From Candidatus Acididesulfobacter guangdongensis (GTDB lineage: Bacteria > SZUA-79 > Acidulodesulfobacterales > Acidulodesulfobacteraceae): a stretch of 64,000 nucleotides of DNA. Positions 1 through 64,000 of this stretch are shown here, piece after piece. The translations under genes and the position numbers were made by a program. The notes below the pieces were generated by a model. That model saw only the letters and a program-made list of their open reading frames with translations, did not search any database and had not been told where the DNA came from. The stretch spans positions 124,001 to 188,000 of the forward strand of contig SGBC01000003.1 of NCBI GenBank assembly GCA_004195045.1, given 5' to 3'. Position 1 is the stretch's first letter; each line of letters starts with the position of its first letter.

Positions 1-1
1 A

Positions 2-250
2 AAAGAGAATCTCAATATAGAATTGGGCGACGGTATTATTCAAATTAACGGGATAAGAACTAAATGCAGGTCTCAAGAAGAAGAAAATTATCAAAGAATG
101 GAGCGTTCGTACGGTTTTTTTAAGCGTTCGTTTTATTTGCCTAAAAATATAAATGCGGAGGGTATAACTGCCTCTTTTAAAGATGGAGTGCTGGAAATAG
201 TTATTCCCAAAAATATTGATATCAATTCGAAAAAAATAAAAATTTATTAA
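2..250 (+). CDS. Small heat-shock protein Hsp20, 3' part only
   Basis: This is the C-terminal part of an alpha-crystallin-type chaperone; the reading frame is open to the left window edge, so the N-terminal arm and first beta strands are missing. The visible part has the family's typical run: an I-x-I-x-G strand, then E-NYQRMERSYG, F-RSF-LP, and A-FKDGVLEI-IPK near the end. Hsp20 proteins hold unfolding proteins without ATP and hand them to refolding or disaggregating machines. The following genes encode two Clp/Hsp100 ATPases, so this end of the window is a proteostasis block. The family is clear; the start cannot be judged. Confidence 0.9.
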   Translation, partial: KENLNIELGDGIIQINGIRTKCRSQEEENYQRMERSYGFFKRSFYLPKNINAEGITASFKDGVLEIVIPKNIDINSKKIKIY

Positions 251-327
251 TATAATTTTATACCGGAATAAGTTATATCGTAATACAGGCAATATGAATT
301 ATGCAACTTAAACTTTATAAACACAAG

Positions 328-412
328 CCGTATAAACTAAAGTTATGCGAAATAAATCATATAAACTAAGTTATGTAAATTAGACCATATAAATTAAATT
401 ATATAAATTAAA
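328..412. repeat. Imperfect 28-30 bp tandem repeat, three units
   Basis: Three AT-rich units starting near 328, 357 and 385 each carry a core like CATATAAACTAAGTTATG. They fill most of the 238 bp between the hsp20 stop and the next gene. No terminator hairpin is obvious in this gap. Confidence 0.5.
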
Positions 413-488
413 AAATTTAATAAATTAATATTTTTTATTAAAATTTAATACAAAATACTAAAACTTTAAAATAGGCGGTACAAATATT

Positions 489-2843
489 ATGTTTAGCATT
501 GACAATTATGAAGACAAACTCTCGGAAAGCGGATTCAGAGTTCTTACTATCTCCATAGAAGAATCAAAAAAAAGAAAGCATTACTATCTTGGTTTAGAAC
601 ATATATTTTATGCTCTTACGATAGTCGACGAAGATTTGATGAACGATATATTCGAAGACCTTAAAATAGATAAAAAAAAGCTTTTGAAATTATTAAACGA
701 TTACATGATGTCTCAAGAGCAGTATATAGGAGAAGGTCTTAAAATACCGCTTCAGACCAGAAATATTTTCAAAAGCGCCTACGATTACGCTCAGAGTTCC
801 GGAAGAAATATGATAGATTCTACTGATTTTCTTATGGTAATGTTTCAGGAATCGAATTCAGTAATTGCGAAAGTTTTCAGCAGCATAGGCATTGACTCGG
901 TTGTTATAGCCGATAAAGTATTTCAAAAAATAAGGGAAAGAAAAAATAGAAGCGATGAAAATAGAAGAAAATACGACCTTCCTTACACTTTAAGGCAGCA
1001 TGCTACTAATTTAAGCAAGCTGGCTGTTATGGATAAACTGCCGTTAGTTTTTGACAGAGATGCCGAAATTACTAAAGTTATGGAGATATTATGCCATATA
1101 GACAGGTCCAATTCAGTCATGATAGTAGGCGAACCCGGTGTCGGTAAAACAGCCATAGTAGAAGGATTAGCAAGGAAGATAGAGCTGGAACCGTATAATG
1201 TTCCGCCCAGACTCAGGAATAAAGTGATTGTCAACCTTCAAATGAACTCTCTTATAGCAGGCACTGTTTTCAGAGGTATGTTTGAAGACAGGATGGAAAA
1301 AATAATAAATGAGATAAAATCAAGAAAAAATATTATTCTTTTTGTAGACGAGGTTCATTCAATTATAGGAGCCGGTTCTGCAATCGGCGTTCCCAGCGAT
1401 GCAGCTAATATTCTAAAATCTTCGCTTGCCCGCGGCGATGTTCAGATGATAGGCGCTACGACTTTATCCGAATACAAAGAAGTTATTGCCGAAGACGAAG
1501 CCCTTGCAAGGAGGTTCAGATTAGTTCACGTTAAAGAACCGTCTCTCGAAAGCGCGAAAAGAATTATGTATGGATTAAAAAGAAGATTTGAAGATACCTA
1601 TAACGTTGAAATATCAAAAGAAGCAATCGACGAATCGCTTAATCTTTCTTCAAGATACAGCAGGTCTTTAAGGCTTCCGGATAAGGTAATCGGCTGGTTA
1701 GATACCGGATGCGTCAAGGCGGAAATATATTCCGAAGATAAAATAGTAAGAAAAGAAAATATTTATCAGGTCGTGTCGCAAGAGACGAATATACCTGTTG
1801 ATTTAATTAAACGAGACGTTCTTGAAAGATTTCAGGATATGGAAGATTTTTTCTCTAAAAGAGTAGTCGGACAAACCGAAGGGATTAAATCTCTTGCCAA
1901 ACATATAAGGCTTAATAAAGGACCTCTGAAGAGCAATTATGATAAACCTGATGCAGTGCTGCTTTTTTTAGGCCCGACCGGAGTGGGCAAAACTGAAACT
2001 GCAAAAGCCCTTGCAGAATATATGTTCGGTTCTCCAAAAAATTTAATAAGGATTGATATGTCAGAATATAAAGACGGTTCACTGGCGGTAGATAAGCTGA
2101 TAGGTATGCCGAGAGGAATAGTGGGTTCTACAAGGGGTGGCATTCTTTCAAATCAGGTAAAAGATAACCCTTTTTCCGTAATTTTGCTGGATGAAATAGA
2201 AAAAGCAAGCGATATGGTTTTTAATCTATTTTTGCAGGTTTTTGACGAAGGATTTTTAACAGACGGCAGAGGAAAAAGAGTATATTTTTCAGATTCTATA
2301 ATTATAATGACTTCAAATCTCGGTTCGCATGAATTCTCAAAATTTACAAAACCGTTAGGTTTTATTGAATCTACCGATGTTATCAAGTCTATAAAATCTA
2401 CCATCAATAAAGAAGTGGAAAACAATTTTTCTCCTGAGTTTATCAACAGAATAGACGATATTGTAATTTTTTCTCCGCTTACAAAAGAGGAAGTTAAGAA
2501 AATTGCATTGCTGCATTTAGAAAGCATTAATAAAAGTATGGCAGGGTATGACAAATCATTAATTGTAGAAGAGGATGCTCTCGGCAAACTTGTTGAACTC
2601 GGTTTCAGCGCTAAATACGGAGCAAGATTTTTAAAAAGAAAGATAGATGACATAATAAAAGTTCCAATTACATTAAAATGGAATGACGGAGATATATTTA
2701 TCGCCGAATTAAAAGACGGTGAGGTTAGTGTAGAAGCCGATAAAAATTATAAAAACGGAAAATCTGATAAAAATAATAATAAAAATAATAAAAAAAATGA
2801 GATAATCAAAGAAACACTTGAAGAGGAGCCCAATTATGTTTGA
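489..2843 (+). CDS. ClpA/ClpC-like AAA+ unfoldase
   Basis: This 784-residue Hsp100 protein has an N-terminal Clp_N double repeat (about 1-150), a first AAA+ domain with Walker A GEPGVGKT near 214 and Walker B ILFVDEVH, and a second with GPTGVGKT near 494 and VILLDEIEKA. The long ClpB coiled-coil middle domain is absent, as in ClpA. A Leu-Gly-Phe tripeptide at about 623-625 sits where ClpA/ClpC carry the ClpP-docking loop, so I infer it feeds a ClpP protease. The second-domain pore loop reads GMPRGIVG, with Ile at about 544 where most relatives have the substrate-gripping Tyr of GYVG. The following gene overlaps it by 8 bp, which implies co-transcription. The highly charged N/K-rich tail is unusual. 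Confidence 0.85.
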   Translation: MFSIDNYEDKLSESGFRVLTISIEESKKRKHYYLGLEHIFYALTIVDEDLMNDIFEDLKIDKKKLLKLLNDYMMSQEQYIGEGLKIPLQTRNIFKSAYDYAQSSGRNMIDSTDFLMVMFQESNSVIAKVFSSIGIDSVVIADKVFQKIRERKNRSDENRRKYDLPYTLRQHATNLSKLAVMDKLPLVFDRDAEITKVMEILCHIDRSNSVMIVGEPGVGKTAIVEGLARKIELEPYNVPPRLRNKVIVNLQMNSLIAGTVFRGMFEDRMEKIINEIKSRKNIILFVDEVHSIIGAGSAIGVPSDAANILKSSLARGDVQMIGATTLSEYKEVIAEDEALARRFRLVHVKEPSLESAKRIMYGLKRRFEDTYNVEISKEAIDESLNLSSRYSRSLRLPDKVIGWLDTGCVKAEIYSEDKIVRKENIYQVVSQETNIPVDLIKRDVLERFQDMEDFFSKRVVGQTEGIKSLAKHIRLNKGPLKSNYDKPDAVLLFLGPTGVGKTETAKALAEYMFGSPKNLIRIDMSEYKDGSLAVDKLIGMPRGIVGSTRGGILSNQVKDNPFSVILLDEIEKASDMVFNLFLQVFDEGFLTDGRGKRVYFSDSIIIMTSNLGSHEFSKFTKPLGFIESTDVIKSIKSTINKEVENNFSPEFINRIDDIVIFSPLTKEEVKKIALLHLESINKSMAGYDKSLIVEEDALGKLVELGFSAKYGARFLKRKIDDIIKVPITLKWNDGDIFIAELKDGEVSVEADKNYKNGKSDKNNNKNNKKNEIIKETLEEEPNYV

Positions 2844-3420
2844 AAATTCCGCAGATGATAATAATAAAAATAATATTAAAGACAACGGTAAGGATGAGAA
2901 TTCCAATTCTGAAGAAAAAAGTTTTAAAGTCGTAGATAAAAGATTATTTTCAAAAGACGGAGAATCAAATAAATCATCGGAATCTGTCTCCAACGGCGGA
3001 GCGCATGAAGAAAAAAAAACTGCAAGTTCTGAAATGAAAACAGAATTGCATGATAATACGCAAAATTTTTCGCACGCAAATACATTTGAAGAAAACGAAA
3101 TAATAGGCGGCAAAGAAAAGGGTTCATTCAACGCCGGAGGCAATAGCGATGCCGATAAAAATGGCAACAGTATTGAAGAACTTAAAGCCGATTTTTCGAC
3201 TTTCGTTTATTCCCTTAACGCTCAGGCTTTATTTTACCTTGGAAAGCTGCCTAATCCTATGACCGGAAAATATGAAAAAGATTTAAAAACAGCAAGATAT
3301 TTAATTGATACGATTGACATGCTTTCAAACAAAACAAAAGGCAACCTTGATGAAAACGAATCAAAACTGATGACGAATATACTGTATGATTTAAAAATGT
3401 TTTATGTTAATGAAAAATAA
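2836..3420 (+). CDS. DUF1844 domain protein
   Basis: I place the start at ATG 2836 because GAGGAG lies at about 2823-2828; an upstream alternative at 2818 has no such site. The product is 194 residues: a long acidic, Asn/Ser-rich, probably disordered first half, then a compact C-terminal domain beginning at DFSTFVYSLNAQA and containing LPNPMTGKYEKDL and LYDLKMFYV, which matches DUF1844. The function of that domain is unknown. The gene overlaps the ClpA-like gene and precedes clpB by 64 bp, so a link to protein quality control is suggested by position only. Confidence 0.75.
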   Translation: MFENSADDNNKNNIKDNGKDENSNSEEKSFKVVDKRLFSKDGESNKSSESVSNGGAHEEKKTASSEMKTELHDNTQNFSHANTFEENEIIGGKEKGSFNAGGNSDADKNGNSIEELKADFSTFVYSLNAQALFYLGKLPNPMTGKYEKDLKTARYLIDTIDMLSNKTKGNLDENESKLMTNILYDLKMFYVNEK

Positions 3421-3484
3421 AAATGAGAAATAAATAAAATATCGGATACTATATCGCAAGAATATATTACAAGGAGTATCATAA

Positions 3485-6076
3485 ATGAGATTAGATAATT
3501 TTACTATAAAATCGCAAGAAGTCATTGAATTAACGATAAATAAAGCAAAAGAAGCAAAAAATCCGGAGGTTACCGACCTGCATCTGCTTTTTGCGCTTCT
3601 GACTTACGACGACAGCATGGCGGTTTCTTTATTTAAAAAAGTCGGAGCGGATACAAATAGCATACTAAGCGAAGTTGAAAGTGCGTTGTCGTCGCTTGCC
3701 TCTGTTCAAGGAAGCGCTTTAGAGCCTAATTTTTCTTCTTCAATGCGGCTGATATTAGATTTTGCAGACAAAAATAAGACTAACATGAAGGACGATTATG
3801 TTTCCGTCGAACACTTAATTCTTGCTCTTTTCGACGCAAGAGACACAAAATCTTTTGATATTTTAAAAAACAACGGGCTTAACAGGAATATGGTCCTCAA
3901 GGCTCTTTTAGAGATAAGAGGCAATACAAGGGTATCTGACCAGAATCCCGAAGACAAGTATCAGGCTTTAGAAAAATATACGGTAAATCTGACAAAAATG
4001 GCTCGAGCCGGAAAGATTGACCCTGTTATCGGCAGAGACGATGAAATTAGAAGGCTTATGGAAGTTTTATCAAGAAGAACCAAGAATAACCCTGTGCTAA
4101 TAGGAGACCCGGGCGTCGGTAAAACCGCAATAGTAGAAGGACTGGCAAGAAGAATAGCCGACGGGGACGTACCTGAAATTTTAAAAGATAAGACTGTTCT
4201 ATCGTTAGACCTGGGTCTGCTGATAGCCGGAGCTAAATACAGAGGCGAATTTGAAGACAGGCTTAAAGCTGTTGTTAAGGAGATAACATCTTCCGAAGGG
4301 AAAATTATAATTTTCATAGACGAACTTCATACGCTTGTCGGAGCCGGTAAAACGGAGGGCGCCATGGATGCCTCTAATCTCTTAAAACCGGCTCTGGCAA
4401 GAGGCGAATTGAGGGCTATAGGAGCGACTACGCTTGACGAATTCAGAAAATACATAGAAAAGGATGCAGCTTTAGAGAGGAGGTTTCAGCCTGTTTTTGT
4501 GGATGAGCCGTCTGTCGAAGATACCATAGCTATCTTAAGAGGACTTAAGGAACGCTACGAGGCGTATCACGGCATAAGGATTAAGGATTCGGCTATCATA
4601 GCAGCGGCTACCCTTTCGCATAGATATATTACCGACAGATTTTTGCCGGATAAAGCAATTGATTTAATCGACGAATCGTCAGCCAGACTAAGAATAGAAA
4701 TAGACTCATTGCCGACGGAGATTGATGAAATACGAAGAAAAATTATCAAGATTAAAATAGAACAGGAGGCGCTGAAAAAGGAAAAAGATGCCGAATCTAA
4801 AAAAAGATTGAATAATTTAGATAAAGAGCTTGCGGATTTAGAAGAAGAATTTAACGGCAAAAGGGCAAAATGGCAGAATGAAAAAGATTTAATCAAAAAG
4901 TTAGGCGATGTTAAAAAAGAAATAGACTCGCTAAGAACATTAGAACAGAAATATGAAAGAGAAGGAAATTACGAAAAGGTTGCAGAAATCAGATACAGCA
5001 AATTGAATGAATTAGAAAGAAATTTAGCCGAATACAATAATTCTTTAATTGAACTGCAAAAAAACGGAGGAATATTAAAAGAAGAGGTTGATTCGGAAGA
5101 CATAGCAAAAGTGGTTGCGAAATGGACCGGAATTCCTGTTACGAAATTGCTTGAAGGAGAGAAGGAGAAGCTTTTATTGATAGAAGAACATCTGCATAAC
5201 AGGGTTATATCGCAGGACGAAGCCATAAGCAGCGTTGCAAATACTATAAGACGTTCCAGAGCCGGACTTTCCGATACTAAAAAACCTATGGGTTCTTTTA
5301 TATTTTTAGGACCGACAGGCGTCGGAAAAACTGAACTTGCCAAAGCGCTTGCCGAATTTTTGTTTGATGATGAAAACAATATAGTGAGAATAGATATGTC
5401 GGAATATATGGAAAAACATTCTGTTTCGAGATTGATAGGCGCTCCTCCGGGTTATGTCGGATATGAAGAAGGCGGACAGCTCACGGAAAGTGTAAGAAGA
5501 AGACCTTACAGCGTTATTTTATTCGACGAAATAGAAAAAGCGCATCCCGATGTTTTTAATGTTCTTCTGCAGCTTCTTGATGACGGTCGTCTTACGGACG
5601 GTCAAGGGAGAACGGTAGATTTCAAAAATACCATTATAATTATGACCTCCAATATCGGCTCGGATATGATTCAAAATTACACTGGCGGGCAATATGAAGA
5701 AATGAAAAATAATGTGATGGGACTTTTAAAAAATTATTTTAAACCTGAATTTCTTAATAGATTAGACGATATTATAATATTTCACGCTCTTAGAGAAGAG
5801 GATATTCTTAAAATCGTTACAATTCAGTTAAAAAATTTAGCCGCGCTGTTAAAAGAAAAAAATATAGATATTGAATTTACCGATAATTTGAAAAAATTTA
5901 TTGCTATGGAAGGATATGACCCTATATTTGGAGCAAGACCCTTAAAAAGAGCGATAAAAACATTTATAGAAGATAAATTAGCATTAAAGCTTCTTTCATC
6001 CGAAATTGTTTCCGATGATTCAATAATTGCAGAATATGATGAAAACAACAATGAAGTTGTTTTTAATAAAAAGTAA
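3485..6076 (+). CDS. clpB: ClpB disaggregase
   Basis: ClpB threads aggregated proteins through its hexamer together with DnaK. The 863-residue product has the full architecture: Clp_N repeats (about 1-150), AAA+ domain 1 with GDPGVGKT near 206 and the KYRGEFEDR pore loop, a coiled-coil middle domain (about 400-525, rich in Lys/Glu with a long heptad-like stretch), and AAA+ domain 2 with GPTGVGKT near 607, pore loop GAPPGYVG and Walker [12 protein letters not shown]. No LGF/IGL ClpP-docking loop is seen, which separates it from the ClpA-like protein upstream. AAGGAG lies just before the ATG. The last 30 bp of the gene are repeated 75 bp downstream. Confidence 0.97.
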
Positions 6077-6151
6077 TATATTACCGAAAATTTATCTGTT
6101 GAAAAAAATTGTTATATTAATAACAATGAAGTTGTTTTTAATAAAAAGTAA
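6047..6151. repeat. Perfect 30-bp direct repeat of the clpB 3' end, offset 75 bp
   Basis: Bases 6047-6076, which end with the clpB stop codon, recur exactly at 6122-6151. The 45 bp between them are not repeated. The second copy is non-coding. Confidence 0.9.
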
Positions 6152-6168
6152 GAATAGAAATAGAAAAA

Positions 6169-6217
6169 ATTGTCATAATGACAATAAAATTGGATTATAT
6201 GCTTGTCATAATGACAA
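6169..6217. promoter_or_regulatory. Pair of identical palindromes upstream of htrA
   Basis: The perfect palindrome TTGTCATAATGACAA occurs twice, centred near 6177 and 6210 (about three helical turns apart), in the 489-bp gap between clpB and htrA. A half site (TTTGTCAT) follows at about 6228. Such a pair fits a dimeric regulator. It lies about 190-230 bp upstream of a possible -24/-12 promoter, a usual distance for an enhancer-binding activator. Confidence 0.55.
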
Positions 6218-6399
6218 TATAATTTTTTTTGTCATGTTGAAATTAATTGATAAATTGATTTATAAGAGCATGATTATAGAAATAAGTAAAAAAAATACAT
6301 ATAAATAACTAGTTGATTATATTGTGTTTTATGCAAAAAAGAAATATATTCGGTTTTGTTTATATGTAGCGAAGTTTTTAAAATCTGATTTATTTACTG

Positions 6400-6417
6400 T
6401 TGGCATAAAAAATGCAT
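6400..6417 (+). promoter_or_regulatory. Possible sigma-54 (-24/-12) promoter for htrA
   Basis: The sequence TTGGCATAAAAAATGCAT has GG at 6402-6403 and GC at 6414-6415, separated by exactly 10 bases, as in sigma-54 promoters (TGGCAC-N5-TTGCA). Two consensus positions differ. The predicted transcript would have a leader of about 140 bases before htrA. Confidence 0.4.
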
Positions 6418-6565
6418 ACTATACATTGACTTGAAAATTAAAATATTAATAAGGTTAATGTAAAATTAAAATTATGTCATTACTGAACATTCTTTATTTA
6501 TTCATTTAATTAGAAATTAATGTGTATTTTATTTTTAAATTAACTTCACGGAGGTATTCAGAATT

Positions 6566-8050
6566 ATGAAATTAAAGTTCAAACCAGACGCTAAAATTAT
6601 CGGTGCAGCCGTTGCTGTTTTTATCGGTTTAATAGCAGGGGTTATTATTACGGCAAATTTGCATCTGCTTAAAAAATCCAATGCCGCAGCAAATCCGCCG
6701 TTGATTTATACGACAAAAAATTCTGAGATGCCGGCTCAAAATGGACCTAAGAATTTTATCGCGTTAATTAGACAGGATAAACCTTTTGTAGTTAATATAA
6801 GAACTACTCAACAGATAAAAGGCGGACCTTCTATTATGTATCAGAATCCGTTTGGGAATGAACCGAATCCATTTGGTCAGTTTTTTCATAATTTCTTCAA
6901 CAGTCAGCCTCAATCTTCATATACTGAAGAAAGTCTCGGTTCCGGAGTTATTATAAGTAAAAACGGATATATCATAACAAATAATCATGTTATAAAAGGC
7001 GCTACCAAGATATATGTTAAACTTTACAATGGCAGGACTTATAAAGCGCGTGTTATCGGTAAAGACCCGAATGTTGATTTAGCATTACTGAAGATTCATG
7101 TGAACAAAAGTCTTCCGGCGGCTGTGCTCGGGGATTCTGCTAAGTCTCAAATCGGAGAGTGGGTTCTTGCCATAGGTAATCCTTTTGGTTTAGGCTGGAC
7201 GGTAACAGACGGCATTATAAGCGCTAAAGGACGCGCAATAGGTGGTCCTTATGAAGATTTTATACAGACTAACGCTGCAATAAACCCTGGAAATAGCGGA
7301 GGACCTCTAATTAACATGAAAGGGCAGGTCGTCGGCATAAATACCGCGATAATAAAAGGCGCAACGGGGATAGGTTTTTCAATTCCTATAAACGTTGTCA
7401 AGGAAGTTTTGCCGGAGCTTGAAACGGGAAAAATTACCAGAGGATGGCTTGGTATTGAAATACAGGCAATCAGCCCGTCCCTTGAAAAAGCATTTCATCT
7501 TCATACGACATATGGAGCATTGGTATCATCAGTATTGCCGAATAGTCCAGCGTCAAGAGCAGGATTGAAGAGCGGAGATATTATAATTAAATATAACGGT
7601 TATAAAGTCAAAGAAATGTCGCAATTGCCATGGCTCGTAGGTAATACTAAACCTGGAACTACCGTTCCTATGGAAATTTTAAGAAACGGAAAAAAAATAA
7701 ACCTTAATATCACGGTAGGGAACTGGAAAAGTCCTAAGAATGTATTTAAAGCAAAAAAGGTTACAACCGATAAGTTTGGAATAGCTGTTGTCCCTTTAAC
7801 TGCCTCTAATATGCAAAAATATGGACTTCAAAATGTACATCACGGAGTTATTGTTACAAAAATTATACCGGGAAGTATTGCTCAGAAGATGGGGTTAATG
7901 CCGGGCGATGTTATACAGGAAATAAATCATTCCGTATGCAGCAACATAACTGAATATAAACAGGAAATAAAAAATGCGGAGAAAGAGAACCAGTATTTAT
8001 TATTTGTCAGACGCGGAAGCATGAAGCTGTATCTGGCTTATTCAAAATAA
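6566..8050 (+). CDS. htrA: HtrA/DegP-type periplasmic serine protease
   Basis: HtrA proteases degrade or refold damaged envelope proteins. The 494-residue product begins with a membrane anchor or uncleaved signal (about 10-32), then a trypsin-like domain with triad His141 (TNNHVI), Asp171 (NVDLALLK) and Ser244 (GNSGGP), then two PDZ domains (about 285-380 and 395-490). CGGAGG precedes the ATG. It stands alone, with long gaps on both sides, a possible sigma-54 promoter upstream and a terminator downstream, so it is probably its own stress-controlled unit. DegP and DegQ cannot be told apart from sequence alone. Confidence 0.95.
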   Translation: MKLKFKPDAKIIGAAVAVFIGLIAGVIITANLHLLKKSNAAANPPLIYTTKNSEMPAQNGPKNFIALIRQDKPFVVNIRTTQQIKGGPSIMYQNPFGNEPNPFGQFFHNFFNSQPQSSYTEESLGSGVIISKNGYIITNNHVIKGATKIYVKLYNGRTYKARVIGKDPNVDLALLKIHVNKSLPAAVLGDSAKSQIGEWVLAIGNPFGLGWTVTDGIISAKGRAIGGPYEDFIQTNAAINPGNSGGPLINMKGQVVGINTAIIKGATGIGFSIPINVVKEVLPELETGKITRGWLGIEIQAISPSLEKAFHLHTTYGALVSSVLPNSPASRAGLKSGDIIIKYNGYKVKEMSQLPWLVGNTKPGTTVPMEILRNGKKINLNITVGNWKSPKNVFKAKKVTTDKFGIAVVPLTASNMQKYGLQNVHHGVIVTKIIPGSIAQKMGLMPGDVIQEINHSVCSNITEYKQEIKNAEKENQYLLFVRRGSMKLYLAYSK

Positions 8051-8220
8051 ATTGATTTGCCGATGTTTGTTGGAAGTTAAAGGTAATTGTAATTAAAGAT
8101 AATTAAATTAATATATCGAACAAATAAATTCGGTGAACTAATTATTTAACTTCACTGATTTTAACTTAGCTTAACTTAACTTTAAAACTGTAAGCTTTAC
8201 ATCACACTCCTCCTAAAGGT

Positions 8221-8256
8221 AATCCGGTCTCGAAAGGGACCGGATTATTTTTTTAT
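8221..8256 (+). terminator. Rho-independent terminator after htrA
   Basis: A perfect 9-bp stem, AATCCGGTC paired with GACCGGATT, with an 8-base loop, is followed by a T-rich run. It lies 171 bp after the htrA stop and 23 bp before selB, so it separates the two. It is by far the clearest terminator in the window. Confidence 0.85.
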
Positions 8257-8278
8257 TCTTTATAAATATAGACCTATC

Positions 8279-10243
8279 ATGCATGAGAAGAAATTTATTA
8301 TTATAGGAACGGCAGGACATATAGACCACGGTAAGACTTCGCTTATAAAAATCCTTACCGGCAAAGATACCGACAGACTTACAGAAGAAAAAAAAAGAGG
8401 CATCAGTATAGTCTTAGGCTATGCCGATATAGTTTTACCATCAGGAATTCATGCAGGGATAGTTGATGTTCCCGGTCACGCCAAGTTCATAAAAACAATG
8501 GTTTCAGGTTCAACCGGAATGGATATGGTTATCTTGCTTATAGCCGCAGATGACGGTATTATGGCACAGACGATAGAGCATTTTAATATTTTAAAAATAC
8601 TGGGCGTTAATATTATAATTCCGGTTCTTACAAAAATTGATACGGTTGATAACAATATTGTAATTCAAAGAGAAAAAGAAATTGTAGAATTTTATGAAAA
8701 TAACGGATTAAACATTAATGATAGGAATATAATCAAGGTTTCGTCAAAAACAAAGGAAGGAATTAATAATTTAATTCAAAGATTGGACTATTTTGCTTCA
8801 AAACTCTTAAGTTCAGCTGATTCAGGCGTAAAATTAAATGCAAAGCCATTTTTACCTATAGACAGGGTTTTTTCTTTAAAAGGCATAGGTACGGTTGTAA
8901 CAGGTACATTAAAATATGGCAAATTTTCAGTTAATGACGAGATTGAGATAATGCCGGAAAGCATAAGAGCGAAGATTAAGAGCATCGAATCCCATAACGA
9001 GAATATTCAGGTTGCATTTAATTCTACAAGAACTGCCTTAAACATTCCGGGTGTTGAAAAACAAGCTATAAATACAGGAGATGTTGTTTCATTAAAAAAC
9101 AGTTTATTGCCGTCCGATAAAATTCTTGCTAAATTTTATTATCTGAAATCGAATAAAAAAGAATTAAAAAATTTGATAAACATTACTTTTATGACCGGCA
9201 GTTTAAATTTATTTGCAAAAATTATCATTATACCCAGACATGAAAATAACAAAAAAATAATGCCAGGTGAATGGGCGTATATAATAATTAAATTAGACAA
9301 AAAAATTTCTTCAGTTGCGAAAGAAAGATTTATTATAAGGGATAACAGCATTGCAGGGACTATTGGCGGAGGTATTATAATAGACCCGTTTATGGATTTT
9401 AAATATTACATCAGTCAAGAAAAATATTTTGAAGAAATATTGTCGGATGATGTATTAGATAATGTTATGGGTTTTATTAGACTGTCAGGAAATTCTGCCG
9501 ATTTAGACAATATTTATAAAAAATTTTATTTTACCTATGAAAATTTTACAAGTTATATAAATAAATTAAAAGAAAAAGGATTGATCATTACAGATTCAAA
9601 AAATAAATTTGCCGCTTTAAAAGAAAAATATATTGATTTAAAAAAGACTTTAAATGAAAATATAAAACTACTCAGTGAAAAAAAATTAATTCAAAAATCA
9701 ATTCAGACTGGGATATCAAAAAAAGAACTTTACCGCCTGTATGAAAAAAATTTTCATACCTCAATTTTAGATATTGCGTTAAACGAATTGATTGACGACA
9801 AATTAGTTGTCAGCGAAGAAGGCAATATTTATATTGCCGGCAGCGTAAAAAATACCGAAAATGAATTATCGGAAGAATATAATAAACTGATAGAAAAAAT
9901 AGAAAGCATCTTTAAATCTTCCGGCAACAGCACCCCTTCGCCAGATGAAATAGAAAAAAAAATAAATATAAATAAAAAGCTGTTAAATTTTCTTATAAGC
10001 ACAATGGTTAAATCTCAAAAATTGGTTAAAATAAAATTTGATTTGTATTATTTAAAAGACCAGATTGATTTGATTCAGAAAGAATTGAACGACTTTTTCA
10101 AAATAAATGATAAACTTGAACCTAAAGATATGAAGGATATAGCTAATGTTTCCAGAAAATACGCTATTCCGTTATTAGAATATTTTGACGGTATCGGCTT
10201 TACCGTCAAGAAAGAAAATTACAGAATAAAAGCCGCAAAATGA
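8279..10243 (+). CDS. selB: Selenocysteine-specific elongation factor SelB
   Basis: SelB delivers Sec-tRNA to UGA codons by binding the SECIS hairpin. The 654-residue protein opens with GTPase motifs GHIDHGKT (G1), DVPGH (G3) and TKID (G4), then EF-Tu-like beta-barrel domains with the SelB hallmark RFIIRDNSIAGTIGGG near 360, then winged-helix repeats at the C terminus for RNA binding. The length is normal for the family. Neither selA, selC, selD nor an obvious selenoprotein gene lies in this window, so the partners must be elsewhere. No strong ribosome binding site is seen; the in-frame ATG at 8279 is followed directly by the conserved domain, so this start is plausible. Confidence 0.95.
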   Translation: MHEKKFIIIGTAGHIDHGKTSLIKILTGKDTDRLTEEKKRGISIVLGYADIVLPSGIHAGIVDVPGHAKFIKTMVSGSTGMDMVILLIAADDGIMAQTIEHFNILKILGVNIIIPVLTKIDTVDNNIVIQREKEIVEFYENNGLNINDRNIIKVSSKTKEGINNLIQRLDYFASKLLSSADSGVKLNAKPFLPIDRVFSLKGIGTVVTGTLKYGKFSVNDEIEIMPESIRAKIKSIESHNENIQVAFNSTRTALNIPGVEKQAINTGDVVSLKNSLLPSDKILAKFYYLKSNKKELKNLINITFMTGSLNLFAKIIIIPRHENNKKIMPGEWAYIIIKLDKKISSVAKERFIIRDNSIAGTIGGGIIIDPFMDFKYYISQEKYFEEILSDDVLDNVMGFIRLSGNSADLDNIYKKFYFTYENFTSYINKLKEKGLIITDSKNKFAALKEKYIDLKKTLNENIKLLSEKKLIQKSIQTGISKKELYRLYEKNFHTSILDIALNELIDDKLVVSEEGNIYIAGSVKNTENELSEEYNKLIEKIESIFKSSGNSTPSPDEIEKKININKKLLNFLISTMVKSQKLVKIKFDLYYLKDQIDLIQKELNDFFKINDKLEPKDMKDIANVSRKYAIPLLEYFDGIGFTVKKENYRIKAAK

Positions 10244-10474
10244 GTATTAAGGAAAAGATATCTTTTCTAAAATTATAGCTCATTGAATTGTTATATTTAA
10301 TTTTTTTATTTTGTAGCGCACCCATAGGCATTTTTATTGCCCTATAAATATAGTAATACCAATGGGTTGTTATAATTGCGGCAAAGTTGGGTTGAAATTT
10401 ATTTTGTTGAGATAAAAAATAAATTAATATATAATATAATAATATGTTGAGGTTTTTTTATTATTATATATATG

Positions 10475-10513
10475 TCTGTATATTATATAAATATTGTATA
10501 TATAATATACAGA
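10475..10513. promoter_or_regulatory. Perfect 15-bp hairpin upstream of ubiD
   Basis: TCTGTATATTATATA at 10475-10489 pairs perfectly with 10499-10513 across a 9-base loop, ending 47 bp before the ubiD start. It may be an operator or leader hairpin. No T-run follows, so it is not a typical terminator. The rest of the 317-bp gap (10244-10560) is AT-rich with no gene that I can see. Confidence 0.45.
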
Positions 10514-10560
10514 TAATCATACTAATTTATTATCAATGAAAATAATATCAAAAATTAAAA

Positions 10561-12006
10561 ATGGCTTATAGAGACCTGCACGATTTTGTTAATTTCCTTT
10601 CTCAAAATAACGATTTAAAAAAAATAGACGTTCAAGTTGACAGAATTTTAGAAATTCCGGAAATATCGGACAGGATAGTTAAACAGGAAGGACCGGCATT
10701 ATTATTTGAAAATGTTAAAGGATTTAAATTTCCTGTATTGATGAATATGTTCGGTTCTCACAAAAGAATCCTGCAAGCTTTTCAGGTTGAAAGTCTTGAT
10801 GACGTCGGAAAACGTGTTTCTGAAATTATTGACCCCGAAATACCGACAAACTTTTTTGAAAAGATTAAGTCTCTGTCGAAATTAAAAAAATTGGCTGATT
10901 ACATGCCAAAAATTGTAAAAACAGGCAAATGCAAGGATGTTATAATAAAAACGCCTCCGTTTCTTGATATACTGCCTGTTCTTAAAACATGGCCCAAAGA
11001 CGGCGGCCCTTTTATAACCCTGCCGCTGATTTTTACTAAAGACCCTGAATCCGGTTCCGTAAATGTCGGGATGTACAGGATGCAGGTTTATGACGATACG
11101 ACATGCGGAATGCACTGGCATATTCACAAAGACGGTGCCAGACATTTCAGAAAATATAAAGAGCTCGGAAAAAAGATTCCTGTTTCCGTAGTACTGGGGT
11201 CAGACCCTGCCGTTATTTATTCTGCTACAGCTCCGCTTCCTCCTGATATCGAAGAAATGATGTTTGCAGGTTTTTTACGGGAAGAAGCTGTAGAATTGGT
11301 AAAATGCGAAACCAATGACTTGTATGTTCCTGCTAATGCAGAATTTGTTATAGAAGGATATATAGACCCGGAAGAAGACTTAAAAATAGAAGGTCCTTTC
11401 GGCGACCATACAGGCTATTATTCATTAGAAGATTATTATCCTGTTTTTCATGTAACATTGATATCTCACAGAAAAGACGCAATTTATCCTGCTACTATAG
11501 TAGGAAAGCCTCCTATGGAAGACTGTTACATAGGTAAGGCAACAGAAAGATTCTTTTTGCCTGCTATTAAAAAAATATTTCCTGAAATTGTTGATATGAA
11601 TTTGCCTTTTGAAGGTATTTTTCATGACCTTGCTTTTATAAGCATCAAAAAAAGCTATCCAGGGCATGCAAAAAAAATAATGCACGGTATCTGGGGTCTG
11701 GGTCTTATGATGTTTACAAAAATTATAGTTATTCTTGATGAAGACGTTAATGTTCAGGATAAAGGCGAGGTAATATGGAGGCTCTGCAATAACATAGACC
11801 CGAAACGCGATGTTTCTTTTGTTGAAGGACCTATAGACGTTTTAGAACATGCTTCGGATATACCTAATTACGGTTCTAAAATGGGTATAGACGCCACAAA
11901 AAAATGGGCTACGGAGGGCTATAAAAGGAAATGGCCGGATGATATAGTTATGTCTGACGAAATTAAAAAATTAGTTGACGGCAGATGGAAAGAGTATGGC
12001 TTTTAA
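10561..12006 (+). CDS. ubiD: UbiD-family prenylated-FMN decarboxylase
   Basis: UbiD enzymes decarboxylate aromatic or unsaturated acids with prenylated FMN, made by UbiX. The 481-residue product matches the family along its length, with MYRMQVYDDTTCGMHWHIHKDGARH near 165-195, then IEGPFGDHTGYYS near 280. The gene leads a group with a UbiA prenyltransferase, UbiX and MqnE. In this context it is most likely the menaquinone-pathway decarboxylase (futalosine route, sometimes named MqnL) and not a ubiquinone enzyme. The substrate is inferred from neighbours. No ribosome binding site is clear before the ATG. Confidence 0.92.
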   Translation: MAYRDLHDFVNFLSQNNDLKKIDVQVDRILEIPEISDRIVKQEGPALLFENVKGFKFPVLMNMFGSHKRILQAFQVESLDDVGKRVSEIIDPEIPTNFFEKIKSLSKLKKLADYMPKIVKTGKCKDVIIKTPPFLDILPVLKTWPKDGGPFITLPLIFTKDPESGSVNVGMYRMQVYDDTTCGMHWHIHKDGARHFRKYKELGKKIPVSVVLGSDPAVIYSATAPLPPDIEEMMFAGFLREEAVELVKCETNDLYVPANAEFVIEGYIDPEEDLKIEGPFGDHTGYYSLEDYYPVFHVTLISHRKDAIYPATIVGKPPMEDCYIGKATERFFLPAIKKIFPEIVDMNLPFEGIFHDLAFISIKKSYPGHAKKIMHGIWGLGLMMFTKIIVILDEDVNVQDKGEVIWRLCNNIDPKRDVSFVEGPIDVLEHASDIPNYGSKMGIDATKKWATEGYKRKWPDDIVMSDEIKKLVDGRWKEYGF

Positions 12007-12027
12007 CCCACCGTTATTATGTTATAC

Positions 12028-12130
12028 CAATTATTAAATTTAAGTATGTTGTCGTGATTATTTTCAAAGAAATAAAGAATTTATTGTCAATATAGATATC
12101 AATTATTAAATTTAAGTATATTGCTATGAT
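12028..12130. repeat. 31-bp direct repeat between ubiD and ubiA-type gene, offset 72 bp
   Basis: Bases 12028-12058 and 12100-12130 match at 27 of 31 positions. The second copy contains the start codon of the prenyltransferase gene at 12126. Confidence 0.75.
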
Positions 12131-13019
12131 ATCAAAAAAAATTAAAAATACGTTAGAACTTGTAAAATTTTCGCATACGATATTTGTTCTTCCGTTTGCC
12201 TTGAGCGCTTTTCTGCTTGCTTTCTATATAAAATTCCCGACGGAGATAAATACATATTTCTTCTATTATAAAATATTGTGGGTTGTAATAGCTATGGCGT
12301 CTGCGAGAAGCGGAGCGATGGCTTTTAACCGCATTATAGACGCAAAAATAGATGCTCAGAATGACAGAACCAAGTCAAGAACGCTTCCTAAAGGCGAGCT
12401 TTCTATGCTATACAGCATAATTTTCGGATTAGTATCGTACGCAGTATTAATATTTTCCGCGCATGAGCTTAATTTTTTATGTTTTGCGCTATCGCCTTTT
12501 GTAATTGTGTTTATTACATTTTATTCATTCACGAAGAGATTTACTTTTTTTTCGCATTTTGTTCTCGGAGCAAGCATGGCGTTCGGTCCTATAGGCGCTT
12601 GGATTGCGGTAACAGGCAGTATAGACTACAAAATTATTGTACTTGGAACAGCGGTATTATTATGGGGAGCGGGTTTTGATATTTTATATGCAACTATGGA
12701 CTACGATTTCGATGTAGCGCACAATCTTTTTTCCGTTCCGGCTAAATTTGGAATAAAAAATGCCGTTATAATGTCAAGAATTCTTCACATTGCAACGATA
12801 GGTCTTCTTGTCTATATTTATTTTGTATTCAATTTAAACTATTTATATATTGCCGGATTATTTTTAATTGCCGGTTTTTTTATCTACGAACATTATTTAA
12901 TTTATAAGAGTTTAAAAAATATAGATATGGCATTTTTTAATATGAACGGCTATATTTCTTTAAGCTTTTTTTTATTTATAACCGTCAGTATTTTAAGCAG
13001 GATATTTTTAAAATTTTAA
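12126..13019 (+). CDS. mqnP: UbiA-type polyprenyltransferase (probable MqnP)
   Basis: The enzyme attaches the isoprenoid tail to the aromatic quinone precursor in the membrane. The 297-residue protein is hydrophobic with eight or nine membrane segments and both Asp-rich motifs: NRIIDAKIDAQNDRTKSR near 68-84 and YATMDYDFDVAHNLFSVP near 188-205, which bind the Mg-diphosphate of the prenyl donor. Position between UbiD and UbiX and before MqnE supports a role in futalosine-route menaquinone synthesis. UbiA in ubiquinone synthesis would be the alternative by sequence alone. Confidence 0.85.
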   Translation: MISKKIKNTLELVKFSHTIFVLPFALSAFLLAFYIKFPTEINTYFFYYKILWVVIAMASARSGAMAFNRIIDAKIDAQNDRTKSRTLPKGELSMLYSIIFGLVSYAVLIFSAHELNFLCFALSPFVIVFITFYSFTKRFTFFSHFVLGASMAFGPIGAWIAVTGSIDYKIIVLGTAVLLWGAGFDILYATMDYDFDVAHNLFSVPAKFGIKNAVIMSRILHIATIGLLVYIYFVFNLNYLYIAGLFLIAGFFIYEHYLIYKSLKNIDMAFFNMNGYISLSFFLFITVSILSRIFLKF

Positions 13020-13182
13020 TTAAGGATTTTGTCTTAATTGGAGAATTAGAGCTAAAGGCAAATACACTTTACAAAAAAACAAACACGGATATTCACGCTT
13101 CTTAGATTGAAGCAATTAATCGCAGCATAATTATAATATCTAATTACTATGCGGTATATTCAAATCTTTTTAAAATTAAAGA

Positions 13183-13884
13183 ATGAAACGTAAAGCATAT
13201 ATAGTTGCTATTACAGGCGCTTCAGGTTCTATATACGGCTTCAGACTTTTAGAGGAGCTGATAAAGTATGATTTTTATGTTTATTTAATTATTTCGAAGC
13301 CTGCTTTCAAAGTAATGAGAAATGAATTAAATATGTTTGAAGGTTTGTTTGAAGGTTTAGACACGGACAATGATTTTGCAGGTAAAACAGCCGGCGGGGG
13401 TTATCCGGCATATAGCAGAAACATAGTTTATGATGAAATCAAATCCAAATTTAATATAGATTGCAAAGACAAAGACAGCAACAGGAATAATTATGAATAT
13501 TTAGATGAAATGTTTATCGAAGCAAAAATATCCAGCGGTTCGGCGGCGGATGTTAAAGGAATGGCTGTTATTCCCTGTTCTATGGGGAGTTTATCAAGAA
13601 TTGCAAACGGAATTTCCGGAAATCTGATTGAAAGAGCTTCCGATGTTATGCTTAAAGAGCGTAAAAAGTTAATAATTTGTCCGAGAGAAACACCTTTAAA
13701 TGATATACATTTAAAGAATATGCTCTCTTTAAGCAGAGCTGGAGCCGTAATATTGCCTCCGACCCCGGCTTTTTATAATGGACCAGAAACTATTAGCGAT
13801 ATAATTAATTTCATAATCGGCAAGATTATGGATTCTTTCGGAATCGAAAATAATATATATAAAAGATGGAATCCGGATTATTGA
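13183..13884 (+). CDS. ubiX: Flavin prenyltransferase UbiX
   Basis: UbiX makes prenylated FMN for UbiD from FMN and dimethylallyl phosphate. The sequence starts with AITGASGSIYGFRLLEEL (flavin-binding fold), and later has VIPCSMGSLSRIANGISGNLIERASDVMLKE and the RETPLNDIHLKNM loop, all typical. At 233 residues it is about 40 longer than usual. The extra part lies at about residues 50-115, between the first strands and AAKI-like segment, and is Asp/Asn-rich (about 13330-13540). The paired UbiD lies two genes upstream. Confidence 0.93.
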   Translation: MKRKAYIVAITGASGSIYGFRLLEELIKYDFYVYLIISKPAFKVMRNELNMFEGLFEGLDTDNDFAGKTAGGGYPAYSRNIVYDEIKSKFNIDCKDKDSNRNNYEYLDEMFIEAKISSGSAADVKGMAVIPCSMGSLSRIANGISGNLIERASDVMLKERKKLIICPRETPLNDIHLKNMLSLSRAGAVILPPTPAFYNGPETISDIINFIIGKIMDSFGIENNIYKRWNPDY

Positions 13885-13956
13885 TAACTATTGATAAATA
13901 AAAATAACTGCTTATAAAATAATAAATATAAAACGGTAAATTGCAAAACGGTAAAA

Positions 13957-15030
13957 ATGACAAACTTTGAAATTATTAAAAATAAGGTTTATAATAATAT
14001 AAGATTGAGTGATGAGGACGGTTTATTTTTATTTTCTTCCAATGATATATTAACGCTCGGCGAGCTTGCCGCTTATAAAAATTTTCAAATAAACGGCGAC
14101 AATGTATATTATATCGTAAATATACATATTAATTATACTAATATTTGCGTCAATCAATGCGCTTTCTGCGCTTTTTACAGAAAAGAAAGTCAAAAAGATG
14201 CTTACGCTCTAAGTATAGATGAAATAATTAATTTTATAAAATCTCATGCAAAAGAAAATAATTTTAGAGAGATACATATAGTCGGCGGACTTCATCCGTC
14301 TTTGCCTTACGAATACTATCTTGAAATGATTTGTGCGATAAAAGAAAATTTTCCATATGCTAATATTCAAGCTTTTACGGCGGTTGAAATAGATTATATG
14401 TCAAAAATATCAGGCTTGTCCATTGAAAGAGTTCTTATTGATTTGAAAAACTGCGGATTAGGAAGTCTGCCGGGCGGAGGCGCAGAAATATTTAACGATA
14501 AATTAAGAAAAAAATTGTGTCCTCAGAAAATAAATGCCGAGCTCTGGACTAAGATTCATAAAACAGCGCATAATCTCGGAATACCGTCAAATGCGTCTAT
14601 GCTGTATGGAGTGAAAGAATCTTACGAAGATAGAATTAATCATATGAAAATCCTAAGAGATGCCCAGGATATTACCGGAGGATTTCAATCTTTTATTCCG
14701 TTCGCATTCCAGCCTAAAAATACTGCGATAAAAAATTCTCATAAAACCTCCGGTTATGACGATTTGAAAGTGATAGCCGTTTCTAGGCTTTACTTGGATA
14801 ATTTTAAACATGTAAAGACTTTTTTTGTTAATTTAGGTATAAATTTAGCTCAGGTTTCCTTGTCTTTTGGGGCAGACGATATTGACGGAACCCTTATAAA
14901 AGAAAATATATCTCATAGCGCAGGAGCCGATACAGAAGAAGGTTTAAGCGTTAAAAGACTAAAGAAAATTATTGAAGAAACCGGAAAAATTCCGATAGAA
15001 CGCGATACGTTTTACACCGAGTCAGTTTGA
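13957..15030 (+). CDS. mqnE: Aminodeoxyfutalosine synthase MqnE (radical SAM)
   Basis: MqnE joins SAM and the enolpyruvyl benzoate precursor in the futalosine route to menaquinone. The 357-residue protein has the radical-SAM cluster site CVNQCAFC at residues 64-71 (CX3CX2C), VGGLHPSLPYEYY and SLPGGGAEIF, followed by a conserved CPQK. The combination favours MqnE over the related MqnC. A 15-bp near-repeat (AAAACGGTAAA) lies just before the start. No other mqn gene is in the window, so mqnA, mqnB/D and mqnC must lie elsewhere. Confidence 0.9.
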   Translation: MTNFEIIKNKVYNNIRLSDEDGLFLFSSNDILTLGELAAYKNFQINGDNVYYIVNIHINYTNICVNQCAFCAFYRKESQKDAYALSIDEIINFIKSHAKENNFREIHIVGGLHPSLPYEYYLEMICAIKENFPYANIQAFTAVEIDYMSKISGLSIERVLIDLKNCGLGSLPGGGAEIFNDKLRKKLCPQKINAELWTKIHKTAHNLGIPSNASMLYGVKESYEDRINHMKILRDAQDITGGFQSFIPFAFQPKNTAIKNSHKTSGYDDLKVIAVSRLYLDNFKHVKTFFVNLGINLAQVSLSFGADDIDGTLIKENISHSAGADTEEGLSVKRLKKIIEETGKIPIERDTFYTESV

Positions 15031-15340
15031 GTAATATTATATACTTTTAACATTATATTTAAATATTTAAGAACGCTATACATTTTATGCTGCGGCAAGT
15101 TTGCGGCTGCATTGTCTGGCTGTTTTATGCGGGAGATCTGTTATGTCTGTCCGGCAACATAATACAGTTAATATATCAAGGTGCGGTGTGCTTGTGTTTG
15201 TTGTATAATTACAGTGAATTCTTTTGGATTTATTAGATATTATCATATTAAATAAAATTATGCTTATAAATTTTAATTAATTTAATTAATATAATATAAG
15301 ATTATTTGTGTAATTAATTTAATAACTTAGGAGGTGTGTC
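15031..15340. other. 310-bp gap before the CarD gene
   Basis: Mostly AT-rich. A short less AT-rich island at about 15090-15175 stands out. It contains a 49-codon open frame (15087-15236) without a ribosome binding site, which I do not call. The end of the gap holds the AGGAGG of the CarD gene. Confidence 0.5.
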
Positions 15341-15832
15341 ATGTTTAAAACAAATGAATTTATTTTTTATCCGGGCTATGGAGTCGGGATTGTGAAGGAA
15401 ACTACCGTGCAAAAAGTAGGGTCGGTTGAAATTGCTTTTTACAATATTGTTGTAATTGAGAACAATATGAAAATTATGGTTCCTGTGAAAAATTCAGACG
15501 AGGTCGGTTTACGGCAGCTGATAAGCGCTGAAGATATTCAAAAAGTATTTGATGTTCTTGAATGCAAGGAAGATAAACATTCTTTTTGCAAAAAAGAATC
15601 ATGGAACAAAAGGTATAACGGATATAATTTGAAATTGTGCTCTGCATGCCTCTTTGAAGTGGCGGAGGTATTGAGAGACCTTTATATATTAAAGGCTGAA
15701 AAAGACCTTTCCTTTGCTGAGAAGAAAATGTTTGAAAAAGCAAAGCATTTGATTGTCACAGAAATATCTACGGTTACGCAAAGACCTTTTAGCTATGTTG
15801 AGGATCAGATAAGAAGAATTTTCATACAATAA
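15341..15832 (+). CDS. CarD/CdnL-type RNA polymerase-binding regulator
   Basis: The 163-residue protein begins with the CarD/TRCF RNA-polymerase-interaction fold (FYPGYGVGIVKETTVQKVG, then FYNIVVIENNMKIMVPV) and ends with a helical domain (about 100-163, ending RPFSYVEDQIRRIF). CarD/CdnL proteins bind the polymerase beta subunit and stabilise open promoter complexes, often at growth and rRNA genes. The site between the halves holds four Cys/His-like positions (C near 86, 99, 118, 121), which is unusual for CarD and might bind a metal. AGGAGG with good spacing supports the start. Confidence 0.85.
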   Translation: MFKTNEFIFYPGYGVGIVKETTVQKVGSVEIAFYNIVVIENNMKIMVPVKNSDEVGLRQLISAEDIQKVFDVLECKEDKHSFCKKESWNKRYNGYNLKLCSACLFEVAEVLRDLYILKAEKDLSFAEKKMFEKAKHLIVTEISTVTQRPFSYVEDQIRRIFIQ

Positions 15833-16009
15833 TCTATTTAAAATTTATACAATAAATTATACAATAAATTATATGATGAGCTATACTAAAAGTCTGTTGT
15901 AATTTAGTTGAATTTGTTGAGCTTTATTTAAATCTAATTAATAAAATATGTATATTTTTTATAATCACATTGCAAGTATAATTCTAATCTACTAATCAGG
16001 CTCATAAAA

Positions 16010-17086
16010 TTGCAGTTAAATAATATAAATATATCAAAAAAAAAACCTATTTTTTTCGTCAGGCTGCTTCTTATTTTAGTATCTTCTGTTTTAGGTTTTT
16101 TGATAGGCAAAGAATATTGGCATAATGATTTTTTAGCATATGTAGGGCTTTTATTCGGATTTATTACCGGATTTATAGTTGTTACCCTCGAAAAAAGTAT
16201 GGAAAATATTTCCACGCGCAAAATATTGAGCGGAGGCATTGGACTATTCATTTCGCTTTACGTAGTCAATTATTTAACTTATAAATTATTTAAAACTTTT
16301 TTTACAAGCGGCATTTTAGGATACGCATCATACGCATTTATTAATTTTGTAGCAGGATATATAGGGTTAATTATTGGGCTAAGGGCAAGCGAAGAGGTTG
16401 CGGCTTCGGTTGCAAAATCATATATTTCAGATTCTTTTGGCGGCTTTTCAAGAAGAGAATTAAATTCAAACCTTTCATGCGGTATAAAAATAATAGATAC
16501 CAGCTCTCTAATTGACGGGCGCATATTAGATGTTGCAAAGACAAAATTTATAGAAGGCAAATTTGTCATTCCGACATTCGTTCTGCACGAACTTCAGCAT
16601 ATAGCAGATTCCCAGGACCCTCTGAAAAGAGTCAAAGGAAGGAGAGGGCTTGATATGCTGAATGAAATGAGGGAAGATAAAAATATTAACATAGAATTTA
16701 TAGATAAAGATTATCCAAAAATTAGAGAAGTAGATGCAAAATTAACGGCTCTTGCAAAAGAAATGAATGCCAAAATTATTACAAATGATTTTAATTTAAA
16801 TAAAGTGGCGCAAGTTCAGAATATTCAGGTGCTGAACATCAATGACCTTGCGAAATCGTTGCGTCCGATTCTCCTTCCTGGCGAGACCATGAACATCCTG
16901 ATAGCAAAAGAAGGAAGAGAAAAAAATCAGGGAATCGGTTATATGGATGACGGAACAATGATAGTCGTTGAAGACGCTATGCGATTAGTCGGCACGGAGC
17001 TTGAGGTTGCGGTAACAAGCATACTTCAGACATCAAGCGGCAGAATGATATTTGCCAGAATAAACCATGAGAGGGAAAGGGTTTAG
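16010..17086 (+). CDS. Membrane-anchored PIN-TRAM protein (YacL-like)
   Basis: The 358-residue protein has four predicted membrane segments in the first 130 residues, then a PIN nuclease domain (IIDTSSLIDGRILDVAKT near 163, later DAKLTALAKEMNAKIITND with conserved acids) and a C-terminal TRAM domain (GETMNILIAKEGREKNQGIGYMDDGTMIVVE). This is the architecture of Bacillus YacL. The conserved acids suggest an active RNase, with TRAM for RNA binding; the cellular target is unknown. The proposed start is TTG with only a weak upstream site, so it could begin slightly later. Confidence 0.88.
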   Translation: MQLNNINISKKKPIFFVRLLLILVSSVLGFLIGKEYWHNDFLAYVGLLFGFITGFIVVTLEKSMENISTRKILSGGIGLFISLYVVNYLTYKLFKTFFTSGILGYASYAFINFVAGYIGLIIGLRASEEVAASVAKSYISDSFGGFSRRELNSNLSCGIKIIDTSSLIDGRILDVAKTKFIEGKFVIPTFVLHELQHIADSQDPLKRVKGRRGLDMLNEMREDKNINIEFIDKDYPKIREVDAKLTALAKEMNAKIITNDFNLNKVAQVQNIQVLNINDLAKSLRPILLPGETMNILIAKEGREKNQGIGYMDDGTMIVVEDAMRLVGTELEVAVTSILQTSSGRMIFARINHERERV

Positions 17087-17178
17087 GTGAATAATAATAT
17101 TATAGAAGCAATAAGCATAAAGTAAAAAATATTTTTAGCAATTTGAGAGGTAAAAGGTTTAGATGAATAATAATATTA
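17080..17178. repeat. 23-bp direct repeat spanning PIN-TRAM stop and gltX start, offset 76 bp
   Basis: GGTTTAGGTGAATAATAATA at 17080, covering the stop codon of the upstream gene, recurs with one change at 17156, covering the gltX start codon (17163). Identity is 22 of 23. Confidence 0.75.
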
Positions 17179-18773
17179 GAGTGCGGTTTGCGCCGAGTCC
17201 TACAGGACACTTGCATATAGGCGGTTTAAGAACGGCTCTTTTTAATTATTTGTTTGCTAAAAAAAATAGCGGTAAACTCATTTTAAGAATAGATGATACC
17301 GATATTGCAAGGAGCAAACAAGAATATGAAGACTCAATAATAAGCGATATAAAATGGTTTGATATAAAATATGATGAATTTTACAGGCAATCGGAAAGAA
17401 AAGATATATACGAAAAATACTTAAAAATCCTTGAAGAAAAGGATTATGTATATGAATGTTTCTGTACGGAAGAAGAACTTCTAAGGTCAAAGGAACTGTC
17501 TATCAGCCTTAAAAAGCCTTATATCTATAACGGCAGGTGTCTTCATCTTAGCGGCGCTGAAAAAGAAAATCTGAGAAAAAAGCTGGCAGATGCGGGATTA
17601 GTACCGTCAATAAGATTAAATATGCTGAAATTAGGTTGCGAGCAGGTAGAATTTGACGATATGGTTCACGGAAAAGTTGTTTTCAATGTTAAGCTTCTAG
17701 GTGATTTTGTTCTAAAAACTTCCGATAACAGATTTACATATAATTTTGCTTCAATAGTAGATGATATTGATTTAGACATAACGCATATAATCAGGGGAGA
17801 GGACCATATTTCCAATACGCCGAGGCAGATATTGCTGTGCAAGGCATTGGGCATCGGCAGCCCGATGTTTGCCCATATTTCTCTTTTATACGGAAAAGAC
17901 GGCAAATTAATGTCAAAAAGAGATTTTAACGCTAACTTAGAACATTATAAAAAGGAAGGTTATTTACCGCAGGCAGTTCTTAACTACCTTGCTATAACAG
18001 GCAATACTTTCATTGTAAACGACGAGTGTTTCTCTGACGAGATTTTTACTTCTTTTGATGAAATGGCTCATTATTTCGATATTAAAAGGACTAAAAGTTC
18101 AGGAGCTATATTCAGTGAAGAAAAATTAAAATTTGTGAATGAGAAATGGCTGCAGCAGCTGAATACAGACGATTTAATTTATGCAATTAAAGAAAAATTT
18201 ATACTTACGGAGTATATAAATTTATCCGATATAAACAGCATAAATATCAGCGACAGCATTAATAGCGCAGACACCGGTATAGAAAATAACGATACAGATT
18301 TAGAAAACAATGAGGCTGATTTAAAGATAAAAAATAACAATACAAATATAAGAAATAGAAGCATTGAGATTTTTGACGTTATAAATTATGCGGAAAAAGA
18401 ATACGGAAAAGAACGATTACGATGTATTATAGATTTTCTGAAAAATGAATATAAAACAGTAAAAGAAATAATTTTAGAACTTGATAATGTTTTTTTATAT
18501 AAAGGAAAATATAGTTATTTAGATGAAGAAATAGCGGAGCTGCTGTTTGAAAACCTTAGAGGAACGGTCGGAAATAACCCAGAAATATCAGATTTTAACG
18601 AGGTTTTAATTAAAAATACAATACAGAAAATATCAAAAGAAAACAAAAAAAATATAAAAGATATTTACGAAAATTTAAGAATGGCTTTGACCGGAAAAAC
18701 TAACGGACCATCTATACTTAAAATTGCAGTTTTACTCGGCAAAGAACGCGTTTTATCAAAATTAATGATATAG
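17163..18773 (+). CDS. gltX: Glutamyl-tRNA synthetase
   Basis: GltX charges tRNA-Glu (and tRNA-Gln in organisms with GatCAB). Class I signatures are clear: PSPTGHLHIGGLRTALFNYLFAKK at the start, and LMSKRD (KMSKS-like) near residue 250. The 536-residue length is above the usual 470-490 because of an Asn/Asp-rich insertion at about residues 351-400 (bases 18215-18362) in the anticodon-binding half. The insertion is not part of the normal fold and probably loops out. The gene runs toward ispF. Confidence 0.95.
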   Translation: MNNNIRVRFAPSPTGHLHIGGLRTALFNYLFAKKNSGKLILRIDDTDIARSKQEYEDSIISDIKWFDIKYDEFYRQSERKDIYEKYLKILEEKDYVYECFCTEEELLRSKELSISLKKPYIYNGRCLHLSGAEKENLRKKLADAGLVPSIRLNMLKLGCEQVEFDDMVHGKVVFNVKLLGDFVLKTSDNRFTYNFASIVDDIDLDITHIIRGEDHISNTPRQILLCKALGIGSPMFAHISLLYGKDGKLMSKRDFNANLEHYKKEGYLPQAVLNYLAITGNTFIVNDECFSDEIFTSFDEMAHYFDIKRTKSSGAIFSEEKLKFVNEKWLQQLNTDDLIYAIKEKFILTEYINLSDINSINISDSINSADTGIENNDTDLENNEADLKIKNNNTNIRNRSIEIFDVINYAEKEYGKERLRCIIDFLKNEYKTVKEIILELDNVFLYKGKYSYLDEEIAELLFENLRGTVGNNPEISDFNEVLIKNTIQKISKENKKNIKDIYENLRMALTGKTNGPSILKIAVLLGKERVLSKLMI

Positions 18774-18905
18774 TTTAGTGAGCGGTGTTTTATTATAATA
18801 TGCTGAACTTTATAAAATAATATCCGCGTTCTATTTTTAAATATTCTTTAATACATTGGTTTAAGTTTAAAAATTGGGATATTGTCTAAAATTTATATTC
18901 TTGAT

Positions 18906-19490
18906 TCAAATTATTTTATTGTTATTTATTAAGCAGACGGAAAAACATTCAATTGCTTCGCCTCTGCCGACGCTGTCCATGCCTTCCTTAGTTTTCCCTT
19001 TTATATTGATGCATGATTGCTGTATATTTAATGCCTCCGAAATTGCGAGGATCATTTTATCTTTATAGACTTTTATTTTCGGCGTCTGCGTTATTACTGT
19101 AATATCGATGTTAATTATACAGTATCCTTTATTTTGGATCATTTTATGTGCTTCCTGCAGCATAAAAACGCTGCTTATATTTTTTGTTGATTCAATATTG
19201 TCGGGAAATAAAGTGCCTATATCGTCTAAACCGGCTGCCCCGAGCAAAGCATCGGTCAGCGAGTGTAAAATCACGTCTCCGTCGGAATGCGCAACGGTAC
19301 CGCAATGATTTTCTATTAAAATTCCTCCTAAATAAAGCGGCTTAGAATTATTCTTTTGTTTAATTTTAAGGAATAATTTATTGTTTTTATCAAAACCGAT
19401 ATCTATAACATCCTTATTAATGTGTTTATTTTTAGGCGTCAGATCAAACTTATGGATATCATAGCCATGACCAATTTTTAAAGTCGTCAT
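18906..19490 (-). CDS. ispF: 2-C-methyl-D-erythritol 2,4-cyclodiphosphate synthase
   Basis: IspF closes the cyclodiphosphate ring in the MEP isoprenoid route. Seen motifs are GHGYDIH at residues 7-13 (zinc ligands Asp11 and His13), AHSDGDVILHSLTDALLGA, DIGTLFPD and KTKEGMDSVGRGEAI. The family is about 158 residues; this protein has 194. The extra residues are a Lys/Asn-rich insertion between the first zinc motif and LGGILI (about 15-50). It lies 98 bp downstream of ispD on the same strand and is convergent with gltX. Confidence 0.95.
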   Translation of the reverse strand: MTTLKIGHGYDIHKFDLTPKNKHINKDVIDIGFDKNNKLFLKIKQKNNSKPLYLGGILIENHCGTVAHSDGDVILHSLTDALLGAAGLDDIGTLFPDNIESTKNISSVFMLQEAHKMIQNKGYCIINIDITVITQTPKIKVYKDKMILAISEALNIQQSCINIKGKTKEGMDSVGRGEAIECFSVCLINNNKII

Positions 19491-19588
19491 ATTATATTAA
19501 TTTATTATTTATAATTTTTTATTATAATTTACATATTTATAATGTGTAGCATTTAATTTATCATTTATCATTTATTATTTACCACCTG

Positions 19589-20791
19589 TTATTTTCTATT
19601 TATTTTATCAAATTTATCCAAAAAAAACTCTGCTAATTCTACATCCGATGCCGATGTTATTTTTATATTAAATTCATTTGAAAGAATAGGCTTTGCCGGA
19701 ATTCCGCAATTTTCAATAAATGATATATCGTCCGTAAATTTTTCTAAGTTTGTTTCTATACTTTTTCTGCAGGCCTTATTCACCGAGTTAACCGAGCCGG
19801 TAATTTCTGCAGCATGACCGTTAAACTGTTCCGTATCTTCTATGTTTTTTACGTTTTTGCAGCTTCTTGGCATTTCATCATTATTTAAATAGCCGTCTTT
19901 TTTAAAAATTTTATCCATAGCCTTTTTAATTATATTAAATTTAAAAACCTGAGGTGTTTTGGCGGCTATCAGATTATTTCTATCTAATGTATTAAAATAT
20001 TTTAGTTCAGGATAGTTACGTCCAGAATTTTCTTCAGTTAAATAATCTTTCTTATGTTTACGACACTCGACAGATTTAATCGTATCTGTTACCAGTCCAA
20101 ACAGGAATGACGCTCCGAATTCAGATGCGGCTTCATTCAGCATATATATTTCACTGTTTGTGACAAACGGTCTTGCGGAATCATGTATAAAAACTATTGA
20201 ATCCGAACTTGAATAGGAATCAGCATCTGAATCAGAATCGGAATAAGAAATATAATCAGGACAGGAACAGGAATTAGAATCTAAATGAAGGTTGGTAGTT
20301 GAATCAGAATCAGAATGAGAATTGGTATTTGAATTAAGGTCGAAATCCGGAACTGAATCGCCGGTATTGCAGCCGATAAAATTTTTTTCAATATAATTTA
20401 ATGCGTTATAAACCGATTTCTGCCTTAAATCCCCGCCTTCTATTATTGCAATTTTATCAAAAACATCTCGGCACTGCGGTTCTTGCCGATACTCTGAACC
20501 TTTCGGATAATTTTTATTGTCTGTTTGCAGTTGATTTAATTCAGGATTTACATTCAGAGATATATTGTCCGCTATAAATTTTTTCCAGTCAAAGCCAAAA
20601 GTACTGCTTGGCGGTACGGTTATAATTATTTTATCAAAATTCACCATTGAATTTTTATTGTTAAAAATCGCAATACTTCTCAAAAGCAGTTCTGCCCCGC
20701 CTATTTTAACCAATTGCTTTGGTATATCAAAGCCCGTCCTTTTGCCGATTCCGGATGAAAGAATAACCGCATAGTGTTTCGTATGCTGCAA
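19589..20791 (-). CDS. ispD: MEP cytidylyltransferase IspD with Ser/Asp-rich insertion
   Basis: IspD couples MEP to CTP. The nucleotide-binding N terminus is clear (ILSSGIGKRTGFDIPKQLVKIGG), as is HDSARPFV and, near the end, the KITSASDVELAEFF tail. The usual length is about 230 residues; this one has 400. Extra material lies at about residues 75-110, 135-200 (a Ser/Asp/Asn repeat encoded near 20190-20340) and 240-360. The core motifs are intact, so I expect an active enzyme with disordered loops. It heads an ispD-ispF unit; the 810-bp gap upstream should hold its promoter. Confidence 0.92.
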   Translation of the reverse strand: MQHTKHYAVILSSGIGKRTGFDIPKQLVKIGGAELLLRSIAIFNNKNSMVNFDKIIITVPPSSTFGFDWKKFIADNISLNVNPELNQLQTDNKNYPKGSEYRQEPQCRDVFDKIAIIEGGDLRQKSVYNALNYIEKNFIGCNTGDSVPDFDLNSNTNSHSDSDSTTNLHLDSNSCSCPDYISYSDSDSDADSYSSSDSIVFIHDSARPFVTNSEIYMLNEAASEFGASFLFGLVTDTIKSVECRKHKKDYLTEENSGRNYPELKYFNTLDRNNLIAAKTPQVFKFNIIKKAMDKIFKKDGYLNNDEMPRSCKNVKNIEDTEQFNGHAAEITGSVNSVNKACRKSIETNLEKFTDDISFIENCGIPAKPILSNEFNIKITSASDVELAEFFLDKFDKINRK

Positions 20792-21600
20792 AGTACAGTC
20801 CCCGCTGATTATTTAATTTATATTATATTATATTTAGGCGAAACCTAAAATAATAATGTATGTAAATTATAAATCATTTAATAAATTTTTTACAACAGAA
20901 TAAAATTTTTTACCGGTTTTTACGCTATTCAATTCTTCAACTATTCCATTCTTACGCTATTCATTATTTAAGATATTACATCCTTAAACTGCATTAAACT
21001 ATTCTATTTCTTTATTTAAGATATTGCACTCTTGAACTATTCTAATATCATAAAATGTAACAAAAATTTAACATAAATGTCATAAAATTTTAATAAATAT
21101 ATGCTAACATAATGCAATCAATTTTAACATATTTAACATATTTATTATTAATATATTAAATATGTTAAAAAGTTAATATAAATAATATATATAATATGCC
21201 GTATAAATATAAATTGATTTATATTACTCATTTAAGTTTAAAAAATAAGTTGACTTTAATTATTTTAAAATATATTATTATCATAAATATTGAATTTTAC
21301 TTTTTAGTTATTTTTATTAAAATTATTTTGCTCAGACATAATACCCGCTGTATTATAATAAATACGATATAATATAGTACGAGTAGGTTTATTCAGTTTA
21401 ATATATTTATATATTTTTTTAAATGCATATGTTTTCTTAAGTACGCTTAGCTTTTTTTAATTTAAATTTCCATCGGTATAATAAAATTCGCTAATATAAA
21501 AAAACAATATTGACGCCTGCGGTTAATATGTTTTAATTTAAATAAAGTTACATAATAGATAGCGCAATTTATATTTTTTAACTATTCTTTAGGAGGGTAT
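20792..21600. other. 809-bp AT-rich intergenic region
   Basis: This divergent gap holds promoters for ispD (minus) and the zinc-ribbon membrane gene (plus). I see a small hairpin TTTAGG-CGAAA-CCTAAA at 20833-20849 and a direct repeat of ATTTAAGATATTRCA near 20966 and 21014 (offset 48 bp). No coding region, tRNA or known RNA is recognisable. Confidence 0.5.
21249..21277 (+). promoter_or_regulatory. Possible sigma-70 promoter, TTGACT-N17-TATTAT
   Basis: A -35-like TTGACT and a -10-like TATTAT are separated by 17 bases, about 320 bp before the gene at 21601. In DNA this AT-rich a chance match is quite possible. Confidence 0.3.
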
Positions 21601-22794
21601 ATGGAAAGTACCGAGAATGAATCCGTATTCAAATTTGCAATTTTAATCAAGTCTTTTGAAGCCTTCAAGCAAATAAAAGCAATTATTCTTTTGCTTATTA
21701 CGATTATTATTTCAGCCGCTATTTTTGTGGGCACAATCAGAGAGGCAACCGTAATAGCATACAGGTCGGGAGCATTATCGTTTTTTGTTTTAGGTATCGG
21801 AATTATAATAGCTTCCATAATTTTTTTGATAGGATATACTGCGGCAGGCAAAATTTTAATGGAATTTGCTAAAACTAAATCTTCCATAAAGATTTTTGAC
21901 GCAATTATATTTTCAATTTTTTCATTTTTTAAAATTATTCTTTCCGAAATAATATTGTTTATTATTCCTTTTATTGCGGCTGTAATTATTTTTATATATT
22001 TTTTAATTGCCAGAATACCTGCAATAGGTTCTCTTTTGGCGTTCATCGGCATTCCCGCATTTACAATAATTTACGCAATTATTCTCTTGGGTATAGTGCT
22101 GATATCTTTTATGATTGCCCCTATGGTATTTGAAGGCAACACTGTAAAAGAGATATTTGTTAAAACATACGCATTATTTAAAAAACACAACACGTTAATT
22201 TTTGGATATTTTATATTTATAAGCATCGTGTCTTTTATGGTAGGTATCATATTTTTTGCATTTTTTACAGGGTCTTTAAGTGTAGTATCCTCAATCTTAA
22301 TGCTGAATCATCCGACATATTTATTTAATAGCAATAGCGGAATGGGATTTGGCGGATACGGCGGATACGGAAATCCGATGAGTTCCCTTATGGGGCTTGG
22401 TTCTTTTTCATCGATTATGATGTTAGGAGAGTTTATAGGATTTGGGATTGCCATTATATATATGCTTTTGGTTGTTATGCAAATGGTATATATGATGCTC
22501 GGTCAATGTTATATTTATATCGATGTTATGCAGGATATGGATTTTAATGATGCCGAAGTTCAATTTAATTCTGCAGCGTCAAGAGTAAAGTCCAATATTG
22601 ACAAATATAAAGAAAAAGCTGCAAATATGAGCATAAAGAGCAATACAAATACCGGTGAAAATTCGGTTGACCAGAAACCGGCTCAAACAGGACATTCTAA
22701 AACTGAAGGCGAATTTATATTTTGCACAAGCTGTGGCACCAAGAATCCTGCCGACGCTAAATTTTGCGAAAACTGCGGTAATAAATTAGGCTAA
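21601..22794 (+). CDS. Multi-pass membrane protein with C-terminal zinc ribbon
   Basis: The 397-residue protein has six to eight hydrophobic segments between about residues 25 and 305, with a Gly/Tyr/Met-rich stretch (GFGGYGGYGNPMSS) between two of them. It ends in a zinc ribbon, CTSCGTKNPADAKFCENCGNKLG (two CXXC pairs). The membrane part recalls glycerophosphodiesterase-associated membrane domains, but I cannot assign a function. The same zinc-ribbon type recurs in the next gene, in the FHA protein and in the kinase of this locus. AGGAGG precedes the ATG. Confidence 0.65.
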   Translation: MESTENESVFKFAILIKSFEAFKQIKAIILLLITIIISAAIFVGTIREATVIAYRSGALSFFVLGIGIIIASIIFLIGYTAAGKILMEFAKTKSSIKIFDAIIFSIFSFFKIILSEIILFIIPFIAAVIIFIYFLIARIPAIGSLLAFIGIPAFTIIYAIILLGIVLISFMIAPMVFEGNTVKEIFVKTYALFKKHNTLIFGYFIFISIVSFMVGIIFFAFFTGSLSVVSSILMLNHPTYLFNSNSGMGFGGYGGYGNPMSSLMGLGSFSSIMMLGEFIGFGIAIIYMLLVVMQMVYMMLGQCYIYIDVMQDMDFNDAEVQFNSAASRVKSNIDKYKEKAANMSIKSNTNTGENSVDQKPAQTGHSKTEGEFIFCTSCGTKNPADAKFCENCGNKLG

Positions 22795-22917
22795 ACAAAA
22801 CTAAGTTCAGTTTTGCGACCATTATTTTCATCAACATATGGATTTTATAACGTATTTATATATGTTTAATATATGTTTAATATGTGTTTAATATAATTTA
22901 TAACAATAAATGCCGAT

Positions 22918-22971
22918 AAATTAAATACTAAATTTAAATTAAATACTAAATTAAATACTAAATTAAATACT
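22918..22971. repeat. Tandem 13-bp AAATTAAATACTA repeat
   Basis: About four imperfect units of AAATTAAATACTA lie in the 310-bp gap between the two zinc-ribbon genes (22795-23104). The rest of this gap is AT-rich with no other recognisable signal besides the ribosome binding site of the next gene. Confidence 0.6.
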
Positions 22972-23104
22972 GATTAATAAATCTGATGAATACCGAAAAA
23001 TGAGAGTGTAAAAAATAAATGAGAGTACAAAAATATGTTGATAGGTAAGTAAATCATAAGTAAGTCAGTAAATTAGTTAGCCATTATAGAAAAAGGAGCG
23101 AACT

Positions 23105-24238
23105 ATGTTTTTTTGTAAGAATTGCGGCGCAAAAATAGATAACGATAATGCCAAGTTCTGTCCTAAATGCGGGCAGAAATTTGAACCTAAACAGAATGAT
23201 CAGCCGGTTAAAAGTACCGATAATAATGCGAACGCTGCCGAAAAATTTAATAAAGCGGCGCATATTTCACAGCCTCCTATTGCAGACGAAATTAAAAAAT
23301 CTGATAAGAATAATAATAATATCAATAATAACAATATTAATAACAAGATAAATTCTTCGTCTAACCCTGCACCTGTCGGAAACATTCCGCATCCAGTTAA
23401 AATTAAGAAGCAGCAAATTAAAAATAACAATAGCAATAAACATGGGAAAGGATTGCTTGCCGTTCTTATCGTTCTTATGGTTATAGTGTTAGGCTCGGCA
23501 GGAACTCTTATATATTTTTATAAAACAGGCAGACTTAACAAATATAAAAAAGAGATATACAGGGTTCTGCATATTAAACAAAATAAATCAAGTCATAAAA
23601 AGCATCAATCTTCGCTAAATTCATCAAAGACAAAGTCGAAAAAAGCTTTAAAGAAATCTAAGGTATCTAAGAAAAAAAATGAAACATCAAAATCGCAATC
23701 CTCAGCCTCAGTTTCACCTGCGTCAAGCGCTGTCCCTCAAACTGCAGCGCAGAATTCTGCTCCTACTTATGTCTATAGTAATAATGTAAGCACAAAGCAT
23801 TCATATGCTAACAGCGGCAACGGATTAACGCTTTTTAAAGGTTCTTTAGCTTCGGCAAGGGCTTATATAACCGGCATATCGCCCCTTAATAATTCAGGAG
23901 TGGGAGATGCGCCGGCTGTAATAATTTCAAATGTTTTAGCAAACGGAGCAAATGCAGCTCAGGGTAAGACTATCGTTCTGCATTCAAAATTTTACGCCGA
24001 AACTCCGGCTGATTTTTCTTCGCAAAGCGTGAAATTAACATATGAAATATACGGTAACGATTTTACAGCCTATAATAATTCACATGTTAATGTTACCAAA
24101 CCGGGGATTTATTCGGTAGCATTGTCAATAAGCGTGCCTGCTGATTTTCCGACAGGGATTTACAACTATACCTTGACCGTAACTTCAACGGCTACTATAG
24201 AAGAGTCGGCGGCTGCTAATTTAAAAATTCAACAATGA
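23105..24238 (+). CDS. Zinc-ribbon single-pass membrane protein
   Basis: The 377-residue protein starts with a zinc ribbon (CKNCGAKIDNDNAKFCPKCG, residues 4-23), followed by an Asn/Lys-rich linker, one membrane segment (about 118-140), a Lys/Ser-rich spacer and a C-terminal beta-rich domain (about 245-377) with Ig-like traits. The ribbon should be cytoplasmic and the beta domain outside. The layout resembles the kinase at 32213 (ribbon, linker, one membrane pass, outer domain), so it may be a non-enzymatic partner in the same system. That is inference from architecture and proximity. AAGGAG precedes the ATG. Confidence 0.65.
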   Translation: MFFCKNCGAKIDNDNAKFCPKCGQKFEPKQNDQPVKSTDNNANAAEKFNKAAHISQPPIADEIKKSDKNNNNINNNNINNKINSSSNPAPVGNIPHPVKIKKQQIKNNNSNKHGKGLLAVLIVLMVIVLGSAGTLIYFYKTGRLNKYKKEIYRVLHIKQNKSSHKKHQSSLNSSKTKSKKALKKSKVSKKKNETSKSQSSASVSPASSAVPQTAAQNSAPTYVYSNNVSTKHSYANSGNGLTLFKGSLASARAYITGISPLNNSGVGDAPAVIISNVLANGANAAQGKTIVLHSKFYAETPADFSSQSVKLTYEIYGNDFTAYNNSHVNVTKPGIYSVALSISVPADFPTGIYNYTLTVTSTATIEESAAANLKIQQ

Positions 24239-24306
24239 TTAATTAATTAGTTTGCGCAAAATTTTGTTTTTAGTAACTAAAAATAACCTATTTAGGAGGA
24301 TAAATT

Positions 24307-25047
24307 ATGAAAAAATCAGTTTTGGTATTATTTTTGCTTGTTTTTTCTATTGCTATTTCAAGTTTTATGCTATCCGGCTGCACTAACGGGGTCGGCGGTA
24401 TAAACGGAACATATTATTCTACTCTAAGCAAAAAAAGCTATGTGGAATTATTTAAAAAAAGACGCTGCTATATACATACAAATTATGTTGATTCTATGGG
24501 AAAATGGTACATGCATAAAAATAGGATTACTATGCAGGCGGATTCCGCGGTTTTGCATTTTAAGTATTTAAACGGTGCATTGTATCTAAAAGTAAAAGGC
24601 AAAATAAATCATTTTGAAGTCATTGATAAGATACCTTTTAAAGTAGACTTGATATTTGTAAAAAAGTTTCAATTAAAGTCTTTGGCTAATCAAAATCATG
24701 GCTTAGTTCAGGGAAAATTTAAAGGCATTATGTCTATATATCAGAAAAAAATGGAACGGGGTATGTTTGGAGGAAGTTATCTGCAGTGGGTTTCATCCAA
24801 TAAACCTGTCATTTTAACGATAAGCGGCAAAAATAAAATTCTATTATCTTCTAAAAATAAGCATCTTTTCAGACCGGAGAAGTATCGGTTTAAAATTTAC
24901 GGAGATATTATGACTATCAGCGGGAGCCGGACTATATTTAATTATAGCGGCAACACTATAGATGGGCAGTATTTTATACTTAAACATAAAAATGATGTAG
25001 CGCTTGTCAATTTAGCTAATAAAGCTGCTTATTTTATTAAAAAATAA
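24307..25047 (+). CDS. Predicted lipoprotein, unknown function
   Basis: The 246-residue product has a lipoprotein signal peptide ending in the lipobox LSGC (Cys near residue 25). The mature part is basic and beta-rich, without a family that I recognise. It follows the zinc-ribbon membrane protein by 68 bp with a good TTTAGGAGG site, so it probably belongs to the same transcription unit and sits in the outer or inner membrane facing the periplasm. Confidence 0.6.
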   Translation: MKKSVLVLFLLVFSIAISSFMLSGCTNGVGGINGTYYSTLSKKSYVELFKKRRCYIHTNYVDSMGKWYMHKNRITMQADSAVLHFKYLNGALYLKVKGKINHFEVIDKIPFKVDLIFVKKFQLKSLANQNHGLVQGKFKGIMSIYQKKMERGMFGGSYLQWVSSNKPVILTISGKNKILLSSKNKHLFRPEKYRFKIYGDIMTISGSRTIFNYSGNTIDGQYFILKHKNDVALVNLANKAAYFIKK

Positions 25048-25167
25048 ATAATATATATAGTTGAAATTTTAAATTTATTCTTATTAGCAGGATACTTGAA
25101 ACTGCAATAAATATAGCGCAGACAAATGAATTGTCTGATAGATGGTTATTATTTGTATATTTTTAAC

Positions 25168-25216
25168 TAACATCGCCGAGAAGCCCCGTTCGTCAGGACG
25201 GGGATGTAAGGCGATA
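25168..25216. repeat. Solo IS605-left-end-like hairpin
   Basis: The sequence matches the left end of the IS200/IS605 element at 35515: TAACATCGCCGAGAAG, hairpin, GATGTAAGGCGATACAAAA. The outer stem is ATCGCC/GGCGAT here and ATTGCC/GGCAAT there, a compensated base change. The inner stem CCCCGT/ACGGGG is perfect. No transposase gene adjoins it. The preceding bases, TTTAAC, are the same in both places. Confidence 0.7.
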
Positions 25217-25335
25217 CAAAATTGTTAATTTTTAACCGCTGTATTGGTTTATATGAAAAGACTTTAATAAATCAGGCAAGTTAAAAATTTTAATATGTAA
25301 CTTTAATTAATTTATTTTTAGGGAGATTTATTATT

Positions 25336-25686
25336 ATGTCCGACGATTTAGATTTAATGACTGCTCAGAATTTATCCGACGGTAGCATGGATAATCAAAA
25401 GATGATGATTTATATGACACAAAAAAAGAGCGAGGTGCTTGCCGCTGTCTTATCATTTTTTATTCCTGGGCTTGGACAATTGGTTACAGGGTATATCGGT
25501 AAAGGTATAATATTTTTCTTTAGCACGTATATTACGCTTTTTTTGGCTATTGTCTTAATGTTTGTACTGGTAGGATTTCTATTATATCCAATATTCTTGG
25601 TATTATGGATATGGAGTATTGTAGATGCCTATTCAAATGTTAAAAAATTTAATATTGCTTTGATGCAGCAATTACAAAATAATTAA
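25336..25686 (+). CDS. Small TM2-like membrane protein
   Basis: This 116-residue protein has a short polar N terminus, then two membrane segments: one after SEVLAAVLSFFIPGLGQLVTGYIGKGIIFF and one ending WIWSIVDAYSNVKKFN. The pattern PGLGQ ... G ... W-IVDAY is that of TM2-domain or related small membrane proteins of unknown function. It lies just before the pilus-type ATPase gene and after the lipoprotein. AGGGAG precedes the ATG. Confidence 0.65.
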   Translation: MSDDLDLMTAQNLSDGSMDNQKMMIYMTQKKSEVLAAVLSFFIPGLGQLVTGYIGKGIIFFFSTYITLFLAIVLMFVLVGFLLYPIFLVLWIWSIVDAYSNVKKFNIALMQQLQNN

Positions 25687-25800
25687 ATAATGTTACAACT
25701 ACAACAATTACAACAATGATAATGAAATTATGAAAATTTAAAACGTTTTGAATTGTTTTTGTTTTTTTATGTATTATTTATAAAAAAAATTAATAATTTT

Positions 25801-27585
25801 ATGATTTCTCAGATAGAAAACAGGAGCTGTAATTATAGCAATATTTCTAAAAAGAGGACCGAGAGTTCTAATATTGGAGAAATGCTCGTTTCTAATTCTC
25901 TCATAACAAGGGAAGAATTAGATGATGCTGTAAGCAGACAAAAACTGCCTGTAAAACCGTTTATAAAAATACTTATAGATGAGGGAAAAATAGGTGAAAG
26001 TGAACTTGTAGATTTTTTATCAAAGGCTTTTTGCATAGATTCTGTTAATATAAACGATTTAGAAATTCCTAAAAATATAATAAGCAGCATTTCACCCGAA
26101 ATGGCTGTAAGGTTCCGTGTTATACCATGTAAGAAAGAAAACGGTTTTTTATATGTGGCTACCGCCGACCCTACAATAAACGAAATAATAGATGAAATTT
26201 CTTTTTATGCCGGAATTCCGGCGCAGTATTTAGTGACATCTTATTCACAGATACTAAGCATTATTTCCAGATACTATAATGCTTCATTTATACTCAAAAA
26301 TGGATTTGGCGCTGATGGCGGCAATGGCGAAAATGCATGGCAAACAACTAAAGAATCGGATGAAATAAGCGACATATCTGTAAATAAAAGCAGTGCAGGC
26401 GCAGTAGAAAAATATATAAATAAAGTAATAAGCGATGCTGTTGAAGTTGGCGCTAGCGACATACATTTTGAATTTTATAGAAAATTTTCGAGAATAAGAT
26501 TTCGAACAGACGGCAAATTAACCGAATATTCAAAAATTACCCCCGCCACAGCAAAATTAAACATAATATCGCGCATAAAAAATATGGCAAATCTTGATAT
26601 AACAGAACAGAGATTTCCGCAAGACGGCAGAATTGCGGTTTCTTTAGGGGGACATGAAGTAGATATAAGAGTATCGTGTCTTCCGACTATGTTTGGTGAA
26701 AAAATAGTAATGAGAATATTAAACAAATCTTCACTTATATTTGACATAAATAAAATAGGTTTTTCTCAGGAGCATTTAAAAATTTTGAAGACCGCAATAC
26801 ATAAACCTTATGGTATGATTTTAGTAACCGGTCCGACAGGCGCAGGGAAAACTACGACTCTTTATTGTATTTTAAACGAACTGAATAACTTTGATTCTTT
26901 AAATATTTCTACTGCCGAAGATCCTATAGAATACGATTTTCCCGGTATCAATCAAGTTCAGATAAATGAAAAACTTAGAAACGAAAAAACAAATACCTAT
27001 TTTAATTTTGCCGAAGTTATGAGGTCTTTCTTAAGACAAGACCCCGATGTAATTATGGTAGGAGAAATAAGGGATACCGAAACAGCTTTAATAGCAGTTC
27101 AATCTGCGCTCACCGGACATCTCGTGCTTTCCACAATTCATACAAATAATGCTTCTTCCACGATAACGAGACTTATAAATATGAAAATTGAAAATTTTTT
27201 AGCCGCTTCAAGTCTTAATTTGATAATAGCGCAAAGACTCATAAGAAAACTTTGCATGGAATGTAAGGAAGAATTATCTAATGAAGCAATAAAAAAACTT
27301 GGAATAATCGCTGATTGTAATAATTATTTTAAACTATATAAGGCTAAGGGATGTCCTGTATGCAACAATTCAGGCTATAAAGGGAGAGTTCCAATTTATG
27401 AAATGCTCAATATAACCCATGAAATTAGTGAAATGATAAATAATAACGCAACCGAATCGGAAATAGAAATGATAGCTGTTAAAAACGGCATGAAGACCTT
27501 GTCGGATTCTGCAAAAGAAAAATTTTTCAGCGGTATTACATCTTTGGAAGAAATATTTCCTTATTTAAATAAGAAAATAGATTAG
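25801..27585 (+). CDS. PilB/GspE-type assembly ATPase
   Basis: These ATPases power pilin or pseudopilin assembly at the inner membrane. I prefer ATG 25801 (594 residues): upstream codons give an unlikely hydrophobic extension starting from TTG. The protein has an MshEN/GspE N-terminal domain (about 25-165), a central domain, Walker A GPTGAGKT at 344-351, Asp-box and Walker B region (RQDPDVIMVGEIRDTETA), a His box (STIHTNNA) and a C-terminal zinc site (CMEC ... CPVC). It sits among signalling genes; the pilus genes at 38-41 kb and 56-61 kb are likely partners. A PilB or a GspE role cannot be separated. Confidence 0.9.
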   Translation: MISQIENRSCNYSNISKKRTESSNIGEMLVSNSLITREELDDAVSRQKLPVKPFIKILIDEGKIGESELVDFLSKAFCIDSVNINDLEIPKNIISSISPEMAVRFRVIPCKKENGFLYVATADPTINEIIDEISFYAGIPAQYLVTSYSQILSIISRYYNASFILKNGFGADGGNGENAWQTTKESDEISDISVNKSSAGAVEKYINKVISDAVEVGASDIHFEFYRKFSRIRFRTDGKLTEYSKITPATAKLNIISRIKNMANLDITEQRFPQDGRIAVSLGGHEVDIRVSCLPTMFGEKIVMRILNKSSLIFDINKIGFSQEHLKILKTAIHKPYGMILVTGPTGAGKTTTLYCILNELNNFDSLNISTAEDPIEYDFPGINQVQINEKLRNEKTNTYFNFAEVMRSFLRQDPDVIMVGEIRDTETALIAVQSALTGHLVLSTIHTNNASSTITRLINMKIENFLAASSLNLIIAQRLIRKLCMECKEELSNEAIKKLGIIADCNNYFKLYKAKGCPVCNNSGYKGRVPIYEMLNITHEISEMINNNATESEIEMIAVKNGMKTLSDSAKEKFFSGITSLEEIFPYLNKKID

Positions 27586-27778
27586 ATATTGAAAATAGAT
27601 TTAAGATTGACTAAATTATCAAATCATATAATAATATTTATTTATTGCGATAACGAAAACAACAAAAAAATAAAAATAAAAACAAGATTAACTATTTTAG
27701 CCTTATTTTATATTAAGCCTTTATACTGATAAGCCTTTATATCGGATTTATCTATTTTATTTTACTCTGGAGAACGCT

Positions 27779-29242
27779 ATGTCTAAAATGCTTGACGTAA
27801 AAATTGTTCCTCATAGAAATTATTTAATGGCAGATACGCCTGACCAGAAACTGTTTATTGAATTAAAACTCAGTTCAAATAAATTAAATATAGATGCTGC
27901 CTCATTTCCAGGCGGTGACGCCGCCAATCATGCACTTAGCGCTTCTTCTTTATCTATTGTATTTGTTGTAGATACGTCCGGGTCAATGCGCGAAATTGTC
28001 TCAGGCTCAACGCAGTTTACCGGACAAACCCAAACTATTGACGGCAATACTTATAATCTGGTTACGGGAGGAGAATCTAAGATAGGAATTATTATAGATG
28101 GATTAAAAAAATTTGTCGGTTCGTCGAAATTGAAAAAAACCGATAGAATCAGCATTGTCAAGTTTGACGATGATGCAAAAGTTCTTCTGCCCTTCACAGA
28201 CGTTGACGATAAAAATAAAAATATGATAACGGAAGCTATTGAAAATTTATTGAAATATAGCGGCGGCACCAGTATGGGAGCAGGATTGAAGACTGCCTTA
28301 GGGTTAATGTCTAAAGAAACGTCAAGCAGAAGAATTATTATGCTTACCGACGGTCAAACTTCCGATGAAGATTTAGTCAGAGAAACTGCGTCTGAATTAG
28401 CAAGAGAAAATACGCCTGTAATAGCTATAGGCATAGGCGAAGACTGGAATGAAGATTTGATTACCGATATAACGGACAAAACGCAGGGAAAACCTTTTTA
28501 TGCCACGACTGAAACTACTGTAATACCGGTACCGGTAGCAGACGCTAACGGCAATATTGCCATTAAGCCTTCCGACATACCTGAAGTTATGATAAAAGAA
28601 TTAGACCGCGCGGTAAGCGAATCGCTCACTGGAGTTTCTTTGACTATAAACGCTGTGCAAGATGTTAAAATAGACAGAATAACAAGGGTCTATCCTGAGG
28701 TATCTGAAGCAGATATAAATATAAAACCGCATTCTCTGGGTAATATCAGCAAAACAGACAGTACGGTATTTATAATAGAAGCCACGATACCGGAGCGGCA
28801 GCCGTTAAAATCCCGTCTTATGCAGTTGGGTTTAACTTATAATGTGCCAGGAATAAATTTTAGAGATGAAAATCCGCCTGAAGATATTATAGTCGAATTC
28901 ACTATGGATGAATCCAAAGCCTCGGTTATAGACCAGGAAGTAATGCAGTGGGTGCAGCAAAGAAATGTCGGCGGATTGGTTGAAAAAGCAATAAAAGAAG
29001 CCGCAAGCAATCCTTCTAATGCAGCAAAAACTCTTGATATGGCAAGGCGTATGACAGTAAAATTAGGGAACGGCGCAATGACAAGGATGATAGAACAGGC
29101 TCAGAATGAAATAAAAGAAAATAAAACCATAAGTCTCGGAACATCAAAAACTTTAAGAATAGGTTCAAGAACAAAGACCGTAAAATTAGATGCCGGACAA
29201 GGACTTTCCGATGAACAGATCAGAAAACTCGCCGGAATTTGA
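27779..29242 (+). CDS. VWA (MIDAS) domain protein
   Basis: The 487-residue cytoplasmic protein carries a von Willebrand factor A domain (about 55-250) with an intact metal-dependent adhesion site: DTSGS at 65-69, GGTSMGAG near 160 and LTDGQTSDED near 185. A C-terminal region of beta strands and a helical tail follows. No signal peptide or membrane segment is seen. VWA proteins next to FHA, PP2C and kinase genes are common in bacterial phospho-signalling loci, where they serve as scaffolds. GGAGAA precedes the ATG. Confidence 0.88.
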   Translation: MSKMLDVKIVPHRNYLMADTPDQKLFIELKLSSNKLNIDAASFPGGDAANHALSASSLSIVFVVDTSGSMREIVSGSTQFTGQTQTIDGNTYNLVTGGESKIGIIIDGLKKFVGSSKLKKTDRISIVKFDDDAKVLLPFTDVDDKNKNMITEAIENLLKYSGGTSMGAGLKTALGLMSKETSSRRIIMLTDGQTSDEDLVRETASELARENTPVIAIGIGEDWNEDLITDITDKTQGKPFYATTETTVIPVPVADANGNIAIKPSDIPEVMIKELDRAVSESLTGVSLTINAVQDVKIDRITRVYPEVSEADINIKPHSLGNISKTDSTVFIIEATIPERQPLKSRLMQLGLTYNVPGINFRDENPPEDIIVEFTMDESKASVIDQEVMQWVQQRNVGGLVEKAIKEAASNPSNAAKTLDMARRMTVKLGNGAMTRMIEQAQNEIKENKTISLGTSKTLRIGSRTKTVKLDAGQGLSDEQIRKLAGI

Positions 29243-29290
29243 TATATTTAGTTAAATCAATTCATCAAATATTTAAAGGAGCGGAGATAA

Positions 29291-29998
29291 ATGAAAACAT
29301 GTCCTTCATGCGGCAAAAAGTTTACCGATGATAAAAAGTTCTGTAATTTGGACGGAACAGAGTTAATTGTGCTTGAAATTCCTGAAGAGGCTGCAATACC
29401 CGAACAGACGGCGTCAGAAGAACATCTTGAAGACCCTTACGCTAATGACGCTGTCAACATTACCGGCGATAAGATAAGTGATGGTGTTATTAATAATAGC
29501 GGGACTGGTAATAAAATTAATAAGAATAATAATACAGATAATGATAATATAGACAATCAAGGTGCGGTAAATAAAGACCGTGACGGCGATATTTTTTCTG
29601 ACATACTTTCGAAAGACACATTTTTTGCAGATAAAAATGCTGCGACGACTAATGAATTTAAGTACGCCAGAATTACGCTAAAACATGATAATAATTTAAC
29701 TGAGCAATTTTTTGATTTAAATTCTGAAAGTATGATTATAGGAAGATTTGACCAATCAACGGGGAATGTGGATATAGATTTGAGCAAATTACCCGACGCA
29801 GAACATATTTCAAGAAAACACGCAAGGTTTACTTTTGAAAACGGAAAATGGTTTATAGAGGATCTAAAGTCAACGAACGGAGTTTTTGTAAAGGTCGGCA
29901 ATGCTTCAGAATTTTCCTCAAGGATTACCGAACCGACTGAATTAAGAAACAGGGATCAGATTTCTATAGGGGATATAATTTTTTTGTTCACTGTATAA
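29291..29998 (+). CDS. Zinc-ribbon FHA domain protein
   Basis: The 235-residue protein starts with a one-ended zinc ribbon (CPSCGKKFTDDKKFC, residues 4-18), has an Asn/Asp-rich linker (about 60-100), and ends with an FHA domain (about 125-235) with the phosphothreonine-binding marks IIGRF, HISRKHARF and STNG. FHA domains read phosphothreonine made by Ser/Thr kinases, so it is the natural reader for the kinase at 32213. It lies 48 bp after the VWA gene with AAAGGAG before the ATG. Confidence 0.92.
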   Translation: MKTCPSCGKKFTDDKKFCNLDGTELIVLEIPEEAAIPEQTASEEHLEDPYANDAVNITGDKISDGVINNSGTGNKINKNNNTDNDNIDNQGAVNKDRDGDIFSDILSKDTFFADKNAATTNEFKYARITLKHDNNLTEQFFDLNSESMIIGRFDQSTGNVDIDLSKLPDAEHISRKHARFTFENGKWFIEDLKSTNGVFVKVGNASEFSSRITEPTELRNRDQISIGDIIFLFTV

Positions 29999-30203
29999 AT
30001 AGTTAAACGAGTTAATACAATATATTATTGAAATAAAGAAATAAAAAGGCACAGCAAGCATATATAATGAATCGAAAGGTATAAATAGTCAAACGAGTTA
30101 ATGCAATATATTATTCACTTGTATATGTATATGATGCATATGTACAATTTTTTAATGATTATTTTTAAATATAAATTATCAAACGAATTTATATAATATA
30201 TTA
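29993..30203. repeat. 37-bp direct repeat, three copies, after the FHA gene
   Basis: Copies start at 29993 (covering the FHA stop codon) and 30079 (35 of 37 identical, offset 86 bp), with a more diverged copy near 30171 (offset about 90). The core is ATAAATAGTYAAACGAGTTA. They fill the gap before the phosphatase gene. Confidence 0.7.
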
Positions 30204-30230
30204 AATAAATATCTCTATAATCGAGGAATA

Positions 30231-32084
30231 ATGAGCCCTGAAGTTCTGGAAGAAAAGATATATCCAATTGAAGACGACTCTGCGCGGTTTAAGTATGGGG
30301 ATACATTTTTCGTAAATAATTCAGAATTAAAATTAGGCGCTTATCTTTTTTCAGGCTGGCGTTTTGTTTATAACAGCTCCGGAGAAGGATTATTATATTA
30401 TGAGGGCAATCGTGAATTGCTTGAAAATTTTCCGAAATCTTCAATGCTGCCTGAAGTTTTGTATTACTCTGAAAACGAAGTTGTTATTGCAGATATCGGC
30501 AAATTGAGGTATAAACAATATAAATTTGTTAAACCCTCCAAAAAAGAAGACATTAATAAAATAGTGGGTTATTTGTCTGATATAGCCAAACTCATTAAAA
30601 ATTTTAAAGAAAACAATCTATCGGTTTTATATATAAATCCTGACTCTATTAATATTGACGCAACTAATACTGATACAACTGACACTGACGCAACTGATTT
30701 AATGTATAATCGCAGCAGCAAGATAAAATTAAAGATTTTTCCAGATGTATGCGAAATAAACAAAGAAATGTATTCATCTAAGGATATGGTTGCTCCTGAA
30801 GTTTTAAGACGCAGAAAAGCAACAGGAAAGGAAGGAGTGTATGTTTTAGGGCTTTTATGCGTCAAATTTCTATTAGGAAAAAATTTGCATCCTTATGACG
30901 ATATAAGTGTTCTGAATTGCATTTCTGATGTTGACATACCTGGGTTTCCACAATTTTTGTCAAAAACATTGGCTTATAGCAACGAAAGATTTACTATTGA
31001 AGAAGCCATTGATTATTTAAAAAATATTGCGGAGGAAATGAAAATGCCTGTAAAATTTGATATCGGTATGTCTTCAACTGTAGGATTAAATATTGACAGG
31101 CTTATAGATGAAGACAGCTGCGGATTTGTTATTGAAAATACTTTAAATTCAGGCGGCAAAGTTTTATCCATAAGGGCTTGCCTTGCTGACGGAATGGGCG
31201 GAATGGCGGCGGGAGAAGTTGCAAGCAAAGCTGCGGTAAACGCTTTTTTAAAGACCGGAACAGACTTATCCGCCGGCTTTGATACTGCTGCTGACGACAT
31301 TAATAGTTTAGCTTTAAATATGGCATGGCAGGCAAATAAAAATGTTTTTGATTTTCTTGAAGGCAAAGACGGCGGATGTACTTTTATCGGTGTCGTTATT
31401 AAAAATGAAAATTTTGCGTTAGTTCACGCAGGCGATTCAAGAGCATATTTATGGACAGGTTCTAAACCTAATCCTGAATTAATAAGACTCACTAATGACC
31501 ACTCATACGTTGCTTTAATGGTATCGAGCGGCAATATGACGGAAGAAGAAGCGAAAAACAGTCCCGACAGAAATAAAATTGTAAAATCTTTAGGCGCCGT
31601 CAGAAATAGACAGGAAGGATATATTGACGATTTGCAAAAAACAATAGGTAAAAAAACAGAAGTCCTGAAAAATAATGATATACTTATATTGGTATGCGAC
31701 GGAATATGGTCTGAGATAGGAGAAGATGGGATAATATCTATATTAAACCGTTGCAAAACAACCGTAAACAACAATTTAAACAATAAGTTAAGTAATAATT
31801 CAAACAACAATTTAAACGATAAGTTAAGTAATAATTCAAATAATAATTTAAGCAATAAGCTAAATATCAATTCAAGCAATAAGTTAAATAATAATTTTGA
31901 AAATTTAGAAAATAATTTAGAGTATAAAAAAATAAATAATATAAATAGCAACGATTATATAGATACCAACGACGATATAGATATAATAGACGCCCAATAT
32001 ATAGCTGATTTACTTGTGGGTTCGGCAGTGAAAAATGGTGCTTCCGATAATGCGTCTGCGCTTATTATTAAAAGAACAGCGTGA
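30231..32084 (+). CDS. Pseudokinase-PP2C phosphatase fusion
   Basis: The C-terminal part (about 285-617) is a PP2C Ser/Thr phosphatase with all metal-binding acids: Asp320 (ADGMGG), Asp402 (HAGDSRAY), Asp490 (VCDG) and Asp606 (GASDN). The N-terminal 280 residues look like a decayed protein-kinase fold: VLYINPDSINI stands in place of HRDLKPDN, IKIFPD in place of the DFG strand, then MVAPEVLRR and GVYVLGLLCVKFLLGKNLHPYDD as in kinase C-lobes. The catalytic Asp and VAIK Lys are not recognisable, so this part is probably a binding or regulatory pseudokinase. A 36-bp tandem repeat adds an Asn-rich loop inside the PP2C domain. It should oppose the kinase encoded next. Confidence 0.8.
   Translation: MSPEVLEEKIYPIEDDSARFKYGDTFFVNNSELKLGAYLFSGWRFVYNSSGEGLLYYEGNRELLENFPKSSMLPEVLYYSENEVVIADIGKLRYKQYKFVKPSKKEDINKIVGYLSDIAKLIKNFKENNLSVLYINPDSINIDATNTDTTDTDATDLMYNRSSKIKLKIFPDVCEINKEMYSSKDMVAPEVLRRRKATGKEGVYVLGLLCVKFLLGKNLHPYDDISVLNCISDVDIPGFPQFLSKTLAYSNERFTIEEAIDYLKNIAEEMKMPVKFDIGMSSTVGLNIDRLIDEDSCGFVIENTLNSGGKVLSIRACLADGMGGMAAGEVASKAAVNAFLKTGTDLSAGFDTAADDINSLALNMAWQANKNVFDFLEGKDGGCTFIGVVIKNENFALVHAGDSRAYLWTGSKPNPELIRLTNDHSYVALMVSSGNMTEEEAKNSPDRNKIVKSLGAVRNRQEGYIDDLQKTIGKKTEVLKNNDILILVCDGIWSEIGEDGIISILNRCKTTVNNNLNNKLSNNSNNNLNDKLSNNSNNNLSNKLNINSSNKLNNNFENLENNLEYKKINNINSNDYIDTNDDIDIIDAQYIADLLVGSAVKNGASDNASALIIKRTA
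31770..31895. repeat. 36-bp in-frame tandem repeat within the PP2C gene
   Basis: Units start at 31770, 31806 and 31842, with a partial fourth. They encode a 12-residue Asn/Leu/Ser-rich unit (NNLNNKLSNNSN). Being a multiple of three, copy changes would alter loop length without a frameshift. Confidence 0.85.
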
Positions 32085-32212
32085 AATTTTATATGTTATA
32101 TATAGGTTGTAGGTTATGGATTATGGGCTGTTGTGTGTGGTTATGATTTGTCAATTATGTCTATAATATGCTAATCATAATTTATAATTAATTTTAATAA
32201 TTTTAATGACCT

Positions 32213-34156
32213 ATGATTAATTGTCCTTATTGTCAATCGTCTATCCCTGATAATTCCGCTAAATGCCCTGTCTGCGGAGGAGAAATAGAGCAGGATAATT
32301 CTCCGTCTTGCACTCCTCTTGAAACCGGCAGCATCATTTATTCAAAATATAAAGTAGAAAAGGTTATCGGACAGGGCGGCTTTGGAATAACGTATCTTGC
32401 CTATGACGAAAAACTCGGCAGAAAAGTCGCTATAAAAGAATATTTTCCGGATGGAATAGCATCAAGAACAGGCAATAAAGTGACTATGCCGCCCACGCTG
32501 GAAAATAAGAAAAATATGGAAGGCTTTACAGAGGAAGCCAGGGCAATAGCAAAATTAAAGAATTCCGGAATAGTCGATGTTTACGACATAATAGAAGAAA
32601 ACGGCACAGTCTATATAGTAATGGAGTACATCAGCGGCGTCCCTATGTCTTCACTTCTTGGAAAAATAAGTGAAAAAGACGGATTAAAATATATAAGGCA
32701 GGTTGCTGATGCCGTAAAAGCTATTCATGACAAAGGACTGCTGCATCAAGATATAAAACCGGACAATATCATAATTAAGGATTCCGGAGATATTAAAATT
32801 ATAGACTTTGGTTCTTCAAGTGATTTTGCAGACGGTAAAACTAAAACTTACGAAAAAATTTTGACGCCCGGATATGCGCCTCTTGAACAGTACGGAGGAA
32901 AAGGCAGACGAGGAAAGTTTACGGATGTATATGCTATATGTGCAACTTTGTATGCTTGTATAAAGGGTGTGCCTCCGCCTGAAGCCACTGCATTAGCCGG
33001 CGGAGTGCCGATAGATTTTGCCGGAATCAGTGAAGAATTAAAAAGTATAATAGAAAAAGGTCTTTCTGTAAAAATTCCGGACAGAATACAAGATACTGAT
33101 GAATTAGTTAAATTATTAGATGATTGCGAAGCAAAACGGCAGATAGATAAACAGCCGCTTAACGTTGGCGGAAGACCTGACGGAAGAGTACCCGAAAATA
33201 TCTCTGTGTCTAAACATACGCCTGAAACTCCGCCTGAAAAAATAAACGAAATTCAGGTAAAATCTCCAACTCATCCGGCAGAGCCGAATAATTTACACGG
33301 TCAGCCGCCCCTGCCGCATGACAACTTAAATAATGTAAATGGCGGTAATGGTAAAGCGAGTAATGACGACAATAGATTTAATGGCGCTAACGATAAAGCG
33401 AATAACGATATAACGAATAGCGGCGGTAATATTTACTCTCGGCAAAGTTTTAATAAATCCAATAAAAAAATTGCATTAACAGCGGTAATTGCCGGAATTA
33501 TAATTTTTATCGCATCTTCAGCAGCGGCAGGTTATTTTTATATTTATCTGCCGATGAAAAACAAAAAAACAACAAATACAACAAATAGCAGTAATAATAA
33601 CCGTAAGTCTCAAGGAAAATCAGCCGGCAGATTAAAAGCAGAAAAACTTGAAAAGAGGAATAAAAATAAGAATAAAAGGAATACCGATCAACTTAAACAT
33701 ACTAAATATGAAAATAACGCGAACAATGCAAATATTATAAATAATGCGAATAATACCGGCAATACAAGCAACACGCAATCCGCATCATCCGTTCCGATTT
33801 TGCCGAAGACAAATTATGTCTCTAATTCTAACGTAAATAATAATAGTTCAAATTCAAATAACGTAAGAGTAGCGGCGTATCCTCCGCCGATTCTGCGCAT
33901 TGCGCCGCCGCAAACATCTAATGTATTTACCGGGCAAGGATATGAAGATTTTAAAATTGCAGGCTGTTTTTACTGTCACAGAATATACAACAAGGGAAAT
34001 AAGAACGGCTCAAATCTTTCTAATGTCGGTTCGTTGCTGAGCTACGTCCAGATAAAAAATCAGATTTTACATCCGACTTCCTCAATGCCGCCAAGTCCGG
34101 ATATGCCGCCGGAAGAGCTTTCTCAGATAGCAAATTGGCTTGAAGGTCTAAAATAG
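32213..34156 (+). CDS. Ser/Thr kinase with zinc ribbon and outer c-type haem domain
   Basis: The 647-residue protein has, in order: a zinc ribbon (CPYCQSS ... CPVCGG, 3-24), a kinase domain (about 45-305) with GQGGFG at 53, Lys75 (VAIK), Asp180 in HQDIKPDN, DFG at 198 and GYAPLEQY, a Pro/Asn-rich linker, one membrane segment (about 420-445), an Asn-rich spacer, and a C-terminal domain (about 572-647) with CFYCH at 585-589 and SSMPPSPDM near 623-631. CXXCH is the covalent haem c site and Met in an MPP context is a common distal ligand. The topology puts the haem outside, where c-type maturation takes place. I infer a redox- or gas-sensing kinase. The catalytic loop has Gln for Arg before Asp180, so it is a non-RD kinase. 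Confidence 0.85.
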   Translation: MINCPYCQSSIPDNSAKCPVCGGEIEQDNSPSCTPLETGSIIYSKYKVEKVIGQGGFGITYLAYDEKLGRKVAIKEYFPDGIASRTGNKVTMPPTLENKKNMEGFTEEARAIAKLKNSGIVDVYDIIEENGTVYIVMEYISGVPMSSLLGKISEKDGLKYIRQVADAVKAIHDKGLLHQDIKPDNIIIKDSGDIKIIDFGSSSDFADGKTKTYEKILTPGYAPLEQYGGKGRRGKFTDVYAICATLYACIKGVPPPEATALAGGVPIDFAGISEELKSIIEKGLSVKIPDRIQDTDELVKLLDDCEAKRQIDKQPLNVGGRPDGRVPENISVSKHTPETPPEKINEIQVKSPTHPAEPNNLHGQPPLPHDNLNNVNGGNGKASNDDNRFNGANDKANNDITNSGGNIYSRQSFNKSNKKIALTAVIAGIIIFIASSAAAGYFYIYLPMKNKKTTNTTNSSNNNRKSQGKSAGRLKAEKLEKRNKNKNKRNTDQLKHTKYENNANNANIINNANNTGNTSNTQSASSVPILPKTNYVSNSNVNNNSSNSNNVRVAAYPPPILRIAPPQTSNVFTGQGYEDFKIAGCFYCHRIYNKGNKNGSNLSNVGSLLSYVQIKNQILHPTSSMPPSPDMPPEELSQIANWLEGLK

Positions 34157-34419
34157 CGTAAAATATAGATATGTAATAGAATGAGGTAGATATATTAAAC
34201 GTTATCAAGATAAAGGTGAAAGATTTATTTATTTTTTTCACTCCTGCCTTTGTCTTTGTTTTCAGGTTAGTTATGAAACTAATAAATCTGTCCCCTTATT
34301 GCTTCCCTTATTGCTTTATTGGTCATTTTTTCATCTAATTTAATTGACTTGACCAATGACTTAGTCTATAATAATTAATATACGTAATAAAAAAATTTAA
34401 ATGAGGATTTAAACAATTT

Positions 34420-34653
34420 ATGAAAGAAATTAATATATACGAGGCAAAGACCAACCTTTCAAAAATTATAAACGATGTTTTGGAAGGAGAAGAAGTAATA
34501 ATAGGCAGAGCGGGATTGCCTTTAGTAAAAATAGTGCCTATTAGTGGCAAGAAAAAAAACAGAATATCCGGTTTATTTAAAAAAGATATTGAATTTTCTG
34601 AAGATATCGATAAACCTCTTTCAGATAAAATTATAAAACAATTTTACAAATAA
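34420..34653 (+). CDS. Phd/YefM-type antitoxin
   Basis: The 77-residue protein begins INIYEAKTNLSKIINDVLEGEEVIIGRAGLPLVKIVPI, the DNA-binding fold of Phd/YefM antitoxins, with a short C-terminal tail that would wrap the toxin. It ends 2 bp before the PIN toxin gene, the standard antitoxin-first order, and normally represses its own promoter. The pair lies between the kinase and an IS element, a usual setting for mobile accessory genes. Confidence 0.9.
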   Translation: MKEINIYEAKTNLSKIINDVLEGEEVIIGRAGLPLVKIVPISGKKKNRISGLFKKDIEFSEDIDKPLSDKIIKQFYK

Positions 34654-34655
34654 TC

Positions 34656-35042
34656 ATGAATTATCTTTTGGATACGCATGTATTTCTATGGTTTGCTTCC
34701 GACGATATAAAGCTGTCGCCCGTCGCTAAAGAAATCATCGAGAACGGTAAAAACAATATATATCTAAGTTCTGCTTCAGTATGGGAATTAAGTATAAAAA
34801 TAATTATAGGCAAATTAAAATTAAAAAAAGACCTGAATAAATTTATTGCTGAAAATATAGCCAGATACGCATATATTCCGCTTCCAGTAACTATCCCGCA
34901 TGCCCTTGAAATTTCAAAACTTCCCGAAATTCATAAAGACCCTTTTGACAGAATGTTAGTAGCTCAGGCATTAGCTGAAAAAATGAAGATAATTACGTCA
35001 GACAGCTATATAAGGAAATATAACGTAAAAACGGCTTGGTAA
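34656..35042 (+). CDS. vapC: PIN-domain toxin (VapC-like)
   Basis: The 128-residue protein matches PIN-domain RNase toxins of the Phd-linked group: YLLDTHVFLWFASDD at the start (first catalytic Asp at residue 6), SSASVWELSIKI (conserved Glu), HKDPFDRMLVAQALAEKM (conserved Asp pair) and ITSDSYIRKY near the end. All acidic residues of the active site are present, so it should be an active RNase held by the antitoxin encoded 2 bp upstream. Such toxins usually cut specific tRNAs or rRNA; the target here cannot be inferred. Confidence 0.9.
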   Translation: MNYLLDTHVFLWFASDDIKLSPVAKEIIENGKNNIYLSSASVWELSIKIIIGKLKLKKDLNKFIAENIARYAYIPLPVTIPHALEISKLPEIHKDPFDRMLVAQALAEKMKIITSDSYIRKYNVKTAW

Positions 35043-35446
35043 AATAAAGAAAATTCTGTAAAATATTGCCGCATTTTTTTCGTAAAACTTCTTTTGTGTA
35101 TTTCGGTTTCAACTGTTACAGGTTAATCCTCTCTTTATTTTTATTAAATTATTTTATGTTTATAAAAAACAATTGAAAAGATATAAGAAAAATGTGTGGA
35201 AAAAACAGAAAAAGGCTTCATTAATAATATCTTTATTTTGATTATGTTTGATGTTTATTATATTCGTTATTTTTTATATGTTTATGTTGTATATACTTAA
35301 GGTTTTTTATAATAATATTAATTGGATTAAATTAATTATAATTAAATTAATTGTAATTATAAAAATAATTGCATTTTTTTTTATGTACTAATTCTATTAC
35401 TTGCCATAACAGATTGTCGAGTAGTTTTTATTGTATTAACCCCTAA

Positions 35447-35475
35447 TTGACTGGAATAAAATTAGACACTATAAT
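35447..35475 (+). promoter_or_regulatory. Strong sigma-70-like promoter before the IS element
   Basis: TTGACT (35447-35452), a 17-base spacer and a perfect TATAAT (35470-35475) are followed by AGGAGGG (35486-35492) and ATG at 35498. The open frame started there runs only 19 codons, into the IS left end (stop at 35555). The rest of the 472-bp gap from 35043 is AT-rich and unremarkable. Confidence 0.6.
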
Positions 35476-35637
35476 TAAGTCAATAGGAGGGTAAAAAATG
35501 GGATTAAATTTAACTAACATTGCCGAGAAGTCCCCGTCCGTGAGAGCGGAGATGTAAGGCAATACAAAATATTATTTGTTGTTCGTTATTATTTTTTTTG
35601 TTTGATATTATATTTCAGTTATGCTATACTTATACAT

Positions 35638-36048
35638 ATGAGATATAACACAAACAAAGGCAATCATTCGGTATATTGTCTTCAGTTCCATTATGTAGCC
35701 TGTGTAAAATACAGGAGAAAAATACTGACTGGAAAAATATCGGAAAGACTGAAAGAAATAAATAAAAGCGTAGCCGAGCATTTCGGCATAGATATAATTG
35801 AACAGGAAACAGACAAAGACCATTTACATATATTATTTTCAAGCAAGCCGCAAATAGAAATTAGCAAATTCGTAAACAGCTTAAAGTCTGTTTCGGCAAG
35901 ATTGTTATTTCGTGAATTTTCCGAAATAAAGAAACAATTATGGAACGGTCATTTATGGAGTCCTTCTTATTTTCTTGCTACAACGGGACAAGTAACGCTT
36001 GATATACTAAAAAAATACGTAGAGTCGCAAAATGCTAAAGACTTATAA
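35638..36048 (+). CDS. tnpA: IS200/IS605 Y1 transposase TnpA
   Basis: Starting at ATG 35638 gives 136 residues beginning MRYNTNKGNHSVYCLQFHYVACVKYRRK. The family marks are present: the HUH-type pair in DHLHILFSSKP and the catalytic Tyr in the C-terminal helix (LDILKKYVESQ). TnpA cuts and rejoins the top strand at the hairpin ends. An earlier start at 35602 would add a hydrophobic stretch not found in the family. The gene overlaps tnpB by 17 bp and looks intact. Confidence 0.92.
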   Translation: MRYNTNKGNHSVYCLQFHYVACVKYRRKILTGKISERLKEINKSVAEHFGIDIIEQETDKDHLHILFSSKPQIEISKFVNSLKSVSARLLFREFSEIKKQLWNGHLWSPSYFLATTGQVTLDILKKYVESQNAKDL

Positions 36049-37279
36049 ATATAGGTTATATCCTACCAAGAAACAAACTGAAAAATTAGACTGGACGCTT
36101 GAGACTTGCCGTATTCTTTATAATTCCTGCCTTGTCGATAGAAACCGCCATTACGAAGAAACAGGTAAAGGATTATCAAGAATAGACCAGCAAAAGATAC
36201 TTGTAAAAGATAAGAAAAATATCGAATACTTAAAAAATATCCACTCCCAAGTATTGCAGGATGTCCTTTTCAGAGTTGAAAAAGCTTATCAAAACTTCTT
36301 TCGCCGCCTCAGAGCCAAAAACGGCACCACCGCAGGAGGCAGCGGAGCTCACGCAGGTTATCCCCGCTTTAAAAATCAAGGCAGATACGTCTCTATAACA
36401 TATACTCAGTCCGGCTTTGCTATCATAGATAATAAACTCAAATTATCCAAAATCGGACATATCAGACTTAAACTGCATCGCAATATTGACGGCACAATTA
36501 AGACCTGTAATATCAAAAAAGAGATAGACCGCTGGTATATCTGCTTATCGGTTGAGTATGATATTAAAGTCGTTAAGAATACCATTATAACTAAACATGT
36601 CGGCATAGATGCCGGCATTAAATCTTTTGCAGTTCTATCAAACGGTAAGACGATAGACAATCCTAAACATTTGCGTAAATCCGAAGAAAAGCTTATCAAA
36701 ATACAAAAACGATTATCAAATAAGAAAAAAGGTTCAAATAACCGCAAGAAAGCAAAAGTTATATTAGCTAAAATTCATAAGAAAATATCTAATCAGCGCA
36801 ATGATTTTCAGCATAAAGAATCAAGAAAAATAATTAATACTTACAACGCAATAGGCGTAGAAGATTTGCAAATTAAGAATATGGTCAAAAATCATAAACT
36901 ATCTAAATCAATATCTGACGCAGGCTGGGGACAGTTCCTTTCATACATAAAATATAAAGCGGAAGAAGCTGGTAAGTTATTTATGAAAGTAAATCCCCGC
37001 AATACATCTAAAGAATGTCATATATGCGGATATATCTATAAGGATATGACATTATCAGTAAGAAACTGGACTTGTCCTATTTGCAATACCGAACATGACA
37101 GAGATGTAAACGCCGCCTGTAATGTAGATAAAATAATGTTAGAAAAAATACGGCAGGAACTGCCGGAATATACGCTTGCGGAAACGGGCTCTATGGATGA
37201 CATCGTAGATAGCAATATCTACGCACTAAAAAGTATCCCGTCGTTGAAGCAAGAAGCTTCGTCCGTAAGGGCGAGGTAG
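36032..37279 (+). CDS. tnpB: TnpB RNA-guided nuclease
   Basis: The 415-residue protein is a full-length TnpB, the ancestor type of Cas12. It has the N-terminal MLKTYKYRLYPTKKQTEKLDWTLETCRILYNSCL region, a split RuvC site (VGIDAGIKSF near 192, IGVEDLQIKNM near 274, and HDRDVNAACNV near 363) and a zinc finger (CHICGY ... CPICNTEHDRD). All catalytic acids are present. It should be guided by an RNA from its own 3' end and help the element survive after excision. The two last Asp residues of the active site are intact, so this is not a decayed copy. Confidence 0.93.
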   Translation: MLKTYKYRLYPTKKQTEKLDWTLETCRILYNSCLVDRNRHYEETGKGLSRIDQQKILVKDKKNIEYLKNIHSQVLQDVLFRVEKAYQNFFRRLRAKNGTTAGGSGAHAGYPRFKNQGRYVSITYTQSGFAIIDNKLKLSKIGHIRLKLHRNIDGTIKTCNIKKEIDRWYICLSVEYDIKVVKNTIITKHVGIDAGIKSFAVLSNGKTIDNPKHLRKSEEKLIKIQKRLSNKKKGSNNRKKAKVILAKIHKKISNQRNDFQHKESRKIINTYNAIGVEDLQIKNMVKNHKLSKSISDAGWGQFLSYIKYKAEEAGKLFMKVNPRNTSKECHICGYIYKDMTLSVRNWTCPICNTEHDRDVNAACNVDKIMLEKIRQELPEYTLAETGSMDDIVDSNIYALKSIPSLKQEASSVRAR

Positions 37280-37284
37280 TTCAC
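37130..37284 (+). ncRNA. Candidate omega RNA of TnpB
   Basis: In the family, the guide RNA scaffold comes from the 3' end of tnpB and the right end of the element, with the guide read from the flanking DNA. The hairpin-forming right end (GAAGC-AAGAA-GCTTC and the following stem) lies where this would be expected. The 5' boundary is a guess. Confidence 0.35.
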
Positions 37285-37600
37285 GAATAAAATTCTCGGA
37301 CGACGATAAGATTAAAATCTTGCAGGGAATATAAGTGTATGCCATCTATATAGCATAAAAAGCAGAGGAGATAAAAATTTTATAAAAAGTAAAAATATAT
37401 TGACAATATTAGTATTTTATGACAAATTATATAGAAATATAAATTTATAATAAATAGACCATAAACGAAGAGAAAATCAACGCTTCGGTTAAATATATAA
37501 ATTTAAGGTTGATTGAAACTTTTAAAACACGGAGGACAGCTCTTCTACCCTGTATAAATATGGGAGTATCTATATGAGGGTATCTGAGCTATAATTTTTT
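37285..37600. other. 316-bp gap between the IS element and the pilin cluster
   Basis: AT-rich, with a less AT-rich patch near 37300-37350 that may be part of the target gene split by the element. A TTGACA lies at 37400 but has no convincing -10 partner. No gene is recognisable. Confidence 0.45.
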
Positions 37601-38125
37601 ATGAAAAAAAAATTATTGATTTTTATGTTTATTATTTTAGCCGTATCTGCCGCCGCAGCATCTTTTATCGGTTTTAACAGCATCAATGCTTATGCCGCAG
37701 TAGGAAATACTTATAAACAGATGCAAAAAAAATATCGTATGAAAAGAATTCCGCTGAACACATTGTATTTTTATCAGAATGAGCTTGAGCAATATAATTA
37801 TAAAAATTCGGGAATTAAAGCGTATGAATATACTTTCAATAAAGTAAAATATGAAGCGGTATTTAACACAGGCGGCGTGTGCTGGCTGGAATTTGCGGTT
37901 TCTAATAATTCTACGGTTATACCGTTAAGCCAGCTGATTCAAAAAAATTTGTACGGATATCCGATACTATTCAGAACGCTCAGATATGTTCCAAATGAAT
38001 ATGAAAAACTTCAATATGGCAGAGATGTTGGCAAGGTTATCTATATTATGCAGTATATTTATCAGGATAACGATATTTTACAGGAAGCAGTTATGCCTTC
38101 AATGTCTCCCAACGGCAACTACTAG
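37601..38125 (+). CDS. Exported protein, unknown function
   Basis: This 174-residue product has a signal peptide (KKKLLIFMFIILAVSAAAASF, then NAYAA near residue 32), so it is probably exported. The mature part is Tyr/Asn-rich, with no family that I recognise. It is 6 bp upstream of a prepilin-like gene, so it is likely part of the minor pilin unit, perhaps as a periplasmic accessory. That role is only inferred from position. Confidence 0.6.
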   Translation: MKKKLLIFMFIILAVSAAAASFIGFNSINAYAAVGNTYKQMQKKYRMKRIPLNTLYFYQNELEQYNYKNSGIKAYEYTFNKVKYEAVFNTGGVCWLEFAVSNNSTVIPLSQLIQKNLYGYPILFRTLRYVPNEYEKLQYGRDVGKVIYIMQYIYQDNDILQEAVMPSMSPNGNY

Positions 38126-38131
38126 TAGTAT

Positions 38132-38803
38132 ATGAATTTAAATATTCTTAAAAATGGAAAAGGCTTTAGTTTGCTGGAAATAGTAATTACTATTATAATA
38201 CTCGGCATATCTTTAACTGCTATACTGGAGAGTTTTATAGCAGGTTCTGCAGCAAGCGTACGGATTGCGAATGAAATTACCGCAACAAATTTGGCTAAAC
38301 AATATATGGCTGATTTAAATTACTGCAGTGAGGGCGGCAGCGTCATAAATACAGCAGGCAACACAAACGGCGTATGCAGCAATTTTAATGCGGCGTCATC
38401 GAAGGGTGGTAGCAGTGGCAGTATATGGAGTAAAGGTGCAACAATAGACAGCTATATTTTCCAGTCTCCTCAGGTCCAGCAAATTAACAATGAATGTTTT
38501 TATACCGCTTTTTATCCGAGCGGCACAAATGAATATCCGACGCAGTATATAACTTTAAATGACCCGACGGGCTTTAATTCAGGCGATGTTACTATAAATC
38601 CATCCCCTATTTCTTCACCTGTACAGCCTCAAGCCGATACCAGTTATATTTTATTAGCCGTCGTAAAAACAGAATGGTTTAATAATAACGTTGACGGCGG
38701 AAATTGCACATCTTCTTTTAATCCGTCCGCAGACGCTAATTATCCCAGCGTTACGCTTACAATGATTTTCACAAATTATTATAATACCAATACCGGCGGT
38801 TAA
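38132..38803 (+). CDS. Minor prepilin (PilV/GspI-like)
   Basis: The 223-residue protein has a type IV prepilin leader: a short basic stretch, then KGFSLLEIVITIIILGISLTAILE, with cleavage expected between Gly11 and Phe12 and the conserved Glu at position +5. The C-terminal part is a Gly/Ser/Asn-rich globular head with four Cys that may form disulfides. Minor pilins of this type prime pilus assembly. The neighbours are also pilin-like genes. Exact subtype is uncertain. Confidence 0.82.
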   Translation: MNLNILKNGKGFSLLEIVITIIILGISLTAILESFIAGSAASVRIANEITATNLAKQYMADLNYCSEGGSVINTAGNTNGVCSNFNAASSKGGSSGSIWSKGATIDSYIFQSPQVQQINNECFYTAFYPSGTNEYPTQYITLNDPTGFNSGDVTINPSPISSPVQPQADTSYILLAVVKTEWFNNNVDGGNCTSSFNPSADANYPSVTLTMIFTNYYNTNTGG

Positions 38804-38842
38804 TGTACTTAGACAGTTAAATTAATGGAGGAAAATACCAAA

Positions 38843-39133
38843 ATGTTAAGAAAAAGAAAAAAAATATTATTGGTAGCCGGTCTAATTTCTCTCATATCTA
38901 CCGGTCTTGTAGGTTGTGGTCAGCAGCCGTCTCCGTCATCACCTCCGCCGGCTGCTGGTGGTAATTCTGCAAACAATGTATGTGCCCAGAAGACAACTAA
39001 TAACATCGCAATATCAACATCATGCTCTGCGCAGTTTACGATAACCGCTGTTAATCCGAGCGATAAGAATAGCGGCGAGCAGAGAAGCGTGACGAGCGGA
39101 TTTTCTACTATTATAGATAATCCTCAAAATTAG
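38843..39133 (+). CDS. Small predicted lipoprotein in the pilin cluster
   Basis: I choose ATG 38843 over ATG 38825 because GGAGG (38827-38831) lies 11 bases upstream and the signal peptide begins at once: LRKRKKILLVAGLISLISTGLVGC. The lipobox LVGC puts the lipidated Cys near residue 26. The 96-residue product is then a Pro/Ser-rich linker and a short domain with two more Cys. No known family is recognised. Placement between two prepilin-like genes suggests a role in pilus assembly or anchoring. Confidence 0.6.
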   Translation: MLRKRKKILLVAGLISLISTGLVGCGQQPSPSSPPPAAGGNSANNVCAQKTTNNIAISTSCSAQFTITAVNPSDKNSGEQRSVTSGFSTIIDNPQN

Positions 39134-39189
39134 CAATAAATTTATATTATTTACAAAAAATATGGAAAAACTATAATTATAATATTACC

Positions 39190-39236
39190 TACCATTGCCG
39201 ATATAATTACTCGTCCGTAAGGGCATGGTAGCAGTC
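39190..39236. repeat. IS605-end-derived hairpin (left-end/right-end chimera)
   Basis: CTACCATTGCCGA resembles the left end of the element at 35515, and CGTCCGTAAGGGCATGGTAG resembles its right end. The outer arms TACCAT and ATGGTA pair. It looks like an internally deleted, non-coding derivative in the gap between the lipoprotein and the next pilin gene. The left flank has TTAC, a target known for some family members. Confidence 0.5.
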
Positions 39237-39292
39237 TATGCGAATAGATTATAAAGAACCTCTAAAGAAGTAAGAAGAAGGAATTTTAAAAT

Positions 39293-40012
39293 ATGAATCT
39301 GACGAAAAGAATTTTAGAGCAATCCGAACATAAAAAAGATAAAAAAACATTGAAAATATCTGAAGATTTTCACAAGAACTACAAAGAGCAGACAAAAAAA
39401 GATAATATATTTAGAAACGGCATGTACATTAATAATAGCGGATTTACGCTCATAGAATTAGTTATGACAATCCTGCTGACAGGCATAATGGCTGTCGGAT
39501 TATATCAGGTAATAATGTTTGGAATAAACAATTATGTATCTAATGAAAATTCACTTTATATGAGTAATTCTCTTAGCAATGCAAGTTCCGTAATAAGAAA
39601 AAACGCTGAAGAAGCGGCGATGCCACCCACTACCAATCAGCCGCCGGTACCGTCTGCGGGTGCAATATGTCCCTTAGCTTCCAATAGCCTCAATGATATA
39701 AGTTCTAATGTAAATGGTTTTAGCGGTCCCATTATTCTTGCATGCGCCGACGGTTCTGTACCCGCGCCGTCAGCAAATTCTTCGCAGCAGACGTGTACAG
39801 CTTGTTTGCCCGGTGAATCAAGTCCATGTGAGCCAAGCGAAATTGCGTTTTATAAATATACGCCGCCGACTGTTATTGCGGGCGGAAGTAATGAAGAATT
39901 AATAGTTTTTTGTATAAATAATGATGTATTATATAAACAGGTGACCACAAGCAATGGAACTACTACTGACTACCCAGTTGCGAATAATATCGGCAGTATT
40001 AATTTTCAATAA
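39293..40012 (+). CDS. Minor prepilin (PilW-like) with long leader
   Basis: The 239-residue protein has the prepilin motif SGFTLIELVMTILLTGIMAVGLYQ. Starting at ATG 39293, which has a GAAGGA site upstream, the leader before the cleavage Gly is about 50 residues, much longer than usual. A start at 39422 would give a normal short leader but lacks a clear ribosome binding site. The head domain has several Cys and Pro-rich loops. It forms a set with the prepilin-like genes at 38132 and 40144. Confidence 0.8.
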   Translation: MNLTKRILEQSEHKKDKKTLKISEDFHKNYKEQTKKDNIFRNGMYINNSGFTLIELVMTILLTGIMAVGLYQVIMFGINNYVSNENSLYMSNSLSNASSVIRKNAEEAAMPPTTNQPPVPSAGAICPLASNSLNDISSNVNGFSGPIILACADGSVPAPSANSSQQTCTACLPGESSPCEPSEIAFYKYTPPTVIAGGSNEELIVFCINNDVLYKQVTTSNGTTTDYPVANNIGSINFQ

Positions 40013-40038
40013 CCATATTGATAATAATCTATCAAAAA

Positions 40039-40144
40039 ACTTTATTTAAATTAATATAAATTTGCAGAAAAAATCCTAAAAATATTATTAAAGACTTTAT
40101 TTAAAATTAATATAAATTTACAGAAAAAAATCTAAAGGATATTA
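40039..40144. repeat. About 50-bp direct repeat before the PilX-like gene, offset 55-57 bp
   Basis: ACTTTATTTAAATTAATATA at 40039 and its near copy at 40094 continue for about 50 bp with small indels. The second copy carries an AAAGGA site and runs into the start codon at 40144, which the first copy lacks. Confidence 0.7.
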
Positions 40145-40827
40145 TGGTAAAATTTATCAAAAACAGGGTTATAAAGTCAAATAGCGGAATATCTATAATA
40201 TTTGCCATTATTATAATTATTTTAATGGGGCTGGCTGGTTCCGTCTTTGCGTATCTTATGGCTTCAAGCAGCATAAATTCAAGACAGAGCTTAACAAGTG
40301 CCGCCGCGAAATATGCTGCTAAATCAGGTATAGAAATTGCAGCGTATGAGCTCAACAACAGTAATAATCGTAATAATGGTAACAATGGTAATAATGGTAA
40401 TAACGGTAATAACGGTAATAACGGTAACAATACTACTGCATTCAATCCTGCCGGTTTTTCAGGTACGTCACCGACCGGTCTAAACTGTCCGAATAATGTT
40501 GTTTTGCCTTACGGTGTTTCCGATGGAAATTTAACCCAGCCTCCATATTATATTTATAGTTATAATCTTTATTCTGGCGGTTCGAATATCGGCGTTGATA
40601 ATTATACACCTGCGTTTTGCGCTGTGGTGCAACAATATCAACCAAATACAACACAACCGCCAATAAGCAGTCAATGTAAATCTACTTGGATTATTACATC
40701 CAACGGATTTGCAGGCGGCACGGTCAGGTCTGTCAGCGCGGAAGTCGGTACTGAGTGCCCTACCACTACCACTACTATTATTTTCGTAGAAAATGAAGTG
40801 GCTAATAACAATGCTAATAATAATTAA
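40144..40827 (+). CDS. PilX-like minor pilin with Asn-Gly repeat
   Basis: The 227-residue protein has an N-terminal SNSGISIIFAIIIIILMGLAGSVFAYLMA segment like PilX/GspK-type pilins. The usual Glu at +5 is absent, as in some PilX-like proteins. A 9-bp tandem repeat (GGTAAYAAY, 40354-40431) encodes an Asn-Asn-Gly run after the first helix. Four Cys are in the head domain. It follows the PilW-like gene and ends the minor pilin set. Confidence 0.7.
   Translation: MVKFIKNRVIKSNSGISIIFAIIIIILMGLAGSVFAYLMASSSINSRQSLTSAAAKYAAKSGIEIAAYELNNSNNRNNGNNGNNGNNGNNGNNGNNTTAFNPAGFSGTSPTGLNCPNNVVLPYGVSDGNLTQPPYYIYSYNLYSGGSNIGVDNYTPAFCAVVQQYQPNTTQPPISSQCKSTWIITSNGFAGGTVRSVSAEVGTECPTTTTTIIFVENEVANNNANNN
40354..40431. 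repeat. 9-bp GGTAAYAAY tandem array inside the PilX-like gene
   Basis: About seven in-frame units encode Asn-Asn-Gly. Third codon positions vary between C and T, so it is not a recent perfect expansion throughout. Confidence 0.9.
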
Positions 40828-41176
40828 CGCGCTGCTGCCCATTTTTTATACATTAGAATAGTATGCGCAAGCCGCATAAAGCGTGAGTAATTTAAAAAAC
40901 AGATATTACGCGGTTCATATCTGAATTTTTTGCTATGGCGAATAAAAAATACAAGTTCACAAATAAGATAGCATTATGCTTCAGATTATATATAATTTTC
41001 AGATTGTAATTTTTGCTTGATTCTATACTCTGTTTACATTACACTATTATATAAAGAATAGGTTGTAAAAAGACAAAAAGATTAGAAGAAGAAATAATAA
41101 AATAATAAAAATAAAATAGAAAAATACTAAAATACTAACATAATTATACAAAAATAATCACGGGAGGGTGTGTATT
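40828..41176. other. 349-bp gap after the pilin cluster
   Basis: AT-rich, with no gene, tRNA or strong terminator seen. It ends with the GGGAGGG ribosome binding site of the next small gene. Confidence 0.45.
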
Positions 41177-41404
41177 ATGATAGCCGGCATCTCATCTTTT
41201 CAGCAGCCGCAAGCAAGTCAACCGAATATTTCACAGGATACGTCGAGTCTTGTCGCAGTTGCGCGTAAAACAGCGGTTTCTTTCCAGAACGACGTCAGCA
41301 GTGTTAATGCGTTAACAAACAAAGTTATGCAGAGCAATGAAAAATATTATAATAATCGCGGCGGTATAGTGCCAATCAATAACAATATTAATACAGTCGT
41401 TTAA
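41177..41404 (+). CDS. Small protein, 75 residues, unknown
   Basis: ATG 41177 is favoured because GGGAGGG sits 7-8 bases upstream; GTG 41168 overlaps that site. The product, starting MIAGISSFQQPQASQPN, is rich in Gln, Asn, Ser and Val, and is probably helical in the middle (SLVAVARKTAVSFQNDVSSVNALTNKVM) with a disordered tail. No signal peptide is present. It lies 18 bp before the universal stress gene, so the two may be co-transcribed. I do not recognise a family. Confidence 0.6.
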   Translation: MIAGISSFQQPQASQPNISQDTSSLVAVARKTAVSFQNDVSSVNALTNKVMQSNEKYYNNRGGIVPINNNINTVV

Positions 41405-41422
41405 AAATATTAATTCAATAAT

Positions 41423-42346
41423 ATGTTAAATACAGCACTTTATGCCATTAATTTTGGCGAATTCTTTTTTGAGAATCTTGACTGTTTCGGTAATCTCGTA
41501 AAAATTGGACTTAAAGAAATTGTTTTAATTCATGTTATTGATATAAAAAAACTTCAGCATAGTCTTTATTCGCGCTACGACAAAGAAGACGAAGAAAAAA
41601 TAAGAAAAACATCGGAAATCAGGCTTGAAGATATTAAAAAAAATTTAGAAAAGTACGGTTTCGGCGTAAGTTACGTCATAAAAGTAGGCAATATTGCCGA
41701 TGAAATAGTTAAAGAGGCGGATAGGGAAGATATTGATTTTATTGTTCTTGATAAAAAAACCGCAGGAAGGGTAAATTCTTTTTTTTCATTTTACGATTCG
41801 CCGCTTTACGATATAATCGCTAAATCAAGTAAACCGGTATTAATAACCAAGCGAGTCTTGATGCATTCGTCTAGTCTTATAAAAAATGACGAAAAAGATA
41901 ATCTGGATTGTAAAAACACATTTACCGATGTAGTTTTTGCGACGGATTTTTCAGAATCATCCCTTAAAGCAATTACAGTTTTAGACAAGATACCGTCCGA
42001 TATCATTAAAACTATGACGTTGTTTACAGTTATAGACGAAAAATACATCAGAAATTTAGACAAAAACGCGCTTGAATCATTTGAGCATGACATTGCCGAA
42101 AAATTTGAGGGTATAATAGAGGATTTGCGCTATAGATATTCTAAAGAAAAAAATAATCTCAATATTGCCGTCAGGAAAGGGACGCCGTGTAAAGAGATAA
42201 CGGATTTTATAGAGCAAACGGACAAGAAGCTGCTCGTTATAGGATATAAAGGCGAGGCAAAAGAGAAATTTAAAGAAATATTCCTCGGAAGCACGGCTCA
42301 AAGGCTTATAGGAGCTCTGCCTTGTTCAATCCTCGTAGTTAAATAA
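41423..42346 (+). CDS. Tandem universal stress protein (two Usp domains)
   Basis: The 307-residue protein has two Usp folds: about 1-145 and 155-307. Each has the nucleotide-binding end pattern, clearest in the second: LLVIGYKGEAKEKFKEIFLGSTAQRLIGALPCSILVVK, with G-x2-G-x9-G(S/T)-like residues. The first domain's loop (DKKTAGRVNSFFSFYDSPLYDIIAKSSKPVLI) is less canonical and may not bind ATP. Usp proteins are induced on stress and growth arrest. The stop codon is embedded in a 12-bp tandem repeat. Confidence 0.88.
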   Translation: MLNTALYAINFGEFFFENLDCFGNLVKIGLKEIVLIHVIDIKKLQHSLYSRYDKEDEEKIRKTSEIRLEDIKKNLEKYGFGVSYVIKVGNIADEIVKEADREDIDFIVLDKKTAGRVNSFFSFYDSPLYDIIAKSSKPVLITKRVLMHSSSLIKNDEKDNLDCKNTFTDVVFATDFSESSLKAITVLDKIPSDIIKTMTLFTVIDEKYIRNLDKNALESFEHDIAEKFEGIIEDLRYRYSKEKNNLNIAVRKGTPCKEITDFIEQTDKKLLVIGYKGEAKEKFKEIFLGSTAQRLIGALPCSILVVK

Positions 42347-42383
42347 GAAGTTAAATAAGAAGTTAAATAAGAAGTTAAATAAA
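42338..42383. repeat. 12-bp tandem repeat GTTAAATAAGAA at the Usp stop codon
   Basis: Almost four units begin inside the last codons (GTT AAA TAA) and continue downstream. Further A/T-rich simple repeats fill the gap to 42595. Confidence 0.9.
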
Positions 42384-42595
42384 ACAATTCATAGCTGAAT
42401 GAAAATAAATAAAATAAATAGTATAGTTAAATAAATAATATAAATAATATAGTTAAAAAAATAAATAAAATAAATAAAATAAATAGAATAGAATAGATAA
42501 ATAGATAAATAGATAGATAGATATATCAATATTTAATAAAAAAGTTGCATAAATATACAATAATACAATAATACAATACAATATAAAATTAGGTA

Positions 42596-43312
42596 ATGGC
42601 GACAGATCCGCTTAAAAAATTTCATAATGAAAATTGGCACACCCCTGAGGGCAGGCTTGTCAGAGAGTTTGTTTTCGGCATCAACGACGGATTAGTTACT
42701 ACAATAGGTTTTGTAGCCGGTGTCACCGGCGCTCTTGTAAATACCAGAATAGTCCTTATGTCGGGCATGGCAGAGGTTGTGGCCGGCACTATATCTATGT
42801 TTTTCGGCGCCTATCTTGCTACGAAATCACAGAATGAATTTTATATGAAGGAAATAAACAGGGAAAAAAGGGAAATAAAAGAAGACCCTGCGCATGAAGA
42901 AGAAGAAATATATGAAATATATCAGGACAAAGGCTTCACGGTTGAAGAAATCAAACCTATTGTAAAAAGATTGATGTCTGACAGGCGGCTGCTGCTAAGT
43001 TTTATGGTATCGGATGAACTTGGTATAGGAAGCGATTATCATGAAAATCCTATAAAACTTGCTTTATATACGGGAGTGTCTTTTTTGGCAGGCGGAATAC
43101 CGCCGCTGCTGCCTTATTTTTTTATTAAAAACTCGTCCATTGCCGTAGTTATTTCCATTTTATTTTCAATTTTCGTGCTGATATTTACCGGACTTGCAAA
43201 ATCTAAAATAACAAAAACAAAGCCGTTCAAAAGTGCGCTGGAGGTTGTTATAATAGGCGGCATTGCAGCGGCGATAGGATTTATTGCTGGGAGGTTCATC
43301 GCATTTTATTAA
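42596..43312 (+). CDS. VIT1/CCC1-family iron or manganese transporter
   Basis: The 238-residue protein matches the vacuolar iron transporter family: VREFVFGINDGLVTTIGFVAGVTGA in the first membrane segment, FFGAYLATKSQNEFY with a charged cytoplasmic loop (about 78-150, rich in Glu and Lys, the usual metal-binding region), then three or four C-terminal membrane segments. The family moves Fe(II) or Mn(II) out of the cytoplasm. Near it are a ferritin-FNT fusion and rubrerythrin, which fits iron detoxification. The substrate is inferred. Confidence 0.88.
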   Translation: MATDPLKKFHNENWHTPEGRLVREFVFGINDGLVTTIGFVAGVTGALVNTRIVLMSGMAEVVAGTISMFFGAYLATKSQNEFYMKEINREKREIKEDPAHEEEEIYEIYQDKGFTVEEIKPIVKRLMSDRRLLLSFMVSDELGIGSDYHENPIKLALYTGVSFLAGGIPPLLPYFFIKNSSIAVVISILFSIFVLIFTGLAKSKITKTKPFKSALEVVIIGGIAAAIGFIAGRFIAFY

Positions 43313-43315
43313 CCG

Positions 43316-43427
43316 CACAAACTTCACTGATTTAAGCATAATCAAATGTTTTGCAATGCAGCATACGTCAAATCAGTTCCATATATTGTAGCACACAAAC
43401 TTCACTGATATTAAAATCAAATGTTTT
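43316..43427. repeat. About 35-bp direct repeat after the VIT gene, offset 77-78 bp
   Basis: CACAAACTTCACTGAT starts at 43316 and 43394, each followed by a nearby ATCAAATGTTTT. AACTTCACTGATT also occurs near 8148, after htrA. An inverted CAGTGAAG near 43438 could pair with the second copy. Confidence 0.65.
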
Positions 43428-43474
43428 TATTATTGGCAGTGAAGCCGTGTTAATATCTACTGGTCAGTATCTGG

Positions 43475-44947
43475 TCAGTAGCTTTTTGCAAAAGCTCCAA
43501 ATAAAATTGCCGCCGTAATTAGCATCGCCGCAACAACAGAATAGGCGGAGAGATAATTGTAATAGCTGAAAACTAAGCCGATGATGGCAGGTCCTAATAC
43601 AAATCCTAAATCGCTCAATGTCCTGTAAATTCCTATTGCTTCTTCATAATGTACTTTATCCACACTATCCATAAGATATAAATTTCTTGCCGGTCCAGAA
43701 AATCCGCCTCCGGCACTTAATAGCAGAATTGAGGCGATAAATCCGTCTAAATTATTAAATATTATAAACCAGAGTATGCCTGAGGCAGAAATAGCAAAAG
43801 ATATTACTATCGACCTTTTTATACCTAATTTATTAATAACCCTGTCCGAGTAATAAGTCAGCGCCACGCCTATTAATGCGGATATTGATACAAGAAGTCC
43901 GATATAAGCCTGGTTTATATGTACTATGCCCACCCCTACCAACGGTACAAGTTCTCTTCTAGAGCCGATTCTTGAGAAGAAAAAAGAAAATGTTAAAAAA
44001 CATAAAAGCATAAAACTTATATTTGTTATTAAATTTATATATTTCTTCTTCTTGTCTTTCTTATCTGCTTTATTGACTTCATTTATTGTGTTAGCTTCTG
44101 CGTTATCTCTGCTAATTTTATTGACGCCATTTACCATATTGGTTTTGCTAATTTTATCTGCTTCATTTACTGTGTTGGTTTTGCTAATTTTATTAATTCC
44201 ATTTATTGCATTAGCTTCATTCATTGTACCTGTATTTGTTTTATTAATTTTCGCTGCATTTTTTTCTTCTTTTCCTGCTTTTTCTATCACTGCCGCCGAT
44301 TCATTTTCTTTTTCTTTATTTTCTTTATTTTCTGCTTTTTCCCCATTGTAAAACTTCTTCAATAATTTTCTATTGTATAATGAAATTGAAAAGCCTATAA
44401 GCATCAATATTGCGTAAAGCAGAAAGGCGCTTTTAAAATGAAATTTGAAAGCCACGGCGGCGCCGATGAAAGGCGCTAATCCCATAGACAGCCGTCTTGC
44501 TATCATATATTTACTTAATACCTTTGCTCTTTTTTCATCTTTATAGAGATGTTTTGTAAGCATTATCATCGAAGACGTATTGATAATTCCAGACCCGAAT
44601 CCCTCTAAAAATCTAAATATAAACAATTCACCGTAAAAAGTGGAAAAATAGTATCCGACAGCTCCGAGTAAAATCATAAACATGCCGACGTGCATAAACT
44701 GCATTTTAAATTTTTTACTTAATATACTGACCGGTATATTAATTAAAATGCGTGCTAATCCGAAAGAGGCGATTATTAAACCTATAGTAACTATGCTTGC
44801 GCCGAGACTTTTAGCGTATAAAGGCAAAACTACCGTGTTTAACCCGAGTCCGAAATCTGCCAAAGCTATCGTAGAAAGTATAGCTACAAGTAAAGATTTT
44901 GTGGCTTTATCAGAATCACTTGTGATAGTAATTTTTTTGCCGTTCAT
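43475..44947 (-). CDS. MFS transporter with Asn-rich central loop
   Basis: The 490-residue protein has about twelve membrane segments in two halves. The first half has VLPLYAKSLGASIVTIGLI and an ARILINIPVS-K region of MFS type; the second has RRELVPLVGVGIVHINQAYIGLLVSIS and GGGFSGPARNLYLMDSV. Between them (about residues 205-300, bases 44040-44340) is an Asn/Lys/Glu-rich repeat, including several copies of VNEADKISKTN-like units, much longer than the usual loop. Transport direction and substrate are unknown; drug or metabolite efflux is typical for this fold. It is the only minus-strand gene between 21 and 54 kb. Confidence 0.85.
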   Translation of the reverse strand: MNGKKITITSDSDKATKSLLVAILSTIALADFGLGLNTVVLPLYAKSLGASIVTIGLIIASFGLARILINIPVSILSKKFKMQFMHVGMFMILLGAVGYYFSTFYGELFIFRFLEGFGSGIINTSSMIMLTKHLYKDEKRAKVLSKYMIARRLSMGLAPFIGAAVAFKFHFKSAFLLYAILMLIGFSISLYNRKLLKKFYNGEKAENKENKEKENESAAVIEKAGKEEKNAAKINKTNTGTMNEANAINGINKISKTNTVNEADKISKTNMVNGVNKISRDNAEANTINEVNKADKKDKKKKYINLITNISFMLLCFLTFSFFFSRIGSRRELVPLVGVGIVHINQAYIGLLVSISALIGVALTYYSDRVINKLGIKRSIVISFAISASGILWFIIFNNLDGFIASILLLSAGGGFSGPARNLYLMDSVDKVHYEEAIGIYRTLSDLGFVLGPAIIGLVFSYYNYLSAYSVVAAMLITAAILFGAFAKSY

Positions 44948-45375
44948 TATTTACGGTTTACGAAATTTTTTAACGTTTATAAATGTATATCTGTATAATT
45001 ATTAGTTTATAAATATATGTTATGCAGCTGTATAAATTAATGACAGGCATAAAAATAACAACAATAAAGCTATTTGAGATGATGATACGCTAAAATGACT
45101 TAAAAGTCAATTAGATATTGAATTCACGTCTTAAACTTTTGTTTAGTTGAAAAGTATAAAATGTATGATATAATTGAAATAGTGCGTATGTTCTATGTAG
45201 TCATTTGTAGTCATTTGTAGTCATTTATTATACACGATAAATATAGCTATTGTAATTTGTTGTTTAACTTACTTAATAAATTAACGCAATTAGATAAAAC
45301 GCAACATAACATAAAGCGTAGCATAGCATAACATAATTAGAACACAATTAAAACAAACCAAATACTAATAATTTT
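44948..45375. other. 428-bp divergent promoter region
   Basis: The gap between the MFS gene (minus) and the ferritin-FNT gene (plus) should hold both promoters. It has a 10-bp repeat TAGTCATTTG, three units at 45198-45227, which may be a regulator site or slippage. No gene is recognisable. Confidence 0.5.
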
Positions 45376-46752
45376 ATGGAACACAAAAATATCCTCAATA
45401 AAGACCAGATAATAGAACTTCTGCATAAATTCCTAAACGCTGAGATCGCCGGAAGGGATTTATATCTTCAGCAATCAAAAAATCTTGACGACCCGTCGCT
45501 TATTCAGACTTTAAAATCTTTTGCCTCAAGCGAAAGCGGTCATATAATAAACATAAGAGACAAAATAACCGAGCTTGGAGGAAAACCGCGCTCTGTAAGC
45601 GAAGTCCGCGATATCCAGAAGGGAATAACAGATGCTTCACATCAGGTTTCAGCTCCTTTAGATATGCTGAGGATTGATTTAAAACTTGAAGAAATTGCTA
45701 TTAACGATTATACCGCTGCTTTAGAAATCATCGAAGACGAAGGGGTTAAAACATTAATAGAAAATAATCTTGCCGATGAAATTCATCATTCGTTATATCT
45801 TTCTAAGAAAATAAACGAGATTTTAGAAAAAACAAAAAATCGAATAGGCGCTATTAACAGGGTTGAAAAACCCGGCGGCAAGGAACCGTCGGAAATATTT
45901 AAAGCCGCCGCCGAAGTAGGGCTGCTACGACTTAAGAGGAGCTGGCTAGAAATGTTTATGTCCGGTTTAATAGCCGGAATGAACGTAACTTTCGGTATTA
46001 TAGCTTCCTCTTACGTTGCAGGAGCTACTGAACCATTGGTCGGAGGACCTACGTCTAAAATATTCGGCGCTCTGTTTTTTCCGATAGGTTTTATGTTTCT
46101 GCTGATAGGCAAAAGCGAACTTTTTACGGAAAACTTTTTACTCCCAGTAACTACCGTTTTGGCTAAAAAAACTAAAATTAATAAGTTATTTAAACTATGG
46201 GGATTAACCTTAGCCGGCAACATGGGAGGCATTTTTCTGTTTGCCATAGTTATAGCAAGCTCTTTAGGACTGCTTCTGCCTGTTTTTGTTATTGACCATA
46301 TCCATACGGTAGCACACAGTTATATGTCCCGTTCGCCTTATATTATGGTTCTGAGCGGTATATTTGCAGGATGGCTCATTACGCTTATGACATGGCTTTT
46401 AATTGCATCCAGCGGAACATTGGCAAGAATAATTATAATCTGGACGGTAGGCTTTATGATTTATATAGGGTCTTTTAGCCATATAGTCGTCGCTTCTTCC
46501 GAAATATTAATATCAATAAATTCAGGTTCGGGGATGACCTATATTCCATGGTTAGCTGAATTTGTTCCGCTGACTATCTTGGGCAACATGATAGGCGGAT
46601 TATTCTTTGTTACTATATTTCAATATCTGCAGATACTTCATGCCGGCGGAAAGACGGAGATGAGCCTCTATTCGTCAAGCGAACTTGATATGCTCAGCAA
46701 AGCGGCGGAACAAAAAGCTGAAGATGTCGAAAATATAGAGGATACCCTGTAA
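45376..46752 (+). CDS. Ferritin-like/FNT channel fusion
   Basis: The 458-residue protein joins two domains. Residues 1-150 form a ferritin-like four-helix bundle with diiron-type ligands: Glu23, Glu53 and His56 (ESGH), Glu105 or Glu106, Glu135 and His138 (EIHH). Residues about 180-440 form a formate/nitrite transporter (FNT) channel with six membrane segments, GMNVTFGIIASSYVAGATEP near the first, GKSELFTENF, and GSFSHIVVASSEI holding a central His as in FocA. FNT channels pass formate, nitrite or hydrosulfide. The fusion could link iron or peroxide chemistry to anion export. It lies 470 bp before the sHdr cluster; hydrosulfide is a tempting substrate but unproven. Confidence 0.88.
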   Translation: MEHKNILNKDQIIELLHKFLNAEIAGRDLYLQQSKNLDDPSLIQTLKSFASSESGHIINIRDKITELGGKPRSVSEVRDIQKGITDASHQVSAPLDMLRIDLKLEEIAINDYTAALEIIEDEGVKTLIENNLADEIHHSLYLSKKINEILEKTKNRIGAINRVEKPGGKEPSEIFKAAAEVGLLRLKRSWLEMFMSGLIAGMNVTFGIIASSYVAGATEPLVGGPTSKIFGALFFPIGFMFLLIGKSELFTENFLLPVTTVLAKKTKINKLFKLWGLTLAGNMGGIFLFAIVIASSLGLLLPVFVIDHIHTVAHSYMSRSPYIMVLSGIFAGWLITLMTWLLIASSGTLARIIIIWTVGFMIYIGSFSHIVVASSEILISINSGSGMTYIPWLAEFVPLTILGNMIGGLFFVTIFQYLQILHAGGKTEMSLYSSSELDMLSKAAEQKAEDVENIEDTL

Positions 46753-46770
46753 GTTGTATTATAACGGTAT

Positions 46771-47039
46771 ATTGTTATTTGTCATAATATATAATAGAAA
46801 CAATTTACCTTAATCCTGCAATAGAAAATATTTATGTATTTCTTTGCTCGGTTAAGCAAAATATAAGGAAAGCGTGTCAGATTTTATTTTTTTGCATATG
46901 GAGTAGTTCAATTAACAAAGAAAATATTTGCAAAAAAATTAATCTGACACCTTTTCCGAGCAGATAACTTTCTATTGCAGAATTAAGGATACATTATACG
47001 ATTGCATTGTTGTTTGTCATAATATATAATAGAAACAAT
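46771..47039. repeat. 34-bp direct repeat around the MITE-like element
   Basis: ATTGTTATTTGTCATAATAT at 46771-46804 recurs at 47006-47039 with one change (33 of 34). A second pair, CTGTAAGTTGT, covers the ferritin-FNT stop codon near 46747 and recurs near 47048. The inverted-repeat element lies between. Confidence 0.8.
46808..46988. mobile_element. MITE-like inverted-repeat element, 181 bp
   Basis: The ends are inverted copies: CCTTAATCCTGCAATAGAAA at the left and TTTCTATTGCAGAATTAAGG at the right. An inner inverted pair GTGTCAGATT ... AATCTGACAC adds a long hairpin. No gene is inside. The right 80 bp recur, reverse-complemented, at 63921-64000 with 78 of 80 identical, so this is a dispersed element. 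Confidence 0.8.
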
Positions 47040-47221
47040 ATGTTATACTGTAAGTTGTTTTATAGCAGTGTATTGCTGCGTTATTGCGATGTTTTAAACT
47101 AAATTAGTAAATTAAATTGATATATAAACATATAGGTATGCAAATATATAACTATGTAAATATATAAGTATATAAATGTTAAATATATGCAATATTATAA
47201 TTAAAAGGAGGACAATAAATA

Positions 47222-47899
47222 ATGGAATATGATGAAAATGGTGTAAGTATTGTCTCTAATGATTTTAAAAAGGAAATTTTTGAAGAAGCTAAAAAAGATT
47301 TCAGATATGAAGAATATGTGAGAGGCTGTCTGAATTGCGGAGTATGCACAGGAGGATGTCCACCGCACAGGTTTTTTGATTTTTCTCCAAGGATGGTTCT
47401 TCAAAATTGTAAATCTAATGACCCCGCGCTTGTATGGGGAATGATGGATGAGTACGTGTGGGCATGTTTTCAGTGTTTTACGTGTGCTATGATTTGTCCG
47501 TTCTTAAATAACCCCGGCGGCGTTATTGCGATATTGAGAGAAATATCCGTCAGAAGAGGATTTGAATCCGCAAAAAAAGTTTTAAAGCCTTATTCTCGTG
47601 TTCTTTTAAAGTTGACTGCATATGGGAATCAGTTATCTCCTGATATGATTCAGCCTGATTTTTTTCCTGACTGGGGTCCTCATATAGGTTATGCATCCGA
47701 GGATCTGCCGTTAAAACGAAAAGCTATTCCTATGCCGACGCTTCAGGTTACAAATCTTGCGTGGGATGTTGCTCCTGAAGCAATGAAAGAGCTTTATACC
47801 ATTTTTGAGGAAGCAGGCGTATTTAAAATTATCGAAGTGGTTGATCCTTCGCTGTATGAGATAATTCAAGATATTGTGGATGATGTCAGAAGCGAATAA
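47222..47899 (+). CDS. shdrC1: sHdrC1-like iron-sulfur subunit
   Basis: HdrC-type ferredoxin subunit of the sulfur-oxidising heterodisulfide reductase-like complex. The 225-residue product has two [4Fe-4S] sites of type CX2CX2CX3CP: CLNCGVCTGGCP near residue 38 and CFQCFTCAMICP near 83, then a helical tail. It passes electrons between the HdrB and HdrA parts. The gene order from here, C1-B1-A-H-C2-B2, is the known sHdr order of sulfur oxidisers. AAAAGGAGG lies before the ATG. Confidence 0.9.
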   Translation: MEYDENGVSIVSNDFKKEIFEEAKKDFRYEEYVRGCLNCGVCTGGCPPHRFFDFSPRMVLQNCKSNDPALVWGMMDEYVWACFQCFTCAMICPFLNNPGGVIAILREISVRRGFESAKKVLKPYSRVLLKLTAYGNQLSPDMIQPDFFPDWGPHIGYASEDLPLKRKAIPMPTLQVTNLAWDVAPEAMKELYTIFEEAGVFKIIEVVDPSLYEIIQDIVDDVRSE

Positions 47900-47990
47900 A
47901 AAAGCAGATAGAAAAAATAAATAAATAAAGTATGAATAGGATTAAAAAATTGTACATTTCTTTTTGCGCTTTTTATTAATTGGCAACAAA

Positions 47991-48073
47991 TAGAAAATAT
48001 AAATAAAACAAGAAAAACAATTGTATTTGCAGTTTTAGAAAATATAAATAAAACGAGAAAAATAATTATATTT
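47991..48073. repeat. 38-bp tandem direct repeat in the shdrC1-B1 gap, offset 45 bp
   Basis: TAGAAAATATAAATAAAAC begins at 47991 and 48036; 35 of 38 bases agree. It lies in a 231-bp gap that is long for an operon. Confidence 0.8.
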
Positions 48074-48130
48074 ATACTTTTTATTTTTTTTGTTTGTACG
48101 TTTTTAGTAAATTAATCGGGAGAACATAAT

Positions 48131-49327
48131 ATGGCTATTGAGATTAGGAACAGATTGGGGCTTGCCGATGTTAAATCAGACTTTAGACATATCGCAGGCA
48201 GAAAAATTGAAAATATTCATAATGAACTTTTAGAACTTGAAGCAAAAGGCGAACTGAAAGTAATTCACATTACGGACGAGCACAAACCTATTGAAGCCGA
48301 AACTCTGTTTGGTTGGAAGAAGAAGATACCTACAACAAAACTATGGCATCATAAATCTTGCGGACAGTGCGGAAATATCCCCGGCTATCCGGTGTCGCTT
48401 CTATGGTTTATGAATAAATTCGGTACGGAGTATGTTGACGAAAGAAATCAGACTTCCTGTACTGCGTGGAATTATCACGGTTCCGCAACTTCAAATCCGG
48501 TCGGTCTTGCTGCGGTTGCAGTCAGAAATTGGCATAGGGCTTACGAATTAGGACTTTTTCCGTTAATACACTGCGCAACGTCTTTTGGGGATTATAAAGA
48601 AATGCGCAATCTGCTTGTTGAAAACAAAGAATTGAGAGATGAAGTCAGAAGAATAATGCACAAAATAGGCAGAGACCTTGTAATTCCGGAAGAAATAGTC
48701 CATTACAGCGAGTGGGTTCATGTCATGAGATTTGAAATAGCAAAACTTAGAAAATATGATTTAAGCAATATTATTACGACTGTTCATCCTGCCTGTCATT
48801 GTTATAAGATGATTCCAGAAGATTGTATTTATGATAAAGACATCTATGCAGGAAAAAGAACTGCCGTTTCAACCGGCGTCGCTCTTGCTCTGGGGGCTCA
48901 GGTTGCCGATTATTCCACCTGGTACGACTGCTGCGGATTTGGATTCCGGCATATATTGACGGAAAGGGAAGCTTCAAGGTCTTTTGTTATGGATAGAAAA
49001 ATAAGACCTATGGTGCTCGAAGCTAATTCTGACGTATGCATAACTCAGGATACCGGATGCACCACAACGCTCGATAAAAATCAATGGATAGGCAAAGCTA
49101 TGGGCTATACCGAACAGGTGCCGGTTATGGCGGACGTTATGTTTGCCGCTCTCGTATGCGGAGCCGATGTTTATAAAATAGTTCAGCTTCAATGGCATAC
49201 GACCGATTGGAGACCGTTATGCGAAAAAATCGGAATCGACTGGAAGAAATCAGAAGAAGAATATAACGCCTATTTAGAGAAATTGAGAGCCGGCGAAAAA
49301 CCTGAAAATCTGTATGAATATGCGTAA
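48131..49327 (+). CDS. shdrB1: sHdrB1-like subunit
   Basis: HdrB-type subunit, 398 residues. In HdrB, Cys-rich CCG motifs hold non-cubane iron-sulfur clusters that act on disulfides. The C-terminal motif is visible as HPACHCYKM, then WYDCCGFGFRH, then VCITQDTGC, where Asp stands for the first Cys of the usual CXXC. The N-terminal motif is more changed: SCGQCGN, TSCTAWN, HCATSF. The gene carries a clear GGGAGA site. With the canonical B2 at 52627 it gives the B1/B2 pair typical of sHdr. Which cluster survives is not decidable from sequence. Confidence 0.87.
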   Translation: MAIEIRNRLGLADVKSDFRHIAGRKIENIHNELLELEAKGELKVIHITDEHKPIEAETLFGWKKKIPTTKLWHHKSCGQCGNIPGYPVSLLWFMNKFGTEYVDERNQTSCTAWNYHGSATSNPVGLAAVAVRNWHRAYELGLFPLIHCATSFGDYKEMRNLLVENKELRDEVRRIMHKIGRDLVIPEEIVHYSEWVHVMRFEIAKLRKYDLSNIITTVHPACHCYKMIPEDCIYDKDIYAGKRTAVSTGVALALGAQVADYSTWYDCCGFGFRHILTEREASRSFVMDRKIRPMVLEANSDVCITQDTGCTTTLDKNQWIGKAMGYTEQVPVMADVMFAALVCGADVYKIVQLQWHTTDWRPLCEKIGIDWKKSEEEYNAYLEKLRAGEKPENLYEYA

Positions 49328-49466
49328 TAATCTATAGTCGCTTTGTTAGCTTTTTGCATAATTATTGTTTAATATATTATATGTAAATATATAACACAAT
49401 ATAATATAACATAATATAATATCACTTGTTTTTATATTTAAATATTTAAAATAGAGGAGGCATTAT

Positions 49467-50510
49467 ATGGCTGAAAATATTCTTGTAATAGGCGGAGGAC
49501 CCGCAGGACTTCATGCTGCTATCGAACTTGCCGAATTGGGCGTAAATGTAAGTTTAGTGGAAAGAGACACCTTTTTTGGAGGAAATCCGAAAAAATTTAA
49601 ATACAAATATTTATTTCCAGACCTTCAGCCGGCAGATAACGTTATAGGTGAACTGATCAAACGTGCTGAATCTAATAATAATATAAAAAAATATCTTTCG
49701 GCAAATATTGAAAGCTTTAAGGAAGACGGCAAAAAATTTAATGCCGTTATAAAATCAAGTGCCGGCAGCGAAACTAAGACATTTGATTCTGTTATTGTTG
49801 CGACAGGTTTTGAACACTTTGACCCTGCCAAAGATTCAAAATATTCATATCAATTATTTGACGATGTTATAGACATTAAAGATTTAGAAAGAATGATGGG
49901 CGAAGGAAATTTTACGCGTCCTTCTAACGGCAAACCGCCTAAAAACGTGGCAATAATTTTATGCGTAGGTTCAAGGGACAGGCATGTCGGCAATCAATAT
50001 TGCTCAAGAGTATGCTGTACCGTTTCTGTTAAACAGGCTATAGAGCTGAGAGAACATTTTCCTGAAACAGAGGTTTATATATTCTATATGGATATAAGAA
50101 CATACGGGTTTTATGAAGATTTATACTGGAAAGCCATGGAAGAACACGATGTGCAGATAGTCAAAGGCAGGGTAGCAGAAATTACATCGGGACCTGACAA
50201 TACCGTAATATGTAAGGGTGAAGATACACTGCTCAGGGGTCCTTTCGAAATACCGTTCGATATGGTGGTTCTTGCTTCCGGTATGGAAGGCGGTCCGCAG
50301 TCTCCTGAAATGGCGGATAAACTCGGTATAGAGCTTGACGAACATGGTTTTCTGAAACAGGCGAATATTACGCTGTCACCTTTTAAATCAAACAAAGACG
50401 GTATTTTTCTGGCAGGAGCATGCACAGGTCCTAAAGCTATTGCGGATGCAATAGTAGAAGGCGGAGCAGCTGCAATGAATGCTTATATATATGCCAAAAA
50501 AAATTCTTAA
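49467..50510 (+). CDS. shdrA: sHdrA-like FAD subunit
   Basis: The 347-residue flavoprotein has a Rossmann FAD site at the very start (VIGGGPAGLHAAIELAELGV), an HdrA-type Cys region (ILCVGSRDRHVGNQYCSRVCC near 165-190) and a second FAD-contact near the end (DGIFLAGACTGPKAIADAIVEG). It lacks the N-terminal extension and the C-terminal ferredoxin part of methanogen HdrA (about 650 residues), as sHdrA proteins do. It is the electron-handling centre of the complex. AGAGGAGG precedes the ATG. Confidence 0.9.
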   Translation: MAENILVIGGGPAGLHAAIELAELGVNVSLVERDTFFGGNPKKFKYKYLFPDLQPADNVIGELIKRAESNNNIKKYLSANIESFKEDGKKFNAVIKSSAGSETKTFDSVIVATGFEHFDPAKDSKYSYQLFDDVIDIKDLERMMGEGNFTRPSNGKPPKNVAIILCVGSRDRHVGNQYCSRVCCTVSVKQAIELREHFPETEVYIFYMDIRTYGFYEDLYWKAMEEHDVQIVKGRVAEITSGPDNTVICKGEDTLLRGPFEIPFDMVVLASGMEGGPQSPEMADKLGIELDEHGFLKQANITLSPFKSNKDGIFLAGACTGPKAIADAIVEGGAAAMNAYIYAKKNS

Positions 50511-50602
50511 TCTAATTTGGCTTCGGCTTATTTTATTGATTTTATATAACGCATCATATAAGTAAGGCGAAAAAAATTTTTAATCTAATTTGGTTTCAGC
50601 TT
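50496..50602. repeat. Direct repeat of the shdrA 3' end, offset 73 bp
   Basis: The stretch around the stop codon (TTAATCTAATTTGG at 50507) recurs at 50580, with flanking A-run and GGYTTCRGCTTA also shared, about 35 bp in all. Confidence 0.8.
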
Positions 50603-50634
50603 AATTTAAATTTTGCGGGTCCTATTAAAATTTT

Positions 50635-51363
50635 ATGCCGTATATATTAAAGAATAATAAAATAGATTCAAGATACGAAATTAAATTTTTTGAAATAATC
50701 AGAGAAAATTTAAATACTGAAAAATTAGGTGAGCTTTATAAACTTTTAGATAAAAAATCCGGCATAATAAAAAATTTTATTAGCGGGTTAAACTCAGATA
50801 GTCAGAATTTTGAAGATATTTTATCTCTGGTATTTTCTATACGAAGGCATAAGAAAAAAATATTAGACACAATAAGCAGCGAAAATTTAATTGCGGCATT
50901 CAGTGTTTTCAAGGGAAAGAAAACGCAAGAAATAAAGGTGGGAAAATTTCTTGAGATTTTTGCCTATGACAATGTATTGGTCAAGAGGGATCTTGCTTTT
51001 GAAATTTTGCATTTTCTCGAACCCGAAAACAATATTTTGTGGACGACATGGATTTATAAACCGGATAACGGAACAGGTTCGCTGCCTTATATGGCGGATT
51101 TTTTAAAAAGAACGTGGGACGGAAATGCTTATATCATGCCGTTTACCCTGAGAGAGATGCGGGATGAAACAGATTATTTATATGAACTTTCGTATAAAAA
51201 CGGTTTTGATATTAAACCTCCGTTCGGAGCGGATATTTTGATGGCTTATATGTATGCGGACTATGTTTTTAAAATGGTCTATGCGGAATCTAAGTCTTTA
51301 TCCGTAGGCGTTCCGGATGGATATACTTTAATGAAAAAATTGCTGGGAGTTGAAAAATTATGA
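50635..51363 (+). CDS. shdrH: sHdrH, conserved unknown subunit of sHdr clusters
   Basis: The 242-residue soluble protein has no Cys-based cofactor motif and no membrane segment. It is alpha-helical, with WTTWIYKPDNGTGSLPYMADFLKRTWDGN near 138. In known sHdr clusters a gene for a protein of this kind stands between A and C2, and here it holds the same place, which is my main reason for the name. Its role is not established. The ATG has no evident ribosome binding site. Confidence 0.72.
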   Translation: MPYILKNNKIDSRYEIKFFEIIRENLNTEKLGELYKLLDKKSGIIKNFISGLNSDSQNFEDILSLVFSIRRHKKKILDTISSENLIAAFSVFKGKKTQEIKVGKFLEIFAYDNVLVKRDLAFEILHFLEPENNILWTTWIYKPDNGTGSLPYMADFLKRTWDGNAYIMPFTLREMRDETDYLYELSYKNGFDIKPPFGADILMAYMYADYVFKMVYAESKSLSVGVPDGYTLMKKLLGVEKL

Positions 51364-51719
51364 TTATAATTCATTTATTATTAACGATATAAATAATTAT
51401 TATAATGAGTTATAATCAGCAGCATTATAAATAATGGTTTGGATAATTTGTAATTATTAATGGCAATTAATAGCATAGAAGTATAATCAATTAATTGGAC
51501 AATTAATTAAGCAACGAAGTGAATAACGAAGCAATCAACAAATTAATCCATTAATTAATTAACTAAGCAATAACTAATTTATTAATTAAATCGGTAAGTA
51601 ATTATGTAATCAACTAATTAATTAAGTAATTATGTAATTAAATAAGTAGTAATTAAGCAATCAACTATTAAGTAAGTAATTTAATTTAAATTAATATTGC
51701 AATCAAGATTGGAGGCACT
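51364..51719. other. 356-bp low-complexity gap inside the sHdr cluster
   Basis: Dense AATTAATTAA-type simple repeats, with GTAATTATGTAAT recurring near 51597-51640. A GATTGGAGG site ends it. I see no gene. Such a long gap inside a co-functional cluster leaves room for a separate promoter of shdrC2-B2. Confidence 0.55.
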
Positions 51720-52499
51720 ATGGCTGAAGAGCATAATAAAAATAGCGAAAGACCCGTTGCCGAAAAAGGCGAACATATAATAGCAAGACATCTGATAGAC
51801 GATGATGCAATCAAAGAAGAAAAAAATCTTGTTATTGACGGCGTTGATGTTTCAGGCAGATGGAATACCTTTATTGAAACAAGGGTGGATTCAGAATTCG
51901 ACAGGAGTTTTTTTGACGAAATTCAAAAAACTGTCGTCGGTTCAAGAATTAACAGATGCTGGCAATGCGGTATGTGTACTGCAAGCTGTACCGTAACACC
52001 TCTATATAGAAGATTTAATCCGCGCGCTTTTATATATATGATGCAGCTCGGAAATTTAAAACAATTGAAAAAATATGTAGACGTCGCATGGCGCTGCGTA
52101 GGATGCTACAAATGTTCGCAGAGATGTCCTAAACAGGTTAATCCTGCAGAAATGATGGAAGCGTTGGCTCTGTTAATAAAAAAATATTTTCCTGAAGAAA
52201 TTAAATCTAAACATCAGCTTACAATCGATGAAGAAGTTAAGGCGATATACGAAGGCATGATATTGGGACACGGCAGATTAGACCTTGCCAATCTGCACAC
52301 GACGGCTATGAGAAAAATGGGGAAGACTACCGAACTGTTGAGTGATAAAGATGAAAGGGGCGCTATTTTTAAAATGATGAAAGACGGACGTGCATTGTCT
52401 GTTTTAAGACTCGGAAAACCACATAAATGGCATAAATCTAAGGATGCTATAGATAATTATTTAAGGCACGCGGGAACCCTTGAACAGGAAAATAATTAA
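51720..52499 (+). CDS. shdrC2: sHdrC2-like iron-sulfur subunit
   Basis: Second HdrC-type ferredoxin subunit, 259 residues. It has CWQCGMCTASC near residue 80 (the Pro after the last Cys is replaced by Thr) and CVGCYKCSQRCPK near 125, both CX2CX2CX3C. The first 55 residues are a polar extension not seen in C1. It pairs with B2, encoded 128 bp downstream. GGAGG precedes the ATG. Confidence 0.9.
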   Translation: MAEEHNKNSERPVAEKGEHIIARHLIDDDAIKEEKNLVIDGVDVSGRWNTFIETRVDSEFDRSFFDEIQKTVVGSRINRCWQCGMCTASCTVTPLYRRFNPRAFIYMMQLGNLKQLKKYVDVAWRCVGCYKCSQRCPKQVNPAEMMEALALLIKKYFPEEIKSKHQLTIDEEVKAIYEGMILGHGRLDLANLHTTAMRKMGKTTELLSDKDERGAIFKMMKDGRALSVLRLGKPHKWHKSKDAIDNYLRHAGTLEQENN

Positions 52500-52588
52500 A
52501 CACGTTATTATAGGCTACTTTCATCTCTCTTTCAAGAAAGAAAAGATTTCGCAGGACTAAGGAAAATAATTAAACACGTTATTGTAGG
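52487..52588. repeat. 28-bp direct repeat of the shdrC2 3' end, offset 74 bp
   Basis: GGAAAATAATTAAACACGTT at 52487, covering the stop codon, recurs at 52561; 27 of 28 bases agree. Confidence 0.9.
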
Positions 52589-52626
52589 AGTAATCAAAAT
52601 AACTAAATAATAAGGTGGTATATAAA

Positions 52627-53550
52627 ATGGGAAATTTAAAAGAAAATCAGGCTGCTTATTATCCTGGGTGCGCTTTATTAACGATTGACAGAGCTTATAA
52701 CAACAGCTCTAAATTAGTTTCTAAAAAGATGGGTATAGAATTAGTTGATATACCTGATTATAATTGCTGCGGCATCGGAGAAATGAAATCTAAGGGCGCC
52801 GTGTCTTTATATCTGCCTCTTAGAAATATGGTAATAGCTAAATCTGAACTCGGGAGTAAAGACCTTGTTATGGCATGCTCAGTCTGCTATCATGAATTCA
52901 CGAGGTCTATTGAACGGGCAAAAGAAGATAAAAAATTACTTGATGAAGTTAATTCCATTTTGAAAGAAGCCGATGAGGAAGAGTACGTTCCTGATGGCGG
53001 CGCGCGTCATATTCTAGAATTTTTATACAACGAGAAAGGACCCGGCGAAGCTAAAAAAAATACGGTCAAACCGTTAAAAGGACTGAAAGTTGCACCATAT
53101 TACGGCTGTTTATATTCGAGACCGTCAATGTATACGTTTACGGATAAGAAACCGGGTATGGATAATTCTGAAAGACCGCGTTTTATGCATGAATTTCTTG
53201 AAAGTATAGGAGCCGAGGTTGTTCAGTACGGCAACGAAGTGCAATGCTGCGGAGGCAGAAATGTAGTTCAGGATGAAGAAACATCTTTTGCTCTTTGTTC
53301 TCAGACGCTTTCGAAAGCAAAGAAAGCCGGAGCAGATGTTCTGGTAGTTATCTGTCCGAAATGCGCAGGAGCTTTAGACGTTAATCAACCTAAAATTGTT
53401 GAAAAATTCGGTAAAGATTCCGAACTTCCGGTTGTGTATCTTACGCAGTTGATGGCGCTTGCTTTCGGTTTTTCCGAAAAAGAAGTCCAATTTAGCGATA
53501 TGATATCAAACCCCTTAGAAGTATTAAAAGAGAAGGGTCATTTTATTTAA
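52627..53550 (+). CDS. shdrB2: sHdrB2-like subunit with two intact CCG motifs
   Basis: I place the start at ATG 52627, 8 bases after AAGGTGG; a GTG at 52615 overlaps that site. The 307-residue protein has two complete Cys-rich motifs: YYPGC, YNCCGIGE and ACSVC in the first half, and YYGCL, VQCCGGR and CPKC in the second. These should bind two non-cubane [4Fe-4S] clusters, the HdrB active-site type that reduces or oxidises disulfides. It closes the C1-B1-A-H-C2-B2 series. A lipoate-binding protein gene, often found beside such clusters, does not follow. Confidence 0.92.
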   Translation: MGNLKENQAAYYPGCALLTIDRAYNNSSKLVSKKMGIELVDIPDYNCCGIGEMKSKGAVSLYLPLRNMVIAKSELGSKDLVMACSVCYHEFTRSIERAKEDKKLLDEVNSILKEADEEEYVPDGGARHILEFLYNEKGPGEAKKNTVKPLKGLKVAPYYGCLYSRPSMYTFTDKKPGMDNSERPRFMHEFLESIGAEVVQYGNEVQCCGGRNVVQDEETSFALCSQTLSKAKKAGADVLVVICPKCAGALDVNQPKIVEKFGKDSELPVVYLTQLMALAFGFSEKEVQFSDMISNPLEVLKEKGHFI

Positions 53551-53608
53551 GGACTGACGAATAAAACGCAAAATAAACATAAAATTTAAAAAGGTAAGGT
53601 GTTCAATT

Positions 53609-53986
53609 ATGACAAATACAGAAAAAAATCTTACGGAAGCATTCGCAGGCGAATCTCAGGCAAACAGAAAATATACCGCATGGGCTAGGCAGGCAGACGC
53701 CGAAGGTTACCCTGAGGTTGCCGAACTTTTTAGGTCTATAGCAGAGGGGGAAACAGCCCACGCTTTAGGTCATTTTAATCATATGAACGGTATAAAAACT
53801 ACGCCGGAAAATTTAAAAAAAGCTATAGAAGGGGAAAAGTACGAAGTACGCGAAATGTATCCGCGAATGGCTAAAGAAGCTCGCGAGGAAGGACTGGAAG
53901 AAATTGCAAAATGGTTTGACATGGTGGGAAGGGCAGAAAGTGCACATATGAAAGCTTTTGAAAAAGTTTTAGCAGAAATTGAATAA
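53609..53986 (+). CDS. Rubrerythrin, ferritin-like domain only
   Basis: This 125-residue protein has the four-helix diiron domain of rubrerythrin: LTEAFAGESQANRKY, then EGETAHALGHFNHM, then EVREMYPRMAKEAREEG and RAESAHMKAF, with the usual Glu and His ligands. The C-terminal rubredoxin domain (about 40 residues) is missing, as in short peroxide-scavenging relatives. It lies 58 bp after shdrB2, so it may be expressed with it and protect its iron-sulfur clusters. AAGGTAAGG precedes the ATG. Confidence 0.93.
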   Translation: MTNTEKNLTEAFAGESQANRKYTAWARQADAEGYPEVAELFRSIAEGETAHALGHFNHMNGIKTTPENLKKAIEGEKYEVREMYPRMAKEAREEGLEEIAKWFDMVGRAESAHMKAFEKVLAEIE

Positions 53987-54212
53987 TAAACAATATTAAA
54001 AATAAATAATATATAAAATAATATATAAAATATTAGGTAAAAATATTAATAATATATACGACATTAAATAAATAAAAAATATACGACTGATAATATTAAA
54101 TAAGAAATATTTTTTAAATTTATTAAATGTAAATAAAAAATATACGTATAATAATTATATAAGAAATATTTTTTAAATCATTAAATCTACAATCTGCTTA
54201 AATGTAAATCTA

Positions 54213-55760
54213 TCAGAATGTTTTTGATGCGAATTTCTTAAATAAATATTTATTTTTATAGAGGAAATCGTATAGACCGTAAATCTTTACGGTCCTGACT
54301 TTTTGTCCTTGATGGCGTATAGTTATTGTCTTGAGCAGTTTATATCTTTTAAAATTGGAGGACAATTTTTTTTCTATATGTTTGCCGTATTTCGTATCTA
54401 TAACATATAAAAAATTTTGTCCTTTTTTTGTTTTAAAATTATTCCATAAACTATATTCGTTATTTCTTTTGAAATAATTAAAAGAATATGTTTCCGGTTG
54501 TCCTTTCATGTAATAGGCAAGTTCGCTTGCAACTTGAAATCTTCTTGCAGAAATTAAAAAATTGTCTTTTTTATCAGCCGCTGCGATTTTATCAACGTCA
54601 AAGGCTAATTTTCTCCACCCCAGAACATCACGCACAGGACTTTTGTCTAATTTGAATTTTATTATCGGATAAGACGGTTCAATGAAAATTAATACCGAAA
54701 ATAAAAGTCCTACAATAATAGAAAAAGATAACGCAGAAGCCGCAAGTTTTTTTGAAATGTTTTTTTTAAGTCTGTTGCTGTAATATTTAAAAAATAACAG
54801 ACTTGCCATTATATATGCCGGAAAATATAAAAAAACAGGCCAGTTAGGCTGTACCTCCGTTTTTGTGCACTGGTATAAAAAATATGCAAACGGTACAAGG
54901 GCTGAAACAGAAAGCGCAAGATATATATCGTCTTTATTTTTTATTCCCTTGTAAAATCCGTAAAACATAGAAAATATTAAAATAATAAAAATAAACGGTG
55001 AAAAAATGCCTGCCTGAGAGCCTATAAATAAAAGCAGATTATGAATAAATGCATTAAAATTTACGTGATTTCCGGATAAAGTAAATAAATGTCTTAACGA
55101 TGCATAATCATTTAAATAATTCCATATAATTACAGGAGAGAACAAAAGCAAAGATATTAAAAAAGCAATATACGGCTCTTTTCTCAATAAGTATTTTCTA
55201 TAATTTTTGCTTAGCAGAAAGAATAAAAAAACAATAGGATATAAAAAAACCGCAGTATATTTGCTTAACAGTGCAAGTCCTGTGGCAGCTCCAATTAAAT
55301 AAATATAATAATCTTTTTTAAAGAGTATTAGGTAAATTAAAAAAAAAATGGAAAGCGAAAAAAATAAAAGCTGTGCGTCTCCGTAAACTATAAGGATTGA
55401 ACCTATATTAAATATCGGTATGACATTAAGCAGTACCGCAGCGCCGAGGCTGTATGTTTTATTGGATGTTAATTTTTGCAGTATAATATAAACAAACAGT
55501 GAGATAAGCAGTGAAATTACGGGAGCGCCCAATCTTACAAAAAATTGAGAATTAAGTTTTCCGAAAAAAGTTGTTAACGCAATAATATATGCAATCATGG
55601 GAGACATATCGTAATATGAAAGCGAAAGATGCCGCGACCACTGCCAGTAATAAGTTTCTTCCGGAATCAGGTCGATATGGGTAATAAAGATAATCCTGAA
55701 AATAAATAGAACAATTAAGAAACCGAATAGAAAATTTGTGATTAGTTTGTTTTTATTCAT
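54213..55760 (-). CDS. GT-C family glycosyltransferase (PMT/ArnT-like)
   Basis: The 515-residue membrane protein has about eleven membrane segments and starts with the GT39/GT83-type loop EETYYWQWSRHLSLSYYDMSP, where the acidic residue and SYYD region contact the lipid-linked donor. These enzymes move a sugar from a polyprenyl phosphate carrier onto lipid A, protein or another envelope acceptor. The C-terminal 120 residues are a soluble outer domain. The acceptor is unknown; the nearby pilus genes make glycosylated pilin a possible target. It is transcribed away from pilM. Confidence 0.85.
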   Translation of the reverse strand: MNKNKLITNFLFGFLIVLFIFRIIFITHIDLIPEETYYWQWSRHLSLSYYDMSPMIAYIIALTTFFGKLNSQFFVRLGAPVISLLISLFVYIILQKLTSNKTYSLGAAVLLNVIPIFNIGSILIVYGDAQLLFFSLSIFFLIYLILFKKDYYIYLIGAATGLALLSKYTAVFLYPIVFLFFLLSKNYRKYLLRKEPYIAFLISLLLFSPVIIWNYLNDYASLRHLFTLSGNHVNFNAFIHNLLLFIGSQAGIFSPFIFIILIFSMFYGFYKGIKNKDDIYLALSVSALVPFAYFLYQCTKTEVQPNWPVFLYFPAYIMASLLFFKYYSNRLKKNISKKLAASALSFSIIVGLLFSVLIFIEPSYPIIKFKLDKSPVRDVLGWRKLAFDVDKIAAADKKDNFLISARRFQVASELAYYMKGQPETYSFNYFKRNNEYSLWNNFKTKKGQNFLYVIDTKYGKHIEKKLSSNFKRYKLLKTITIRHQGQKVRTVKIYGLYDFLYKNKYLFKKFASKTF

Positions 55761-56268
55761 TAATAAAAATTGAATGATAATACATCAGTAATAGGATGTT
55801 ATGGTGTAATTATGATTATTGTTATGTAAATGTATTAATAAGTACATTATTATGTCTTTTATACAGACAGCTATTTGTATAAACAGCTAAAATAAATATC
55901 ATATACGATTTTTATTTAAAATTCAAAACAAAAAAGAAAAAAATGCAGAATTATTTTTTTAAACATATTTAAACGTATAGGTCTATTTTTTTTATTTTAG
56001 GTCTATTCTTTTTATTTAATGTGCGCAAAATTTAAAGATTTTAATAAAAAATAATAAGAATAGCAAGAATAACAAAAATAGCTTGACATTTGTTTTGACT
56101 TATTTTATCTTAATATTGTAATTAATTTGTAATTAATTTAATATTGTAATTAATTGTGTAGTTTTGTAACTGGTTAATTATGTTATAATGCTTTTAGTTA
56201 GCTAGTTAATTAATTAATTATGTCATAATTTATAATAATAATGATTATTTTTATACGGTAAATGTCTA
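55761..56268. other. 508-bp divergent gap before pilM
   Basis: Very AT-rich. Besides the promoter at 56083-56111 there is a repeat AATATTGTAATTAATT near 56113 and 56142. No other feature is recognisable. Confidence 0.5.
56083..56111 (+). promoter_or_regulatory. Sigma-70-like promoter for the pilM operon
   Basis: A perfect -35 TTGACA (56083-56088), a 17-base spacer and a -10-like TATCTT (56106-56111) lie about 160 bp before pilM. Confidence 0.5.
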
Positions 56269-57339
56269 ATGGGTTTTAAAATTAATTTATCATCAAAAAA
56301 AATGGTCGGCATAGATATAGGATATAGTTCTATTAAAATATTGGAATTATCCAGAGCGGGCAGCAAATACACATTAGATTCCATAGATTTAATCAACCTC
56401 CCGTCAGGAATTGTTTCCGACGGATTTCTGAAAGACCATGCGTCGGCTATTTCATACATTAAAAGTTCTTTTGCTAATCACAGCATGAAAGACAAGAATG
56501 TTGTTATATCTATTCCCTGCAAGCATGTTATTATAAAAAATATAGATATGCCTAAAATGAAAGAATCGGAACTTGATTCCGCTATTTTTTACGAAGCTCA
56601 GCAATATATAACTTACGACATTAAGGAAGTATCTTTTGACTATGAAATATTGGGCGATTCTGCCGCAGATGCAGGCAGCAATCTGATAATGATTATCGCC
56701 GGCAAAAAAGATATTATAAATGATAGGGTCGATTTAATGAATGAATGCGGTTTGTATTCGCCTATAGTGGATGTTGACTGCATAGCTACGGAAAATATGT
56801 TTAATTTTAATTATCCCGAAGAAACGGATCAGATGGCCGGAATTATAAAAGTAGGAGCGACTGAGACCAATGTTCATATTGTCAATAAAGGTTTTAACCT
56901 ATTTAGAAGAGACATACCCATCGGAGGGGTTAATATTACCGAAGAAATAGCAAAAAAATTTCAGATGGATTTTAATGAGGCGGAAAATGTTAAAACCGGC
57001 GGCATTGAAAAAAGAGACGAAAATTTCAAAACCAATTATATGATATATATAAATATGATTGTTGCAAGAATAACATCAGAGATACAGAGAACGATAGACT
57101 ATTTTGCGGCTAATAACGATAAACAGTATCCTAAAAAAATATTTCTCACGGGCGGTTCTGCTATGCTTTCAGGTCTTTCCGGAGATATAGAATCTAAACT
57201 TAATATACCAGTTTCAATCATTAATCCGTTTAGAAAAATTGTTTTTGGCAATAATATCGGCGATACAAGTTTTATAGAATCTAAATATTCGCTTTTCGGC
57301 GTTGCAGTCGGTTTGGCAGTCAGAGGGTTAGAGCCATGA
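56269..57339 (+). CDS. pilM: Type IV pilus assembly protein PilM
   Basis: PilM is the cytoplasmic actin-like ring protein that holds PilN. The 356-residue protein has the actin/FtsA-fold marks: MVGIDIGYSSIKILEL near 12, EAQQYITYDIKEVSFDYE near 110, and FLTGGSAMLSGLSGDIESKL near 300. Its stop overlaps the pilN start by 4 bp (ATGA). It leads the run pilM-pilN-pilOP-pilQ. Confidence 0.95.
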   Translation: MGFKINLSSKKMVGIDIGYSSIKILELSRAGSKYTLDSIDLINLPSGIVSDGFLKDHASAISYIKSSFANHSMKDKNVVISIPCKHVIIKNIDMPKMKESELDSAIFYEAQQYITYDIKEVSFDYEILGDSAADAGSNLIMIIAGKKDIINDRVDLMNECGLYSPIVDVDCIATENMFNFNYPEETDQMAGIIKVGATETNVHIVNKGFNLFRRDIPIGGVNITEEIAKKFQMDFNEAENVKTGGIEKRDENFKTNYMIYINMIVARITSEIQRTIDYFAANNDKQYPKKIFLTGGSAMLSGLSGDIESKLNIPVSIINPFRKIVFGNNIGDTSFIESKYSLFGVAVGLAVRGLEP

Positions 57340-57953
57340 TTATAAAAATAAATCTAAATAAAAAACAGAAGTCCAAAAAATTCAAACCGCAAGTTGATAA
57401 AAGCAGTATTATTTCTTTTATTCCTTACATAGTCGTTCCGATAGTAGCGGCGGCGGCGGCAGTTTATTTTATGCAGTCTTTCGTTCAGAATAAAATAAAT
57501 AATGTAACGAATAATATTGCTTCATATAATTCAAAAATCTCCGTATTAATGCCAAAAGTTCAAAAAGTTGTTGCGATAAGAAAAGTACAGAGCCAGATAC
57601 TTCAAAAAATTAATATTATTAAAACATTAAAAAAAGAGCAGCAGGGACCTATAGGTTATACGTTTTCTCTCACAGGTGCTATTCCAAAATTTGCGTGGAT
57701 AAATTCTTTGAAATCAGATAACGGCAATATCAGCATAAGCGGGGTGGCTTTAGACGGTCAGGTAGTGTCCATGTTTATGAAAAAAATAAAGAAAACCGGA
57801 TTTTTTAATTCTATTAACTTGATACAGACAGCTCAGACCAAAAAACAGGATTTAAACTTACAAAATTTTAGCCTTACTATGAAAAGTAAATATAAAAAAC
57901 CTGAATCTAAGCTAAACTCTAAAAATATAGTAAAAAAATCTGTTGTTAAATAG
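57336..57953 (+). CDS. pilN: Type IV pilus assembly protein PilN
   Basis: The 205-residue protein starts with the PilN N-terminal motif IIKINLNKKQ (the part that binds PilM), then one membrane segment (about 28-48), a coiled coil (about 50-85) and a periplasmic ferredoxin-like domain. It joins the inner ring to the PilO/PilP layer. A 4-bp overlap with pilM indicates translational coupling. Confidence 0.93.
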   Translation: MIIKINLNKKQKSKKFKPQVDKSSIISFIPYIVVPIVAAAAAVYFMQSFVQNKINNVTNNIASYNSKISVLMPKVQKVVAIRKVQSQILQKINIIKTLKKEQQGPIGYTFSLTGAIPKFAWINSLKSDNGNISISGVALDGQVVSMFMKKIKKTGFFNSINLIQTAQTKKQDLNLQNFSLTMKSKYKKPESKLNSKNIVKKSVVK

Positions 57954-58000
57954 CCTTAAGTAAAGAATTTTTTTAATTCGGCAGGTCAATTATTAAAAAT

Positions 58001-58100
58001 AGGCAAACAATAATAAAAAATAGCAAGCAATAATATAAATAGGCAAACAATAATAAAAATATAAAACAAGCGTAATCGGAAATAGGCAGATAATAATGAA
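58001..58100. repeat. About 20-bp tandem repeat before pilOP
   Basis: AGGCAAACAATAATAAAAAT-like units start near 58001, 58022, 58041 and, incomplete, 58084. The last unit runs into the start codon. Confidence 0.75.
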
Positions 58101-59187
58101 TCTAAATGTTAAAAATATAAATTTGAAAAGTAAAATATTTATAGGAATTGTTGCGGGCGCTGTTATTTTTATTGCGATTTTAGCTATTTATTATTTTATG
58201 TTTTTTTCATCGCTGGAGACTTCCTTAAATCAAAAACAGTCGTCGCTAAATATCGTCAAAACCAGATATGCCTCTTATATAACGGAAGTTCGGACTTATC
58301 CGGCTTTAGTAAAGAAACAGAAAAGACTTGAAATAGAATTTTTAAGTTTATTGGCTGAACTTCCTTCTAAAAAGAATATACCGGGTCTTTTAATGGAAGT
58401 TTCAAATTATGCTAAAGCTCTGCATTTAAATTTAGATATGTTTAAACCTGAAAAGGTAGCTCCTAAGAGTTTTTATGAAGCAGTGCCTTTTTCAATGAGT
58501 ATAAGCGGGTCATTTTTCAACGTCTATAAATTTTTTTACAAACTTGCGGATATGAATAGAATCGTTGATGTTCACAATGTGTCTATTGCCGGCAGTGCTT
58601 CTAAACATAACGTTGCGGTGAGTTTTAACGGTACGACTTTTTCTTTTATAGGCGTTATGCCAAAATTATTAACTACCGGAAATATCAAAAAAAGCGGCGC
58701 AGGCACTATAAAACACCGTAATGGGAACAATAAAGGATTAAAGTATGAGTATAATAAGAACAAAAACATAACAAGCAAAAGCGATAACAATATTAATAGA
58801 AACAGTAGTCTGGCGAAAAAAATAGAACTGTTAAAGCATAAGAATTTAACGGTAAATCCGTATCCGTACAATTTAGCCAGGAATCCGTTTAGGACGTTTT
58901 TATATGCGCAAAAACCGAATGTATCTTTCAAATACGGCGAACTGCCGCTGCTGCAATACAGTTTGTCGTCGCTTCATATCGTGGGCATAATGGAAAAAAG
59001 CGGAAAGTATTACGCTATGGTTTCGACGCCTGACGGAAGGTCATATATAGTAACCGCAGGTTCTATTATGGGCGTCAATAGAGCAAGAATAACGGATATT
59101 ACCGAAAATTCTATTGTTTTATCTGAAAAAACATATAATCAGTTAGGGCAGATGCGCACAGTTAATTATGTAATGAGCATGAAATAA
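58096..59187 (+). CDS. PilO-PilP fusion protein
   Basis: The 363-residue protein is longer than PilO alone (about 200). It has a cytoplasmic tip, one membrane segment (about 15-35), a coiled coil and PilO-type ferredoxin-like domain (to about 200), then an Asn/Lys-rich linker (about 205-250) and a C-terminal domain (about 260-363) with NPFRTFL, LPLLQYSLSSLHIVGIM, YAMVSTPDGRSYIVTAGSIMGVNRARITDITENSIVL, which is PilP-like. Here PilP would be tethered to the inner membrane by PilO, not by its own lipid anchor. No separate pilP gene stands before pilQ. Confidence 0.85.
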   Translation: MNLNVKNINLKSKIFIGIVAGAVIFIAILAIYYFMFFSSLETSLNQKQSSLNIVKTRYASYITEVRTYPALVKKQKRLEIEFLSLLAELPSKKNIPGLLMEVSNYAKALHLNLDMFKPEKVAPKSFYEAVPFSMSISGSFFNVYKFFYKLADMNRIVDVHNVSIAGSASKHNVAVSFNGTTFSFIGVMPKLLTTGNIKKSGAGTIKHRNGNNKGLKYEYNKNKNITSKSDNNINRNSSLAKKIELLKHKNLTVNPYPYNLARNPFRTFLYAQKPNVSFKYGELPLLQYSLSSLHIVGIMEKSGKYYAMVSTPDGRSYIVTAGSIMGVNRARITDITENSIVLSEKTYNQLGQMRTVNYVMSMK

Positions 59188-59387
59188 AATGTTGAAATGT
59201 TCAGATAAAGACAACAGTAATATTGGCAGTAATTATAATATAATAATAATATATATATAATTATAATGATATAATGCATGGAGAGAGCAATTTATACACA
59301 GTCGGCTGTCGATAAATAATGTACATGAAATAAAATAGCGTATATAAATTTAGTATGAAATAGGAACGGTTAAGGAGCGCTGGAGGC

Positions 59388-60827
59388 ATGATGAATAAAG
59401 AAGCATCAGAAAAAAACATAGAGAAGAATGAAAATGATAACACTAAAGCGATATTTACGGCGAAGGGACTTATTTTTCTATCGGCTGTATTTCTATCGGT
59501 CTTTTTATTTTTAACACTTATATTATTTCAGGCAAATTCATTTGCCAAAAATTTTGCAGGCATTTCAGGACAGAAAACGGTAAGGAAATTATTTGTCGAC
59601 CCCTCAACTATGCGTGTGAGTTTTGATTTTCAAAATGCAAGTTTGGTTGATGTCATACGAATGATTGCAAAAGTTTCAAATATGAATGTTTTGATCGGTT
59701 CTGACGTAAAAGGCTCAGTTACCATGAAAATGCATAATGTTCCTCTAAAGGACATATTTTCAGTCATACTTGACGCCTATGGACTTGGAATAGTCAAAAA
59801 AGACGGTATATATTACATTAATTCGTCAAGTTCTATTGCTTCCGTCGTTTCAGCGCAAAAAAGAGCAAAGGCTATATCGGGACAGAAAATAACTAAAATT
59901 ATTCCTGTAAATTATGTAAATGTTGCCGGTTTAATTCCTAAAGTGAAAACAGTGCTGAGTCCTGAAGGCAAGGTTATGGTCGACAAGTCAATGCATGCGC
60001 TTATTGTGACCGATATTAAGCAAAATGTTATAAAAGCCGAAAATCTCGTAAAGGAGCTTGACAGAAGAACCCCTGAGGTTGAAATTATAGCCAAAATGGT
60101 TGAAGTTGACCAGTCATATTCTACGCAATTGGGTATTAACTGGGAAGGGGGCTATGCAGCCGCTACTCCGGGCAATACAAATATGGCTGCTGCGCCAAAT
60201 TATTTTGCCGGTCAGCTGGCTGGTACGCCGGCAGGACCAGGACTTATTACTCCGACTGCAGGCGCTCCGACATTAACAACGCCGTCGCCGGGAACTTTTT
60301 CGGTAGGAATAGTAAATCAATATGCAAGCATTACCGCAACGCTGCAGGCTCTGGAAAGTTTAGCCAAAGCTACAAGTATTGCGTCGCCTAAAGTCATAGT
60401 TCTTAATAATCAGACGGCTACCATCGCCAAAGGAGAAACATTATATCTGCCCTCTGTAGCAGGCGTAGGAGCAGTTGCGGCTCCTCAGGCTATTACAGCG
60501 CAGATATCTCTTTCAATAACACCGCATATTATGTCTAACGGCAGCGTGAAGCTTACGATAAATTCGTCAAATGACTCTGTTGCGCCGCCCGTTTCAGGGG
60601 CTCAGGCGACATTAGACACGGAAAGCGCAAATTCTACCGTTATAGTTAATAACAATGATACGGTAGCCATAGGCGGAGTTTATGAATTAAACAAAAGCAC
60701 ATCGACGAGCGGTATTCCCGGACTTATGGATATTCCGCTTTTAGGCTGGCTCTTTAAATCCAGAAGCATCAGCTATTCAAAAGACCAGTTGTTGATTTTC
60801 ATTACGCCTAAGATTATAAAAGGCTGA
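59388..60827 (+). CDS. pilQ: PilQ secretin, short form
   Basis: PilQ forms the outer-membrane pore for the pilus. The 479-residue protein has an N-terminal signal or anchor segment (about 24-50), an STN/N0 domain (VSFDFQNASLVDVIRMIAKVSNMNVLIGSDVKG near 75-110), an N1 domain (near 150-220) and the C-terminal secretin domain, ending RSISYSKDQLLIFITPKII. The AMIN domains common in longer PilQ proteins are absent. GGAGG sits very near this ATG; a second ATG at 59391 is equally possible. Confidence 0.92.
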   Translation: MMNKEASEKNIEKNENDNTKAIFTAKGLIFLSAVFLSVFLFLTLILFQANSFAKNFAGISGQKTVRKLFVDPSTMRVSFDFQNASLVDVIRMIAKVSNMNVLIGSDVKGSVTMKMHNVPLKDIFSVILDAYGLGIVKKDGIYYINSSSSIASVVSAQKRAKAISGQKITKIIPVNYVNVAGLIPKVKTVLSPEGKVMVDKSMHALIVTDIKQNVIKAENLVKELDRRTPEVEIIAKMVEVDQSYSTQLGINWEGGYAAATPGNTNMAAAPNYFAGQLAGTPAGPGLITPTAGAPTLTTPSPGTFSVGIVNQYASITATLQALESLAKATSIASPKVIVLNNQTATIAKGETLYLPSVAGVGAVAAPQAITAQISLSITPHIMSNGSVKLTINSSNDSVAPPVSGAQATLDTESANSTVIVNNNDTVAIGGVYELNKSTSTSGIPGLMDIPLLGWLFKSRSISYSKDQLLIFITPKIIKG

Positions 60828-60945
60828 GTTGTTTCTATTTTGCGCTTGATTTTGTACTGTACATACAATATACTTTTAGTATTAGCGGGATACTAACGTT
60901 ATAAACTCATAATCAAGCCTTTAAAAATTATATTAATTCAATTTA

Positions 60946-61818
60946 ATGTTGACCGATGTTCAAAATTCAAAGGATAAAAGAGGCATACCCATAGATAAAG
61001 TGGGGATAAAAAACCTGCATTATCCCATATCCGTTCTTGATAAAAAAAAGTCTTTTCAGCACACCGTAGCCGATATAAATATGTACGTTGATCTTCCTCA
61101 TTACTTTAAAGGAACTCATATGAGCCGTTTTTTAGAGGTTTTAAACGAGTACAGAGGCGAGATAAGCATAGTCAGTTTTCCGGATATTTTAAGAAAAATT
61201 AAAAAAGTTTTAAATGCAGGCTCGGCATCCGTCGAAATTGAATTTCCTTATTTTATCGAAAAAACCGCTCCTGTCAGCGGAAAAAAAAGCCTTATGGAGT
61301 ATATCTGCAGTTATAAAGGTACAATAAAAAATAAAAAAGCAGAATGCAACAATAATAACAACAATAACAGCAACAATGATAACAGCAACGACAACAATAC
61401 TACCAATGACAACAATAATAATGAGGATGAAAGCATTATTATAATCGGTATAAAAGTACCAATAAATACCTTATGTCCATGTTCTAAAGAAATATCTAAA
61501 TACGGAGCGCATAATCAAAGAGGGGTCGTTTCCGTTTCACTTAAATTTTCGAAGCTAATATGGTTCGAGGATATAATAAACGATGTGGAATCATGCGCGA
61601 GCGCTCCCATATATTCTCTTTTAAAAAGAGCTGACGAAAGATTTTTAACCGAACATGCTTATGAGAATCCTATGTTTGTGGAGGATATAGTGAGATGCGT
61701 GGCAGATATATTAAAGAAAAATAAGAATATCGAATGGTTCAGGGTTGAGGCTGAAAACTTTGAGAGCATTCATAATCATAATGCTTATGCAATGACGGAA
61801 AGCAGATATGAAGATTAA
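60946..61818 (+). CDS. folE2: GTP cyclohydrolase FolE2 with poly-Asn insertion
   Basis: FolE2 makes dihydroneopterin triphosphate from GTP, the first step to folate and queuosine. Family marks are visible: the N-terminal DKRGIPIDKVGIKNLHYPI, HMSRFLEVLNEY, NTLCPCSKEISKYGAHNQR (metal and active site) and FRVEAENFESIHNHNAYA near the end. A run of Asn, with Asp, Ser and Thr (bases 61348-61422, about 25 residues), is inserted before the catalytic Cys motif. The core is otherwise normal in length. Confidence 0.94.
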   Translation: MLTDVQNSKDKRGIPIDKVGIKNLHYPISVLDKKKSFQHTVADINMYVDLPHYFKGTHMSRFLEVLNEYRGEISIVSFPDILRKIKKVLNAGSASVEIEFPYFIEKTAPVSGKKSLMEYICSYKGTIKNKKAECNNNNNNNSNNDNSNDNNTTNDNNNNEDESIIIIGIKVPINTLCPCSKEISKYGAHNQRGVVSVSLKFSKLIWFEDIINDVESCASAPIYSLLKRADERFLTEHAYENPMFVEDIVRCVADILKKNKNIEWFRVEAENFESIHNHNAYAMTESRYED

Positions 61819-61862
61819 ATTGTAAATCATAAATTATAAAATCTAACGGGGCTTAAAAAAAT

Positions 61863-63203
61863 ATGCTAAGGCTTATGACGGCAGGCGAATCTCACGGAAA
61901 AGGGCTTGTCACGATAATAGACAACTTTCCTTCAGGTGTTAAAATAGATGAAAATTTTATAAATGAAAAGTTATCTCTGAGACAGTCAGGCTACGGCAGA
62001 GGAGCAAGGCAAAAGATAGAAACGGACAGGATAGAGTTTATATCCGGTGTCAGAGGCGGGTTTACAACCGGTTCGCCCATTTCTTTTTTCATTAAAAACA
62101 GGGATTATGAAAATTGGAAGGATAGAATGGATATTTGCAAACCTGTTCCGGAGGATATTAAAATACATATTCCGAGACCGGGTCATGCTGATTTTGCAGG
62201 TTCCATAAAATACAATCTCGATGATATAAGAAACGTCTTAGAGCGTTCAAGCGCCAGAGAGACGGCTTCCAGGGTTGCGGCAGGCGCTATATGCGAACTT
62301 CTTTTAATGGAGTTTGACATACGGTTTTCTTCAGCCGTTTTAAGCATTGGCGGTATAGGATGTACAGATGCAAGTTTAGATAAAAAAGATAATACAAACC
62401 GTGCAGACTGCAGAAAAAGCTGCACAGACGATAACAACGATGCGGAAAAAAGTAAAGTTGAAGGAAGAGCAATAATGGACGTCGATGAAGATGCCGCTGA
62501 ATTATCCATTGATTTATTTGACGATGAAATTTTACTAAATATCCGTAATTCTGACTTGCGAATGCCTTTTCCGGAGCAGGAACAGAAAGTAAGGAAATTA
62601 ATAGACGGGTTAAAAAAAGAAGGCGATACGACTGGCGGTATTATTATGGTACAGGCTAAAAATGTTCCTATAGGTCTCGGGAGTTTTACCCAATGGGATG
62701 AAAAATTAGACGCGCATATTGCGATGTCCATGATGAGTATTCAGGCGATAAAAAGCGTGGAAATAGGCGCAGGCACAAAAGCAGGTTATATGCTCGGTTC
62801 TGATTTTCAAGATTCTATCTATTGCAGCAGCCGTACCGGTATTAAAAAGTGTTCCGACGAGGGAACAATAAGAAAAAAATATTATAGAAAAACAGATAAT
62901 GCGGGAGGTATAGAAGGCGGAATGTCAAACGGCGAGATTATTTCCGTTGAATGCGCAATGAAGCCTATTCCGACACTTATGAAACCGTATTTGGATACTG
63001 TTAATTTGACGACCTGCGAACAGGAAAAAGCTTTTCTTGAGCGAAGTGATGTTTGCGCTGTTCCGGCTGCTTCAATAGTATGCGAATCAGCCCTTGCATT
63101 TACAATATGCCTTTTCTTTCTTAAAAAATTCGGCGGCGACAGCGTTGAAGAAATAAAACGTAATTACGAAGGATATACAGGGCAGATTTTCAAGGAAAAA
63201 TAA
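61863..63203 (+). CDS. aroC: Chorismate synthase
   Basis: AroC converts EPSP to chorismate using reduced FMN, the last step of the shikimate route. Key regions: TAGESHGKGLVTIIDNFPSG at the start, RQSGYGRGARQKIETD, RPGHADFAGSIKYN, SSARETASRVAAGAI, and a late NAGGIEGGMSNGE. At 446 residues it is longer than the usual 360-390; the extra part is an Asp/Asn/Lys-rich segment at about residues 175-205 (bases 62385-62475). It is followed by aroK. Confidence 0.95.
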   Translation: MLRLMTAGESHGKGLVTIIDNFPSGVKIDENFINEKLSLRQSGYGRGARQKIETDRIEFISGVRGGFTTGSPISFFIKNRDYENWKDRMDICKPVPEDIKIHIPRPGHADFAGSIKYNLDDIRNVLERSSARETASRVAAGAICELLLMEFDIRFSSAVLSIGGIGCTDASLDKKDNTNRADCRKSCTDDNNDAEKSKVEGRAIMDVDEDAAELSIDLFDDEILLNIRNSDLRMPFPEQEQKVRKLIDGLKKEGDTTGGIIMVQAKNVPIGLGSFTQWDEKLDAHIAMSMMSIQAIKSVEIGAGTKAGYMLGSDFQDSIYCSSRTGIKKCSDEGTIRKKYYRKTDNAGGIEGGMSNGEIISVECAMKPIPTLMKPYLDTVNLTTCEQEKAFLERSDVCAVPAASIVCESALAFTICLFFLKKFGGDSVEEIKRNYEGYTGQIFKEK

Positions 63204-63207
63204 TATA

Positions 63208-63296
63208 TTTTTTTAATTGGACTTATTGGAGCAGGCAAGACCAAAGAATGAAGAATAATCTTTTTTTAATTGGATTTATGGGAGCAGGTAAAACTG
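63208..63296. repeat. Partial copy of the aroK start in the aroC-aroK gap, offset 53 bp
   Basis: TTTTTTTAATTGGACTTATT (63208) and following bases match 63261-63296 inside aroK at about 30 of 35 positions. The upstream copy would encode the P-loop GAGKT in a frame that ends at TGA 63250. Confidence 0.8.
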
Positions 63297-63802
63297 AAAT
63301 AGGAAAAGTTTTGGCTAAGAAATTAAATTATAATTTTATAGATTCCGACGATATAATAGAAAATAACGAACAGAATACGATTACTGAAATATTTAAGCTA
63401 AAAGGCGAAAATTATTTCAGAAATTTAGAAACCGAGTTTATCAAGAGTTTTGCCGCAAATTGCGCAAACTCTGATTTCGCCGATAATAAAACAGCCAGTA
63501 ATAAAAATGAACATTGCGTGATTGCTACAGGCGGCGGAATGCCATGTTTTAATAGGAATATTAATTTTTTGAAAGACATCGGAACCGTTGTTTATCTTAA
63601 GGCAAGACCGGACACTATTTACTCAAGGATAAAAGAAGAAAAACACAGACCTGTCTTAAATAAAACAGATTTTTCAATATCTGATATTGAAAATTTATTA
63701 AATAAGCGGGAGCCATTTTATACTCAGGCAGATTTAATCATATATACAGACGGAATATCGCCCGAGGGAGCGGCAGATGAAATTAAAATTTTTTTAAAAT
63801 AA
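63248..63802 (+). CDS. aroK: Shikimate kinase
   Basis: AroK phosphorylates shikimate. The 184-residue protein has the P-loop GFMGAGKTEIGKVLA, the DSDD metal/substrate site near 32-35, a FRNLETEF segment, the substrate-binding GGGMPC and the lid RPVLN. Size is normal except for a short Asn-rich loop at about 75-95. It follows aroC by 44 bp, so the two should be co-expressed for aromatic synthesis. Confidence 0.95.
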   Translation: MKNNLFLIGFMGAGKTEIGKVLAKKLNYNFIDSDDIIENNEQNTITEIFKLKGENYFRNLETEFIKSFAANCANSDFADNKTASNKNEHCVIATGGGMPCFNRNINFLKDIGTVVYLKARPDTIYSRIKEEKHRPVLNKTDFSISDIENLLNKREPFYTQADLIIYTDGISPEGAADEIKIFLK

Positions 63803-63920
63803 GCGCATATAATACATAAACCTATAGCAGATAGCAAAATAAACATATAATAAATAAATTTATAATTAAATATATAATAAATTAGCATAGTTGATTAAAT
63901 AAAAAAATATAAAATAAATA

Positions 63921-64000
63921 CCTTAATCCTGCAATAGAAAGTTATTTGCTCGGAAAAGGTGTCAGATTAATTTTTTTGCAAATATTTTCTTTGTTAATTG
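63921..64000. mobile_element. Second copy of the 46808 MITE-like element, cut by the window end
   Basis: These 80 bases match the reverse complement of 46909-46988 at 78 of 80 positions, beginning with the same terminal CCTTAATCCTGCAATAGAAA. The element continues past the window end. Confidence 0.85.

Follow-up and report, generated by a model that had tools for sequence, protein, structure and literature searches.

To our knowledge, what most bacterial receptor Ser/Thr kinases sense outside the cell is not known, apart from cell-wall fragments. The locus described here raises the question of whether one such kinase might take its input from a cytochrome c domain outside the cytoplasm. It lies in a 64,000-nucleotide stretch of the Candidatus Acididesulfobacter guangdongensis genome (the window; features of the window are given by their position in it and are all on the plus strand), in which a single frame at 32213..34156 begins as a Ser/Thr kinase and ends in a short tail carrying a CXXCH motif. 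The original prediction, made from sequence alone, was a kinase with an outer c-type haem sensor domain responding to redox state, NO, CO or sulfide. We asked whether the tail is a cytochrome domain, whether the fusion is real and what such a protein could do, with a family set of 30 genomes for comparison, the relatives being bacterial metagenome-assembled genomes.

The kinase domain

The frame is complete, comprising 647 codons with no internal stop, and by fold and motifs (sequence, profile matches and orthologue alignment) it encodes a complete Hanks-type Ser/Thr kinase with a C-terminal cytochrome c tail; that the kinase is active is inferred. The protein opens with a zinc-ribbon-like region at residues 4-22 (32222..32278), the four Cys of which (C4, C7, C18 and C21) are invariant in the orthologue alignment, and which Pfam Zn_Ribbon_1 matches at E 0.0026, under its cut-off. 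The protein kinase domain follows at residues 46-306 (32348..33130; PF00069, 3.3e-37), with K75, D180 and D198 invariant across 10 orthologues and a catalytic loop that reads HQD, not HRD. The predicted unbroken frame with zinc ribbon, Lys75, Asp180 and Asp198 therefore held in sequence and in Pfam, the zinc ribbon with the reservation just given. The best NCBIfam match for the kinase was PknB_PASTA_kin at 150 bits, and no Pfam match to PASTA repeats was found in the protein. The genome of the window has one clear Hanks-type kinase, a second Pkinase match (1.8e-5) being under the cut-off, and amongst the family genomes further kinases without a cytochrome tail were seen only in G011 and G013.

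Conservation of the fusion

Kinase and tail occupy one frame in nine genomes of two genera, namely that of the window, G001, G005, G011, G013, G018 (two copies), G019, G024 and G029. In G010, of a third genus, the contig stops after residue 150 of the kinase. Since the fusion recurs in nine genomes of two genera with a conserved frame, an assembly artefact can be ruled out.

The two ends of the protein are held far more tightly than what lies between them. Mean pairwise identity is 79% in the kinase and 76% in the tail, compared with 41% in the membrane segment and 30% in each linker, and over eight pairs dN/dS was 0.01-0.10 for the tail, 0.05-0.17 for the kinase and 0.2-0.9 for the linkers. 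This means that the kinase and the tail have both been kept, the linker being translated but free to vary, and that the tail is under constraint as strong as that on the kinase.

There are two exceptions to the intact fusion. In G004 (L034:6001-8151 (+)), an in-frame TGA at 7300-7302 falls between the kinase and the part that holds the membrane helix and tail, with the halves on either side both still open and conserved. In G003 (L040:4736-6249 (+)), a truncated von Willebrand factor A (vWA) gene is followed at once by the tail, and the FHA, PP2C and kinase genes are missing; a deletion or a misassembly could each account for this arrangement. The TGA split of L034 was also seen as L013, in the same single metagenome-assembled genome.

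The cytochrome tail

The tail is a monohaem cytochrome c domain of about residues 571-647 (33923..34153) and is more than a chance CXXCH, as shown by sequence profiles; haem binding is inferred. Taken singly, the tail of the window gives only suggestive scores. PF13442 matched it at 2.0e-5 (25.3 bits, cut-off 27), PF00034 at 1.2e-3 (20.5 bits, cut-off 21.3) and the NCBIfam cytochrome c551 model at 1.4e-6, each of these staying under its curated cut-off; the c550 model matched at 4e-6. The case is carried instead by the orthologous tails, all 11 of which match both PF13442 and PF00034 (E<=0.01, best E 1.2e-6), and by profile-profile alignment to the cytochromes of the same genome, in which hhalign aligned the tail with five free cytochromes across 79 columns at a probability of 99.3%. 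When tails and free cytochromes were combined in one profile, this found PDB structures of c551, c552 and cbb3 at approximately 1e-3 to 4e-6; the matches of a tail-only profile to the PDB were weak, the best being 0.017. AlphaFold, given only five close sequences of the tail, returned three helices at a pLDDT of 43. Since this is not a usable model, the fold assignment rests on the sequence profiles, which fill part of the gap left by the structure prediction. No relatives of the tail or of the free cytochromes could be confirmed in viral contigs, and tblastn found no tail in plasmid records.

The residues expected to hold a haem are all present. The attachment motif, CFYCH at residues 585-589 (C585-F-Y-C588-H589; 33965..33979), is invariant in 11 tails. 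Met625 (34085..34087), the likely sixth haem ligand, is invariant in 16/16 aligned rows and in an alignment of tails and free cytochromes falls on the MP motif of the latter. A second conserved Met, Met631 (34103..34105), is invariant in the tails of the kinases and of the Hsp70-operon proteins described below, and nearly so in the free cytochromes. The two Met lie in the context SMPPSPDMPP. The predicted single membrane pass, CXXCH at 585-589 and pair of Met in an MPP-type context were therefore all upheld, and the motif and both Met proved invariant in every orthologue that carries a tail.

A tail of this kind could in principle be a decayed, haem-free cytochrome whose sole remaining role is binding or anchoring outside the cell. 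In favour of this, the Met loop is shorter than in the free cytochromes, and the tail of the window scores under the Pfam cut-offs. We consider it very unlikely, however, since C585, C588, H589 and Met625 are all invariant, which would not be expected of a domain without haem.

The likely ligands also bear on what a haem at this position might do. Ordinary His/Met cytochromes mainly transfer electrons. If the haem were instead a gas or ligand sensor, NO, CO or sulfide would displace Met625 and the change would be relayed to the kinase, and there is precedent in the Cache-type haem c sensor domains, which respond to NO in fusions with signalling modules (PMC12889525). Against this, the sequence profiles place the tail with the ordinary monohaem cytochromes c, its His and Met ligands being conserved, and not with Cache or PAS; no Pfam match to a Cache domain with a haem motif (DUF3365/Tll0287) was obtained, the cytochrome c families matching instead. 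Since ligation by His589 and Met625 would be as in electron-carrying cytochromes, electron exchange is favoured over gas binding, which we regard as unlikely. The original prediction of redox, NO, CO or sulfide sensing is modified to this extent, with both the sensor role and the haem remaining inferred.

Haem attachment and orientation

The genome of the window encodes ResB-like and CcsA-like proteins, which constitute System II cytochrome c maturation. The ResB assignment was made from its position and its resemblance to the Pfam-confirmed pair at L115. In the second genus, ResB and CcsA genes lie only a few kilobases from the kinase operon (L115:378-2664, L118 and L120). The presence of this machinery is consistent with the original claim that haem c would be attached outside the cytoplasm. 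The genome of the window also has many free monohaem cytochromes. Other enzymes with similar cytochrome domains occur in the family genomes (for example at L008), and these resemble ordinary redox proteins.

Hydropathy showed one hydrophobic segment at about residues 416-447, in which the single transmembrane segment was placed at about residues 419-445 (33467..33547); it was seen in 10/10 orthologues. It is followed by an Asn/Lys-rich, fast-evolving linker at residues 446-570 (33548..33922; mean pairwise identity 30%, dN/dS 0.2-0.45), which is presumed to be outside. Lys and Arg are abundant in this linker and of similar density on either side of the helix, and so the positive-inside rule leaves the orientation undecided. 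With a single pass, a cytoplasmic kinase would mean an outer tail. Since the kinase needs ATP, which is inside, and the CXXCH needs haem lyase, which is outside, we infer that the cytochrome tail lies outside the cytoplasm, without direct evidence for this orientation.

The kinase operon

In both genera the kinase gene sits in a conserved order of vWA, FHA, PP2C, kinase/cytochrome and then a 174-aa protein, the FHA gene having been missed by similarity in two loci (L117 and L119). In the window, the operon starts with the vWA protein (27779..29242; PF00092, 4e-21), followed by an FHA-domain protein, a phospho-threonine reader (29291..29998; PF00498, 4e-15), and a PP2C phosphatase (30231..32084; PP2C 9.6e-9, Stp1-type 3.5e-33), with the synteny supporting the first two. 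PP2C homologues were found in 11/30 family genomes, namely those with the kinase, together with G010, in which it is truncated by the contig end. The presence of FHA and PP2C proteins in the operon makes phospho-threonine signalling likely. The N-terminal part of the PP2C protein (30231-31130) has a weak Pkinase match (E 0.014, residues 178-226) and is possibly a degenerate kinase domain.

The 174-aa protein (37601..38125, by synteny) matches no Pfam family and is predicted to be secreted on the basis of a signal-like N-terminal segment. It was found in 17/30 family genomes, mostly beside the kinase operon, and it is possible that it acts as a partner of the cytochrome tail. Its gene comes next after that of the kinase in the ancestral order. 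In the window only, transposon-like genes part it from the kinase; the corresponding gap in L032 is only ~330 bases. The intervening genes at 34656-37279, identified by reading only, are a PIN-domain-like gene and IS200/IS605-like TnpA and TnpB genes.

A PilB/GspE-type ATPase gene (25753..27585; T2SSE 2e-131, MshEN 3e-14; synteny) adjoins the operon in the window and also in the second genus, where it is divergently oriented. Downstream are three pseudopilin-like genes (38132, 39293 and 40144, together 38132..40827; synteny), the first two with N_methyl motifs, and the three are kept within the genus of the window. In G017, the entire block from PilB through the kinase is absent between an ammonium transporter gene and the 174-aa gene. 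Control of a type IV pilus or pseudopilus is possible as an output, on the basis of neighbourhood only.

An anti-phage kinase was also considered and set aside, since the PADLOC matches cover mainly the kinase region and the operon partners match nothing.

A second protein with the same tail

Two family genomes without the kinase, G022 and G006, carry the tail at the end of a 400- to 418-residue non-kinase membrane protein (L166:9431-10633 (+) and L170:3737-4993 (-)), which the tail profile matches at E 1e-38 to 1e-39. This protein has a single membrane segment, and its N-terminal half matches no Pfam family. Its gene directly follows the GrpE and Hsp70 genes and is followed by a TPR gene, the identities of the neighbours in G006 resting on their similarity to those in G022, where the 174-aa protein is also found beside the Hsp70 operon. 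The haem motif in both of these tails is CLYCH, and the equivalents of C585, C588, H589 and Met625 are invariant in all tails, these two included. In a midpoint-rooted tree of few rows, with only four free cytochromes of the window's genome included, the kinase tails and Hsp70-operon tails formed one group apart from the four at 100/100 support. The tail is thus not peculiar to kinases, and its presence on two unrelated membrane proteins makes it look like an interchangeable outer (input) module.

The same observation can be read differently. The tail may be an electron-transfer or docking domain and not a sensor, tethering the protein to a periplasmic cytochrome or oxidoreductase complex, with the kinase responding elsewhere, through the 174-aa protein, the zinc ribbon or the vWA protein. 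The relatedness of the tail to the free electron carriers of the genome, its reuse on the Hsp70-operon protein and the conservation of the 174-aa protein as a neighbour all fit this explanation. On the other hand, the outer part has no other conserved signal receiver, the linker being only 30% identical, and the strong joint constraint on tail and kinase suggests that the two work together. We therefore consider docking alone to be unlikely.

Discussion

We propose that the protein is a transmembrane receptor kinase with an outer redox-sensing cytochrome c domain, a reading we hold with a rough probability of 0.6. What has been shown by computation is the domain composition and its conservation, the purifying selection, the operon, the co-occurrence of its genes, the haem-attachment machinery and the reuse of the tail; haem binding, orientation, redox sensing, transmission, the targets and kinase activity are inferred. 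In this model, the tail would be exported and haem attached to C585 and C588 by ResB/CcsA, with H589 and Met625 as the axial ligands. The haem would then trade electrons with periplasmic partners, which may be the cell's own monohaem cytochromes, or iron or sulfur compounds, and since it exchanges electrons with such partners its oxidation state would report on the outer respiratory chain. The state of the haem would be relayed across the flexible linker and the one membrane helix and alter the activity of the cytoplasmic kinase; dimerisation, or an interaction with the putatively secreted 174-aa protein, is the probable means. The kinase would phosphorylate Thr on targets that are read by the FHA protein and reset by the PP2C phosphatase, with the vWA protein as a scaffold or target. 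A candidate output would be pilus assembly or pseudopilus secretion, with the targets perhaps being type IV pilus parts.

The weakest step is transmission through a long and variable linker, since a rigid relay of a redox-dependent change in shape is hard to picture. The TGA split in G004, the tail without a kinase in G003 and the 174-aa protein alone in G017, again without a kinase, also count against the redox-kinase reading.

A bolder reading treats the tail as an outer redox-sensing cassette that can be swapped between proteins, an entire cytochrome c that arose from electron carriers of the same cell and became attached to two cytoplasmic machines unrelated to one another, the kinase/PP2C/FHA set and the Hsp70/GrpE set. 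We lean slightly against it on present evidence. If it were true, the state of the outer respiratory chain would control phosphorylation in some species and chaperone activity in others, and the tail in the chaperone operon would add to the known ways of sensing respiration. If the redox-kinase reading itself is true, it would tie electron flow in the periplasm directly to Hanks-type phosphorylation, and these bacteria may sense external redox conditions and relay them into the cell through protein phosphorylation. Since the input domain would have its own cofactor, the signal could be both set and read by spectroscopy and potentiometry.

Comparison with known systems

The original prediction held that this combination was not known as described, and no description of a kinase-cytochrome c fusion was found in the literature searched, most subscription journals being outside its scope. 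Within one kinase-rich phylum, 21 stretches from 58 genomes had long frames bearing PF13442 or tail-profile matches, with no kinase motif in the CXXCH frame, and over 117 genomes of the kinase-rich phylum the tail profile made one match, not a kinase. Kinases outside the family that share the catalytic-loop peptide of the query had no CXXCH downstream of the kinase. These searches were samples, and fusions elsewhere are not excluded. The parts are all known, in receptor Ser/Thr kinases with outer domains, vWA/PP2C/kinase triads, type VI control by kinase, PP2C and FHA, and haem c sensors. A Hanks kinase with an entire cytochrome c for its outer domain appears to be undescribed, absence from samples being weak evidence.

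Two known systems have gene combinations like that of the operon. The TerY-P triad (PMC11090510) also combines vWA, PP2C and STK in one operon with a zinc ribbon on the kinase, but there the zinc ribbon is C-terminal, whereas here it is N-terminal on a membrane-spanning protein with a cytochrome c C-terminus, and FHA is added. No Ter or restriction genes were seen among the neighbouring genes read. The threonine phosphorylation pathway of type VI secretion (PpkA, PppA and Fha) likewise has a membrane kinase, PP2C and FHA in one locus and the same phospho-threonine logic, but here the kinase has a cytochrome c outer domain and the vWA is a separate protein. A type VI secretion partner was set aside, as VipA/TssB (PF05591), the sole type VI gene looked for, is absent from the genome of the window.

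For the tail itself, the nearest relatives are the small monohaem cytochromes c (c551/c552 and the cbb3 subunit type), with which it shares its matches to PF13442/PF00034 and to the c551/c552 structures, and from which it differs in being fused to a kinase or Hsp70-operon protein, in its compact Met loop and in forming a separate clade. As a signalling input it resembles the haem c sensors of the Geobacter chemoreceptors (GSU0582 and GSU0935) and to sCache_heme (PMC12889525, in the text of which the word 'threonine' does not occur), where covalent haem c bound at CXXCH also serves an extracytoplasmic domain, haem being inferred in the present case. Those sensors have PAS/Cache folds on MCPs, histidine kinases, cyclases and GGDEF/EAL proteins, whereas here a whole cytochrome c domain is found on a Ser/Thr kinase. 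As a whole, the protein resembles the PASTA-type kinases (PknB/Stk1/PrkC) with Stp, since both have an N-terminal Hanks kinase, one membrane pass and an outer C-terminal input domain, together with a PP2C partner and an FHA protein nearby. It scores only 150 against the PknB_PASTA_kin equivalog cut-off of 450, and in place of PASTA repeats its outer domain is a cytochrome c.
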